A DNA stretch of 37,061 nucleotides from Methanobacteriota archaeon (GTDB lineage: Archaea; Thermoplasmatota; Thermoplasmata; Methanomassiliicoccales; UBA472), in the NCBI GenBank assembly GCA_021372315.1, contig JAJFUT010000080.1, positions 1 to 37,061 on the forward strand, in the 5' to 3' direction. Both the position numbers and the translations under genes were made by a program. Numbering within the stretch: the first letter of the stretch is position 1; each line of letters starts with the position of its first letter. Under the pieces are notes generated by a model. The model worked only from the letters and a program-made list of their open reading frames with translations, was not told the DNA's origin and made no database searches. This document shows positions 1-37,061 of the stretch, piece after piece.

Positions 1-1
1 C

Positions 2-388
2 GACATCGAAGGCATCATGTTCAACGTTGCCGCGATCGTCAAGGACCGGAAGAGACCGGTGAGGATCTTCATCTACGCATTATCGACGATGTTCCTATAC
101 AACCAGGTCAACGTCGTCCTGAAGTTCTTCCAGATATCCAGTTCGCGCATCAGGAACGAATACGGGACTGTCTTCTACTCGTTGCACGACGGTGTTCATG
201 ACGAGAAGACCGCGAATGACCTGATGGCGCTGGCGGACGGCGTGATCGAACTTAAGTTCGACCAGGACCTCAACAGGATGATGAGGATAAGGCACATGAG
301 GGGGATGCCTTCGCTGAACCAATGGATCCCTTTCGAGATCAGATTGGCGGACAAGAACGCCAGCGGCCATGTGCTCAAATGGAGCTAG
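2..388 (+). CDS. KaiC/RAD55-like ATPase, C-terminal fragment (5' end outside window)
   Basis: The reading frame is open to the left edge, so only the last ~128 residues of the protein are seen. The segment has the look of the C-terminal half of archaeal RecA-superfamily (KaiC/GvpD/RAD55-like) ATPases: alternating hydrophobic strands, a 'VFYSLHDGVHD' stretch, a 'LMALADGVIEL' strand, and the typical end 'RIRHMRGMP' followed by 'WIPFEI'. Walker A and B motifs would lie upstream and are not visible. Such proteins are often signalling or regulatory ATPases in archaea; no specific role can be assigned here. It converges with the minus-strand Cys-rich gene, with 8 bases between the two stop codons. 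The first in-window ATG is at 17, but the frame extends past it, so it is probably not the true start. Confidence 0.72.
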   Translation, partial: DIEGIMFNVAAIVKDRKRPVRIFIYALSTMFLYNQVNVVLKFFQISSSRIRNEYGTVFYSLHDGVHDEKTANDLMALADGVIELKFDQDLNRMMRIRHMRGMPSLNQWIPFEIRLADKNASGHVLKWS

Positions 389-396
389 AGGCCCGA

Positions 397-609
397 TCAG
401 ATCTCTTCGCCCTCGTCCTCTATGACGCCGTACAACGCTCTGTGCAGCTCCTTTATCGATTGTTGCGTGGCCCTTGTATAAAGTGTGCACTCGGCCTTGG
501 GCCTGACGACCATGTCCTTCTTCCTGCAGTATATCAATTGGTCGTTCACACCCAGCTCGGGACGGTTCTCGCGATGGAGACATGAAAAACACACGGGTTT
601 GGAAGTCAT
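397..609 (-). CDS. Small Cys-rich (CxxC) protein, unknown function
   Basis: A short protein of 70 residues when started at the ATG at 609; a GTG at 651, 4 bases after the glpC stop, would give 84. It has four cysteines in the pattern C-x2-C-x17-C-x12-C (C7, C10, C28, C41 from the ATG), which could bind one zinc or iron-sulfur cluster. The segments 'CFSCLHRE' and 'CRKKDMVV' have a conserved feel, and the charged C terminus ends in acidic residues. It lies directly downstream of glpC on the same strand and may be co-transcribed. An A/T-rich stretch (gataaaata) about 30 bases before the ATG could instead be a TATA box for a leaderless transcript. I do not recognise a named family. Confidence 0.6.
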   Translation of the reverse strand: MTSKPVCFSCLHRENRPELGVNDQLIYCRKKDMVVRPKAECTLYTRATQQSIKELHRALYGVIEDEGEEI

Positions 610-655
610 TCGGTCCGACAGGTATGCTCTTGGTATTTTATCTTGTCGCACACAT

Positions 656-1681
656 TCAGCGGTTCGACGCCGTTCGGAGTAAAGAAACGATGTCCAGCGT
701 TCTCATCGTCCCAGCGTTCGTGAGGTTGACGACGCAGAACGGGCATGACGTGACGATAAGGTCCGCCCCTGCGCGGTCCGCGGCCGACGCCTTTCCCTTT
801 GCCAAGGCGGCCGCCATCTCAGGAAACCCTGAGAGCAGCGAACCGCCGGCCCCGCAACATCTGTCCTCCTCGGGATATTCGACAACCTTCAAGCCCGGGA
901 TGGCGCCGAGGATCGAATGGACGTATTCCTTCGTGTGAGGCCCGACATCCCTGTTGAGATGGCATGGCATATGGACCGCGATCTTCAGTCCCTTGCCGTC
1001 GAGCCCCGATACCAGATGCTCCACGCCAACGACCTCGTAGAGATACTCGACGATGTGCATCGCGTCAATTCCATATCCTACGATCTGCCCAGCGCATCCA
1101 GGGCATGTCGTGACGACCCTTTCGAACTTTTCCAGGATCGGAAAGTTCCTATCGACCAGTCGTTCCCTCCGTTCATGCTCGCCGATCTTCTCCAATGGTG
1201 AGCCGCAGCAGACCAGGTCTTCCGGACATGCCACTTCTGTCCCGTTCGAGCGGAGGACGTACGCCGCGTCATCGAGGATCTCCGGTCTCCTCCATCTCGA
1301 TATACACCCTGGGAAGAGGCATGTGGTCGGACCCTTGCAGGGGTATGGACCATGCACACCTTCGTCCGGACGGACCGAATATCCATAGGAATCTATGTTC
1401 TCGACCAACCGCTTGTGTCCCGGCCGTAACGTCCCTCGGCGGTTCGCGGCCCTGAGCGCCAGGATGGACCGCGGCAGGTCTATCCTCGAAGGGCAGGCGT
1501 CGCGGCACATCATGCATATGGAGCACTTGAGGAGCTCGTCCATCGACATCGGCTTTCCAGTGCGCGGCGCGTCAACGGCTAGCGAGCGCGGCCCCGGGAA
1601 AACGGATTCTCCGAAGGTTGAGACCACGGGGCAGGCCCTCATGCAGCTTCCGCACCTTATGCACCTGTCCTCCTCGCTCAT
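656..1681 (-). CDS. glpC: Anaerobic glycerol-3-phosphate dehydrogenase subunit C-like FeS protein
   Basis: A 341-residue iron-sulfur protein. The N terminus carries two ferredoxin-type [4Fe-4S] motifs (C7/C10/C13/C17 and C53/C56/C59/C63). Two CCG-type cysteine domains follow: 'CLFPGC' with 'CCGSP', then 'HMPCHL' with 'RCCGAGG'. This is the architecture of GlpC/HdrD-type subunits, which in the GlpABC complex pass electrons from the flavin subunits to the membrane quinone pool or another acceptor. The start ATG overlaps the glpB stop (ATGA at 1678-1681), so translation is probably coupled. The identity as GlpC rests mainly on its position behind glpA and glpB; alone it could also be called HdrD-like or LutA/GlcF-like. 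All motif cysteines are intact. The electron acceptor in this organism is unknown. Confidence 0.85.
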   Translation of the reverse strand: MSEEDRCIRCGSCMRACPVVSTFGESVFPGPRSLAVDAPRTGKPMSMDELLKCSICMMCRDACPSRIDLPRSILALRAANRRGTLRPGHKRLVENIDSYGYSVRPDEGVHGPYPCKGPTTCLFPGCISRWRRPEILDDAAYVLRSNGTEVACPEDLVCCGSPLEKIGEHERRERLVDRNFPILEKFERVVTTCPGCAGQIVGYGIDAMHIVEYLYEVVGVEHLVSGLDGKGLKIAVHMPCHLNRDVGPHTKEYVHSILGAIPGLKVVEYPEEDRCCGAGGSLLSGFPEMAAALAKGKASAADRAGADLIVTSCPFCVVNLTNAGTMRTLDIVSLLRTASNR

Positions 1682-2844
1682 CTCGATGCCTCCGTAGCTG
1701 CCTTGGATGCCAACAATGCTGTGGCCATGGCGTCGCCGATGCCGTTCCCTTCGACGATGTTCATGCCTGGCAGCGAAGCCCCGGCGACGAACAGGTTCCG
1801 GACCTTCTCGCCATCTACGATGGCCTCGAGCCCGGGCCCTGTGCGGATCCCTCCGGATGATGCGCGGGCGAGGATGTCTATGCCATCTCCCTCTCTAAGG
1901 TACCGGACATCGAACAGACCCAGGGGGTCGATGACGTCCTTCCCCGATACGCCCAATCCACCTCCGACCAGACCTCCGCCGCAGAACACGGCCGCGCCGC
2001 ATTCGATGTGCTGGAGGCGATGTCCCGAACGGACCGTAACCTCATTCAGGGACCCCTTGGATATGGACATTCCAACGATGCTTGCTCCGTTCGTGATAGA
2101 GACGCCCGCCCTCGATGCGGACGAGATGAGCGCATCCCTCAATCGGGCACCGGGCATCCCCAGGTCCATGACCGGCTCGGCGAACTTCCTCCCGGAGCGC
2201 TTTTCGAGCTCTTCCCAACGATCGATGTCCTTTAGCGAAATGAACGGAGGGACGAAGACGACCTCGCCCGAGGCCGATCCCGCCGCGTCGACGAACATAT
2301 CTAACAGATCATCGACTGACGAGTTCCTGAGAACCCCGTTCGTCGTCCCGACCGCGATATGCTCGACCCGCAGGTCGGACCTCTGGGCCAATGCCTTCGC
2401 GAAAAGCCTATGGTCGAATTCGGTCCGGTCCTCGAACCCGATGACGCAGATACGCTCCCCCTCGATCCGGTCCAGCCCGCCCGATGACGTAGGTCCCTGG
2501 ACGATGTTCTCGGGGACGATCGTCCCGTGGCATCGATAGTATCGCCCCTGGTCGCGGCGAGCGCCTTCCATCTTCAGCCCTGATGTCTTCATCTCATCGA
2601 TCAGGAAGCGCTCGGCCCGAGAGAATGCGTCCTCGAGGTCGCCACGGTCCAGGCCCAGCCCCTCGGGGACCGACCTATCGTCGTTGAAACGGATGCATCC
2701 GCTCGACATCTCCGTCGCGGGCGTTCCGACGCCTATCATGGACACGTCAAGGCCCTTCACTGCAGAGTCCCATGCGGATATCGCTCCAGCCGCTCCAGAG
2801 CCTATGACAAGGACGTCGACCTCCTTCTTTGGAAGATCGATCAT
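1678..2844 (-). CDS. glpB: Anaerobic glycerol-3-phosphate dehydrogenase subunit B-like flavoprotein
   Basis: 388 residues from the ATG at 2844, which overlaps the glpA stop as ATGA. A longer in-frame start at 2880 would run into glpA and is less likely. The N terminus has a Rossmann FAD/NAD-binding motif, 'VLVIGSGAAGAISAWDS' (GxGxxG), and the C terminus has the FAD-closing pattern 'VRNLFVAGASLPG' with 'GNGIGDAMATALLA'. The overall layout is that of GlpB, the second subunit of anaerobic sn-glycerol-3-phosphate dehydrogenase, thought to help relay electrons from GlpA to GlpC. Length is close to bacterial GlpB (~420 residues). It sits between glpA and glpC with 4-base overlaps on both sides, the strongest support for the call. 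Confidence 0.85.
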   Translation of the reverse strand: MIDLPKKEVDVLVIGSGAAGAISAWDSAVKGLDVSMIGVGTPATEMSSGCIRFNDDRSVPEGLGLDRGDLEDAFSRAERFLIDEMKTSGLKMEGARRDQGRYYRCHGTIVPENIVQGPTSSGGLDRIEGERICVIGFEDRTEFDHRLFAKALAQRSDLRVEHIAVGTTNGVLRNSSVDDLLDMFVDAAGSASGEVVFVPPFISLKDIDRWEELEKRSGRKFAEPVMDLGMPGARLRDALISSASRAGVSITNGASIVGMSISKGSLNEVTVRSGHRLQHIECGAAVFCGGGLVGGGLGVSGKDVIDPLGLFDVRYLREGDGIDILARASSGGIRTGPGLEAIVDGEKVRNLFVAGASLPGMNIVEGNGIGDAMATALLASKAATEASR

Positions 2845-4412
2845 CGTTCTTCGCCCCCTCGGGCCGCCTGGAAAGGCCATAACAGGTGGGACCTGAACAT
2901 CTCCTGGCGAAGCTGGTCACCCTCGATCACGGTGGAAGATCCCTCCCTCCTCTCCCGAACGAAGTCCCTGATGAGCAGATCGATGTCGCCTTCGTCCGAG
3001 AGAGCGGACGCCATCTCCCACATGCATCCTGTGCCCTGGCAATAGCCCATGCCCGCCCTGGTCCTCCTCATCAGGTCGGCGATGGTGATCACGTCCTCCG
3101 ATGATGCGTAATGCTCGAGCTCGAACCTCATAACGTTCTCGCAGCTGCACGACTGGACGCCCATCGACCCCACTGGGACGACGTTCATCATCTCCGAAGG
3201 GACGTGTCCGTACCTTCTGCGCATGCTCTCCGACTGCGAGGCGCTGACCAAGGTTACGGCCTCATCAAGCCTTGACGCCTCCATCACCTCCTCGCCCGTC
3301 GTGCAGTTCGCCCTGACACCCAGCTTCGCACAGACGGCATCGGAGGTCCTTTCTGCCATCATCCTGTATGTTGTCAGCTTTCCGCCGATGATGCTGATGA
3401 GGTTGTCGACGCCTCCCTCTTCATGGTCTATGAGCTTGAACGTCCTGCTGGCCCCTCGTCCTGAGCTGCCGGATGCGAGAGGCCTCGACGCCCCGTACGC
3501 CCTGATGGCCCTTGCGCCCCTCAGCGCCGGGACCATCTCCGAGACCTCCTTGATGATCAGCTCCTTGTCCTCTATCGTCGGGCGGGCATCCGATGGCCCG
3601 CTGATCGAACGCGACGTGGTCCCGGCTATCATCGAGGTGTGGCTTGGCACGATGATGTCCCCATCGGAAGGGGGCCGCAGCCTGTTCACCGTCCCGCTTA
3701 CCAGCTTCCCGCTGAATACCACGAGGGTCCCGTAGTCCCGGGTCATCGCCAGGTTTCCGCCGACCATGCTGGCTATCGATCCGGATGACGACCCGGCCGC
3801 ATTGACGACCACCTCTGGAACGACGGAACCGACCGATCCGTTCCTCTGGTCCTTGAACTTCACCTCACCTATGTGGCCATCGGACCGTTCGAAGGAGACG
3901 ACCTCGCAATGGTTGCGGACGGTCGCTCCGTGCCTCCTCGCGTCCTCGATGTTAGTGAGGACGAGCCGGAAAGGGTCGATTACCGCATCGTCAACGAGGA
4001 ATCCGTCCGCCACGTCATCTGACAGGTTCCTCTCGACCTGATGAAGCTCCTTCGCCGTTGAACGTGCAGCCCGGACCCCGGTCGCCTTACAGGCATCGTG
4101 AAAGACATCGGCGAAGCCTGGATCGTCCTTCCCCACGCTGACGAACATCCCGCCCGTGTCCTCGATGCAGTTCCAGGCGATCCCCTTCAATATCCTGGAC
4201 TCCGACACGCACTCCTTAGCGGACTCGGGGTCCTTCACCGCGTACCTCGCGCCGCTATGCAGGAGGCCATGATTGCCGCCCGAAGAACCGGAGCAGAAGT
4301 CCCCCTTTTCCAGGAGCATGACGTCGACGCCCCTCATCGAGAGGTCTCTGACGATCCCTGCGCCCGTTGCGCCCCCGCCTATTACAAGAACATCAACGCG
4401 CAAAAGAAACAC
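2841..4412 (-). CDS. glpA: Anaerobic glycerol-3-phosphate dehydrogenase catalytic subunit A
   Basis: A 523-residue FAD-dependent dehydrogenase that should oxidise sn-glycerol-3-phosphate to dihydroxyacetone phosphate. Near the N terminus is 'DVLVIGGGATGAGIVRDLS', followed by 'LLEKGDFCSGSSGGNHG', 'LLHSGARYA' and 'ISIIGGKLTTYRMMAE', the characteristic DAO/GlpD-family signatures. The C terminus has a BFD-like [2Fe-2S] domain with cysteines at about 422, 424, 458 and 463 ('CSC', 'GYCQGTGC'), as in bacterial GlpA and unlike aerobic GlpD. The start is either GTG at 4412 or, with a better-placed Shine-Dalgarno (AAGGTG, 5 bases away), TTG at 4403. It heads a glpA-glpB-glpC set. No glycerol kinase or uptake gene lies in the window, so the source of its substrate is not shown. 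Confidence 0.9.
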   Translation of the reverse strand: MFLLRVDVLVIGGGATGAGIVRDLSMRGVDVMLLEKGDFCSGSSGGNHGLLHSGARYAVKDPESAKECVSESRILKGIAWNCIEDTGGMFVSVGKDDPGFADVFHDACKATGVRAARSTAKELHQVERNLSDDVADGFLVDDAVIDPFRLVLTNIEDARRHGATVRNHCEVVSFERSDGHIGEVKFKDQRNGSVGSVVPEVVVNAAGSSSGSIASMVGGNLAMTRDYGTLVVFSGKLVSGTVNRLRPPSDGDIIVPSHTSMIAGTTSRSISGPSDARPTIEDKELIIKEVSEMVPALRGARAIRAYGASRPLASGSSGRGASRTFKLIDHEEGGVDNLISIIGGKLTTYRMMAERTSDAVCAKLGVRANCTTGEEVMEASRLDEAVTLVSASQSESMRRRYGHVPSEMMNVVPVGSMGVQSCSCENVMRFELEHYASSEDVITIADLMRRTRAGMGYCQGTGCMWEMASALSDEGDIDLLIRDFVRERREGSSTVIEGDQLRQEMFRSHLLWPFQAARGGEER

Positions 4413-4474
4413 CTTGGTAACGATGACCTACTGGAAGATGATTGGGTATGAGAAAGCATGATAAAAATAGCTAA

Positions 4475-4552
4475 TGGTAGCGGGGGGTCGATTTGAACGA
4501 CCGGTCTCCGGGTTATGAGCCCGACGGGATGTCCTGGCTACCCTACCCCGCT
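4475..4552 (-). tRNA. Initiator tRNA-Met (CAT), CCA encoded
   Basis: On the minus strand the sequence folds as a full cloverleaf. The acceptor stem is AGCGGGG/CCCCGCT, with the A1-T72 pair typical of archaeal initiators. The anticodon loop is CTCATAA (anticodon CAT) on a stem with three consecutive G-C pairs, an initiator hallmark. The T arm is GGTCG-TTCAAAT-CGACC. The discriminator A (4478) and the 3' CCA (4475-4477) are encoded. No intron is present. It lies 51 bases beyond the glpA start on the same strand, with its own promoter. Confidence 0.95.
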
Positions 4553-4580
4553 ATGATGAAAATATGCTAACGGGCATTTG

Positions 4581-4590
4581 TTATTTATAT
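4581..4590 (-). promoter_or_regulatory. TATA box of initiator tRNA-Met
   Basis: On the minus strand this reads ATATAAATAA, an archaeal TATA element. Its centre is about 33 bases before the mature tRNA 5' end, so transcription would start roughly 6 bases ahead of the tRNA. Position and sequence agree with the other RNA promoters in this window. Confidence 0.65.
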
Positions 4591-4729
4591 TCTTGGACAG
4601 ACCAGGGCCCCAATTATGCCAGGCGCTTCAGGAAGGTGTCTAGCATTTCGATAATGGCGCGCATGGCCTGCGATAGGGATGATTATTGAATTGGTAATCT
4701 GGCCTGTACCGGGCCGTTGAAGTTCTGGT

Positions 4730-5062
4730 TCATAAGAACTTCCTCAGCTTCATGACGTCGTCCAGGGAACCCTTGACCCTGATCTTCTTCAGGGCCCAGC
4801 ACTTCATGATCTTGGTCTTGCCGCAATGGAGGTCCTTGATCGTCTGCGGGTCGGAGGTGACGGTTATGTCCGCCTCGGGCAACAGCTCTTCCTTGAAGTC
4901 GCTGACCTTCCCTTCTGAAAGAACGAAGGAGTATGATTCCGTGCACAGGTCTATGTTCACCTTCTTGCACGTCCCTTCCAGCTCCTTTTTCAGCCCAGGG
5001 TCCTTGGCCACCTTGTCATCGAACTTGGCGATGAGCTCTTCGAAGATCGGTCTGACAGACAT
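4730..5062 (-). CDS. SCP2 sterol-binding domain-like protein
   Basis: A 110-residue protein that looks like a stand-alone SCP2 (sterol carrier protein 2) fold. It has an N-terminal helix ('PIFEELIAKFDDKVAKD'), central strands ('YSFVLSEGKVSDF', 'ADITVTSDPQTIKDL') and a C-terminal helix after 'KIRVKGSLDDVMKLRKF'. Such small proteins bind hydrophobic ligands, often fatty-acyl compounds; in archaea their function is unassigned. It has two cysteines and no signal peptide, so it is probably cytoplasmic. It follows rnhB on the same strand with a 7-base gap, suggesting one transcript. No functional link to RNase HII is evident. Confidence 0.72.
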   Translation of the reverse strand: MSVRPIFEELIAKFDDKVAKDPGLKKELEGTCKKVNIDLCTESYSFVLSEGKVSDFKEELLPEADITVTSDPQTIKDLHCGKTKIMKCWALKKIRVKGSLDDVMKLRKFL

Positions 5063-5069
5063 TCGTTTT

Positions 5070-5714
5070 TCACTCCCAATATGTCAACTTGCGGATCTTG
5101 GATTCGCCCAGTAATCGACGGGACGTCTCCCATGACCTGCGGGTATAGGGCGGTAAATCCCCCTTCTCATTTATCCACCTTTTTATGAAATCGATGGTGA
5201 CCTCGTCGGCGGGATACCCGCTGCCGACCGGGCAACCCAAGGACCTTTCGATCTCTCGGACCATCGAATCGCGCGCGACCTTGGCGATGATAGACGCCGC
5301 CGATACGACAGGATATCTGTCGTCGGCCTTGTGCTCACAGACCATCCTGGGATGGTAATCGATGCTCGCGACGATGAGCGACTCGAAATGGCTCTCGCTC
5401 GCATCGCAGGCGTCTATGTAGACATCGCTGGGGCGGAGCGACATGATGAGATCGGAGAACCTCTCGATCTCCAGCTCGTTCAGCGACCGCTCGCACCCGC
5501 GGGCGTCTATCGTCTCGGCGTCGATCGCCCTTGTCTCGACGCGCGCGACCTTCCTGATCTCGGCGGCCAGCTCCTCTCTTCTGGACGGCGTCAGCTTCTT
5601 CGAGTCCTTGACGCCCATCTCCTGGAGAGGGCGGTCGTCGTCCATCATGACGGCGGCCACCACCAACGGACCGATGACCGGCCCTCTGCCGGCCTCGTCC
5701 AACCCGCATATCAC
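5070..5714 (-). CDS. rnhB: Ribonuclease HII
   Basis: A 214-residue RNase HII, which cleaves the RNA strand of RNA:DNA hybrids and removes single ribonucleotides embedded in DNA. The N terminus has the 'GLDEAGRGPVIGPLVVAA' motif with catalytic Asp-Glu (D6, E7). Further signatures are 'VKDSKKLTPSRREELA', the acidic 'VYIDACDA' strand and 'HKADDRYPVVSAASIIAKV', all typical of archaeal/eukaryotic type 2 RNase H. Length matches archaeal RNase HII (~200-230). The symmetric TTTATAAA about 24 bases upstream of the ATG suggests a leaderless transcript. A separate RNase HI domain is encoded at 33084-33908, so the organism has both types. Confidence 0.95.
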   Translation of the reverse strand: MICGLDEAGRGPVIGPLVVAAVMMDDDRPLQEMGVKDSKKLTPSRREELAAEIRKVARVETRAIDAETIDARGCERSLNELEIERFSDLIMSLRPSDVYIDACDASESHFESLIVASIDYHPRMVCEHKADDRYPVVSAASIIAKVARDSMVREIERSLGCPVGSGYPADEVTIDFIKRWINEKGDLPPYTRRSWETSRRLLGESKIRKLTYWE

Positions 5715-5735
5715 GAGGCCGAGAGAATATCGGCC

Positions 5736-5743
5736 GTTTATAA
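5736..5743. promoter_or_regulatory. Palindromic TATA element between rnhB and the DUF362 gene
   Basis: The octamer TTTATAAA lies in the 88-base gap between two divergent genes and reads the same on both strands. It is well placed for a leaderless rnhB transcript on the minus strand and could also serve the plus-strand gene at 5803 with a leader of about 40 bases. Confidence 0.45.
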
Positions 5744-5802
5744 ATCAACGCATGACGGGACAAAGGTGATATCCGGGACGGTCCATCTCTTGTTCGATCG
5801 CC

Positions 5803-6912
5803 ATGTCGGACGTTTTCTTCTCGGACTTCAGGGCCCTTACGGAAAGGGACAATGTTCAGAACAAGATCGGAAGGATGTTCAAGAGAGCGAAGCTGGGGGA
5901 GGTCGTCACTGAAGGGGACCTCGTCGCTGTCAAGACCCATTTCGGGGAGTCTGGCAATACCGCGTTCATAAGACCTCAGTTCATATCGAAGGTGGTCGAT
6001 CTGGTCACCTCTCAGGGAGGGATGCCGTTCCTCACCGACAGCAACACGCTGTACGTCGGTTCCAGGTCAAATGCCGTGGACCATATGTGGACCGCCGCCA
6101 AGCACGGGTTCACCTACCCCGCCGTCAACGCCCCGGTCATCATCGCCGACGGGCTCAAGGGGAACGAGCAGGTCGAGGTGAAGGTCGGGCTGAAGAGATG
6201 CAAGACGGTGAAGATCGGTGCCGCCGCCATGCGCGCTGACTCCGTCATATGCGTCACCCACATGAAGGGGCACATCGCCACTGGCTTCGGGGGGGCGCTG
6301 AAGAACATAGGGATGGGGTTCGGATCGAGGGCCGGGAAGCTGGAGATGCACAGCGGCATGGGCCCGAAGGTCAACCTCGATAGGTGCAGAGGTTGCGGTC
6401 ATTGCGTCCCCAGGTGCCCGGGGAAGGCCATATCTGTCGTCAATGGTAAGGCGTCTGTCGACAAGGACAGGTGCATAGGCTGCGGGGAATGTTGCGTGAC
6501 CTGCCTGCACCAGGCCATGGATACGGACGACTGGTCATCCGATAATCTCGCGTTGCAGGAGAAGATCGTCGAATATTGCTATGGCATAATGAAGGGGAGG
6601 AAGGATAAGTTCGCCTTCATAACGTTCGTCATGGACGTCGTGCCGTATTGCGACTGCGCGCCATGGAACGACGTGAGCATCGTGCCGGACATCGGCATCC
6701 TGATGTCAAAGGACATAGTGGCCATCGACCAGGCGGCAGCGGACCTCGTCAACGCGCAGGAGGCGTCGGCCGGTTCGGCCTTGACGAAGAGCAAGGGGGC
6801 CGGCGAGGACAAGTTCAAGGCCCTTACGGACATCGATTGGAAAAGGCAGCTCGAATACGCTGAGGAGCTCGGTCTCGGGACCAGGGATTATAAGCTGATC
6901 AAGATGAGATGA
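5803..6912 (+). CDS. DUF362 domain protein with two [4Fe-4S] ferredoxin motifs
   Basis: A 369-residue DUF362 protein. The N-terminal two thirds contain the family pattern 'VAVKTHFGESGNTAFIRP', 'PFLTDSNTLYVG' and 'THMKGHIATGFGGALKN'. A bacterial-type ferredoxin segment is inserted after about residue 196: 'CRGCGHCVPRCPG', then 'CIGCGECCVTC' (two CxxCxxCxxxC-like motifs). The following 'MDVVPYCDCAPW' region adds more cysteines. Proteins of this family are common in anaerobic archaea and bacteria and are usually annotated as iron-sulfur-cluster-binding proteins or ferredoxin-like oxidoreductases; the reaction is not established. No signal peptide is seen, so a cytoplasmic role is likely. Start chosen as the first ATG in frame; it lacks a strong Shine-Dalgarno. 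Confidence 0.85.
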   Translation: MSDVFFSDFRALTERDNVQNKIGRMFKRAKLGEVVTEGDLVAVKTHFGESGNTAFIRPQFISKVVDLVTSQGGMPFLTDSNTLYVGSRSNAVDHMWTAAKHGFTYPAVNAPVIIADGLKGNEQVEVKVGLKRCKTVKIGAAAMRADSVICVTHMKGHIATGFGGALKNIGMGFGSRAGKLEMHSGMGPKVNLDRCRGCGHCVPRCPGKAISVVNGKASVDKDRCIGCGECCVTCLHQAMDTDDWSSDNLALQEKIVEYCYGIMKGRKDKFAFITFVMDVVPYCDCAPWNDVSIVPDIGILMSKDIVAIDQAAADLVNAQEASAGSALTKSKGAGEDKFKALTDIDWKRQLEYAEELGLGTRDYKLIKMR

Positions 6913-7003
6913 TTACCACTTCCGGACACAACTACTAAAAATGTTGTTGAAAGGACATTGTTTAAAAAGGATGCTGGAATGAAGGAAGGGTGATTGTATT
7001 ACT

Positions 7004-7879
7004 TTGAGCGATGTGCAGGGCAGGAAACTGACCAACGGGTTCATGCTATCCAGGGTCGGTGTCAAGGGTGTCAAGAAGCCCGTTCAGGTTAACCGAGGGG
7101 ATAGGACGGTCACGTTGATCTGCACGATCGACGTCTTCGTCGACCTACCATCGGATCAGAAGGGTTCCCATCTTTCCAGGAACCTTGAGGTGATATCCGA
7201 TGTCGTCGACCAGTGCCTTTCAGCGCCGGTCAGCGGACTGGAGGACCTCGCCGCGACGATCAGCGTCAACCTCCTCAAGAGGCATGAGTACGCCACCTAT
7301 TCCGAATCGATCATCACCGCCGAGTATTTCCTCGAGAGGACGGTCCCGAGCGGCCGCAAGACCATGGAGTCGTACAAGCTCATGGCCATGGCCGTGGACA
7401 GGCAGGGGAACGGGCTGAAGAAGATGATCGGCGTCGAGATCATCGGGATGACCGCATGCCCCTGCGCAATGGAGACGGTCAGGGACCTGCAGAAGGGCAA
7501 CCTGAGGAACAGGGACGAGTTCGTCCCGAACATCACGCATAACCAGCGCAATGTCACCACCATCCTGATGGAGGTGCCTGAGAACTTCACGGTCGAGGCG
7601 AACGACCTCATCGAGATCGCCGAGAAGTCGTTCAGCTCCCCAACGTTCGAGATCCTGAAGAGGGCCGAGGAGGCGCAGGTCGTCATCCTGGCCCACGAGA
7701 ACCCGAAGTTCGTCGAGGACGTCGTGAGGGCGAACCTGACGAGGATTTTGGAAAAGTACGGCGATCTTCCGGACGACACGACCGTCACGGTGAGGAGCGA
7801 GAGCCAGGAGTCGATCCACAAGCACAACGCCTTCGCTGAGAGGGTCACCACCCTCGGTGAGCTGAAGGGGAACGACTGA
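7004..7879 (+). CDS. mptA: GTP cyclohydrolase MptA (GTP cyclohydrolase IV, FolE2 family)
   Basis: A 291-residue enzyme of the COG1469/FolE2 family. In archaea, MptA opens GTP to a cyclic-phosphate dihydroneopterin, the first step towards (tetrahydro)methanopterin or related pterins, using a metal such as Fe(II). Visible signatures are 'LSRVGVKGVKKPVQV' at the N terminus, 'KGSHLSRNLEVI', the 'MTACPCAMETVRD' metal-site region and 'SFSSPTFEILKRAEEAQVV'. The ATG-less start is a TTG at 7004, supported by a Shine-Dalgarno (GGGTGAT) about 10 bases upstream. The next gene begins 9 bases after its stop, so both are probably one operon. Its presence implies an archaeal one-carbon carrier pathway, but no methanogenesis gene lies in the window. 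Confidence 0.93.
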   Translation: MSDVQGRKLTNGFMLSRVGVKGVKKPVQVNRGDRTVTLICTIDVFVDLPSDQKGSHLSRNLEVISDVVDQCLSAPVSGLEDLAATISVNLLKRHEYATYSESIITAEYFLERTVPSGRKTMESYKLMAMAVDRQGNGLKKMIGVEIIGMTACPCAMETVRDLQKGNLRNRDEFVPNITHNQRNVTTILMEVPENFTVEANDLIEIAEKSFSSPTFEILKRAEEAQVVILAHENPKFVEDVVRANLTRILEKYGDLPDDTTVTVRSESQESIHKHNAFAERVTTLGELKGND

Positions 7880-7888
7880 GGACGTTCG

Positions 7889-8593
7889 ATGGACGGCAGG
7901 TACAAGGCCATCGTCTGCGACGTGGACGGAACGATCACCGACCCCCAGAAAAGGATACAGACGCTGGGGATCGAAACGCTAAGGAACGCGCAGGACGAGG
8001 GATACCATGTCATGCTCGCGAGCGGCAACGTGCTGCCGATCGCATACAGCCTGTCGGCCTTCATAGGGCTAAACGGGCCGGTCATCGCCGAGAACGGCGG
8101 AATGCTGTCGTATCAAGATAGGATCTATCGCATCCATTCGGCCAAGGAACCGGAGCGCGCCTACGAGCATCTACGGACCGTCATGCCGGGCGTCGAGAGG
8201 CTTTTCACGGACAACTGGCGCGAGACCGAGGTCGGTCTGAAGAGGTCGAACGACCTGGAGCAGGTCAGGAAGGCCCTGGAAGGCTGGAACATCGAGATCG
8301 AGGCGACGGGCTTCGCTATCCACCTGATGGAGAAGGGGCACAGCAAGGTCTCCGGAGTGAGGAAGGCCTGCGAGCTGCTCGGCATCGGCATGGACGAGGT
8401 CGTAGCGTTCGGCGATGCGGACAACGACGTGAAGATGCTGAAAGAGTGCGGATATGGCGTCGCGGTCGGCAACGCCTCCCCTGCGGCCAAGGCCGCCGCG
8501 GATTACGTCTGCTTGACGAAGCATGCGCAGGGCGTCGTCGAGGGTTTGTGCCACCTAGGCATCATAAGTTGTAAATGCACCTCGTGCGTATGA
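7889..8593 (+). CDS. Phosphoglycolate phosphatase, archaeal HAD-IIB type
   Basis: A 234-residue HAD-superfamily phosphatase of the archaeal phosphoglycolate phosphatase/Cof-like type (the group that includes Thermoplasma TA0175). Motif I is 'VCDVDGTITD' (nucleophile Asp), motif II is 'MLASGN', motif III Lys lies in 'KGHSKVSGV', and motif IV is 'VVAFGDADNDVKML'. A C2-type cap sits between motifs II and III. Length is normal. Phosphoglycolate arises in DNA repair, and this family removes it; related members act on other small phosphosugars, so substrate is not certain. It follows mptA by 9 bases and precedes the zinc-finger ORF by 7 bases. The C-terminal 'CKCTSCV' tail adds three cysteines and is unusual for the family. 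Confidence 0.88.
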   Translation: MDGRYKAIVCDVDGTITDPQKRIQTLGIETLRNAQDEGYHVMLASGNVLPIAYSLSAFIGLNGPVIAENGGMLSYQDRIYRIHSAKEPERAYEHLRTVMPGVERLFTDNWRETEVGLKRSNDLEQVRKALEGWNIEIEATGFAIHLMEKGHSKVSGVRKACELLGIGMDEVVAFGDADNDVKMLKECGYGVAVGNASPAAKAAADYVCLTKHAQGVVEGLCHLGIISCKCTSCV

Positions 8594-8600
8594 TATAGTC

Positions 8601-8792
8601 ATGAGAGTCGTGCGCCCTAATTTCTGTAATGTCTGCGGCACCTTGACCCAGAACACCTGCTCGCTGTGCGGGCAACCGACCTGCGAAAAACATATGGACC
8701 CCAGGTCCGGCGCCTGCGTGAGATGCTCCCCGAAGAAGGGAGACGAAGGGGGTTTGATGGACGGCCCTCGATCTAGCGATCTGACTCACTGA
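8601..8792 (+). CDS. Small zinc-finger protein
   Basis: A 63-residue protein dominated by metal-binding pairs: C9-x2-C12, C20-x2-C23, C28-x2-H31 and C39-x2-C42. The core is 'CNVCGTLTQNTCSLCGQP' followed by 'CEKHMD' and 'CVRC'. The pattern resembles B-box/HIT-type double zinc fingers and the small archaeal zinc-finger proteins often missed in annotation. It starts 7 bases after the phosphatase stop, so it is probably the last gene of the mptA operon. Its end overlaps the convergent TPR gene by 7 bases. Function is unknown; RNA, DNA or protein binding are all possible. Confidence 0.75.
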   Translation: MRVVRPNFCNVCGTLTQNTCSLCGQPTCEKHMDPRSGACVRCSPKKGDEGGLMDGPRSSDLTH

Positions 8793-9280
8793 AGGAGCTT
8801 CTTCGCCGCCGCTTCATCCAGGTTGATGGACTTGAGGAGGTACTTCAGCGCCTTCTTGGTGATGATGGCCTTCGTGTTGTCGTCGAGATGCTGCTCGAAG
8901 ACGATCGGCGCCTTCTTGAAGTACTCGACACCGAACTCGGAATAGAGATACGGTGCGCTTTCCGGGTCCAGTTCCGCGGCCTTGACGTACGCGCCCTCGG
9001 CGTCGTTGAACTTGCCGACGTCCATGCAGAACGCGGCGTATGATTGGTACATGAACGGGTTCTCAGGCTCCAGCTCGATGGCCTTCTTGTAAAGGGCCTC
9101 GATATCTTCCTGCGGGACCTTCGGGACGAGCACCGCGGCGTCCGCCTTAGCGAGAACTGCTTCGGCGTTCTTCGGGTCGGCCTTCATAGCCTTGTCGAAC
9201 TTGGTCAGGGCCGATTGATACTCTCCATCTCCCATGAGCTGGAATCCCTGCTTCATCAGCTTTTCGAATTCCTCAGACAT
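8786..9280 (-). CDS. TPR-repeat protein
   Basis: A 164-residue soluble protein when started at 'MSEEFEKLMKQGF'; an in-frame ATG at 9316 would add 12 less plausible residues. It is built of tetratricopeptide repeats: 'GDGEYQSALTKFDKAMKADP', 'EALYKKAIELEPENPFMYQS' and 'GKFNDAEGAYVKAAELDPES'. TPRs form helical arrays that dock partner proteins; no catalytic motif is present. No signal peptide or membrane helix is seen. It is a single gene converging on the zinc-finger gene and divergent from gatC. Partner and role are unknown. Confidence 0.85.
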   Translation of the reverse strand: MSEEFEKLMKQGFQLMGDGEYQSALTKFDKAMKADPKNAEAVLAKADAAVLVPKVPQEDIEALYKKAIELEPENPFMYQSYAAFCMDVGKFNDAEGAYVKAAELDPESAPYLYSEFGVEYFKKAPIVFEQHLDDNTKAIITKKALKYLLKSINLDEAAAKKLLQ

Positions 9281-9451
9281 CAGATCACTGAAGCTGAGTA
9301 ACCGCTTAATGTTCATAAAAGTTTTGAGTTGAGGACGACGGAACGGCCGTTCCTTTCCATTTCTATTTAATGCTCCAACCCCCCTTCCGAGCGACCGGGA
9401 ACGAAAGTTTCAGTTTATGGTCCCGCATGTGGGAATCAGGACGGATTGAAT

Positions 9452-9733
9452 ATGTCGTCATTGGAAAAGGAGACCGTCGTTAGGGTGGCAAGGGTCGCCC
9501 GCCTTCGCCTCAGCGAAGAGGAGCTCGCGAAATATGGGAAGGACCTAGAGGAGATACTGGACAGTTTTGAGGTCCTGAACTCCGCGCCATCGTCCGAGAG
9601 CTACGACTTCAATCCGATACCGGTCATGGACGTCCTCAGGGAGGACGAGCCGTTCATCGACATCGACCCCGAAGAGCTGATGAAGGCCATGGACACCTAC
9701 GAGGGATACGTCAGGGGGCCTAAGCTCTCGTGA
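9452..9733 (+). CDS. gatC: Asp-tRNA(Asn)/Glu-tRNA(Gln) amidotransferase subunit C
   Basis: A 93-residue GatC, the small subunit that clamps GatA to GatB in the GatCAB amidotransferase. It has the family layout: an N-terminal helix region ('VVRVARVARLRLSEEELA'), 'LEEILDSFEVLNS', a proline-containing linker and a conserved 'LREDEP' motif. Start chosen as the ATG at 9452; a TTG two codons earlier (9446) is possible. Its stop overlaps the gatA start as GTGA. It opens a gatC-gatA-gatB operon. The 165-base gap before it is shared with the divergent TPR gene. Confidence 0.92.
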   Translation: MSSLEKETVVRVARVARLRLSEEELAKYGKDLEEILDSFEVLNSAPSSESYDFNPIPVMDVLREDEPFIDIDPEELMKAMDTYEGYVRGPKLS

Positions 9734-11055
9734 CGCCGAAGGTGGACATCGAGGCGATGCGCAGGACGAACGAGAGGTTCGAGCCGTTCTGCGAGATGAT
9801 TTCCGTCGTTCCAGATGAAGATCACGAGTTCACGTTCTCTGCCAAGGACAATCTTTGCGCGAAGGGGTTCCAGGCCAGAGCAGGCTCTCGGATACTCGAG
9901 GGTTACAGACCCCCGTTCGACGCGACCCCGATCTGGAAGATGAGGGCGGCCGGAGGGCTGCTCCTTGGAAAGACGAACATGGACGAGTTCGGTTTCGGCA
10001 CGTTCAGCACGAACTCCGGGTACGGGATACCGAAGAATCCCTTCGACCCGACCAGGGCCTGCGGCGGTTCCAGCGGCGGAGCGGCCTGCGCGGCTGCGCT
10101 GCTGCCGGGCCACGTCGCATTGGGGGTCTCGACCGGAGGCTCGATATCCTGTCCGTCGTCCTTCTGCGGCGTGATCGGAATGACGCCGACGTACGGGCGC
10201 GTCTCAAGGTACGGGCTCATCGACTATGGCAACTCGCTCGATAAGGTCGGCCTGATATCACGCTCGATCTCTGACATCGAGAGGTTCCTTCCCGTCATCT
10301 CAGGAAGCGACCCCAAGGACCCCACGTCCTGCTGCCAGCCCCGCCTGGACCTGTCGAAGGTCAGGAAGGGGCCCATGGCGGTCCCGAAGGAATGCCTTGA
10401 GGGGCTGACCCCGGACGTCGCGAGGACGTTCGATGACGCCGTCCAGACCTTGAAGGAGGGGGGGACGGAGGTGGACGTCGTGTCGATGCCCAGCCTGAAA
10501 TACGCCATGCCCGCTTATTACGTCCTGGCCACGACAGAGGCCTCGACCAACCTCGCCAGATATTGCGGGATGAGGTTCGGTGTGGCCGAGAGGGAGTACG
10601 CTCAGCACTTCAACGACTTCTTCTCGAAGACCAGGTCCGAGAGCTTCGGGGACGAGGCCAAGAGGCGCATCCTCCTCGGAACGTTCTGCCGCATGGTCGG
10701 CTTCAGGGACAAGTACTACCTTAAAGCGCTCAGCGTAAGGCAGGGGATCACCAAGGAATATCTGGACGTCTTCAAGGACCATAGCATGGTCCTGTCGCCC
10801 ACCATGCCGTTCATAGCTCCGAAGTTCGACGAGATCGCGAGCATGCGCCCCCTCGAGATGTACAGCGCTGACTTCCTGACGATACCTCCGAACCTGACGG
10901 GCCTGCCGCACATATCGCTGCCCTGCGGCTACCATTCTGGGATGCCGATCGGCATGCAGGCCGTGGCCCCGCATTGGGAAGAAGGGACCTTGATCGACCT
11001 GGGGAAGAGATGGGGGACTACGTTCGCTTACAAGGTCCCGGAGGCATGCCAATGA
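9730..11055 (+). CDS. gatA: Asp-tRNA(Asn)/Glu-tRNA(Gln) amidotransferase subunit A
   Basis: A 441-residue amidase-signature enzyme that releases ammonia from glutamine (or asparagine) for transamidation on GatB. The Ser-cis-Ser-Lys triad is visible: Lys39 in 'FSAKDNL', Ser114 in 'GGSSGGAA' and nucleophile Ser138 in 'STGGSISCPSSF'. Their spacings (75 and 24 residues) equal those in well-studied bacterial GatA. The conserved 'PTYGRVSRYGLIDYGNSLD' follows. The protein starts with GTG overlapping the gatC stop and is about 40 residues shorter at the N terminus than bacterial GatA; no in-frame upstream start fits better because gatC occupies that space. Its stop overlaps gatB as ATGA. Confidence 0.94.
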   Translation: MTPKVDIEAMRRTNERFEPFCEMISVVPDEDHEFTFSAKDNLCAKGFQARAGSRILEGYRPPFDATPIWKMRAAGGLLLGKTNMDEFGFGTFSTNSGYGIPKNPFDPTRACGGSSGGAACAAALLPGHVALGVSTGGSISCPSSFCGVIGMTPTYGRVSRYGLIDYGNSLDKVGLISRSISDIERFLPVISGSDPKDPTSCCQPRLDLSKVRKGPMAVPKECLEGLTPDVARTFDDAVQTLKEGGTEVDVVSMPSLKYAMPAYYVLATTEASTNLARYCGMRFGVAEREYAQHFNDFFSKTRSESFGDEAKRRILLGTFCRMVGFRDKYYLKALSVRQGITKEYLDVFKDHSMVLSPTMPFIAPKFDEIASMRPLEMYSADFLTIPPNLTGLPHISLPCGYHSGMPIGMQAVAPHWEEGTLIDLGKRWGTTFAYKVPEACQ

Positions 11056-12401
11056 GGATCGGGCTAGAGGTCCATCTGCAGCTTCCGACGAGATCGAAGC
11101 TTTTCTGCTCCTGCCCAACGAACGGGGACGCCCCCAACACGTCAGTATGCCCGACCTGCCTGGGCCTGCCAGGCTCCAAGCCGGTGCTGAACAGGAAGGC
11201 CCTTGAGCTGGGCATCATGATAGCAAAGTTCCTGGACTGCAGGATCAACGACAGAATATGGTTCTCGAGAAAGACGTATTTCTATCCAGATCTTCCGAAG
11301 CATTTCCAGATCACCCAATACGAATCGCCTGTCGGCAACGACGGCCACTATGAGCATGAAGGCAAGAGGATAGGTATCTGGCGCGTGCATATCGAGGAGG
11401 ACCCTGGAAGGATCAAGAGGGTCGGCAGGTCCGGAGAGGAAGTGAGCCTGATCGATTACAACAGGAGCGGCATACCGCTCGTCGAGATCGTCACCGCCCC
11501 TGATCTGGAGTCGCCGGAACAGGCCAGAGCTTTCATAGACCAGCTGGTCACGGAGCTCAGATATCTCGTCGGGATCAACGTCCAGGACGAGACCTCCGTG
11601 CGCGTCGACGCGAACCTTTCGATCGGCGAGGAGCGCGTCGAGGTGAAGAACGTCCAGGGCCTGAAGAACCTCGAGAGGGCCCTCAGGTACGAGGCGACAA
11701 GACAGACGAAGGTCCTCGATGCCGGCAAGCGCATAGTCCGCGAGACGAGAAGGTACGACGAGGAGAGGAAGATCACCCTCCCAGCCAGGGAGAAGGAGTT
11801 CGAGGAGGATTATGGATACATCGGAGAGCCTGACCTTGGCGAGTACCACATCGGGCAGTGGGCCAGGGAGACCGTCCTAAAGGAGACGCCCTTCGCCAGG
11901 GCTGAGAGGATGTCCGCCGAGCTCGACATCCCCAGACAGACGGCGAGACAGGTCGTGCTGACCTCCGGGTCGCTGGCGGACCTATTGGAGAAGTTATGCA
12001 AGGAGGTCCCATCGGAGAAGGCCCTGCAATGGCTGCTCGGGCCGATAAGCTCCAACTGGGGGGCGCTGGAGAAGGTCATTGATGCCGATGGAGGTGCCTG
12101 CGTCATAGACATCGTAAAGGCCGACGCGAGCGGAAGCATCACGGACAGCGAAGCAAAGATCAGGCTGCAGAAGTGCGCCGGGGTCAAGAGCGAAGGGACA
12201 CCGGCATGCGCCTCGAACCCTGACATGATATCCATGGTGAACTCGTTCCTCGACGCGCACCCCGAGGTCGTCAAGGACCTCAGGAACAACGCGAAGGCCG
12301 CCAACTCGGTCATAGGGCACGTGATGAAGGAGACGAAAGGCCAATACTCATCGAAGGACATCGTCGAGTGTGTCAAGAAAGAGATATCGAAAAGGGTTTG
12401 A
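11052..12401 (+). CDS. gatB: Asp-tRNA(Asn)/Glu-tRNA(Gln) amidotransferase subunit B
   Basis: A 449-residue GatB from the ATG at 11052, which overlaps the gatA stop (ATGA). GatB phosphorylates the misacylated Asp or Glu on the tRNA and exchanges it for an amide. Signatures are 'IGLEVHLQLPTRSKLFCSC', 'CPTCLGLPGSKPVLN', 'YFYPDLPKHFQITQY', 'RVHIEEDPGRI' and 'LIDYNRSGIPLVEIVTAPD'. The cysteine pairs near the N terminus are those of the zinc site found in many GatBs. The C-terminal helical and YqeY-like tail ('NAKAANSVIGHVMKETKGQ') is complete. In archaea GatCAB usually serves Asn-tRNA(Asn) formation while GatDE makes Gln-tRNA, so an Asp-tRNA(Asn) role is likely, agreeing with aspS next door. Confidence 0.95.
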   Translation: MRIGLEVHLQLPTRSKLFCSCPTNGDAPNTSVCPTCLGLPGSKPVLNRKALELGIMIAKFLDCRINDRIWFSRKTYFYPDLPKHFQITQYESPVGNDGHYEHEGKRIGIWRVHIEEDPGRIKRVGRSGEEVSLIDYNRSGIPLVEIVTAPDLESPEQARAFIDQLVTELRYLVGINVQDETSVRVDANLSIGEERVEVKNVQGLKNLERALRYEATRQTKVLDAGKRIVRETRRYDEERKITLPAREKEFEEDYGYIGEPDLGEYHIGQWARETVLKETPFARAERMSAELDIPRQTARQVVLTSGSLADLLEKLCKEVPSEKALQWLLGPISSNWGALEKVIDADGGACVIDIVKADASGSITDSEAKIRLQKCAGVKSEGTPACASNPDMISMVNSFLDAHPEVVKDLRNNAKAANSVIGHVMKETKGQYSSKDIVECVKKEISKRV

Positions 12402-12418
12402 AAGGAGGCCGACGTCCT

Positions 12419-14245
12419 TCAGTCCTGCTCGTCCTCATCTACCAACGACATCAGCTGCAGCTCGTCGAGCTTGGCCTGGTCGACCTTCTTCGGGGAGCTG
12501 TCGACGAGGGACTGGAACTTCTTGTTCTTCGGGAACGCTATGACGTCCCTGATGCTCTCGCATCCGAGAAGGATCGAGCAGAACCTGTCCATGCCCATCC
12601 CAATTCCTCCGTGGGGCGGGGCGCCGAACTCCAGGGCCTCAAGGAAGAAGTCGAACTCCTCCCTCATCCTTTCTTCGGACATGCCGAGCGCGCGGAACAT
12701 CTTCCTCTGGACCTCGGCATGGTGGTTGCGCATAGAGCCCGAGCCGATCTCGCTTCCGTTGAGCACGAGGTCGTAGGAGCAGCCCTTGAAACTGAGCAGT
12801 TCGCCGTTCTCGTCGAAGTCGCCCTCGACCGGACGTACGAACGGATGGTGGAACGACGCGACCTTTCCGGTGACGGGGTCCGCCTGGAACAGCGGACAGT
12901 CGACAAGCCAGACGAACTGGTGGTCCATGCCCTCCAGAAGCCCGTTCTCCCTCGCGAGCTTCATCCTCAGATGGCCGCCGGCCTTCTGCACGAGATGCCT
13001 CGGGCCTGCGAGGAACAGGAGCAGATCGCCCTTGGTCGCGTCGGTCCTGCGTTCGAGGCTCTCGAGGACCTCCTTGCCGAAGTACTTCACGATGTTGGAG
13101 CTTAGCCCTTCATCGGTCATCCTCATCCATGTGAGGCCGCCCATGCCCTGCTGCTTGGCCCAGTCGATGAGCCTGTCGACCTCGCTGCGGCCGACGTTGG
13201 CGTCCAAGGTCTTCTCCTTGACGAGAGTCGACTTGAGGTTGACGCAGATGACGGCGGAGCCTTTCTTGCCCAGCACCTTCTGGAAGATATCATAGCTGGA
13301 GCACTTCACGATGTCCGTGACATCGACGAGCTCGAGCCCGAAGCGGATGTCAGGTGCGTCAGTGCCGTACTTGTTGAGAGCGTCCTCGAGGGTGATGCGC
13401 GGGAACGGCGTCCTCAGCTCCTTGCCGAGGACGTCCTTCCAAATGTGCGAATAGAGCGATTCGATCGTGCGGAAGATGTCCTCCACGTCGACGAACGACA
13501 TCTCCAGATCGAGCTGCGTGAACTCCGGCTGACGGTCGGAACGGGAATCCTCGTCCCTGTAACATCTGGCCAGTTGGAAGTACTTCTCGACCCCGCCGAC
13601 CATCAACATCTGCTTGTAGAGCTGTGGGGACTGAGGGAGCGCGTAGAACGTGCCCGGCATCGTCCTCGACGGCACGAGGAAGTCCCTCGCGCCCTCCTGC
13701 GAGCTCCTGGTGAGCGTCGGCGTCTCGACCTCGATGAAACCTATGCTGTCGAGGTATCTCCTTGCCGAGGCGAGGACCTTGTGCCTGAACCTGAGGTTGT
13801 AGGCCATCTCGGTCCTTCTGAGGTCTAGGTACCTGTACTTAAGGCGAAGGTCCTCGCTCGGTAGCGTCGAGTTCTTCTGCTCGGCTATCTCGAATGGGAT
13901 CACCTTCGAAGAGTTCAGGATCTCGATCTCGTCTATCAGTACCTCGACGGTCCCGGTCGGGTTCCTGTCGTCCTCGGTGCCAGGGACCCTCTCCCTGACG
14001 ACCCCTTTGACCGCTATGACGTACTCGCGGCCGATATTATTCAGAAGCTGACCGATTCCGACAACGTTGACGTTAGACTGGTATGCTTCAGGGTCGTAGA
14101 CCACTTGGGTGGAGCCGAAGGAGTCGGCCAGATCATAGAAGCGCACCCCGCCGTGGTCTCGATAGAAGCGTACCCAGCCAGCAAGCCTTACCCTCTGGCC
14201 AATGTCCTTGGACCTGAGGGCTCCGCAATCGTTTGTCTTTATCAT
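12419..14245 (-). CDS. aspS: Aspartyl-tRNA synthetase, bacterial type with GAD domain
   Basis: A 608-residue class II AspRS of the bacterial type. It has an N-terminal OB-fold anticodon-binding domain ('RVRLAGWVRFYRDHGGVRF'), motif 2 ('ARCYRDEDSRSDRQPEFTQ'), a large GAD insertion between motifs 2 and 3 (about residues 290-420), and motif 3 ('GGIGMGMDRF'). Archaeal AspRS is normally ~430-440 residues without a GAD domain, so this form suggests bacterial origin. Whether it is discriminating (AspRS) or non-discriminating (Asp/Asn) cannot be read with certainty. Its convergence on gatCAB, 17 bases apart, suggests it feeds Asp-tRNA(Asn) to the amidotransferase. A TATA-like TTTAATATC lies ~55 bases before the ATG, with palindromes further upstream. 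Confidence 0.93.
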   Translation of the reverse strand: MIKTNDCGALRSKDIGQRVRLAGWVRFYRDHGGVRFYDLADSFGSTQVVYDPEAYQSNVNVVGIGQLLNNIGREYVIAVKGVVRERVPGTEDDRNPTGTVEVLIDEIEILNSSKVIPFEIAEQKNSTLPSEDLRLKYRYLDLRRTEMAYNLRFRHKVLASARRYLDSIGFIEVETPTLTRSSQEGARDFLVPSRTMPGTFYALPQSPQLYKQMLMVGGVEKYFQLARCYRDEDSRSDRQPEFTQLDLEMSFVDVEDIFRTIESLYSHIWKDVLGKELRTPFPRITLEDALNKYGTDAPDIRFGLELVDVTDIVKCSSYDIFQKVLGKKGSAVICVNLKSTLVKEKTLDANVGRSEVDRLIDWAKQQGMGGLTWMRMTDEGLSSNIVKYFGKEVLESLERRTDATKGDLLLFLAGPRHLVQKAGGHLRMKLARENGLLEGMDHQFVWLVDCPLFQADPVTGKVASFHHPFVRPVEGDFDENGELLSFKGCSYDLVLNGSEIGSGSMRNHHAEVQRKMFRALGMSEERMREEFDFFLEALEFGAPPHGGIGMGMDRFCSILLGCESIRDVIAFPKNKKFQSLVDSSPKKVDQAKLDELQLMSLVDEDEQD

Positions 14246-14323
14246 GTCAATTGCCTCTGGGCATACTTTTTGGATAGGTCCGAGCTAATGGAAAAAGGAT
14301 ATTAAACCCTTTTCTAAACTGGA

Positions 14324-14338
14324 AGCGGAGATTCCGCT
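14324..14338. repeat. Inverted repeat AGCGGA-GAT-TCCGCT upstream of aspS
   Basis: A perfect 6-bp inverted repeat with a 3-base centre, about 20 bases upstream of the probable aspS TATA element (near 14303 on the minus strand). It could be a regulator site for aspS or a short hairpin at the end of the lrp transcript, though no U-tract follows on that strand. Confidence 0.4.
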
Positions 14339-14366
14339 CAAATGATTCAATATGCACGCGAATATT

Positions 14367-14379
14367 TGACAATTTGTCA
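14367..14379. repeat. Palindrome TGACAA-T-TTGTCA, possible operator
   Basis: A perfect 13-bp palindrome in the 220-base gap between lrp and aspS. Its core resembles the GACAATTGT repeats upstream of glnA (16351 and 16381), which suggests a shared DNA-binding regulator, perhaps of the Lrp family. It lies ~64 bases upstream of the putative aspS TATA box. Confidence 0.45.
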
Positions 14380-14465
14380 GAGTTGCGGGCTCATTCGGAT
14401 AATGTGTCAAACATATGCGCAGTAGTCGGAGATCCGTCGTATCGAGAGCTACGGATCCCGGGCCC

Positions 14466-14939
14466 TCATTCGAAGTTCACCTGCGACGATTCGGAGAAAT
14501 CCGGCATGAACTTGAACGGGTCCTTGATCATGTTCAATATGACATACGTGTTCGTCTTCTTGACGCCCGGTATTGTCAGCATCCCTTTCACGACCGAGCT
14601 GAACTCCTCCCTGCTCCTGCATGCCACCCATGCGATGGAGTCGCATTCCCCGGTGACATCGAACACCGCCACGATGTTGGAGAGCTCCATGATCTTCCTC
14701 TCGACCTCCACGAGGTCGCCTTCGACATAGATGTGGACGATGGCCATGAACTCGTACCCGAGCTTCATGTAATCGACGTTGGCCCTATATCCCTTGATGA
14801 CGCCCTGCTCCTCGAGGTGCTTAACCCTCTGGATAAGTGTCGTGGGATGTATCCCAAGCCTTTTCGCGATCTGCCTGTAAGAACCCTGGCTCGACTTACA
14901 TATCTCCTGCACTATCTTCTTGTCCAGTTCGTCGATCAT
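14466..14939 (-). CDS. Lrp/AsnC-family transcriptional regulator
   Basis: A 157-residue Lrp/AsnC regulator. The N terminus is a winged helix-turn-helix ('LDKKIVQEICKSSQGSYRQI', then 'RLGIHPTTLIQRVKHLEEQG'), and residues ~66-150 form the RAM ligand-binding domain ('EFMAIVHIYVEGDLVEVER', 'AVFDVTGECDSIAWVACRS'). These proteins form octamers that sense amino acids or related metabolites and act as activators or repressors. The start has a Shine-Dalgarno (GAGGT) 6 bases upstream. It is monocistronic, divergent from alaX across a 160-base promoter region, and within 2 kb of glnA, which carries palindromic sites. A regulatory link to glnA is plausible but not shown. The effector is unknown. Confidence 0.92.
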   Translation of the reverse strand: MIDELDKKIVQEICKSSQGSYRQIAKRLGIHPTTLIQRVKHLEEQGVIKGYRANVDYMKLGYEFMAIVHIYVEGDLVEVERKIMELSNIVAVFDVTGECDSIAWVACRSREEFSSVVKGMLTIPGVKKTNTYVILNMIKDPFKFMPDFSESSQVNFE

Positions 14940-15099
14940 CTAGTTACCTCTTGAAAGCTCCCTGCCTTGCTGGCCTTTCTGAAATAGATACCTGTCTCGC
15001 AGATAATGAAACCATCGTTCATTTATCTATTGTTCTCAGTTCATATGCCGAACCTTGAATGACATCATATTTTTATTATGTTCCAGATAACATCCGGAT

Positions 15100-16293
15100 A
15101 TGATGAACTGCACCGAGAAGATCTACCGAACACATCCTTACGATTCAGATTTCACTGCGACCGTGACGAACGTTAATGGGGACTGGGTGACCCTGGATCG
15201 AACGGCGTTCTATCCCGGGGGAGGTGGACAGGACCCCGACATAGGGGAGATCGATGGATCGAGGGTCGTCGAGGTGAAGCATAAGGGCGACGAGATCGCG
15301 CACAAGGTGCCGAGCAACTCATTCAAAATCGGGCAGAACGTGTCTGGCCATGTGGATTTCCAGAGGCGTCTCGACCTGATGCGTGCCCACACTGGCGAGC
15401 ACCTCCTTTTCTCGTCGCTGTATCGTCTGGTCCCAGAGCTAGAGCTCGTCAAGATCGCGATCACGCCGTCGAAGAAGAGCTTCATCGTGAAGGGGATGCT
15501 GGACCTGTCATTGGTCCTAGAGGCCGAGAAGTTCGTCAATGGTGCCATATCAGAGGGCGTGGAGGTCCGTGAGGAGATCGTCGGAAGGGACGATCCCCTG
15601 GTCTGCGAGGCCAGGGTCAAGCTCGACAGGATATCTGGAGATAGGATAAGACTGGTAAGAATAGGGAAGTACGATCTCGCTGCCTGCGCTGGCGTCCACG
15701 TGAGGAACACCTCGGAGATCGGCATGCTGCTAGTCGAGAAGCTGACCTCGGCAAGGCCTCAAGGGGATTTCGAGATAGAGTTCAGCGTTGGCGCCACTGC
15801 GGTCCAGAGAGCTCTCTACCTTTCGACGTTAGCGCTTCAGGCTTCTGATATCCTGGGAGCGAGACCCGAGGACGCCGTCAAGGCGCTTGAGAATCAGAGG
15901 GTCGAGCTAGATAGGGCAAGGGATTCCCTGAAGGCAATGGCCAAGAGGTCGATAGAGGATCTCGAGCCGCAGCTGGTGGGTGGCGTCCCGATATATCACA
16001 TGATGTTCAAGGGACTGGACCGAAGGACCTTGTCCGAGGAGGCGACGAAGAAGGTCCAGGATGGGTCTTCGCTGTGCATCCTGGTGGACGAGAGTGAGAG
16101 GATATCGGTGTTCATCGCCGCGGGAAAGGATTCCAAATTCGACGCCAATGCATTGCTCAAGGAGCTCCTCGGCCCCATCGGGGGCAAGGGCGGGGGGAAC
16201 AGGTCGTTCGCGACGGGAGGCTTGAGCGCAGACATCACGGCCAAGGAAGTGATGGATGCGGCCATGAAGGCCGTTAAAGAGACATATGTCTAA
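15100..16293 (+). CDS. alaX: Alanyl-tRNA editing protein AlaX (long form, with DHHA1 domain)
   Basis: A 397-residue trans-editing protein that hydrolyses mischarged Ser-tRNA(Ala) (and possibly Gly-tRNA(Ala)). It holds the AlaRS N-terminal-like 'TAFYPGGGGQDPD' barrel and the zinc site formed by H97/H101 in 'HTGEH' and C196/H200 in 'CAGVH'. A coiled-coil segment follows (about residues 250-290). The C-terminal ~100 residues are a DHHA1 domain ('LLKELLGPIGGKGGGN'). This is the AlaX-L arrangement. The start at 15100 (tandem ATG) lies ~27 bases after a T/A-rich TATA element (about 15068-15080), consistent with a leaderless transcript. Divergent to lrp. Confidence 0.93.
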   Translation: MMNCTEKIYRTHPYDSDFTATVTNVNGDWVTLDRTAFYPGGGGQDPDIGEIDGSRVVEVKHKGDEIAHKVPSNSFKIGQNVSGHVDFQRRLDLMRAHTGEHLLFSSLYRLVPELELVKIAITPSKKSFIVKGMLDLSLVLEAEKFVNGAISEGVEVREEIVGRDDPLVCEARVKLDRISGDRIRLVRIGKYDLAACAGVHVRNTSEIGMLLVEKLTSARPQGDFEIEFSVGATAVQRALYLSTLALQASDILGARPEDAVKALENQRVELDRARDSLKAMAKRSIEDLEPQLVGGVPIYHMMFKGLDRRTLSEEATKKVQDGSSLCILVDESERISVFIAAGKDSKFDANALLKELLGPIGGKGGGNRSFATGGLSADITAKEVMDAAMKAVKETYV

Positions 16294-16350
16294 AAAGTCC
16301 TCGAAATCTGGAACGTATCTGTGCATTAGAACATTTTTTTAATTATATTT

Positions 16351-16422
16351 TAGACAATTGTATATGATACGAATAATTACTAGACAATTGTAGTATATGC
16401 AAAGGTATATTTAGCAATTTGA
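16351..16422 (+). promoter_or_regulatory. glnA upstream operator array: repeated TAGACAATTGTA, 30 bp apart
   Basis: TAGACAATTGTA occurs exactly at 16351-16362 and 16381-16392, start to start 30 bp (about three helical turns, same DNA face). The core ACAATTGT is a perfect 8-bp palindrome. A degenerate third copy, TAGCAATTTGA, begins at 16412, again about 30 bp on. TATA-like sequences (tatat) lie between copies two and three, so the sites bracket the core promoter. A nitrogen- or amino-acid-responsive regulator bound cooperatively is the natural reading. The sequence does not match the GGAA-N6-TTCC operator known for NrpR. Confidence 0.65.
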
Positions 16423-16436
16423 TTTTCTGGAGGTTC

Positions 16437-17780
16437 ATGGCGCTTAGTGAATCGGAATTGAAGGAATCCATCCTCTCGAAGGTGAAAAAGGAGAACGTGA
16501 AGTTCATCGAAATGCAGTTCTCTGACATACTGGGAGCTGTCAAGAGCGTAACGATCCCAACGAGCAGGATAGAAAGCGTGATCGACGATGGTGTGTTCAT
16601 CGATGGCTCGTCAATCCTGGGGTACGCGACGATCGAGGAGTCCGATATGAGGGCAAAACCGATCCTCGATTCGTTCCAGATATATCCTTGGACCATGGAT
16701 GACAACATGAAGACCGCGAGGTTCATGTGCACCATATGGGACCACAGCAACAACAGGTTCAAGGGAGACCCGAGATGGGTCCTTGAGAAGATGGTCGCCA
16801 AGGTAAAGGACATGGGATATGGATTCAACGTCGGTCCCGAGTTCGAGTTCTTCCTCTTCCCGGTCGATGACGATGGAAGGGCGATCAGGAAACCGGCAGA
16901 CTCGGGTGGTTACTTCGACCTAATGCCGATGGACGCGGGCGAGATGGCCAGGAAGCACATCATGCTCATGTTCGACGAACTGCAGTATGAGATGGAGGCC
17001 TCGCATCACGAGGTCGCTCCAGGTCAGGTTGAGGTCGACATGAGGTATCAGAACGCCCTGACGATGGCGGACCGCGTGATCACGCTGAAGTACGGTATCA
17101 AGACGATCGCAATGCAATATGGAATGCACGCAACGTTCATGCCCAAGCCGATCCACGGATTGTCTGGGTCTGGAATGCACGTGCATCAGTCGATGGCGTC
17201 CAAGGACAAGAACGCATTCGACGATCCGAACGGCGAGTTCGGACTGAGCGACATGGCGATGAAATACATCGGCGGACTGCTGGTGCATGCTAGGGACAAC
17301 TGTGCGATCCTGGCCTCCTACGTCAATTCGTACAAGCGCCTAGTTCCAGGATATGAAGCTCCCTGCTACATCTCCTGGGCGAATATGAACAGGAGTGCTT
17401 TGATCCGCGTACCTGCCGGGAGAGGTGGCAGGACGAGGGTCGAGCTGAGGAACCCGGACCCGGCAGGAAATCCCTACCTGCAGTTCGCCGTCATGCTCGC
17501 ATCGGGCCTTGATGGCATAAAAAACAACATAAAGCCTCCAGAGCCAGTGGAGAAGGATATCTACCACATGAGCAAGGAGGACAGGAAGAAGAACGGCATA
17601 GACAGCCTTCCGATGAGCCTCGGCGATGCCTTGGAATGCCTGGCAAAGAGCAAGGTCATGAAGGAATGCCTCGGAGATCACGTGCTCAACAACTATCTGT
17701 ACATCAAGGGACAGGAGTGGGACGAGTATAGGACGTGGGTCTCGGACTGGGAAGTGAACCGTTACCTCCAGGTTCTCTGA
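16437..17780 (+). CDS. glnA: Glutamine synthetase type I-alpha
   Basis: A 447-residue glutamine synthetase (Glu + NH3 + ATP to Gln), forming a dodecamer in the cytoplasm. Signatures are 'FIDGSSILGYATIEESDM', 'GPEFEFFLF', 'ASHHEVAPGQVEVDMRY', 'SGSGMHVHQSM', 'YVNSYKRLVPGYEAP' and 'LRNPDPAGNPYLQFAVML'. The C terminus lacks the adenylylation tyrosine loop of the I-beta type, so control by adenylylation is not expected. Start is the ATG at 16437, just after GGAGG at 16429-16433; a TTG at 16419 would add six residues. The palindromic sites upstream point to transcriptional control. Confidence 0.96.
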   Translation: MALSESELKESILSKVKKENVKFIEMQFSDILGAVKSVTIPTSRIESVIDDGVFIDGSSILGYATIEESDMRAKPILDSFQIYPWTMDDNMKTARFMCTIWDHSNNRFKGDPRWVLEKMVAKVKDMGYGFNVGPEFEFFLFPVDDDGRAIRKPADSGGYFDLMPMDAGEMARKHIMLMFDELQYEMEASHHEVAPGQVEVDMRYQNALTMADRVITLKYGIKTIAMQYGMHATFMPKPIHGLSGSGMHVHQSMASKDKNAFDDPNGEFGLSDMAMKYIGGLLVHARDNCAILASYVNSYKRLVPGYEAPCYISWANMNRSALIRVPAGRGGRTRVELRNPDPAGNPYLQFAVMLASGLDGIKNNIKPPEPVEKDIYHMSKEDRKKNGIDSLPMSLGDALECLAKSKVMKECLGDHVLNNYLYIKGQEWDEYRTWVSDWEVNRYLQVL

Positions 17781-17847
17781 GCCCGAACATCTCAAACCCC
17801 TTCCGATCAAATTTTTTGTTTCGCCTTCGCGCGATGTTTTGAAAATG

Positions 17848-17857
17848 ATTTATATAA
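17848..17857 (+). promoter_or_regulatory. TATA box of the NAC gene
   Basis: ATTTATATAA is a strong archaeal TATA element centred ~31 bases before the ATG at 17884. Transcription would begin within a few bases of the start codon, so the mRNA is probably leaderless; no Shine-Dalgarno is visible. Confidence 0.6.
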
Positions 17858-17883
17858 CCGGGATAATCACTGCGTTGACCGTC

Positions 17884-18267
17884 ATGATGCCAGGTGGAAG
17901 GGTCAATCCCAAGCAGATGAAGCAGGCGATGCGACGCCTGGGAATCACGAACGACGAACTGAATGACGTTGAGGAGGTCATCATCCGGAGGAAAGGTTCC
18001 GAGATGGTGATCAGCAATGCACAGGTGTCGATCATGACAATGCAGGGCCAGAAGACGTTCCAGATCGTCGGTGACGTGGTCGAGAGGTCGAAGACCGCGA
18101 GCATCGGCACGTCCCAACCGGCAACCGTCGCGGCAGTAACGATACCTGAAGAGGACATCGAGCTCGTCATGGGCCAGACCGGTTGCGACCGCGACAAGGC
18201 CATGGCCGCCCTGAAGGCGGTCGACGGCCAGCCCGCCGAGGCCATCATCAAGATCATGTCATCGTGA
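17884..18267 (+). CDS. Nascent polypeptide-associated complex protein (archaeal NAC)
   Basis: A 127-residue archaeal NAC. It has the N-terminal 'MMPGGRVNPKQMKQAMRRLG' extension, the NAC beta-barrel ('VIIRRKGSEMVISNAQVSIM', 'KTFQIVGDVVE') and a C-terminal UBA domain ('EDIELVMGQTGCDRDKAMA'). The homodimer binds ribosomes and shields nascent chains. The ATG at 17884 was preferred over an ORF start at 17839 because the family begins with this motif and the TATA box is well placed for it. The linker between NAC and UBA is Ala/Thr/Pro-rich. It precedes hypC by 10 bases, which may make it co-transcribed, though functions are unrelated. Confidence 0.94.
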   Translation: MMPGGRVNPKQMKQAMRRLGITNDELNDVEEVIIRRKGSEMVISNAQVSIMTMQGQKTFQIVGDVVERSKTASIGTSQPATVAAVTIPEEDIELVMGQTGCDRDKAMAALKAVDGQPAEAIIKIMSS

Positions 18268-18277
18268 GGTCGAAAAT

Positions 18278-18508
18278 ATGTGTCTAGCTGTTCCAGGAAA
18301 GATATTGTCCATCGATGGAAAGAACGCCCAGGTCGATTTTGGCGGGGTGGTTCGTGAGACGAACGTCTCCATGGTCGATGTTGGCGTCGGTAGCTACGTC
18401 ATCATCCATGCGGGCTTCGCGATACAGGTCGTCGATGAAGAGGAAGCTAAGGAGACCATACAGCTCTGGCAGGAGATGCTGGAGCAAACATCGCAGGAGC
18501 CGCTCTGA
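18278..18508 (+). CDS. hypC: Hydrogenase maturation chaperone HypC/HupF
   Basis: A 76-residue HypC-family chaperone. It begins with the required 'MCLAVPGKILSIDGK'; Cys2, exposed after Met removal, binds the Fe(CN)2CO precursor and the hydrogenase large subunit. The remainder forms the typical OB-like barrel ('VDFGGVVRETNVSMVDVGVG', 'YVIIHAGFAIQVVDEEEA'). It implies that the organism makes an [NiFe]-hydrogenase, but no other hyp gene or hydrogenase subunit is in this window. It begins 10 bases after the NAC stop and ends just before a hairpin terminator. Confidence 0.95.
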   Translation: MCLAVPGKILSIDGKNAQVDFGGVVRETNVSMVDVGVGSYVIIHAGFAIQVVDEEEAKETIQLWQEMLEQTSQEPL

Positions 18509-18517
18509 GGAGTCTTT

Positions 18518-18555
18518 AGGATTTACGCTCGAAAAGCGTACATCCTTGTTTTTTT
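18518..18555 (+). terminator. Hairpin terminator after hypC
   Basis: AGGAT-T-TACGCT pairs with AGCGTA-C-ATCCT around a CGAAA loop, giving 11 base pairs with one T/C mismatch. A TG and a run of seven T follow. It begins 10 bases after the hypC stop. A stem followed by a U-run resembles a bacterial intrinsic terminator; in archaea the U-run alone can be enough. Confidence 0.7.
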
Positions 18556-18696
18556 CCACCCGGATGACTGCGAAAGGTTTATGCCCTTGGTGCTGCCCTA
18601 ATCCCCTTCGATAGCGGAATTGATGGGGATGGTGCTGGGTCGTTTTCCTGGTCGACTCCCTACTCCTTGACGTAGATCGTTATAACGGTGATCTGA

Positions 18697-19416
18697 ATGA
18701 AGGCGGTTTACGGACCGGTGAGGTCCTGGCGCTTGGGCCTTGCGATGGGTGTCGATCCAATATGCAAGCAGCCTAAGGTCTGCAACCTGAAATGCATCTA
18801 TTGCAGATTGGGGCACGGCGGGATCATGATCACGGAAAGGAGCCGTTTCGTCGACGAGAAACAGGTGCAGGAAGAGGCAAGAGAGCTCCTCAAGACCGTG
18901 AAGATCGACGCTGTGATGTTGCAAGGGACCGGGGAGCCTTTCCTTGCCAAGAACCTCATCGACATCGTCCACGCGCTCAGGGAGGAGACCGATATGCCCA
19001 TCTGCGTGATGACCAACGGTTCGTTCTTCAACAGGGAGGGGATATTGGACGAACTGAACGAGTTCGACATGGTGATCGTCAAGCTCGATGCCGCCGATCC
19101 CGTCTGCTTCTCGATGATGAACCGCCCACATGGCTCCATCATATTCGAGGACCTCGTCGAGTCGTTGAAGAAGGCGAAAAGGCAATGCACCTGTGACCTG
19201 AGGATACAGGTGACCTTCGTCAGGGCGAACATGTACCAGGCCGAGCAGATAGCGGATATATGCCGCGACATCGGCGTCGATGTGGTCTACCTCTCCACCC
19301 CAGTGAGGAAAGAGGGCATGGACCTCAACAAGAAGGACATGAACGATCTCGCGGCCATCTTCAATGGCTTCAAGGTCAGGACGATCTTCGATGAGCGGTC
19401 TGCGGATACCTCTTAA
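18697..19416 (+). CDS. Radical SAM protein, COG0731-like
   Basis: A 239-residue radical SAM enzyme. The [4Fe-4S] motif is C29-x3-C33-x2-C36 in 'CNLKCIYC', with an additional Cys at 23. Other SAM-barrel elements are 'DAVMLQGTGEPFLAKNL' (GGE-like motif) and 'PICVMTNGSFF'. The order resembles the COG0731 group, related to tRNA-wyosine enzyme TYW1 but shorter and lacking an obvious flavodoxin domain. The reaction is unknown. Start ATG has GGTGAT 4 bases upstream. It is a single gene, followed by an A/T-rich convergent region (19417-19450) that can terminate both it and porB. Confidence 0.85.
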   Translation: MKAVYGPVRSWRLGLAMGVDPICKQPKVCNLKCIYCRLGHGGIMITERSRFVDEKQVQEEARELLKTVKIDAVMLQGTGEPFLAKNLIDIVHALREETDMPICVMTNGSFFNREGILDELNEFDMVIVKLDAADPVCFSMMNRPHGSIIFEDLVESLKKAKRQCTCDLRIQVTFVRANMYQAEQIADICRDIGVDVVYLSTPVRKEGMDLNKKDMNDLAAIFNGFKVRTIFDERSADTS

Positions 19417-19450
19417 AAAAAATAAAAAATAAAGGATGTTTTTAAAGAGT
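19417..19450. terminator. A/T-rich bidirectional termination region
   Basis: The short gap between the converging radical SAM gene and porB holds A7-8 and A6 runs plus a T5 run (TTTTT near 19439), giving U-tracts in both transcripts. No hairpin is seen; U-tracts alone are typical archaeal termination signals. Confidence 0.5.
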
Positions 19451-20395
19451 TTAGTTCTTGCAGAGCTTCAACAGGGCATTCCACCTCTTGTCGACGTTCT
19501 GCTGTATCTCTTCCGCGACTGACGCCCATTGCGGCTTCATCAATTGGCTGAACCTGCCCTGGGCCTTGAGCCACTCGCTTACGGGCCTCTTCTCCTTGCT
19601 GCCCTCGGCGATCCTCTTGCTCTCTCCCGTCATCGAGTAGACGCCGTTGTCGAACTCGTACAGCGGCCAGACACAGGTCTCCACGGCGAGCTTGGCCATG
19701 TCGATGGTCTTGGAGGAATCATGCCTCCATCCGCGCGGACACGGGGCGATGACGTTCAGGAAAGCCGGGCCGTTGGCATCGAAGCCCTTGCGCGCCTTCT
19801 CCATGAGGTCCCTGTAGTTGTGCGGGGACGCCTGGGCCGCGTACGGCAGGTCGTGGGCTATGATGATCTTGGTCAGGTCCTTCGAGAACTCCTTCTTTCC
19901 AGGGGTGCACGTGCCGGTCGGGCACGTCGTCGTGTTGGCGCCCCTCTCGGTCGCGCCGGACCTCTGGATCCCCGTGTTCATATATGCCTCGTTGTTGAGG
20001 CAGACGTACAGGAAGTGGTGTCCGCGCTCGATGGCGCCGGACAGCGCCTGGAACCCGATATCGTAGGTCGCGCCGTCGCCTCCGAACGAAAGGAAGCGAA
20101 TGTCCTCGGTGATCTTGCCCTTCCTCTTGAGGGCGATGTACGCGGACTCCACGCCTGCGATCGTCGGCGCGGCGTTCTCGAACGCGCTGTGTATCCATGG
20201 CACCGTCCACGAGGTGAACGGGTAGATGGTCGACGACACTTCGAAGCAGCCCGTGGCGTTCGAGACGATGACCGGCTTATCGGTCGCCATCAGGACCTGC
20301 CTGGCGATGATCGGCTCGGCGCATCCCGCGCATAGCCTATGGCCCTCGGTATATCGGGGCTCGATCTTCGAAAGCTCCTTGAGAGATAGGCTCAC
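19451..20395 (-). CDS. porB: Pyruvate:ferredoxin oxidoreductase subunit beta
   Basis: A 314-residue TPP-binding subunit of the archaeal-type four-subunit pyruvate:ferredoxin oxidoreductase, which interconverts pyruvate and acetyl-CoA + CO2 with ferredoxin. The N terminus has a CxxC pair in 'RLCAGCAEPI'. The TPP motif is 'SFGGDGATYDIGFQALSGA', followed by 'NEAYMNTGIQRSGAT' and 'VIAPCPRGWRHD'. A further FeS ligand is likely in 'PTGTCTPG' or near 'TCVWPLYE'. The start is the GTG at 20395, overlapping the porA stop (GTGA); a longer frame would run into porA. Last gene of porCDAB. Confidence 0.94.
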   Translation of the reverse strand: MSLSLKELSKIEPRYTEGHRLCAGCAEPIIARQVLMATDKPVIVSNATGCFEVSSTIYPFTSWTVPWIHSAFENAAPTIAGVESAYIALKRKGKITEDIRFLSFGGDGATYDIGFQALSGAIERGHHFLYVCLNNEAYMNTGIQRSGATERGANTTTCPTGTCTPGKKEFSKDLTKIIIAHDLPYAAQASPHNYRDLMEKARKGFDANGPAFLNVIAPCPRGWRHDSSKTIDMAKLAVETCVWPLYEFDNGVYSMTGESKRIAEGSKEKRPVSEWLKAQGRFSQLMKPQWASVAEEIQQNVDKRWNALLKLCKN

Positions 20396-21555
20396 TGGCG
20401 CACCCCCATGAAGTTGATGTCCTTGCAAGTCCCCTTCGCCAGATGGTCAAAGACCTCCGCTAGCTCGTCGGGCTTGACGTCCCTGCCTCCGAGGCCATAG
20501 ATGTAGTTGCAGATCCTCGGCCTGTCCTTCGAGTTGTAAAGGGCCGCGCATACCTCAGGATATAGAGGTCCAGAGGAACCGGTGCTCATCGCCCTGTCCA
20601 TGACCGCGACGGCCTTCTTTCCCTCGAGGGCCTTGGCGATGTCGGCGAACGGGAAGGGACGGAACAGGCGGAGCTTCAGGCTACCGACCTTCTTGCCCTG
20701 CGCCCTGAGCTGGTCGACGACGTATCTCAACGTACCAGCGGTGGACCCTATCGCCATGATGACGTAATCGGCATCGTCCAACATGTATCCCTCGACGACG
20801 TCGTACTTGCGTCCTGTCAGGTCCTCGAACTCCTTGAACGTGTCCTTGACAACGCCCATGGCGCTCTTCATCGCCTCGGATATCTGGAACTTGTGCTCGA
20901 AATAGTAATCGTTGCCGGTGAACGGCCCGTAGGTCGTCGCGTTCTTGATGTCCAGCAGCGGCCTTATCGGCTTGAACTCACCGATGTACCTCTTGACGAC
21001 GGCGTCGTCGATCGGTATGAACTTCTCGAGGGCGTGCGTCACGATGAAGCCGTCGATGCAGTTCATCACCGGCAGCCTGACCTTCATGTTCTCGGCGATC
21101 CTGAAGGACATGAGGGAGTCGTCGTACGCCTCCTGCACGTTCTCTCCGTATATCTGGACCCAGCCCGTGTCCCTTGCGCCCATGGCGTCGCTATGGTCGC
21201 AGTGGATGTTGATCGGCCCGCTGAGAGCGCGGTTGGCCACCGACATGACGATCGGCAGCCTCATGGATGATGCTATCCAGAGCACCTCCCACATGAACGC
21301 GAGGCCGGCAGATGCCGTTGCAGTGGCGACCCTTCCGCCCGCTGCGGCCGCCCCGATACATAGCGACATAGCGCTGTGCTCGGACTCCGCGCAGACGTAT
21401 TCGGTCTCCACCTCTCCGTTCGCCGCGTACTCGGCGAAGTTCTCCACGATGATGGTCTGCGGCGTGATCGGGTATGACGCGACGACGTCCGGGTTGACCT
21501 GCTTCCAGGAATACGCTATCGCCTGGTCTCCGTTGAATACGAGATGTTCGGCCAT
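20392..21555 (-). CDS. porA: Pyruvate:ferredoxin oxidoreductase subunit alpha
   Basis: A 387-residue alpha subunit carrying the pyrimidine-binding and transketolase C-like domains. Signatures are 'FNGDQAIAYSWKQVNPDVV', 'YPITPQTIIVENFAEY', 'ESEHSAMSLCIGAAAAGGR' and 'ATASAGLAFMWEVLW'. The later 'VIMAIGSTAGTLRYVVDQL' and 'LRLFRPFPFADIAKALEGKK' mark the C-terminal domain. ATG at 21555 overlaps the porD stop (TAATG) and agrees with the family N terminus. The 'YPITP' motif and absence of 2-oxoglutarate-type features favour pyruvate as substrate, but related 2-oxoacid oxidoreductases cannot be wholly excluded. Confidence 0.94.
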   Translation of the reverse strand: MAEHLVFNGDQAIAYSWKQVNPDVVASYPITPQTIIVENFAEYAANGEVETEYVCAESEHSAMSLCIGAAAAGGRVATATASAGLAFMWEVLWIASSMRLPIVMSVANRALSGPINIHCDHSDAMGARDTGWVQIYGENVQEAYDDSLMSFRIAENMKVRLPVMNCIDGFIVTHALEKFIPIDDAVVKRYIGEFKPIRPLLDIKNATTYGPFTGNDYYFEHKFQISEAMKSAMGVVKDTFKEFEDLTGRKYDVVEGYMLDDADYVIMAIGSTAGTLRYVVDQLRAQGKKVGSLKLRLFRPFPFADIAKALEGKKAVAVMDRAMSTGSSGPLYPEVCAALYNSKDRPRICNYIYGLGGRDVKPDELAEVFDHLAKGTCKDINFMGVRQ

Positions 21556-21836
21556 TAAGCTCCCTCCTCCTTCATCGTTATGGCCTTTGCCGGGCACTGG
21601 TTGGCGCAGATGCCGCACCCCTTGCAATGTGTAAGTTTGAAACCCTTCATCTTCTCACCTTCGACGATGATGCTGTTGTCAGGACAGAATATCCAGCACT
21701 GGAGGCAGTCCGTGCACTTCTCCTTGTCCACGACCGGGACCTTCGATCTCCAGCTCCCTGTCTCGTACAGCCTCGCGTTTCCAGCCTCGGTGATCATGGC
21801 CCCTTGCGGGAGATCCTTCGCTCTCTTCTCGGACAT
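21555..21836 (-). CDS. porD: Pyruvate:ferredoxin oxidoreductase subunit delta (ferredoxin-like)
   Basis: A 93-residue subunit with two [4Fe-4S] motifs: 'CTDCLQCWIFCPD' and 'CKGCGICANQCPA'. It passes electrons from the TPP site to free ferredoxin. The N-terminal 'ITEAGNARLYETGSWRSKVP' is the classic PorD leader. Its ATG overlaps the porC stop (TGATG) and its stop overlaps porA. The gene order porC-porD-porA-porB is the usual one in euryarchaea. Confidence 0.95.
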   Translation of the reverse strand: MSEKRAKDLPQGAMITEAGNARLYETGSWRSKVPVVDKEKCTDCLQCWIFCPDNSIIVEGEKMKGFKLTHCKGCGICANQCPAKAITMKEEGA

Positions 21837-22396
21837 CAGTCCACCTCCTCATATGCACGCTTGACCGCCTTGATGTTCTTCTCGACGACCTCCTTTGAGA
21901 ACTTGGCCGAGAACTTGGACTCCAGCTCGTCGAGGACGGATTCGATGCTGACATAATTGAGGACCTTGACGACGGCGCCGAGCATCGCGGTGTTCGCGGT
22001 CGGTCTTCCGATCTCATCCATCGCGATCCCCGTCGCATTGACCGAGTGGACGTTGTTGCTCATTCCAAGGATCTTGACGAGATTGTCCTTCCCTTCTGCG
22101 TAGTTCGCCACGAAAAGACTGCCTTCCTTCATCCCTTCCTTGATGTCCTTCTGCTTCAGAAGCGTCGGGTCTAGGACGACGACCATGTCAGGGAAATAGA
22201 CCTGGCTATGAACCTGGATGGGAGTATCCGACAGTCTCGTGAACGCCCTGATAGGGGCGCCCATGCGCTCAGGGCCGAACTCAGGGAATGCTTTGATGTA
22301 CTTTCCTTCCTTGAGTGCGGCGCCAGCCAAAAGCTCGTTCGCGGTTACGACGCCCTGGCCGCCTCTTCCATGCCAACGTATTTCAATAGTCGTCAA
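21836..22396 (-). CDS. porC: Pyruvate:ferredoxin oxidoreductase subunit gamma
   Basis: A 186-residue gamma subunit. It begins 'TIEIRWHGRGGQGVVTANEL' and continues with 'AFPEFGPERMGAPIRAFTRL', the standard gamma-domain pattern thought to bind CoA. It starts with TTG at 22396, supported by GGTGGAT a few bases upstream; no better ATG exists. It is the first gene of porCDAB, driven by a TATA element at about 22431-22440, which leaves a leader of some 14 bases. Confidence 0.94.
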   Translation of the reverse strand: MTTIEIRWHGRGGQGVVTANELLAGAALKEGKYIKAFPEFGPERMGAPIRAFTRLSDTPIQVHSQVYFPDMVVVLDPTLLKQKDIKEGMKEGSLFVANYAEGKDNLVKILGMSNNVHSVNATGIAMDEIGRPTANTAMLGAVVKVLNYVSIESVLDELESKFSAKFSKEVVEKNIKAVKRAYEEVD

Positions 22397-22430
22397 AGGA
22401 ATCCACCGTACTATCCAACCAGAAAAATGT

Positions 22431-22440
22431 CATCATATAT
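22431..22440 (-). promoter_or_regulatory. TATA box of the porCDAB operon
   Basis: On the minus strand this reads as TTATATATGA, a strong archaeal TATA element centred about 40 bases before the porC TTG. The transcript would start near 22410, leaving just enough leader for the GGTGGAT ribosome site. Confidence 0.6.
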
Positions 22441-22574
22441 AAGATTTCCACAATATTCTTTACGAATTTTTAAACTATTATTACGAAAACTCATAGAAAA
22501 TATGGGAAAAATACCACAGAATATGATGATTGCCTATGAAATCGGAGGATTTCTGTACGCTTGACTGACAAAGG

Positions 22575-22590
22575 CTAGCACTGGTGCTAG
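22575..22590. repeat. Inverted repeat CTAGCAC-TG-GTGCTAG
   Basis: A perfect 7-bp inverted repeat with a 2-base centre, in the por/ppsA divergent region. Its length and symmetry suggest a dimeric regulator site; no U-run follows that would make it a terminator. Confidence 0.5.
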
Positions 22591-22777
22591 ATAGTTGCTA
22601 CTGATATGATTAAAAGTTACTATGACCAGATGTAATAAATCGCTAACTGTTCAACAACAAAAATATGTATCTACTAATGAAGAAAGCTTATTTACTATCG
22701 TGCAAATTGGGAAACGACGGCCCTCATCGGATGATTTGTCCGACATGAGTGGGGTCGATTCATGGGGAGATCGAAGG

Positions 22778-25093
22778 ATGAAGAGGATTGTTGAGATTTC
22801 GGAGCTGAGCAAGGATGACATCCCGATCGCTGGCGGAAAGGGCGCCAATCTTGGAGAGTTAGTCTCCGCTGGCTTCAACGTGCCCCCCGGTTTCGTACTG
22901 ACGACGGCATCTTACGATTATTTCCTTGAGACGAGCGGGATCGAGAAGAAGGTCAACGATCTCACCGCAGGCGTCGATGTAAATTCCGAGAGCTCCCTCC
23001 AGAGCGTTTCACAGAAGATCAGGGCTCTGTTCGAGGAGATGCCCATCGCCGATGACCTCGTGGCAGAGGTAAGACGCAGCTACCAGAAGCTGTGGAAGAA
23101 CAAGAAGCCGGGCCTGGTCGCAGTCCGTTCGAGCGCCACCGCCGAGGACCTTCCTACCGCAAGCTTCGCAGGCCAGCAAGACACCTATCTCAACGTCCAC
23201 TCCGAAGAGGACCTCATGGAGAAGGTCAGGAAATGTTGGTCCTCGTTGTTCACGCCCCGAGCGATCTCCTATAGGGTGACAAAAGGATTCGAGCACTCCA
23301 AGGTCAAGCTCGCCGTCGTCGTCCAGAAGATGGTCAGTTCGGATATCTCCGGAATCATGTTCACGGTCGACCCCAACTCCGAGATGCCTCACATAATCAT
23401 CGAAGCGGGATACGGTCTGGGGGAGGCTATAGTCAGCGGCAAGGTGACCCCTGACACTTACGTCGTCGACAAGTTCCACAACAAGATCATCAGCAAGAAG
23501 GTGTCGAAGCAGACCTGGAAGTACGTCAGGGGAAAGGTCGGAGACACCGTCAAGGAGAACGTCCCCGAGAAGGACTGGAGCGTCCAGAAGATGACGGACG
23601 AACAGATCCTGGCCCTTGGGATGATCGGAAACGACATCGAGGTGCACTACGACAAGCCGATGGATATCGAGTGGTGCATGGAGGATGGAATGATGTACAT
23701 CGTCCAGGCAAGGCCCGTGACGACATTGAAGGGAAAGAACGGTGGTAAGGTGTCCAACGCGAAGAGCGAGCCCGAACTGAAGAAGAGCCTGAAGATCATC
23801 GCGAAAGGCCTGGCCGCGAGCCCCGGAAAGGCGGGCGGCGCGGTCAAGATGGTCTCCGAGGAGATGAACCTGGATGTCGTCAAGAAGGGTGACATAATGA
23901 TCACAACGATGACGTCCCCGGACATGGTCCCGGCGATGACCCGCGCAGCAGCGATCATCACCGACGAGGGAGGAATGACCTGTCACGCCGCGATAGTGGC
24001 GAGGGAGCTCGGCATCCCGTGCATCGTCGGCACCGGGAACATCACCCACGTCGTCAAGGAAGGGGACATCGTAACGGTCGATGGCACAACTGGCGTCGTC
24101 TACGAGGGAGTGGAGGAGAAGGTCGTCGAGGAGCCGACCGATAAGGCGGCCACCCTGGCCGGAAGAGCGGTTCCCGTCACCGGTACTAAGGTGTACGTTA
24201 ACCTGGCCATCCCGCACAAGGCGGCAGAGTACTCGAAGCTCCCAGTGTCCGGGGTCGGGCTGATGCGCATCGAGTTCCTGTTCACGTCATATATCCAGGA
24301 GCACCCCTGCGCCATGATCGAGAAAGGAAGGCAGCAGGAGCTCGTCGACAAGCTCGCCGACGGGATATCTATCGTCGCCAAGGAGTTCTACCCGAGGCCG
24401 ATCATCCTCCGCACGTCCGATTTCAAGACGAACGAGTACAGGGACATGAAGGGCGGAGAGAAGTTCGAACCCAACGAGCAGAACCCGATGATAGGGTGGA
24501 GAGGATGCTCACGCTACGTCTCCGATTCTTACAGAGAGGCGTTCATGCAGGAGCTGAAGGCCATCAAGAAGGTCAGGGACGAGATGGGCCTCAAGAACGT
24601 CCACGTCATGCTCCCGTTCGTCCGCACGATCGACGAGGTCAGACAGATCACCGAGATGATGAGGACGGTCGGGCTCGAGCGCAACCGCGACTTCAAGCTC
24701 TACCTGATGGCCGAGATCCCGTGCAACATCTTCATGGCGGACGAGTTCTCCGACTGGTGCGACGGATTCAGCATCGGAAGCAACGACCTCACGCAGCTGA
24801 CCATGGGCGCGGACCGCGACTCGGACGTGCTCGGGAAGATGGGCTACTTCGACGAGAGGAACGAGGCGATCAAGAGGGCGATCAAGATGCTCATCGACGC
24901 CGCGCACAAGAAGGGCAGGACAGTCGGCATATGCGGACAGGCGCCTTCGGTGTACCCCGAGTTCTCGGAGTTCCTGGTCAAGGTCGGCATCGACACGATC
25001 AGCCTGAACCCAGACACCGTGGTGGATACAATCTCCATCATCGCGTCGGCGGAGCAGCGCGTCCTGCTAGAGGCTGCGAGGAAGAACCTCTGA
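22778..25093 (+). CDS. ppsA: Phosphoenolpyruvate synthase
   Basis: A 771-residue PEP synthase (pyruvate + ATP + H2O to PEP + AMP + Pi). It has the N-terminal ATP-grasp domain ('PIAGGKGANLGELVSAGFNV', 'VAVRSSATAEDLPTASFAGQ'), the swivelling phosphohistidine domain with catalytic His403 in 'GGMTCHAAIVARELGIPCIV', and the PEP-binding TIM barrel ('VHVMLPFVRTIDEV', 'FSIGSNDLTQLTMGADRD', 'GICGQAPSVYPEFSEF'). The catalytic 'CGQ' cysteine is present. The ATG at 22778 has GGAGAT 5-7 bases upstream; family members start just there, so the longer frame from 22622 is rejected. It is divergent from porCDAB, and together they link acetyl-CoA, pyruvate and PEP for gluconeogenesis. Confidence 0.95.
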   Translation: MKRIVEISELSKDDIPIAGGKGANLGELVSAGFNVPPGFVLTTASYDYFLETSGIEKKVNDLTAGVDVNSESSLQSVSQKIRALFEEMPIADDLVAEVRRSYQKLWKNKKPGLVAVRSSATAEDLPTASFAGQQDTYLNVHSEEDLMEKVRKCWSSLFTPRAISYRVTKGFEHSKVKLAVVVQKMVSSDISGIMFTVDPNSEMPHIIIEAGYGLGEAIVSGKVTPDTYVVDKFHNKIISKKVSKQTWKYVRGKVGDTVKENVPEKDWSVQKMTDEQILALGMIGNDIEVHYDKPMDIEWCMEDGMMYIVQARPVTTLKGKNGGKVSNAKSEPELKKSLKIIAKGLAASPGKAGGAVKMVSEEMNLDVVKKGDIMITTMTSPDMVPAMTRAAAIITDEGGMTCHAAIVARELGIPCIVGTGNITHVVKEGDIVTVDGTTGVVYEGVEEKVVEEPTDKAATLAGRAVPVTGTKVYVNLAIPHKAAEYSKLPVSGVGLMRIEFLFTSYIQEHPCAMIEKGRQQELVDKLADGISIVAKEFYPRPIILRTSDFKTNEYRDMKGGEKFEPNEQNPMIGWRGCSRYVSDSYREAFMQELKAIKKVRDEMGLKNVHVMLPFVRTIDEVRQITEMMRTVGLERNRDFKLYLMAEIPCNIFMADEFSDWCDGFSIGSNDLTQLTMGADRDSDVLGKMGYFDERNEAIKRAIKMLIDAAHKKGRTVGICGQAPSVYPEFSEFLVKVGIDTISLNPDTVVDTISIIASAEQRVLLEAARKNL

Positions 25094-25254
25094 ACAGCTC
25101 TAGGAAAACCCCTTCATTCCCTTTTCTTCATTTTTTTCTGATGGATTGGCGTAAGATCTAGCGGCTTCGGTATCACTTTCGGACGGAGCGCAGACAGGTC
25201 GCCAGGTGAATGATGGAACTAGAAAATCTGTCCTATGCAGGACCGCTTCCTGTC

Positions 25255-26088
25255 TTAGGAACCGTTCCTTACCCTTTCCGCGATCTTCTGATTCTCGTCC
25301 TTCAGGAGGCGCGTCGTTATCTCGACCAGAGGATGGTGCGCCCCCTCGATGATCCTTACGTCGTCCAGCGTCTTCAACCCCAGCTCGTCGGCGACCTTCT
25401 CCATGCCGAGGTCGATGTCCCTGCTGAGCTCGAGGACGAACGCAGAGAACTGCTGAACACCCATCTGTTTCGATGCCAGAGCGCGGTGGTGACCGTCGAC
25501 GAGTACATAATAGTCCCCCTTCTCGATCACGATGAGCGGTTCGACGAGACCTCTTTTGATCTCCTCCTTGCGCCCTAACAGCTCATCGGCGAACACCTCG
25601 TGCTGCGTCGGCCTGAGAGCCTCGACCGGGATGACCTTCCTTCTGACGTTGATCGTGATGCCATGCTTCGCCTCAAGGAAGCTCTTCACCATCGCGACCT
25701 TGCTCGGCGTGGCCCTTTCGATATGCGAACGGACGATGTCGAGGTTGGATATGATGCCGATAAGAGTGCCGTCGTCCGAGACGACAGGTACGTTGCGGAG
25801 ACCATATCTGAAAAGTATCCTGGCTGCGTCGTCCAGGTCCATCTCCGGGGTCACCGTGTACGTGCCCTTCCTCATGATATCGAACACTTGGGCATCAGGC
25901 CGGTTGGCGTTCCTGAGAAGTTCTTTGGAGGTGATGAAACCTATAAGCCTGCCGTCATCGCAGACTGGCATGCCGTGGAACTCGGTGGAGATCAGACGCT
26001 CGGTCGCCTCTTTCACAGTGAAATCATAGGGGATGTGCTGAACATCCCTCACCATATAGTCGTCAACCTTCGGTTTCCTCTCGACCAT
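25255..26088 (-). CDS. CBS-pair plus ParB/Srx-like domain protein
   Basis: A 277-residue fusion. Residues ~10-130 form a CBS pair ('FHGMPVCDDGRLIGFITSKE', 'NVPVVSDDGTLIGIISNLDI'), which usually binds adenine nucleotides and acts as an energy sensor. Residues ~155-240 resemble the ParB N-terminal/sulfiredoxin fold ('VLVDGHHRALASKQMGVQQF'), which in relatives can hydrolyse or transfer phosphate from nucleotides. No DNA-binding HTH is apparent. A probable nucleotide-responsive enzyme or regulator; the actual function is unknown. It is monocistronic and convergent with ppsA. Comparable CBS-ParB proteins occur in other archaea. Confidence 0.8.
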   Translation of the reverse strand: MVERKPKVDDYMVRDVQHIPYDFTVKEATERLISTEFHGMPVCDDGRLIGFITSKELLRNANRPDAQVFDIMRKGTYTVTPEMDLDDAARILFRYGLRNVPVVSDDGTLIGIISNLDIVRSHIERATPSKVAMVKSFLEAKHGITINVRRKVIPVEALRPTQHEVFADELLGRKEEIKRGLVEPLIVIEKGDYYVLVDGHHRALASKQMGVQQFSAFVLELSRDIDLGMEKVADELGLKTLDDVRIIEGAHHPLVEITTRLLKDENQKIAERVRNGS

Positions 26089-26215
26089 TCGGATCGCCCA
26101 CCCCTATCCGGCGACAGGAGCATGTTGTTGAAGCAAGGAGCAGATAAATATCTTTCCAGATGACACCATAACGATGTTTAGCCTGTCCCGGTTCCTCCTT
26201 CTAAAACCTGAAGGG

Positions 26216-26224
26216 TTTAATATC
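26216..26224 (+). promoter_or_regulatory. TATA box of tRNA-Asp
   Basis: TTTAATATC is centred about 32 bases before the mature tRNA 5' end, so transcription should begin roughly 5 bases ahead of it. Spacing matches the tRNA-iMet promoter. Confidence 0.6.
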
Positions 26225-26251
26225 TGAATTATATTGGGGAGAAACGCAAAT

Positions 26252-26327
26252 GCCCTGGTAGTGTAGCGGCCTATCATGAAGCCCTGTCGAGGCTTCGACT
26301 CGGGTCCAAATCCCGACCAGGGCGCCA
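26252..26327 (+). tRNA. tRNA-Asp (GTC), CCA encoded
   Basis: Acceptor stem GCCCTGG/CCAGGGC, anticodon arm AAGCC-CTGTCGA-GGCTT (anticodon GTC), discriminator G (26324) and CCA (26325-26327) encoded. The variable loop has four bases (CGAC). The T stem is TCGGG/CCCGA, with T loop TCCAAAT; the base at standard position 55 is C where T (pseudouridine) is normally found. No intron. Flanked by the divergent CBS gene and a CARF regulator gene. Confidence 0.93.
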
Positions 26328-26451
26328 TTCTCTTCTCCTGTCGATTTTCAATTCGCTGCCTTACTCTTCAGTTCGATATAGTATTATTTTTTTTAAGACA
26401 GTATTGAAATAATGTATTAATCACGAAGGAGATTATCGCTCCGGGGATAAG

Positions 26452-27090
26452 ATGGTTGTAATACTGGGGACGCTGGGGTTCAGGCCTGAGACCTTGATCC
26501 CGACGATAAGGTCCACGGAGCGCTTGAGCAGCGTGATCGTGTTCCATAGTGATCACGAGAGGTCGAAGGATGCCGCGAAGGACATCAGGAGACTGTGCGA
26601 ACTGATGGGGGTTCAGCTCATCGAAAGGGAGATTCCCGATGCGTTCGATTTCATGACCGTGGCGAAGGCCATACAGGACGACATTCTAGAAGCGAGGAAG
26701 AAGGAAGAGACGATAGGCGTCTTCAACATCGCTGGCGGAACGAGGATAATGAGCGCATCGGCGCTTCTCGTCTGCACGCTTGAAGGATTGAACACGGTCT
26801 ACGTCCATGATAACACCCTGGAGGAGATCCCTCTGCCTATGCTCCACATTCGATATTCGGACATCCTGACCGACGTCCAGAAGAGCCTTCTCAAATATCT
26901 CGTGCAGAACAAGGGCAGGGATATCACGCAAGGCGACCTGGCGAAGGAGTTCGGGATGCATAAGGCGACGATCAATCACCATATCAAGAAGCTGCAGGAG
27001 AAGGGCACGGTGCACCTCGAGACGAAGAAGGGGGACGGCAGGGAGAAGATCGTTCGCGCCGAGGTCTCGATGGAGTTGCTACTTAGGTGA
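26452..27090 (+). CDS. CARF-wHTH regulator, Csa3-like (first of a tandem pair)
   Basis: A 212-residue protein with an N-terminal CARF-like Rossmann domain (residues ~1-130). Strand 1 and the following loop read 'VVILGTLGFRPETLI', and the ligand-loop motif is 'FNIAGGTRIMSASALLV' (GGTR at 95-98). The C-terminal winged HTH covers ~136-205 ('ITQGDLAKEFGMHKATINHH'). The arrangement is that of Csa3 and related regulators, whose CARF domains bind cyclic oligoadenylates or similar nucleotides. No cas gene or CRISPR array is in the window, so its ligand and targets are open. A second CARF-wHTH gene follows 4 bases after its stop. Confidence 0.82.
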   Translation: MVVILGTLGFRPETLIPTIRSTERLSSVIVFHSDHERSKDAAKDIRRLCELMGVQLIEREIPDAFDFMTVAKAIQDDILEARKKEETIGVFNIAGGTRIMSASALLVCTLEGLNTVYVHDNTLEEIPLPMLHIRYSDILTDVQKSLLKYLVQNKGRDITQGDLAKEFGMHKATINHHIKKLQEKGTVHLETKKGDGREKIVRAEVSMELLLR

Positions 27091-27094
27091 TCGA

Positions 27095-27721
27095 ATGCGA
27101 GTGCTGATATGCACCTTCGGCTTCGATGACGGAAAGATCATCGAGGCGATCCGGTCGATTAGCCATGACGAGCTGTACATAGTCACGGGAGTGGCCAATC
27201 TCGAGCAGGACTCGTACCTTCGACTGGTCGAACTGAGCAGAGCGCTGAGCAGGAAGATGGAGACCGTGACGACCGACATCTTCGATCTGAGCAAAAGCTT
27301 CGAGACGGTCGTGGCGCTCGTGAAACGATTGAAGAACGAAGGTAAGGATGTCAAGATGAACATCAGCGGCGGACTTCCCTTGCTTACGGACGCGGCACTC
27401 CTGGCCGCATTCAGCGAGGGCATCGTGACCTATTATGTGAACGACGGCCTTCTCCAACTTCCCGTGCTGAAGAACGTCACGATCGATGAACGGCTGACGA
27501 AGGACCAGAAGGACCTTATCGTCCAGATAGGCGGGGGAAAGAACATCGATGATCTCGACCTGTCGACAGCGCATCGCAGCGTCGATGTGAAGAGGGTGCT
27601 GCTGGAGCTTAGGAAGATCGGCCTGATCAAGGTGGTCGTCAATGACGGAAAGGGATGGGTCTCGCATACATACGAGGGCGACGCCGTCCATAGATGGCTT
27701 CTGAAGACCGGCGGAAGATGA
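27095..27721 (+). CDS. CARF-like-wHTH protein (second of a tandem pair)
   Basis: A 208-residue paralogue-like protein. The N-terminal 'VLICTFGFDDGKIIEAI' and 'MNISGGLPLLTDAALLAAFS' parallel the CARF motifs of its neighbour, but the ligand loop reads SGGL (91-94) instead of GGTR, so nucleotide binding may differ or be lost. The C-terminal ~70 residues form a winged helix ('RSVDVKRVLLELRKIGLIKV'). ATG is preceded by AGGTGAT at 4 bases, overlapping the stop of the upstream gene, so the two are translated from one mRNA. The pair may form a heterodimer. Its stop abuts that of the convergent deacetylase gene with no spacer. Confidence 0.75.
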   Translation: MRVLICTFGFDDGKIIEAIRSISHDELYIVTGVANLEQDSYLRLVELSRALSRKMETVTTDIFDLSKSFETVVALVKRLKNEGKDVKMNISGGLPLLTDAALLAAFSEGIVTYYVNDGLLQLPVLKNVTIDERLTKDQKDLIVQIGGGKNIDDLDLSTAHRSVDVKRVLLELRKIGLIKVVVNDGKGWVSHTYEGDAVHRWLLKTGGR

Positions 27722-28801
27722 TCACCTGATGAGCGGGAGAACTTCGGACATTAGGTAATCGACGACCTCGCCGACCTCCTCCCTATTGCAGTTCGCCTTC
27801 TGATTGATGAGCGAATCCTGGAGGTGATGGAGCGCCTCGGGGTCGTATGGATAGGCGCCGGAAACGGCACAGGTGGCTATCGCCCAGGCCCTTCTGACCG
27901 CGTCGATGTTATATCCGCCTCCGCCCGTCACCACGTACTTACCCTGCCCGTATTTGTGGACCATATCGTGCGTCGTCTCCGCGATCCTCTCGTATGCTTT
28001 GGTCGTGAGCCCTAGGTCCGCTATGCAGTCGCCGAAATGAGCGTCCGCGCCGAACTGGTGGATGACGATATCGGGGCGGTATGCGTCAAGGGCTGCCCTG
28101 ACGACCCTATCGTACGCCTTCAGGTATACGTCGTCCTGGGTCCCGCCTGGCAATGGGACGTTGAGATTGTACCCCTTGCCTTTACCCTTGCCGATCTCCT
28201 CCTTCGCTCCGGTCCTGGGATAGAAGTACTGGCCATAGCGATGGAACGATATTGTGAGCACCTGTTCGTTGTAGAACACCTCCTGCGTGCCGTCGCCGTG
28301 ATGCGCATCGATGTCGATGATCGCTATTCGTTTTATGCCATAACGTTTCTGGGCCAGCCTCCCCGCTATGGCGGTGTCGTTGAAGACGCAGAAGCCAGAT
28401 CCCCTCTCGGGCATGGCGTGATGCATCCCGCCAGCGGGGGTCATCGCATGCTGGTACTCGCCTTTGGCCACGGCGTCCACGCATGCCACTGTGCCCCCTG
28501 TCACAGCAAGGGCGCCTTCGAAGAGAGATTCGGTGATCGGCGTGTCGCCTCCATCCAGATATCCCGTCCCGAGCTTGCAGATCTCCTCGATCCTATCGAT
28601 ATAGGTGTCCGTATGGACGAGCCTCAGCTCATCCCTTGTACTGGGACCCGGTTCGATGTGGACGAGGCTGGGGCCGAACGCCCCGATCTCGGTCAGTGTA
28701 TCGAATATCTTCTTGTAGCGGATAGGCTGAAATGGATGCTCCGGTCCGAAGTAATATTTCAGCATCGAATCGGTGTAGAAGAAAGCCGTTGCACCCGACA
28801 T
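27722..28801 (-). CDS. Histone deacetylase / AcuC family hydrolase
   Basis: A 359-residue class I HDAC-like enzyme. Zinc and catalytic signatures are present: tandem His in 'GGMHHAMPERGSGFCVFND' (H127/H128), 'IIDIDAHHGDGTQEVF' (zinc ligands D165 and H167), 'FGADAH' (third ligand D253) and the catalytic Tyr in 'GGGGYN'. Members act on acetyl-lysine (including acetyl-CoA synthetase control, AcuC), acetylpolyamines or other acylamides; which one applies is not determined. Length is typical (~350-380). GGAG and AGGA elements lie 10-15 bases before the ATG. It is adjacent to DUF6951 and HD-domain genes on the same strand, without evident functional link. Confidence 0.92.
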   Translation of the reverse strand: MSGATAFFYTDSMLKYYFGPEHPFQPIRYKKIFDTLTEIGAFGPSLVHIEPGPSTRDELRLVHTDTYIDRIEEICKLGTGYLDGGDTPITESLFEGALAVTGGTVACVDAVAKGEYQHAMTPAGGMHHAMPERGSGFCVFNDTAIAGRLAQKRYGIKRIAIIDIDAHHGDGTQEVFYNEQVLTISFHRYGQYFYPRTGAKEEIGKGKGKGYNLNVPLPGGTQDDVYLKAYDRVVRAALDAYRPDIVIHQFGADAHFGDCIADLGLTTKAYERIAETTHDMVHKYGQGKYVVTGGGGYNIDAVRRAWAIATCAVSGAYPYDPEALHHLQDSLINQKANCNREEVGEVVDYLMSEVLPLIR

Positions 28802-28879
28802 TCAATTCCTTCTCCTGCACCAGATGAGCAGGTCATTAGATAACGGTTGTCTATCAGAGCTCATCTGGAAATGCCTTCC

Positions 28880-29206
28880 TCATTCGATGAACTCGATACA
28901 GATGCGTTCCTTTGCCAGAGCGAGCCTCTTAGAGATCATGCCCTGCTCTATCCAGCAAGCGTTGTAGACAGCGGTCGGGATCAAACATGTAGATGTCAGG
29001 CCGACCTCGCCTGCAAGCTCGATTATCTTGGACCCTTTCGTGTCCATGATGTCGTCCATGCTTACGGAATTGAGCCGCTCCGCATATGTCTGGACCGATC
29101 TGCAGTTTGAACGGATCTCCACCAGCGTATCGTTCCCGGATGCCCTGGCGATGATCTCGGTCTCGTGATCGCAGATAGGCGCATTGACCTTGACCTTGGA
29201 AACCAT
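28880..29206 (-). CDS. DUF6951-like small cysteine protein
   Basis: A 108-residue protein from the ATG at 29206; an upstream ATG at 29224 would add 6 residues. It has four spaced cysteines (C12, C35, C74, C84), with segments 'VKVNAPICDHETEIIARA', 'VEIRSNCRSVQTYAERL', 'LIPTAVYNACWIEQG' and a strand 'ERICIEF' at the end. This order of motifs matches the DUF6951 group that I recall from anaerobic archaea, which usually starts with 'M..VKV.AGIC', supporting the shorter start. The cysteines may hold a metal or cluster. Function is unknown. Confidence 0.68.
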   Translation of the reverse strand: MVSKVKVNAPICDHETEIIARASGNDTLVEIRSNCRSVQTYAERLNSVSMDDIMDTKGSKIIELAGEVGLTSTCLIPTAVYNACWIEQGMISKRLALAKERICIEFIE

Positions 29207-29278
29207 CCTGATCGATGGTAACATACGTTCGTCATTAAAATAATGCGCTAGACCTCGGTCGCATAAAGGGAGGGGGCG

Positions 29279-29830
29279 TCACAGGCCAAGCTCTTCCGAC
29301 CTGAACCTCATCCCCTCGAGCGCGAGGGCTAGGAACTCTTCCAGTGGTATGCCCAGTTCGGCGCAGAGAGCTATCCTTTCACGAGACACCCCCTTCGCGA
29401 AGTCCTTCGATCCGAACTTCTTGACGATCGATTCGGGCCTCACGTCGGCCAGCTTCTTAGAGGGCATGACGAGAGCGCAGGCGACGACCAGGCCCGAGAC
29501 AGCATCGCTGGCTATGAGCCCTTTCTTCAGGACGGTGTCGACTGGCACTTTGGTCATCTCGTGGTTGTGCGCCATGATCGCCTCGACGACCTCGTCGTCG
29601 ACCTTGCCTGCCAGTATTCCCTTAGCGATCAGGGTGTGGTCGCACATTCCGGAGCACTCCTCGAAATCGACGTCGTGAAGGATCCCGACGACCTCCCATC
29701 GCCCGTCGTCCTGACCGAGATGGATGGCCAGCTGGCGCATGACCGCACCTACGCCGATCATGTGCTTTACGTTGTTCTCCTTCTTGACATGCTCTCGAAC
29801 AAGTGACAGCGACTCGCTTCTCGTCAACAT
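29279..29830 (-). CDS. HD-domain phosphohydrolase-like protein
   Basis: A 183-residue HDIG-type HD protein. The metal site is visible as His23 ('VKHMIGVGAVM'), His52-Asp53 ('GILHDVDFE') and Asp109 ('LIASDAVSGLV'); 'MAHNHEM' near 88 is typical of the HDIG group. Relatives hydrolyse phosphates of nucleotides, but small stand-alone HDIG proteins are functionally unassigned. No signal peptide or membrane segment. Terminal gene of its strand before the ABC transporter promoter region; the 54-base gap to the DUF6951 gene suggests separate or loosely linked expression. Confidence 0.9.
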   Translation of the reverse strand: MLTRSESLSLVREHVKKENNVKHMIGVGAVMRQLAIHLGQDDGRWEVVGILHDVDFEECSGMCDHTLIAKGILAGKVDDEVVEAIMAHNHEMTKVPVDTVLKKGLIASDAVSGLVVACALVMPSKKLADVRPESIVKKFGSKDFAKGVSRERIALCAELGIPLEEFLALALEGMRFRSEELGL

Positions 29831-30043
29831 GGGTGCGCCGATGAAAGATACGGACGACGGGATTCAAATCGTTTGCCTGTTCCCTGAGGAGAGAGCCCAA
29901 AGATATCGCGGATGATCTGCGTCTTCGGCGAGGTCGAAAAATTCGATCGAAAATCAAAAATGACATCAGTAACTCGGTTTTTTTTCATCGAAGCAGTATG
30001 GTTAAATATTTTCACAGCTTACAGAAGTGGTTTTAGATTTGAG

Positions 30044-30057
30044 GGTGTGACTACACC
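30044..30057 (+). promoter_or_regulatory. Inverted repeat covering the ribosome site of the ABC binding-protein gene
   Basis: GGTGT-GACT-ACACC ends right at the ATG at 30058. The left arm contains the Shine-Dalgarno-like GGGTGTGA. If formed in the mRNA, the 5-bp hairpin would hide the ribosome site and may modulate translation. A TATA-like GTTAAATATT at 30001-30010 is well placed upstream. Confidence 0.4.
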
Positions 30058-31128
30058 ATGATAAAGAACAAGATAATAGCAATGTTAGCAATCATCGCGC
30101 TGTTGATCATGACCGTGCCGGTTGCAGTCGCTGAGGACAGCAGCGATATCGTGATCATAGACTCCCGTGAAAAGACCACGACCTTGACCCGGCCTGCCGA
30201 GCATGTAGCGGCGTTCGGTGCGTTCGCAACGAGCACTCTGGTCGATATCGGTTTCCTCGACAAGGCGATCATCTTCGATGCCAGTTCCGCATATTCGAAG
30301 AGCGGCATCATCGAGGTGCAGAACCATTCGGCCGATAAGTTCATAACGGTCAGCAGCACCAACAAGGATTTCGTCGTCCAGACGATGATGGAGCTGGCCG
30401 ATGATGGCTACTGGAACAAGACCACCGATGTCATATTCGGATACGGTTACTCGACCTTCAACGCCATGTGGACCGAGCTTGAGGACCTTGGGTTTCACGT
30501 TGTAACGTTCTATCCCACGTCCTATGATGGAATAGTCGAGGTAGTGGCAGATATCGAGAGCGTCGTCGGGGCCGATCACAGCGTCTCAGAACAGATGGTC
30601 TATGTCAAGGAGTACATCGCCGATACGCTCCTGGAGAACGGCATAAACGAAACGACCGAGAAGGTTCCGGCACTTTATGCCAGCTTCAGCGCGGGCGTCC
30701 TAAGGCTCGGGAACGGCGGGTCCATCGCGGTCGATTTCATCAACTTCGCAGGCGGCTTCAACGTCGCCAACGACACGTCGAAGACCAACCCGACCTACAA
30801 TGTCGATTACACGGCCATAATCCAGCTGGCCCCTGAGATCGTCCTGCTCGACGGCTATTACACCGGGAGCGCGAGCGAATTCGCGGAAAACCTCGGGAAC
30901 AGCGACATTTCCGTGTACAAGATGAACAAGACCTGGAACTCCTACTGCCCTGACGCCATGACCGGGTTGTGGACGGTGGCCGGATGGTTCTATCCTGAGT
31001 ACTTCGCAGGGGAAGCCCCTGTCGAGGAGGTCGACGAGGAAGCCGACAACACGATGCTATACGTAGGCGTCGGGGTCGGCGTCATCGTGCTGGCGGCTGT
31101 CGCGATCTTTGCGATGAGGAAGCATTGA
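30058..31128 (+). CDS. ABC transporter substrate-binding protein, BtuF/FepB class, C-terminally anchored
   Basis: A 356-residue extracellular binding protein. Residues 1-25 are a signal peptide ('IIAMLAIIALLIMTV', cleavage likely after AVA), without a lipobox cysteine. A periplasmic-binding class III fold follows, with 'EHVAAFGAFATSTLVDIGFL' and a C-terminal lobe 'TAIIQLAPEIVLLDGYY'. After an acidic linker ('APVEEVDEEADN'), one transmembrane helix ('MLYVGVGVGVIVLAAVAIFA', ~333-352) and basic tail anchor it. This C-terminal anchor replaces the usual lipid anchor. The class carries cobalamin, iron-siderophore, haem or similar ligands; the ligand is not predictable here. Permease and ATPase genes follow. 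Confidence 0.88.
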   Translation: MIKNKIIAMLAIIALLIMTVPVAVAEDSSDIVIIDSREKTTTLTRPAEHVAAFGAFATSTLVDIGFLDKAIIFDASSAYSKSGIIEVQNHSADKFITVSSTNKDFVVQTMMELADDGYWNKTTDVIFGYGYSTFNAMWTELEDLGFHVVTFYPTSYDGIVEVVADIESVVGADHSVSEQMVYVKEYIADTLLENGINETTEKVPALYASFSAGVLRLGNGGSIAVDFINFAGGFNVANDTSKTNPTYNVDYTAIIQLAPEIVLLDGYYTGSASEFAENLGNSDISVYKMNKTWNSYCPDAMTGLWTVAGWFYPEYFAGEAPVEEVDEEADNTMLYVGVGVGVIVLAAVAIFAMRKH

Positions 31129-31183
31129 GAATGCCCCTTTCCCGACCAAACCATTTAATCATTCTTTCCTCTAACGTTGGACC

Positions 31184-32212
31184 ATGGGAGGCGTCGAGAT
31201 GAGGCGTAGAAGAACGGCCGTCGTCTTTGTCGCTTTGTTCCTGATCCTTTTCGCATTCATAGTCCTCGACCTGACCCAGGCGTTCATACCGCTGACGTTC
31301 TCCGAGGCTTTCTGGGCCCTTTTCGGCGTAGGCTCCGATACCAACGTCTATATCGTTCAGAACACGAACATGCCTCGTGTCGTGATGGCCATATTCGTAG
31401 GCGCGGGGCTGGGTATCGCCGGGGCCGTCATGCAGGCCCTGTTCAGGAACCCAATGGCCTCGCCATACATATTGGGCCTGTCGTCCGGGGCATCGCTCGG
31501 CGCAGCGATCGGGCTCACCTTCACGGTCGCCTGGATCCCTTCCCTGCTGCTTGTGCCGCTGCTCTCGTTCATAACGTGCATGGCGACGCTGTTCCTCGTC
31601 TATTCGATATCGCACGTCGGAGGCCGCGTTCCGACGGAGACGCTCCTTCTGGCAGGCATAGCGGTCGGGTCCTTCCTGTCCGCGATAGTATCGCTCCTGA
31701 CATACATGGCAGGGGATGAGCTGCAGGACATCGTCTATTGGACGATGGGCAATCTTACCGACGTCGAATGGGAGAACATATTGATCGTCGCGCCGCTCAT
31801 CGCAGCTGGCTGCATGATCATGATATCATGTTCCCGTGACCTCAACGCGATGATGCTCGGGGGCAATCACGCGCAGGACCTCGGGGTGGAGGTCGCGAAG
31901 GTGAGGGTCCAGCTCCTCATCGCTTCGGCGCTAGTCACTGCAGCGGCGGTCGCCTTCGTAGGGGTCATCGGCTTCGTAGGGCTCGTCGTACCGCACATCC
32001 TTCGCATCGTCATGGGTCCGGACAACAGGGCGTTGCTGCCAGCGTCCCTCTTGGGCGGGGCGGCCTTCCTAATGATGTGCGATTACATATCCAGGGTGAT
32101 CACAGCTCAGAGCATAGGCATCCTTCCGATCGGGATCGTCACGTCCCTCATCGGGGCGCCTTATTTCATCTACCTGCTGCGCAGAAGAAAGAGCGAAGTG
32201 GGGTGGGACTGA
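31184..32212 (+). CDS. ABC transporter permease, FecCD/BtuC family
   Basis: A 342-residue multi-spanning permease. About ten hydrophobic segments are visible, beginning with 'VVFVALFLILFAFIVLDL'. Family motifs are 'MPRVVMAIFVGAGLGIAGAV', 'QALFRNPMASPYILGLSSGA' (the Q-NPLA-P-LG-SGA pattern) and 'GFVGLVVPHILRIVMGPDN' (the cytoplasmic G-VPH coupling region that docks the ATPase). It begins 55 bases after the binding-protein stop and its TGA overlaps the ATPase ATG. An ATG at 31199 is an alternative start. Substrate is set by the binding protein. Confidence 0.93.
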   Translation: MGGVEMRRRRTAVVFVALFLILFAFIVLDLTQAFIPLTFSEAFWALFGVGSDTNVYIVQNTNMPRVVMAIFVGAGLGIAGAVMQALFRNPMASPYILGLSSGASLGAAIGLTFTVAWIPSLLLVPLLSFITCMATLFLVYSISHVGGRVPTETLLLAGIAVGSFLSAIVSLLTYMAGDELQDIVYWTMGNLTDVEWENILIVAPLIAAGCMIMISCSRDLNAMMLGGNHAQDLGVEVAKVRVQLLIASALVTAAAVAFVGVIGFVGLVVPHILRIVMGPDNRALLPASLLGGAAFLMMCDYISRVITAQSIGILPIGIVTSLIGAPYFIYLLRRRKSEVGWD

Positions 32213-33039
32213 TGCTGAACGTCAAGGGCCTGAGCTTCAAGTACAAAGAGAGGCCGGTCCTGGAGAACATCGACCTGGACATCAAGAAGGGGGAGATCAT
32301 AGGCATCCTTGGGCCGAACGGATGCGGCAAGACCACCTTACTCAAACTCCTGAACCGCGACCTGCGCCCGGAGTCCGGGGTCGTGAGCATCGATGGCGAT
32401 GACCTCAAGGACATCACGAAGAGGGCGATCGCGCAGCAGATCGCCGTCGTCCCGCAGAGCAACGAGATCAGGTTCGCCTTCTCGGTGAGGGACATCGTCG
32501 CGATGGGGCGCATGCCGTTCCTTGAACGCTTCCAGGTGGAATCGTCCGAGGACATGCGCATCGTCGATGAGGCCATGGAGAAGACGAACATCACCGAGTT
32601 CGCTGACCGGCCGATCAACACGATGAGCGGCGGCGAGCGGCAACGCGTCATCATCGCCAGGGCGATAGCGCAAAGGCCGGAGATAATCCTCCTGGACGAG
32701 CCGACGCTGCACCTGGACGTCTGCCATCAGTTCGAGGCCCTGGACCTTGTGCGGCAGCTCTCGAAGGACGAGCAGCTCACTGTCGTCATCGTTTCTCACG
32801 ACCTGCCTATGGTCGTCAAGTACTGCGACAGGATCGTGCTCATCCACGATCATAAGGTCTTCGCGCTCGGAACACCCGAGGAAGTGCTCACTCCGGAGAA
32901 CATGCGCATCGTCTTCAACATCGAGGCTGTGATGGAATACGACCCTACTCTCAAAGCCAACAGCGTGAAGATACTCGGTTCTACGACGATGAGGAAACGA
33001 GCGGGAGATGGCGGTCGATCAGGGGACCACGCCCCTTAG
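32212..33039 (+). CDS. ABC transporter ATP-binding protein, BtuD/FepC class
   Basis: A 275-residue ATPase from the ATG at 32212 (TGATG overlap with the permease). Walker A 'GPNGCGKTT' (34-42), Q82 in 'VVPQSN', signature 'MSGGERQRV' (139-), Walker B 'IILLDEPT' (D162-E163) and the switch His196 in 'VIVSHDL' are all intact. Residues downstream form the short regulatory tail of BtuD-like proteins, ending in a basic segment. It completes an importer operon of binding protein, permease and ATPase. The longer in-frame ORF start at 32077 lies inside the permease gene and is rejected. Confidence 0.94.
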   Translation: MLNVKGLSFKYKERPVLENIDLDIKKGEIIGILGPNGCGKTTLLKLLNRDLRPESGVVSIDGDDLKDITKRAIAQQIAVVPQSNEIRFAFSVRDIVAMGRMPFLERFQVESSEDMRIVDEAMEKTNITEFADRPINTMSGGERQRVIIARAIAQRPEIILLDEPTLHLDVCHQFEALDLVRQLSKDEQLTVVIVSHDLPMVVKYCDRIVLIHDHKVFALGTPEEVLTPENMRIVFNIEAVMEYDPTLKANSVKILGSTTMRKRAGDGGRSGDHAP

Positions 33040-33083
33040 TCGATGGGAAAGATTGAAGTCATCGACCGTATTGATACGCAAAC

Positions 33084-33908
33084 ATGCGTTTCGTACTGAG
33101 GGGAAAGATCCACCGCGCGACCATCACCGAGAGGCATCCCGATTATGTCGGGAGCATAGTGGTGGACCCCGTCCTGCTCAAGCACACTGACATTTGGCCG
33201 GGCGAGAGGGTCCTCGTCTCGGACGCCGACAACGGCGCGAGGTTCGAGACGTACATCTTCGAGGGGGAGCCGGACTCGGGCATCATCTCGGTCAACGGCG
33301 GCGCAGCCCACCTGGTCAAGGAGGGCGACAAGGTCATCATAATGGCCTTCGAGCTGACGGACCACCCGATAGACCCGAAGGTCATCATCGTGGATGGGAA
33401 GAACAAGTTCGTGAAGAACATGTCGTACTCTTCCCCTCCCGCACCTCCGGCGCCCACCATCGGTCACATTTCAACATCGGATAAGAAGAAATTGAAGCTG
33501 TACTCGGACGGCGGGTCCAGGGGGAACCCGGGAAAGGCCGCCTACGCCTTTCTGATATGCTCTGAGGACGACAAGATCGTCAAGAAGGGATCGCGGTTCC
33601 TCGGAACCATGACGAACAACGAGGCCGAATACCATGGCCTCATCGCTGCCTTGAAGGAGGCGAGGTCCATGGGCGCGACCCACGTATCGGTCACCATGGA
33701 CAGCGAGCTCGTCGTCAAACAGGTGAAGGGCGAATATAGGATGAAGGCAGATAACCTGAGGCCGCTCCTCGATGAAGCTAGGGCGCTCCTGGGTCAGTTC
33801 ATTGGACATGATATTAGGAACGTCCCGAGGGAGAACGAGATGATCTCCAAGGCGGACGATCTCGTCAACGAGGAGTTGGACCTGATGTCTCAAAAGACCA
33901 AGCTTTGA
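33084..33908 (+). CDS. PanD (aspartate 1-decarboxylase) - RNase HI fusion protein
   Basis: A 274-residue two-domain protein. Residues 1-113 match PanD: K8 and H10 in 'RGKIHRATITE', self-cleavage site G23-S24 in 'DYVGSIVVD', R53/T56/Y57 in 'GARFETYIF', and N71 in 'ISVNGGAAHL'. In PanD, cleavage at Gly-Ser produces the pyruvoyl cofactor that decarboxylates aspartate to beta-alanine for CoA. A Pro/Ser linker (114-134) follows. Residues 135-268 are RNase HI with acidic residues D142 ('YSDGGSRGNPG'), E182 ('NNEAEY'), D206 ('TMDSELV') and D258 ('SKADDLVNEEL'). There is no stop or frameshift between the halves. The ATG is the natural PanD start. Upstream, 44 bases separate it from the ABC operon. 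Confidence 0.88.
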   Translation: MRFVLRGKIHRATITERHPDYVGSIVVDPVLLKHTDIWPGERVLVSDADNGARFETYIFEGEPDSGIISVNGGAAHLVKEGDKVIIMAFELTDHPIDPKVIIVDGKNKFVKNMSYSSPPAPPAPTIGHISTSDKKKLKLYSDGGSRGNPGKAAYAFLICSEDDKIVKKGSRFLGTMTNNEAEYHGLIAALKEARSMGATHVSVTMDSELVVKQVKGEYRMKADNLRPLLDEARALLGQFIGHDIRNVPRENEMISKADDLVNEELDLMSQKTKL

Positions 33909-33938
33909 ATGATAGATTATGTTGGTTTTGATGAACAT

Positions 33939-33948
33939 ATTATATATA
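33939..33948 (+). promoter_or_regulatory. TATA box of the small RNA
   Basis: ATTATATATA is the clearest TATA element in the window. Its centre lies about 27 bases before G33971, which coincides with the first base of the predicted RNA stem. Confidence 0.65.
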
Positions 33949-33954
33949 GGGTAA

Positions 33955-33968
33955 GCTAAAACGTTAGC
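33955..33968. repeat. Inverted repeat GCTAA-AACG-TTAGC between TATA box and RNA start
   Basis: A perfect 5-bp inverted repeat with a 4-base centre at about -16 to -3 relative to the predicted start. A protein bound here would block initiation, so it is a good repressor-site candidate. AAAACGTT (33957-33964) recurs inverted as AACGTTTT at 34070-34077, after the RNA. Confidence 0.45.
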
Positions 33969-33970
33969 AT

Positions 33971-34047
33971 GGTGCGAGCGGGCCGATGGCTCAACTCTCC
34001 TCCTAATAGAGTTGCATTTCTTCCCCCCATCTCATCGGCCCCGCACC
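33971..34047 (+). ncRNA. Probable structured small RNA with anti-Shine-Dalgarno-like loop
   Basis: About 77 bases that fold strongly: GGTGCG (33971-33976) pairs with CGCACC (34042-34047); after a three-base AGC bulge GGGCCGATG (33980-33988) pairs with CATCGGCCC (34033-34041); inside, CAACTCT (33992-33998) pairs with AGAGTTG (34008-34014). The apical loop CCTCCTAAT (33999-34007) repeats the 16S rRNA 3'-end anti-Shine-Dalgarno sequence CCUCCU, and the 18-base 3' side of the internal loop (34015-34032) contains a run of six C. No ORF covers it and no tRNA, C/D-box or H/ACA signature was found. TATA box and palindrome upstream support an independent gene. Extent of the 3' end is uncertain; a TTTT at 34074 may end the transcript. 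Confidence 0.65.
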
Positions 34048-34142
34048 TAGTATACCGCTTCCTTGAGCCAACGTTTTAATGAACCCTAGACATATGGCAA
34101 TAGGTCCTGCGAATTTTGTTCCGGGACCGAGAGCTTGATGAG

Positions 34143-34889
34143 ATGAAGCGAATAGGTTGGTTCACGACGGCCCGGGGTCTCGGTTCGATGAACCTGTTCA
34201 GGACTGTTCTGAACAGAATAGACCAGGGGGACATCAATGGCGAGATCGCCTTCATGTTCATCAACAGGGAAGTCAAGGGCAACGACAACAGGAGGCTGAT
34301 GGTCCAGATGGCGAAGGACCGAGGCATCCCTGTGATCATCCTTCCCTCGGACGGGTTCAGGCAGGACCTCAAGGAGAAGGACATGGCCCTCTGGAGGGAC
34401 GCCTACGGCAAGGAGATGCGAGCGATGATCGCGGATCATCCCATGGACTTCGGGGTGCTTGCCGGTTACATGCTCATCCTTGACCCGCAGACCTGCAGGG
34501 AGAACGTCCTGATCAATCTGCATCCCGCGCTTCCCGACACCTATAAGGGCACGTGGGAGGAGGTCGTCCAGAAGGTCGTCGAGAACAGGGACGACAGATA
34601 CGGAGCGACGGTCCATGTCTGCACCCCCGACCTCGACAGGGGCGACACGATCGCCTACGATTCGTTCGATATCAAGGCTTTGAGGGCGAGGTCCGTCAAT
34701 GACGATGAGCTTCGGAAGCTCGTCAGGGCCGAGGGCGTCCGAAGGGAGGCCCCCCTGCTCATGAAGGTCGTCGAACTTCTAGCTAAGGGGGACATCGTCA
34801 TCAGGGACGGCCACACGTACGATCGGTCGGGCAGGTCGCTGAAGGAGCCTCAGTGCCTTGCCGAAGAGGTCGACCGTTCGTTGTCATGA
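34143..34889 (+). CDS. PurN-like formyltransferase family protein
   Basis: A 248-residue protein with a formyltransferase fold. Catalytic N-x-H is seen in 'LINLHPALPDTYKGTWEE', and the Asp in 'GATVHVCTPDLDRGDTIAYD', corresponding to N106/H108/D144 of E. coli PurN. 'DFGVLAGYMLIL' also fits. The N terminus ('RIGWFTTARGLGSMNLFRTV') deviates from GAR transformylase and lacks the clear phosphate loop 'SGxGSNLQAL', and a C-terminal extension (~185-248) is added. It could act on a substrate other than GAR. ATG at 34143 matches where relatives start; a TTG at 34116 is possible. Ends 12 bases before the convergent hisS. Confidence 0.78.
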   Translation: MKRIGWFTTARGLGSMNLFRTVLNRIDQGDINGEIAFMFINREVKGNDNRRLMVQMAKDRGIPVIILPSDGFRQDLKEKDMALWRDAYGKEMRAMIADHPMDFGVLAGYMLILDPQTCRENVLINLHPALPDTYKGTWEEVVQKVVENRDDRYGATVHVCTPDLDRGDTIAYDSFDIKALRARSVNDDELRKLVRAEGVRREAPLLMKVVELLAKGDIVIRDGHTYDRSGRSLKEPQCLAEEVDRSLS

Positions 34890-34901
34890 AGAACGCCGGG
34901 A

Positions 34902-36146
34902 TCACTTCAGCCGGGCGACGAGACCTTCGATGGGCACCAATATCTGCTCTCCAGTGGACATGTCCCTCACGTTGACCGAGTTGGTTTCGATCTCCTTCTC
35001 GCCAACGATGATGACGTTCTCCACCCCCGCCGCGTCCGCGTACTTGAAGTTCTTGCCCATGTTCCTTCTCATGAGGTCCATGTCGGCGCTGACACCTTCC
35101 CTTCTGAGCATAGCGGTGATCTCGTACGCCTTCTTCCGGGTCCCTTCGTTCACTGGTACGACGTACGCCTTGACCCTGAACCTCTTCGGGGCGACCCCTT
35201 CCTTCTCCAACGCCAGCAGCGTCCTGTCGAACCCGATGGCGAAGCCGGTCGAGAACACCTTCTCCCCTCCGAACAGCTCGCTCAGAGAGTAGGACCCGCC
35301 GCCGCATATCTGCTTCTCGGCGCCAAGCTTGGGCGCGTCGACCTCGAACACCATCCCGGTATAATATGCCAGGCCCCTCACGACCCCCAGGTCGACCTCG
35401 AGGTTCCTGAACCCATAATGCCCCAATATCTCGAAGACCTCCTCGAGGTACGTCCTCGCCTCGCCCTCGAAGTCCTTGAGCACTTCGATCGGCCCGGTGA
35501 CCTTCGTCATGGCGATCACCCTCTCGGCCGACTCGATGGACATGCCGGCAGCCTCCATCAGCGTCCGAGCCTCGTCGTACATTTTCTTGTCGAGCTTCTG
35601 TAGTATCGGAAGCGCCTGGTCCCCCTCGACGCCTGCCGTCCTCAGCATGCCCTTGAGGAGGCCGATGTGTCCGACGCGGATCCGATAGTCCTTGAGGCCG
35701 GTCCTTTCCAGGATCGATGCCGCGAGGCCGATGACCTCCGCGTCCATCTCCGGGGTGGGCGAACCTATCGCCTCGGCCCCGAACTGGTAGAACTCGCGGT
35801 AACGGCCTGCCTGGGGCCTCTCGTACCTGAAGCAGGGCCCGTAGTAGAACATCTTCAACGGCCTCGGATAGTTCGTGAGGTCGTTGACGAAGAAACGGAT
35901 GACGGACGCCGTCAGCTCTGGCCTGAGACAGATGTCCCTGTCCCCCTTGTCCTTGAACGCGTATATCTCCTCGATGATGCCCGGGCCTGATTTCGTGGTG
36001 AAGAGCTCGGTGTGCTCGAAGATAGGGGTCTGGACCTCGCGGAACCCGTGGGAAACGCAGGCGGACCTCATCATCGCCTCGTAATATCGTCTGGTCTCCA
36101 TCTCCTCGGGGGTGAAGTCCCTCGTTCCGCGCGGCCTCTGTATCAT
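34902..36146 (-). CDS. hisS: Histidyl-tRNA synthetase
   Basis: A 414-residue class II HisRS. Motif 1 region 'IQRPRGTRDFTPEEMETRRY', motif 2 'MFYYGPCFRYERPQAGRYRE', the histidine A motif 'LGVVRGLAYYTGMVFE', and motif 3 'STGFAIGFDRTLLAL' are all present. The C-terminal anticodon-binding domain ('VKAYVVPVNEGTRKKAYEIT') is complete. Start chosen at the ATG at 36146 ('MIQRPRGTRDF'), as in the family; the in-frame extension to 36365 overlaps the next gene and has no homology. A poor TATA-like GGTTAAGAAA lies ~28 bases before the ATG, suggesting a leaderless mRNA. Confidence 0.96.
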   Translation of the reverse strand: MIQRPRGTRDFTPEEMETRRYYEAMMRSACVSHGFREVQTPIFEHTELFTTKSGPGIIEEIYAFKDKGDRDICLRPELTASVIRFFVNDLTNYPRPLKMFYYGPCFRYERPQAGRYREFYQFGAEAIGSPTPEMDAEVIGLAASILERTGLKDYRIRVGHIGLLKGMLRTAGVEGDQALPILQKLDKKMYDEARTLMEAAGMSIESAERVIAMTKVTGPIEVLKDFEGEARTYLEEVFEILGHYGFRNLEVDLGVVRGLAYYTGMVFEVDAPKLGAEKQICGGGSYSLSELFGGEKVFSTGFAIGFDRTLLALEKEGVAPKRFRVKAYVVPVNEGTRKKAYEITAMLRREGVSADMDLMRRNMGKNFKYADAAGVENVIIVGEKEIETNSVNVRDMSTGEQILVPIEGLVARLK

Positions 36147-36261
36147 ATGGCGAGCAATAATCTGGACTTTCTTAACCTTTTGCTTGATGAGCCAGTCCTC
36201 ATAAGGAACATGCCAGGATGAAAAGTTGGAAAGTGTTTGACGGCGGATGAACGAATTCCCC

Positions 36262-36621
36262 TCAGGGCATTCCGTTCCTATGCATCTGTTGGCCTGCATC
36301 CCCATCGGGACCGCTGCATTCCATCGCGCGGTACGCCGACCCTTGCCGTGCCTGATCCTGGCCAATGTTCTGGTTCATGACCATGGCCCCACCACTCGTT
36401 CCATCGATGTTGGTGCAGTTCCCGCAGGGGCCGTCCCTGAGATGGTCCCGGTCCGTCAGCTGGTCCTGCGTTCGGTCGCAATCGCCGTTCATCCCGTTCG
36501 ACGCTAGCTCATCGGCGGAGCCTGACGATGCGAACGAAGGTGCGGCCGTAACTGCCGTAGCGATGACCGCTATCAAGGCGAGCGCTCCGACGAACGCCCC
36601 TAAGATCATTTTCTTGTTCAT
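36262..36621 (-). CDS. Small secreted protein with signal peptide, unknown
   Basis: A 119-residue protein from the ATG at 36621 (a TTG at 36630 would add three). Residues ~1-30 form a signal peptide: basic 'MNKK', a long hydrophobic core 'ILGAFVGALALIAVIATA' and an Ala-rich cleavage region. The mature part is hydrophilic, low in complexity, with cysteines in 'CDRTQDQ', 'GPCGNCTN' (C-x2-C) and 'ECSGPDGDAG', and rich in Met, Asn, Gln and Gly. It may bind a metal outside the cell, but I recognise no family. AGGAG is 9 bases upstream. A TATA-like element (TTTTATCTG, minus strand near 36690) and a palindrome precede it, and the next gene upstream encodes a wHTH protein. Confidence 0.65.
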   Translation of the reverse strand: MNKKMILGAFVGALALIAVIATAVTAAPSFASSGSADELASNGMNGDCDRTQDQLTDRDHLRDGPCGNCTNIDGTSGGAMVMNQNIGQDQARQGSAYRAMECSGPDGDAGQQMHRNGMP

Positions 36622-36700
36622 CTCCTTCAACTCCTAGACACGCCGGACCGGCGCATCTAGATGAGCTTCGAGCGCTGAAAAGACAGATAAAACCCTACGT

Positions 36701-36730
36701 GAAAAGTGCTGCAAGGCTTGCAGAAAAGTG
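36701..36730. repeat. Palindrome CTGCAAG-G-CTTGCAG flanked by GAAAAGTG repeats
   Basis: CTGCAAG (36709-36715), G, CTTGCAG (36717-36723) forms a perfect 15-bp palindrome. GAAAAGTG occurs directly on both sides (36701-36708 and 36723-36730). It lies just upstream of the probable TATA element for the secreted-protein gene, a position suited to an activator, and downstream of the wHTH gene. A terminator reading is weaker, as only a TTTT follows. Confidence 0.5.
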
Positions 36731-36751
36731 AAAACTGGCCCTGTGAAATGT

Positions 36752-37061
36752 TCATTTATCGATGGCTATTCGGACCTTGTTCGTGACCCCGTAACGCTCC
36801 TTCGTGACCAACCCTTTCTCGATGAGCCGGTCGAGCACCCTCGAGACCTTAGCATCGGACATCTTAGTCCTCAAGATCAGGTCCTTCTGCAATGCCTCTC
36901 CCCCGAGGTCGACCATCGTACGGAACATTTGCCTCTCGTCGCCGCTCAGCAACCTCAGCGTCAGTGCGTACTCGTTCGGGATCGACGGCATGTCCTTTTC
37001 GATCTCAGGGCGTTCGATCTGCCCGTCCGCGGCATCATCGGTCACACTTGGAGATGGTCGA
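36752..37061 (-). CDS. Winged-HTH protein, C-terminal part (COG2512-like; 5' end outside window)
   Basis: The frame remains open to the right edge, so only the C-terminal ~103 residues are visible; the GTG at 37045 need not be the start. The segment 'TLRLLSGDERQMFRTMVDLG' followed by 'ALQKDLILRTKMSDAKVSRV' and 'RLIEKGLVTKERYGVTNKV' is the winged helix found at the C terminus of archaeal COG2512-type proteins, which often have signal peptides and membrane segments. An acidic, Asp/Glu-rich linker precedes it. It may sense a surface signal and regulate the adjacent secreted-protein gene, but this is inference from position. Confidence 0.75.
   Translation of the reverse strand, partial: RPSPSVTDDAADGQIERPEIEKDMPSIPNEYALTLRLLSGDERQMFRTMVDLGGEALQKDLILRTKMSDAKVSRVLDRLIEKGLVTKERYGVTNKVRIAIDK

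Follow-up and report, generated by a model that had tools for sequence, protein, structure and literature searches.

A real PanD–RNase HI fusion gene in Methanomassiliicoccales, probably derived from coupled neighbouring genes

The joining of RNase HI to an enzyme of cofactor synthesis has a described example in Actinobacteria, the protein RNase HI-CobC (Rv2228c / MSMEG_4305; PRK07238), which like the protein considered here combines an RNase HI domain, a variable linker and a cofactor-synthesis enzyme. In mycobacteria this linker is highly variable and the domains are functionally dissociated in vivo, and the authors ascribe the fixation of the fusion to drift (PMC7466739). Its partner domain is CobC of the B12 pathway and lies C-terminally. 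In contrast, the fusion described here carries PanD of the CoA pathway at its N-terminus, belongs to an archaeal host and represents an independent architecture.

Two further systems offer points of comparison. Stand-alone class II PanD, which is independent of PanZ/PanM, shares with the fusion the domain, the active site and the Gly-Ser site as well as a genomic setting in which no PanZ was found, and differs by the C-terminal RNase HI that is found on the fused protein. The RNase HI of Halobacterium (4e19) is 42% identical to the RNase HI domain of the fusion in a structural alignment. It also has a region preceding its RNase HI (the match covers residues 69-197 of 199), but unlike the N-terminal half of the fusion this halobacterial region showed no PanD match in the sequence search.

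The fused gene lies in a window of 37,061 nucleotides, the whole stretch of DNA that was analysed, from a genome of the order Methanomassiliicoccales (referred to as G000). The ORF (33084-33908, forward strand) starts with ATG, encodes 274 amino acids and contains no internal stops. The initial annotation had read it as a complete PanD joined to a complete RNase HI, and Pfam, AlphaFold2 and Foldseek agree on this point. Residues 1-113 (33084..33422) form the PanD domain, with a Pfam match to PF02261 over residues 2-109 (E 5.8e-36, 123.3 bits against a cut-off of 25, profile positions 3-114 of 115). The NCBIfam model TIGR00223 scores 104 bits against an equivalog cut-off of 106 over profile positions 3-117 of 126. 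Residues 135-274 together with the stop codon (33486..33908) make up an RNase HI domain of archaeal type, complete at about residues 135-266, which is matched in Pfam by PF13456 (RVT_3; residues 142-262, E 1.6e-17, 64 bits against a cut-off of 21.6) and PF00075 (residues 135-216, E 1.2e-9, 38.9 bits against 25.8). The same domain matches PRK07238 (E 5.4e-33, 114.8 bits against a cut-off of 326, profile positions 3-137 of 378); a CobC/acid phosphatase domain is absent from the ORF in the Pfam and NCBIfam scans.

Both active sites are retained, as had been proposed. In the PanD domain K8, H10, Y21, R53, T56, Y57, N71 and G72 are present together with G23-S24, the predicted self-cleavage site (codons 33150-33155), and the catalytic and cleavage residues are near invariant among 56 PanD homologues. 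The RNase HI residues D142, E182, D206 and D258 are likewise conserved in 51 homologues, one of them truncated. Between the domains lies a linker rich in Pro and Ser (residues 114-134, 33423..33485), which had also been recognized initially and for which pLDDT is mostly below 50.

The AlphaFold2 model was built from an alignment of 11 rows, in which in-frame stops of split relatives were read through for alignment only. It has a mean pLDDT of 88; values exceed 90 over the greater part of each domain and drop below 50 in linker residues 116-132, which are predicted to be disordered. A pTM of 0.54 is consistent with two rigid domains whose relative placement is not fixed in the model. In Foldseek comparisons the PanD half reaches a target-normalised TM score of 0.91 against solved PanD structures, with Mycobacterium tuberculosis PanD (2c45) as the closest and further matches to Escherichia coli entries. 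The RNase HI half reaches 0.94-0.95 against its closest solved structures, the RNase HI domain of Rv2228c (3hst), to which it is 40% identical in the structural alignment, and 4e19. Judged from sequence and model, the ORF is thus predicted to encode two complete enzymes held together by a floppy linker of about 20 residues.

Why should these two enzymes be joined? The initial annotation saw no functional reason, which overlooks how the two genes are arranged in relatives: nearly throughout the order panD and rnhA are neighbours, and as a rule their ends touch or overlap. Matches were found in 130 of 147 genomes of the order, and 108 panD loci were read. At 94 of these panD is followed immediately by rnhA on the same strand, with the two fused in three cases and unfused in 91. 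In more than half of the unfused pairs (56/91) the genes touch or share a few bases (-8 to +5 nt), frequently as TGATG or ATGA; 21 pairs are separated by gaps of 6-60 nt and five by longer ones, and in the remaining nine panD overruns the rnhA start in another frame. These long out-of-frame overlaps, in which the stop at the junction is lost, occur at L106 and L107 (genomes G035 and G036), L048, L058, L062, L063, L070, L074 and L077.

Ten split pairs share one frame, and in nine of these only one stop codon lies between the two domains. At one locus (L005, genome G126) panD is separated from rnhA by a lone in-frame TAG, and the frame is open across the gap. Methanomassiliicoccales are known for the use of pyrrolysine, and this TAG could allow facultative read-through.

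At 14 of the 108 loci rnhA was not found beside panD. Ten of these belong to a single genus (g7), where rnhA stands apart from panD in all ten genomes read and is located elsewhere in the genome for most. The others (G027, G016, G090 and G031) have a contig end near panD, lack a detected rnhA or, in G031, hold a second panD copy. G031 has two panD copies (L099 and L224), of which only L224 adjoins rnhA. A sample of 390 genomes of the phylum yielded no adjacent pair outside the order; one of these genomes (G355) has two matches, with rnhA not beside panD on its short contig.

In archaea, translation is coupled by short gene overlaps, and these are enriched where the products are subunits of complexes (PMC10666635). 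Since panD and rnhA are adjacent and mostly abut or overlap throughout almost the whole order, a fusion needs a change at the junction only. The unfused relatives, including a third member of the genus of G000 (G135), keep gene order and strand, as is the case for fusions of operon neighbours. The joining of coupled neighbours, an ordinary evolutionary explanation, is therefore the most likely one.

The fusion itself recurs. Fused genes were found at three of the 108 panD loci, in G000, in its congener G136 and in G040, which belongs to a different family. G136 is a single contig of 1.82 Mb and carries a full-length fusion of about 70% protein identity, while panD and rnhA are still split in G135. 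Relatives searched for an equal fusion are thus not all split. The RNase HI tree groups G000 and G136 as sisters (bootstrap 98, SH-aLRT 67) and places G135 and G130, in which the genes are split, next to them. On both trees the fused state must change two times or more, so the fusion in G040 is a separate event; the PanD branch of G040 is long, and the title of its contig states a coverage of about 5.9x.

Comparison of the two congeners also indicates how the fused gene has been maintained. Their linkers look homologous (SYSSP..AP and SYTSP..AP), differ by one whole codon and are 40% identical, that is, they are diverging. At codon positions 1, 2 and 3 the PanD parts differ at 9, 10 and 60 sites and the RNase HI parts at 31, 31 and 80, a pattern that points to purifying selection on both domains within the fused frame; synonymous sites are saturated, so that a reliable dN/dS figure is not obtainable. 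A scan for start codons found none that is conserved within the linker, and an in-frame ATG at the end of PanD in G000 (M113) is Ile in G136. At the level of sequence this favours synthesis of the fused ORF as one polypeptide.

A PanD–RNase H fusion is not reported in the literature searched, and the domain architecture is apparently undescribed so far. No match spanning both domains was found outside the order in the 390-genome phylum sample. In a scan of prokaryote contigs the bacterial candidate among the matches listed (L125, matching query residues 36-266) consists of RNase HI only, and PanD was not found in it. The fusion thus adds the combination of a pyruvoyl PanD with RNase HI to the known domain architectures.

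The initial annotation also regarded PanD as uncommon in archaea. Within Methanomassiliicoccales, this does not apply: PanD is near universal and probably replaces the missing MfnA. The beta-alanine enzyme of Thermococcus is a homologue of glutamate decarboxylase with a structure distinct from that of the bacterial one (PMC6650551). The corresponding model for MfnA, TIGR03812, scores above cut-off in one of 61 genomes of the order (G031), and the archaeal phosphopantothenate synthetase (PPS) family, a consumer of beta-alanine, is present in G000. With MfnA missing and the archaeal PPS present, PanD is probably the source of beta-alanine here. The methanogens of this order are not known to use methanofuran, and MfnA may have been lost for this reason. 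A search of the literature returned nothing relevant on aspartate decarboxylase in Methanomassiliicoccales. What emerges is a panD-rnhA pair conserved across a methanogen order in which the usual archaeal enzyme for beta-alanine is mostly missing. A PanZ gene was not found in the G000 genome; class II PanD zymogens mature without PanZ (PMC4537548), and its absence is consistent with a PanD of this class.

Searched with the RVT_3 RNase H model, the genome gives no match other than the fused RNase HI. A gene for RNase HII lies in the same window (5124-5708, reverse strand), and RNase H function therefore does not depend on the fusion alone.

Taken as a whole, we consider it probable that this is a real fused gene derived from coupled neighbours, an origin for which functional coupling is not required. 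In the ancestor of the two fused species of the genus, the stop/start overlap of adjacent and probably translationally coupled panD and rnhA genes would have been lost, and about 20 in-frame codons gained at the junction would now form the linker. The product would be synthesised as a single chain, in which the PanD part would cleave itself between Gly23 and Ser24, yielding a short beta chain plus an alpha chain with an N-terminal pyruvoyl group and a C-terminal RNase HI. Assembly of the PanD tetramer would then leave four RNase HI domains flexibly tethered, and the initial annotation had already drawn these consequences for alpha chain and tetramer. The steps of self-cleavage and tetramer formation are likely by analogy with PanD biology, and we infer translation as a single chain, both activities and no functional coupling between them. 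A purely neutral view may nevertheless fall short, as the long-lived adjacency and at least two fusions hint at a functional tie. The separation of the two genes in g7 is a further point against the proposed reading. The fused genes of G000 and G136 and the split pair of G135 provide a natural comparison to separate a change of function from fixation by drift.

This hint can be taken further. The fusion could work as a unit, in which the PanD tetramer serves as scaffold for a tetravalent RNase HI with higher avidity for hybrids, or in which CoA or aspartate exerts feedback on RNase HI; on balance we regard this as unlikely. The gene overlap throughout the order would then reflect a complex of PanD and RNase HI, and adjacency in 94 of 108 loci, the repeated origin of the fusion (at least two times) and the enrichment of short overlaps for subunits of heteromeric complexes (PMC10666635) all speak for it. 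Yet in the ten g7 genomes read the two genes are apart, and the adjacent pair was not found in the phylum sample outside the order. The linker, moreover, is long, variable and predicted to be disordered, with domain placement not fixed in the model (pTM 0.54), and the parallel case of RNase HI-CobC shows no functional association in vivo (PMC7466739). That a physical or regulatory complex of PanD and RNase HI exists across the order, maintained through coupled translation and turned into a covalent link in some lineages, is in our judgement equally improbable. If true, a self-cleaving PanD tetramer would scaffold four RNase HI domains and possibly link the removal of RNA:DNA hybrids to CoA supply.

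It is also quite improbable that RNase HI additionally, or mainly, arises as a free protein through internal initiation or proteolysis in the linker, which would make the fused ORF of little consequence for the cell. The predicted disorder of the linker and the in-frame ATG of M113 in G000 would permit this, but the replacement of M113 by Ile in G136 and the lack of a conserved start codon in the linker argue against it and in favour of a single polypeptide, as noted above. An assembly or sequencing artefact that deleted a stop between two genes is barely credible: the G000 assembly comprises 127 contigs, most relatives are split and the independent case of G040 sits on a low-coverage contig (~5.9x), but the separate one-contig G136 shows the full-length fusion with a homologous linker differing by a whole codon, which refutes an artefact within the genus, and the gain of about 20 codons relative to G135 is more than a single base error could produce. 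The initial annotation had left open a chance join, an assembly error or a real protein; recurrence of the full-length fusion in the single contig of G136 excludes the first two, and a real fused ORF under purifying selection is what stands.

The surroundings of the fused gene hold two further features. A gene of the formyltransferase-N type (34116-34889, forward strand) is present in G136 and was not found at the equivalent place in G135. Between it and the fusion, with hisS following on the other side of the formyltransferase-type gene, lies an RNA-like element of about 78 nt (33971-34047, forward strand) that begins 63 nt past the stop codon of the fusion and is recognized by covariation. 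Its closing stem has 14 pairs, nine of them with compensatory changes, and its loop contains the conserved sequence CUCAACUCUCCUCCU. None of 500 shuffles attained any of the measures, and slid pairings are much worse. The element has no match in Rfam and may represent a family of small RNAs or cis-elements; it is not needed for explaining the fusion.

With a covariance model, the element was found in 38 of the 147 genomes of the order. In the genomes for which rnhA coordinates are listed, one copy follows rnhA on its strand at a distance of up to about 500 nt. The same placement holds in two g7 genomes (G137 and G146), though rnhA is parted from panD there. Copies also occur at a second site, where all eight examined lie just upstream of a gene for a protein of 441-462 amino acids, and the four of these proteins that were scanned are all archaeal-type CCA-adding enzymes.
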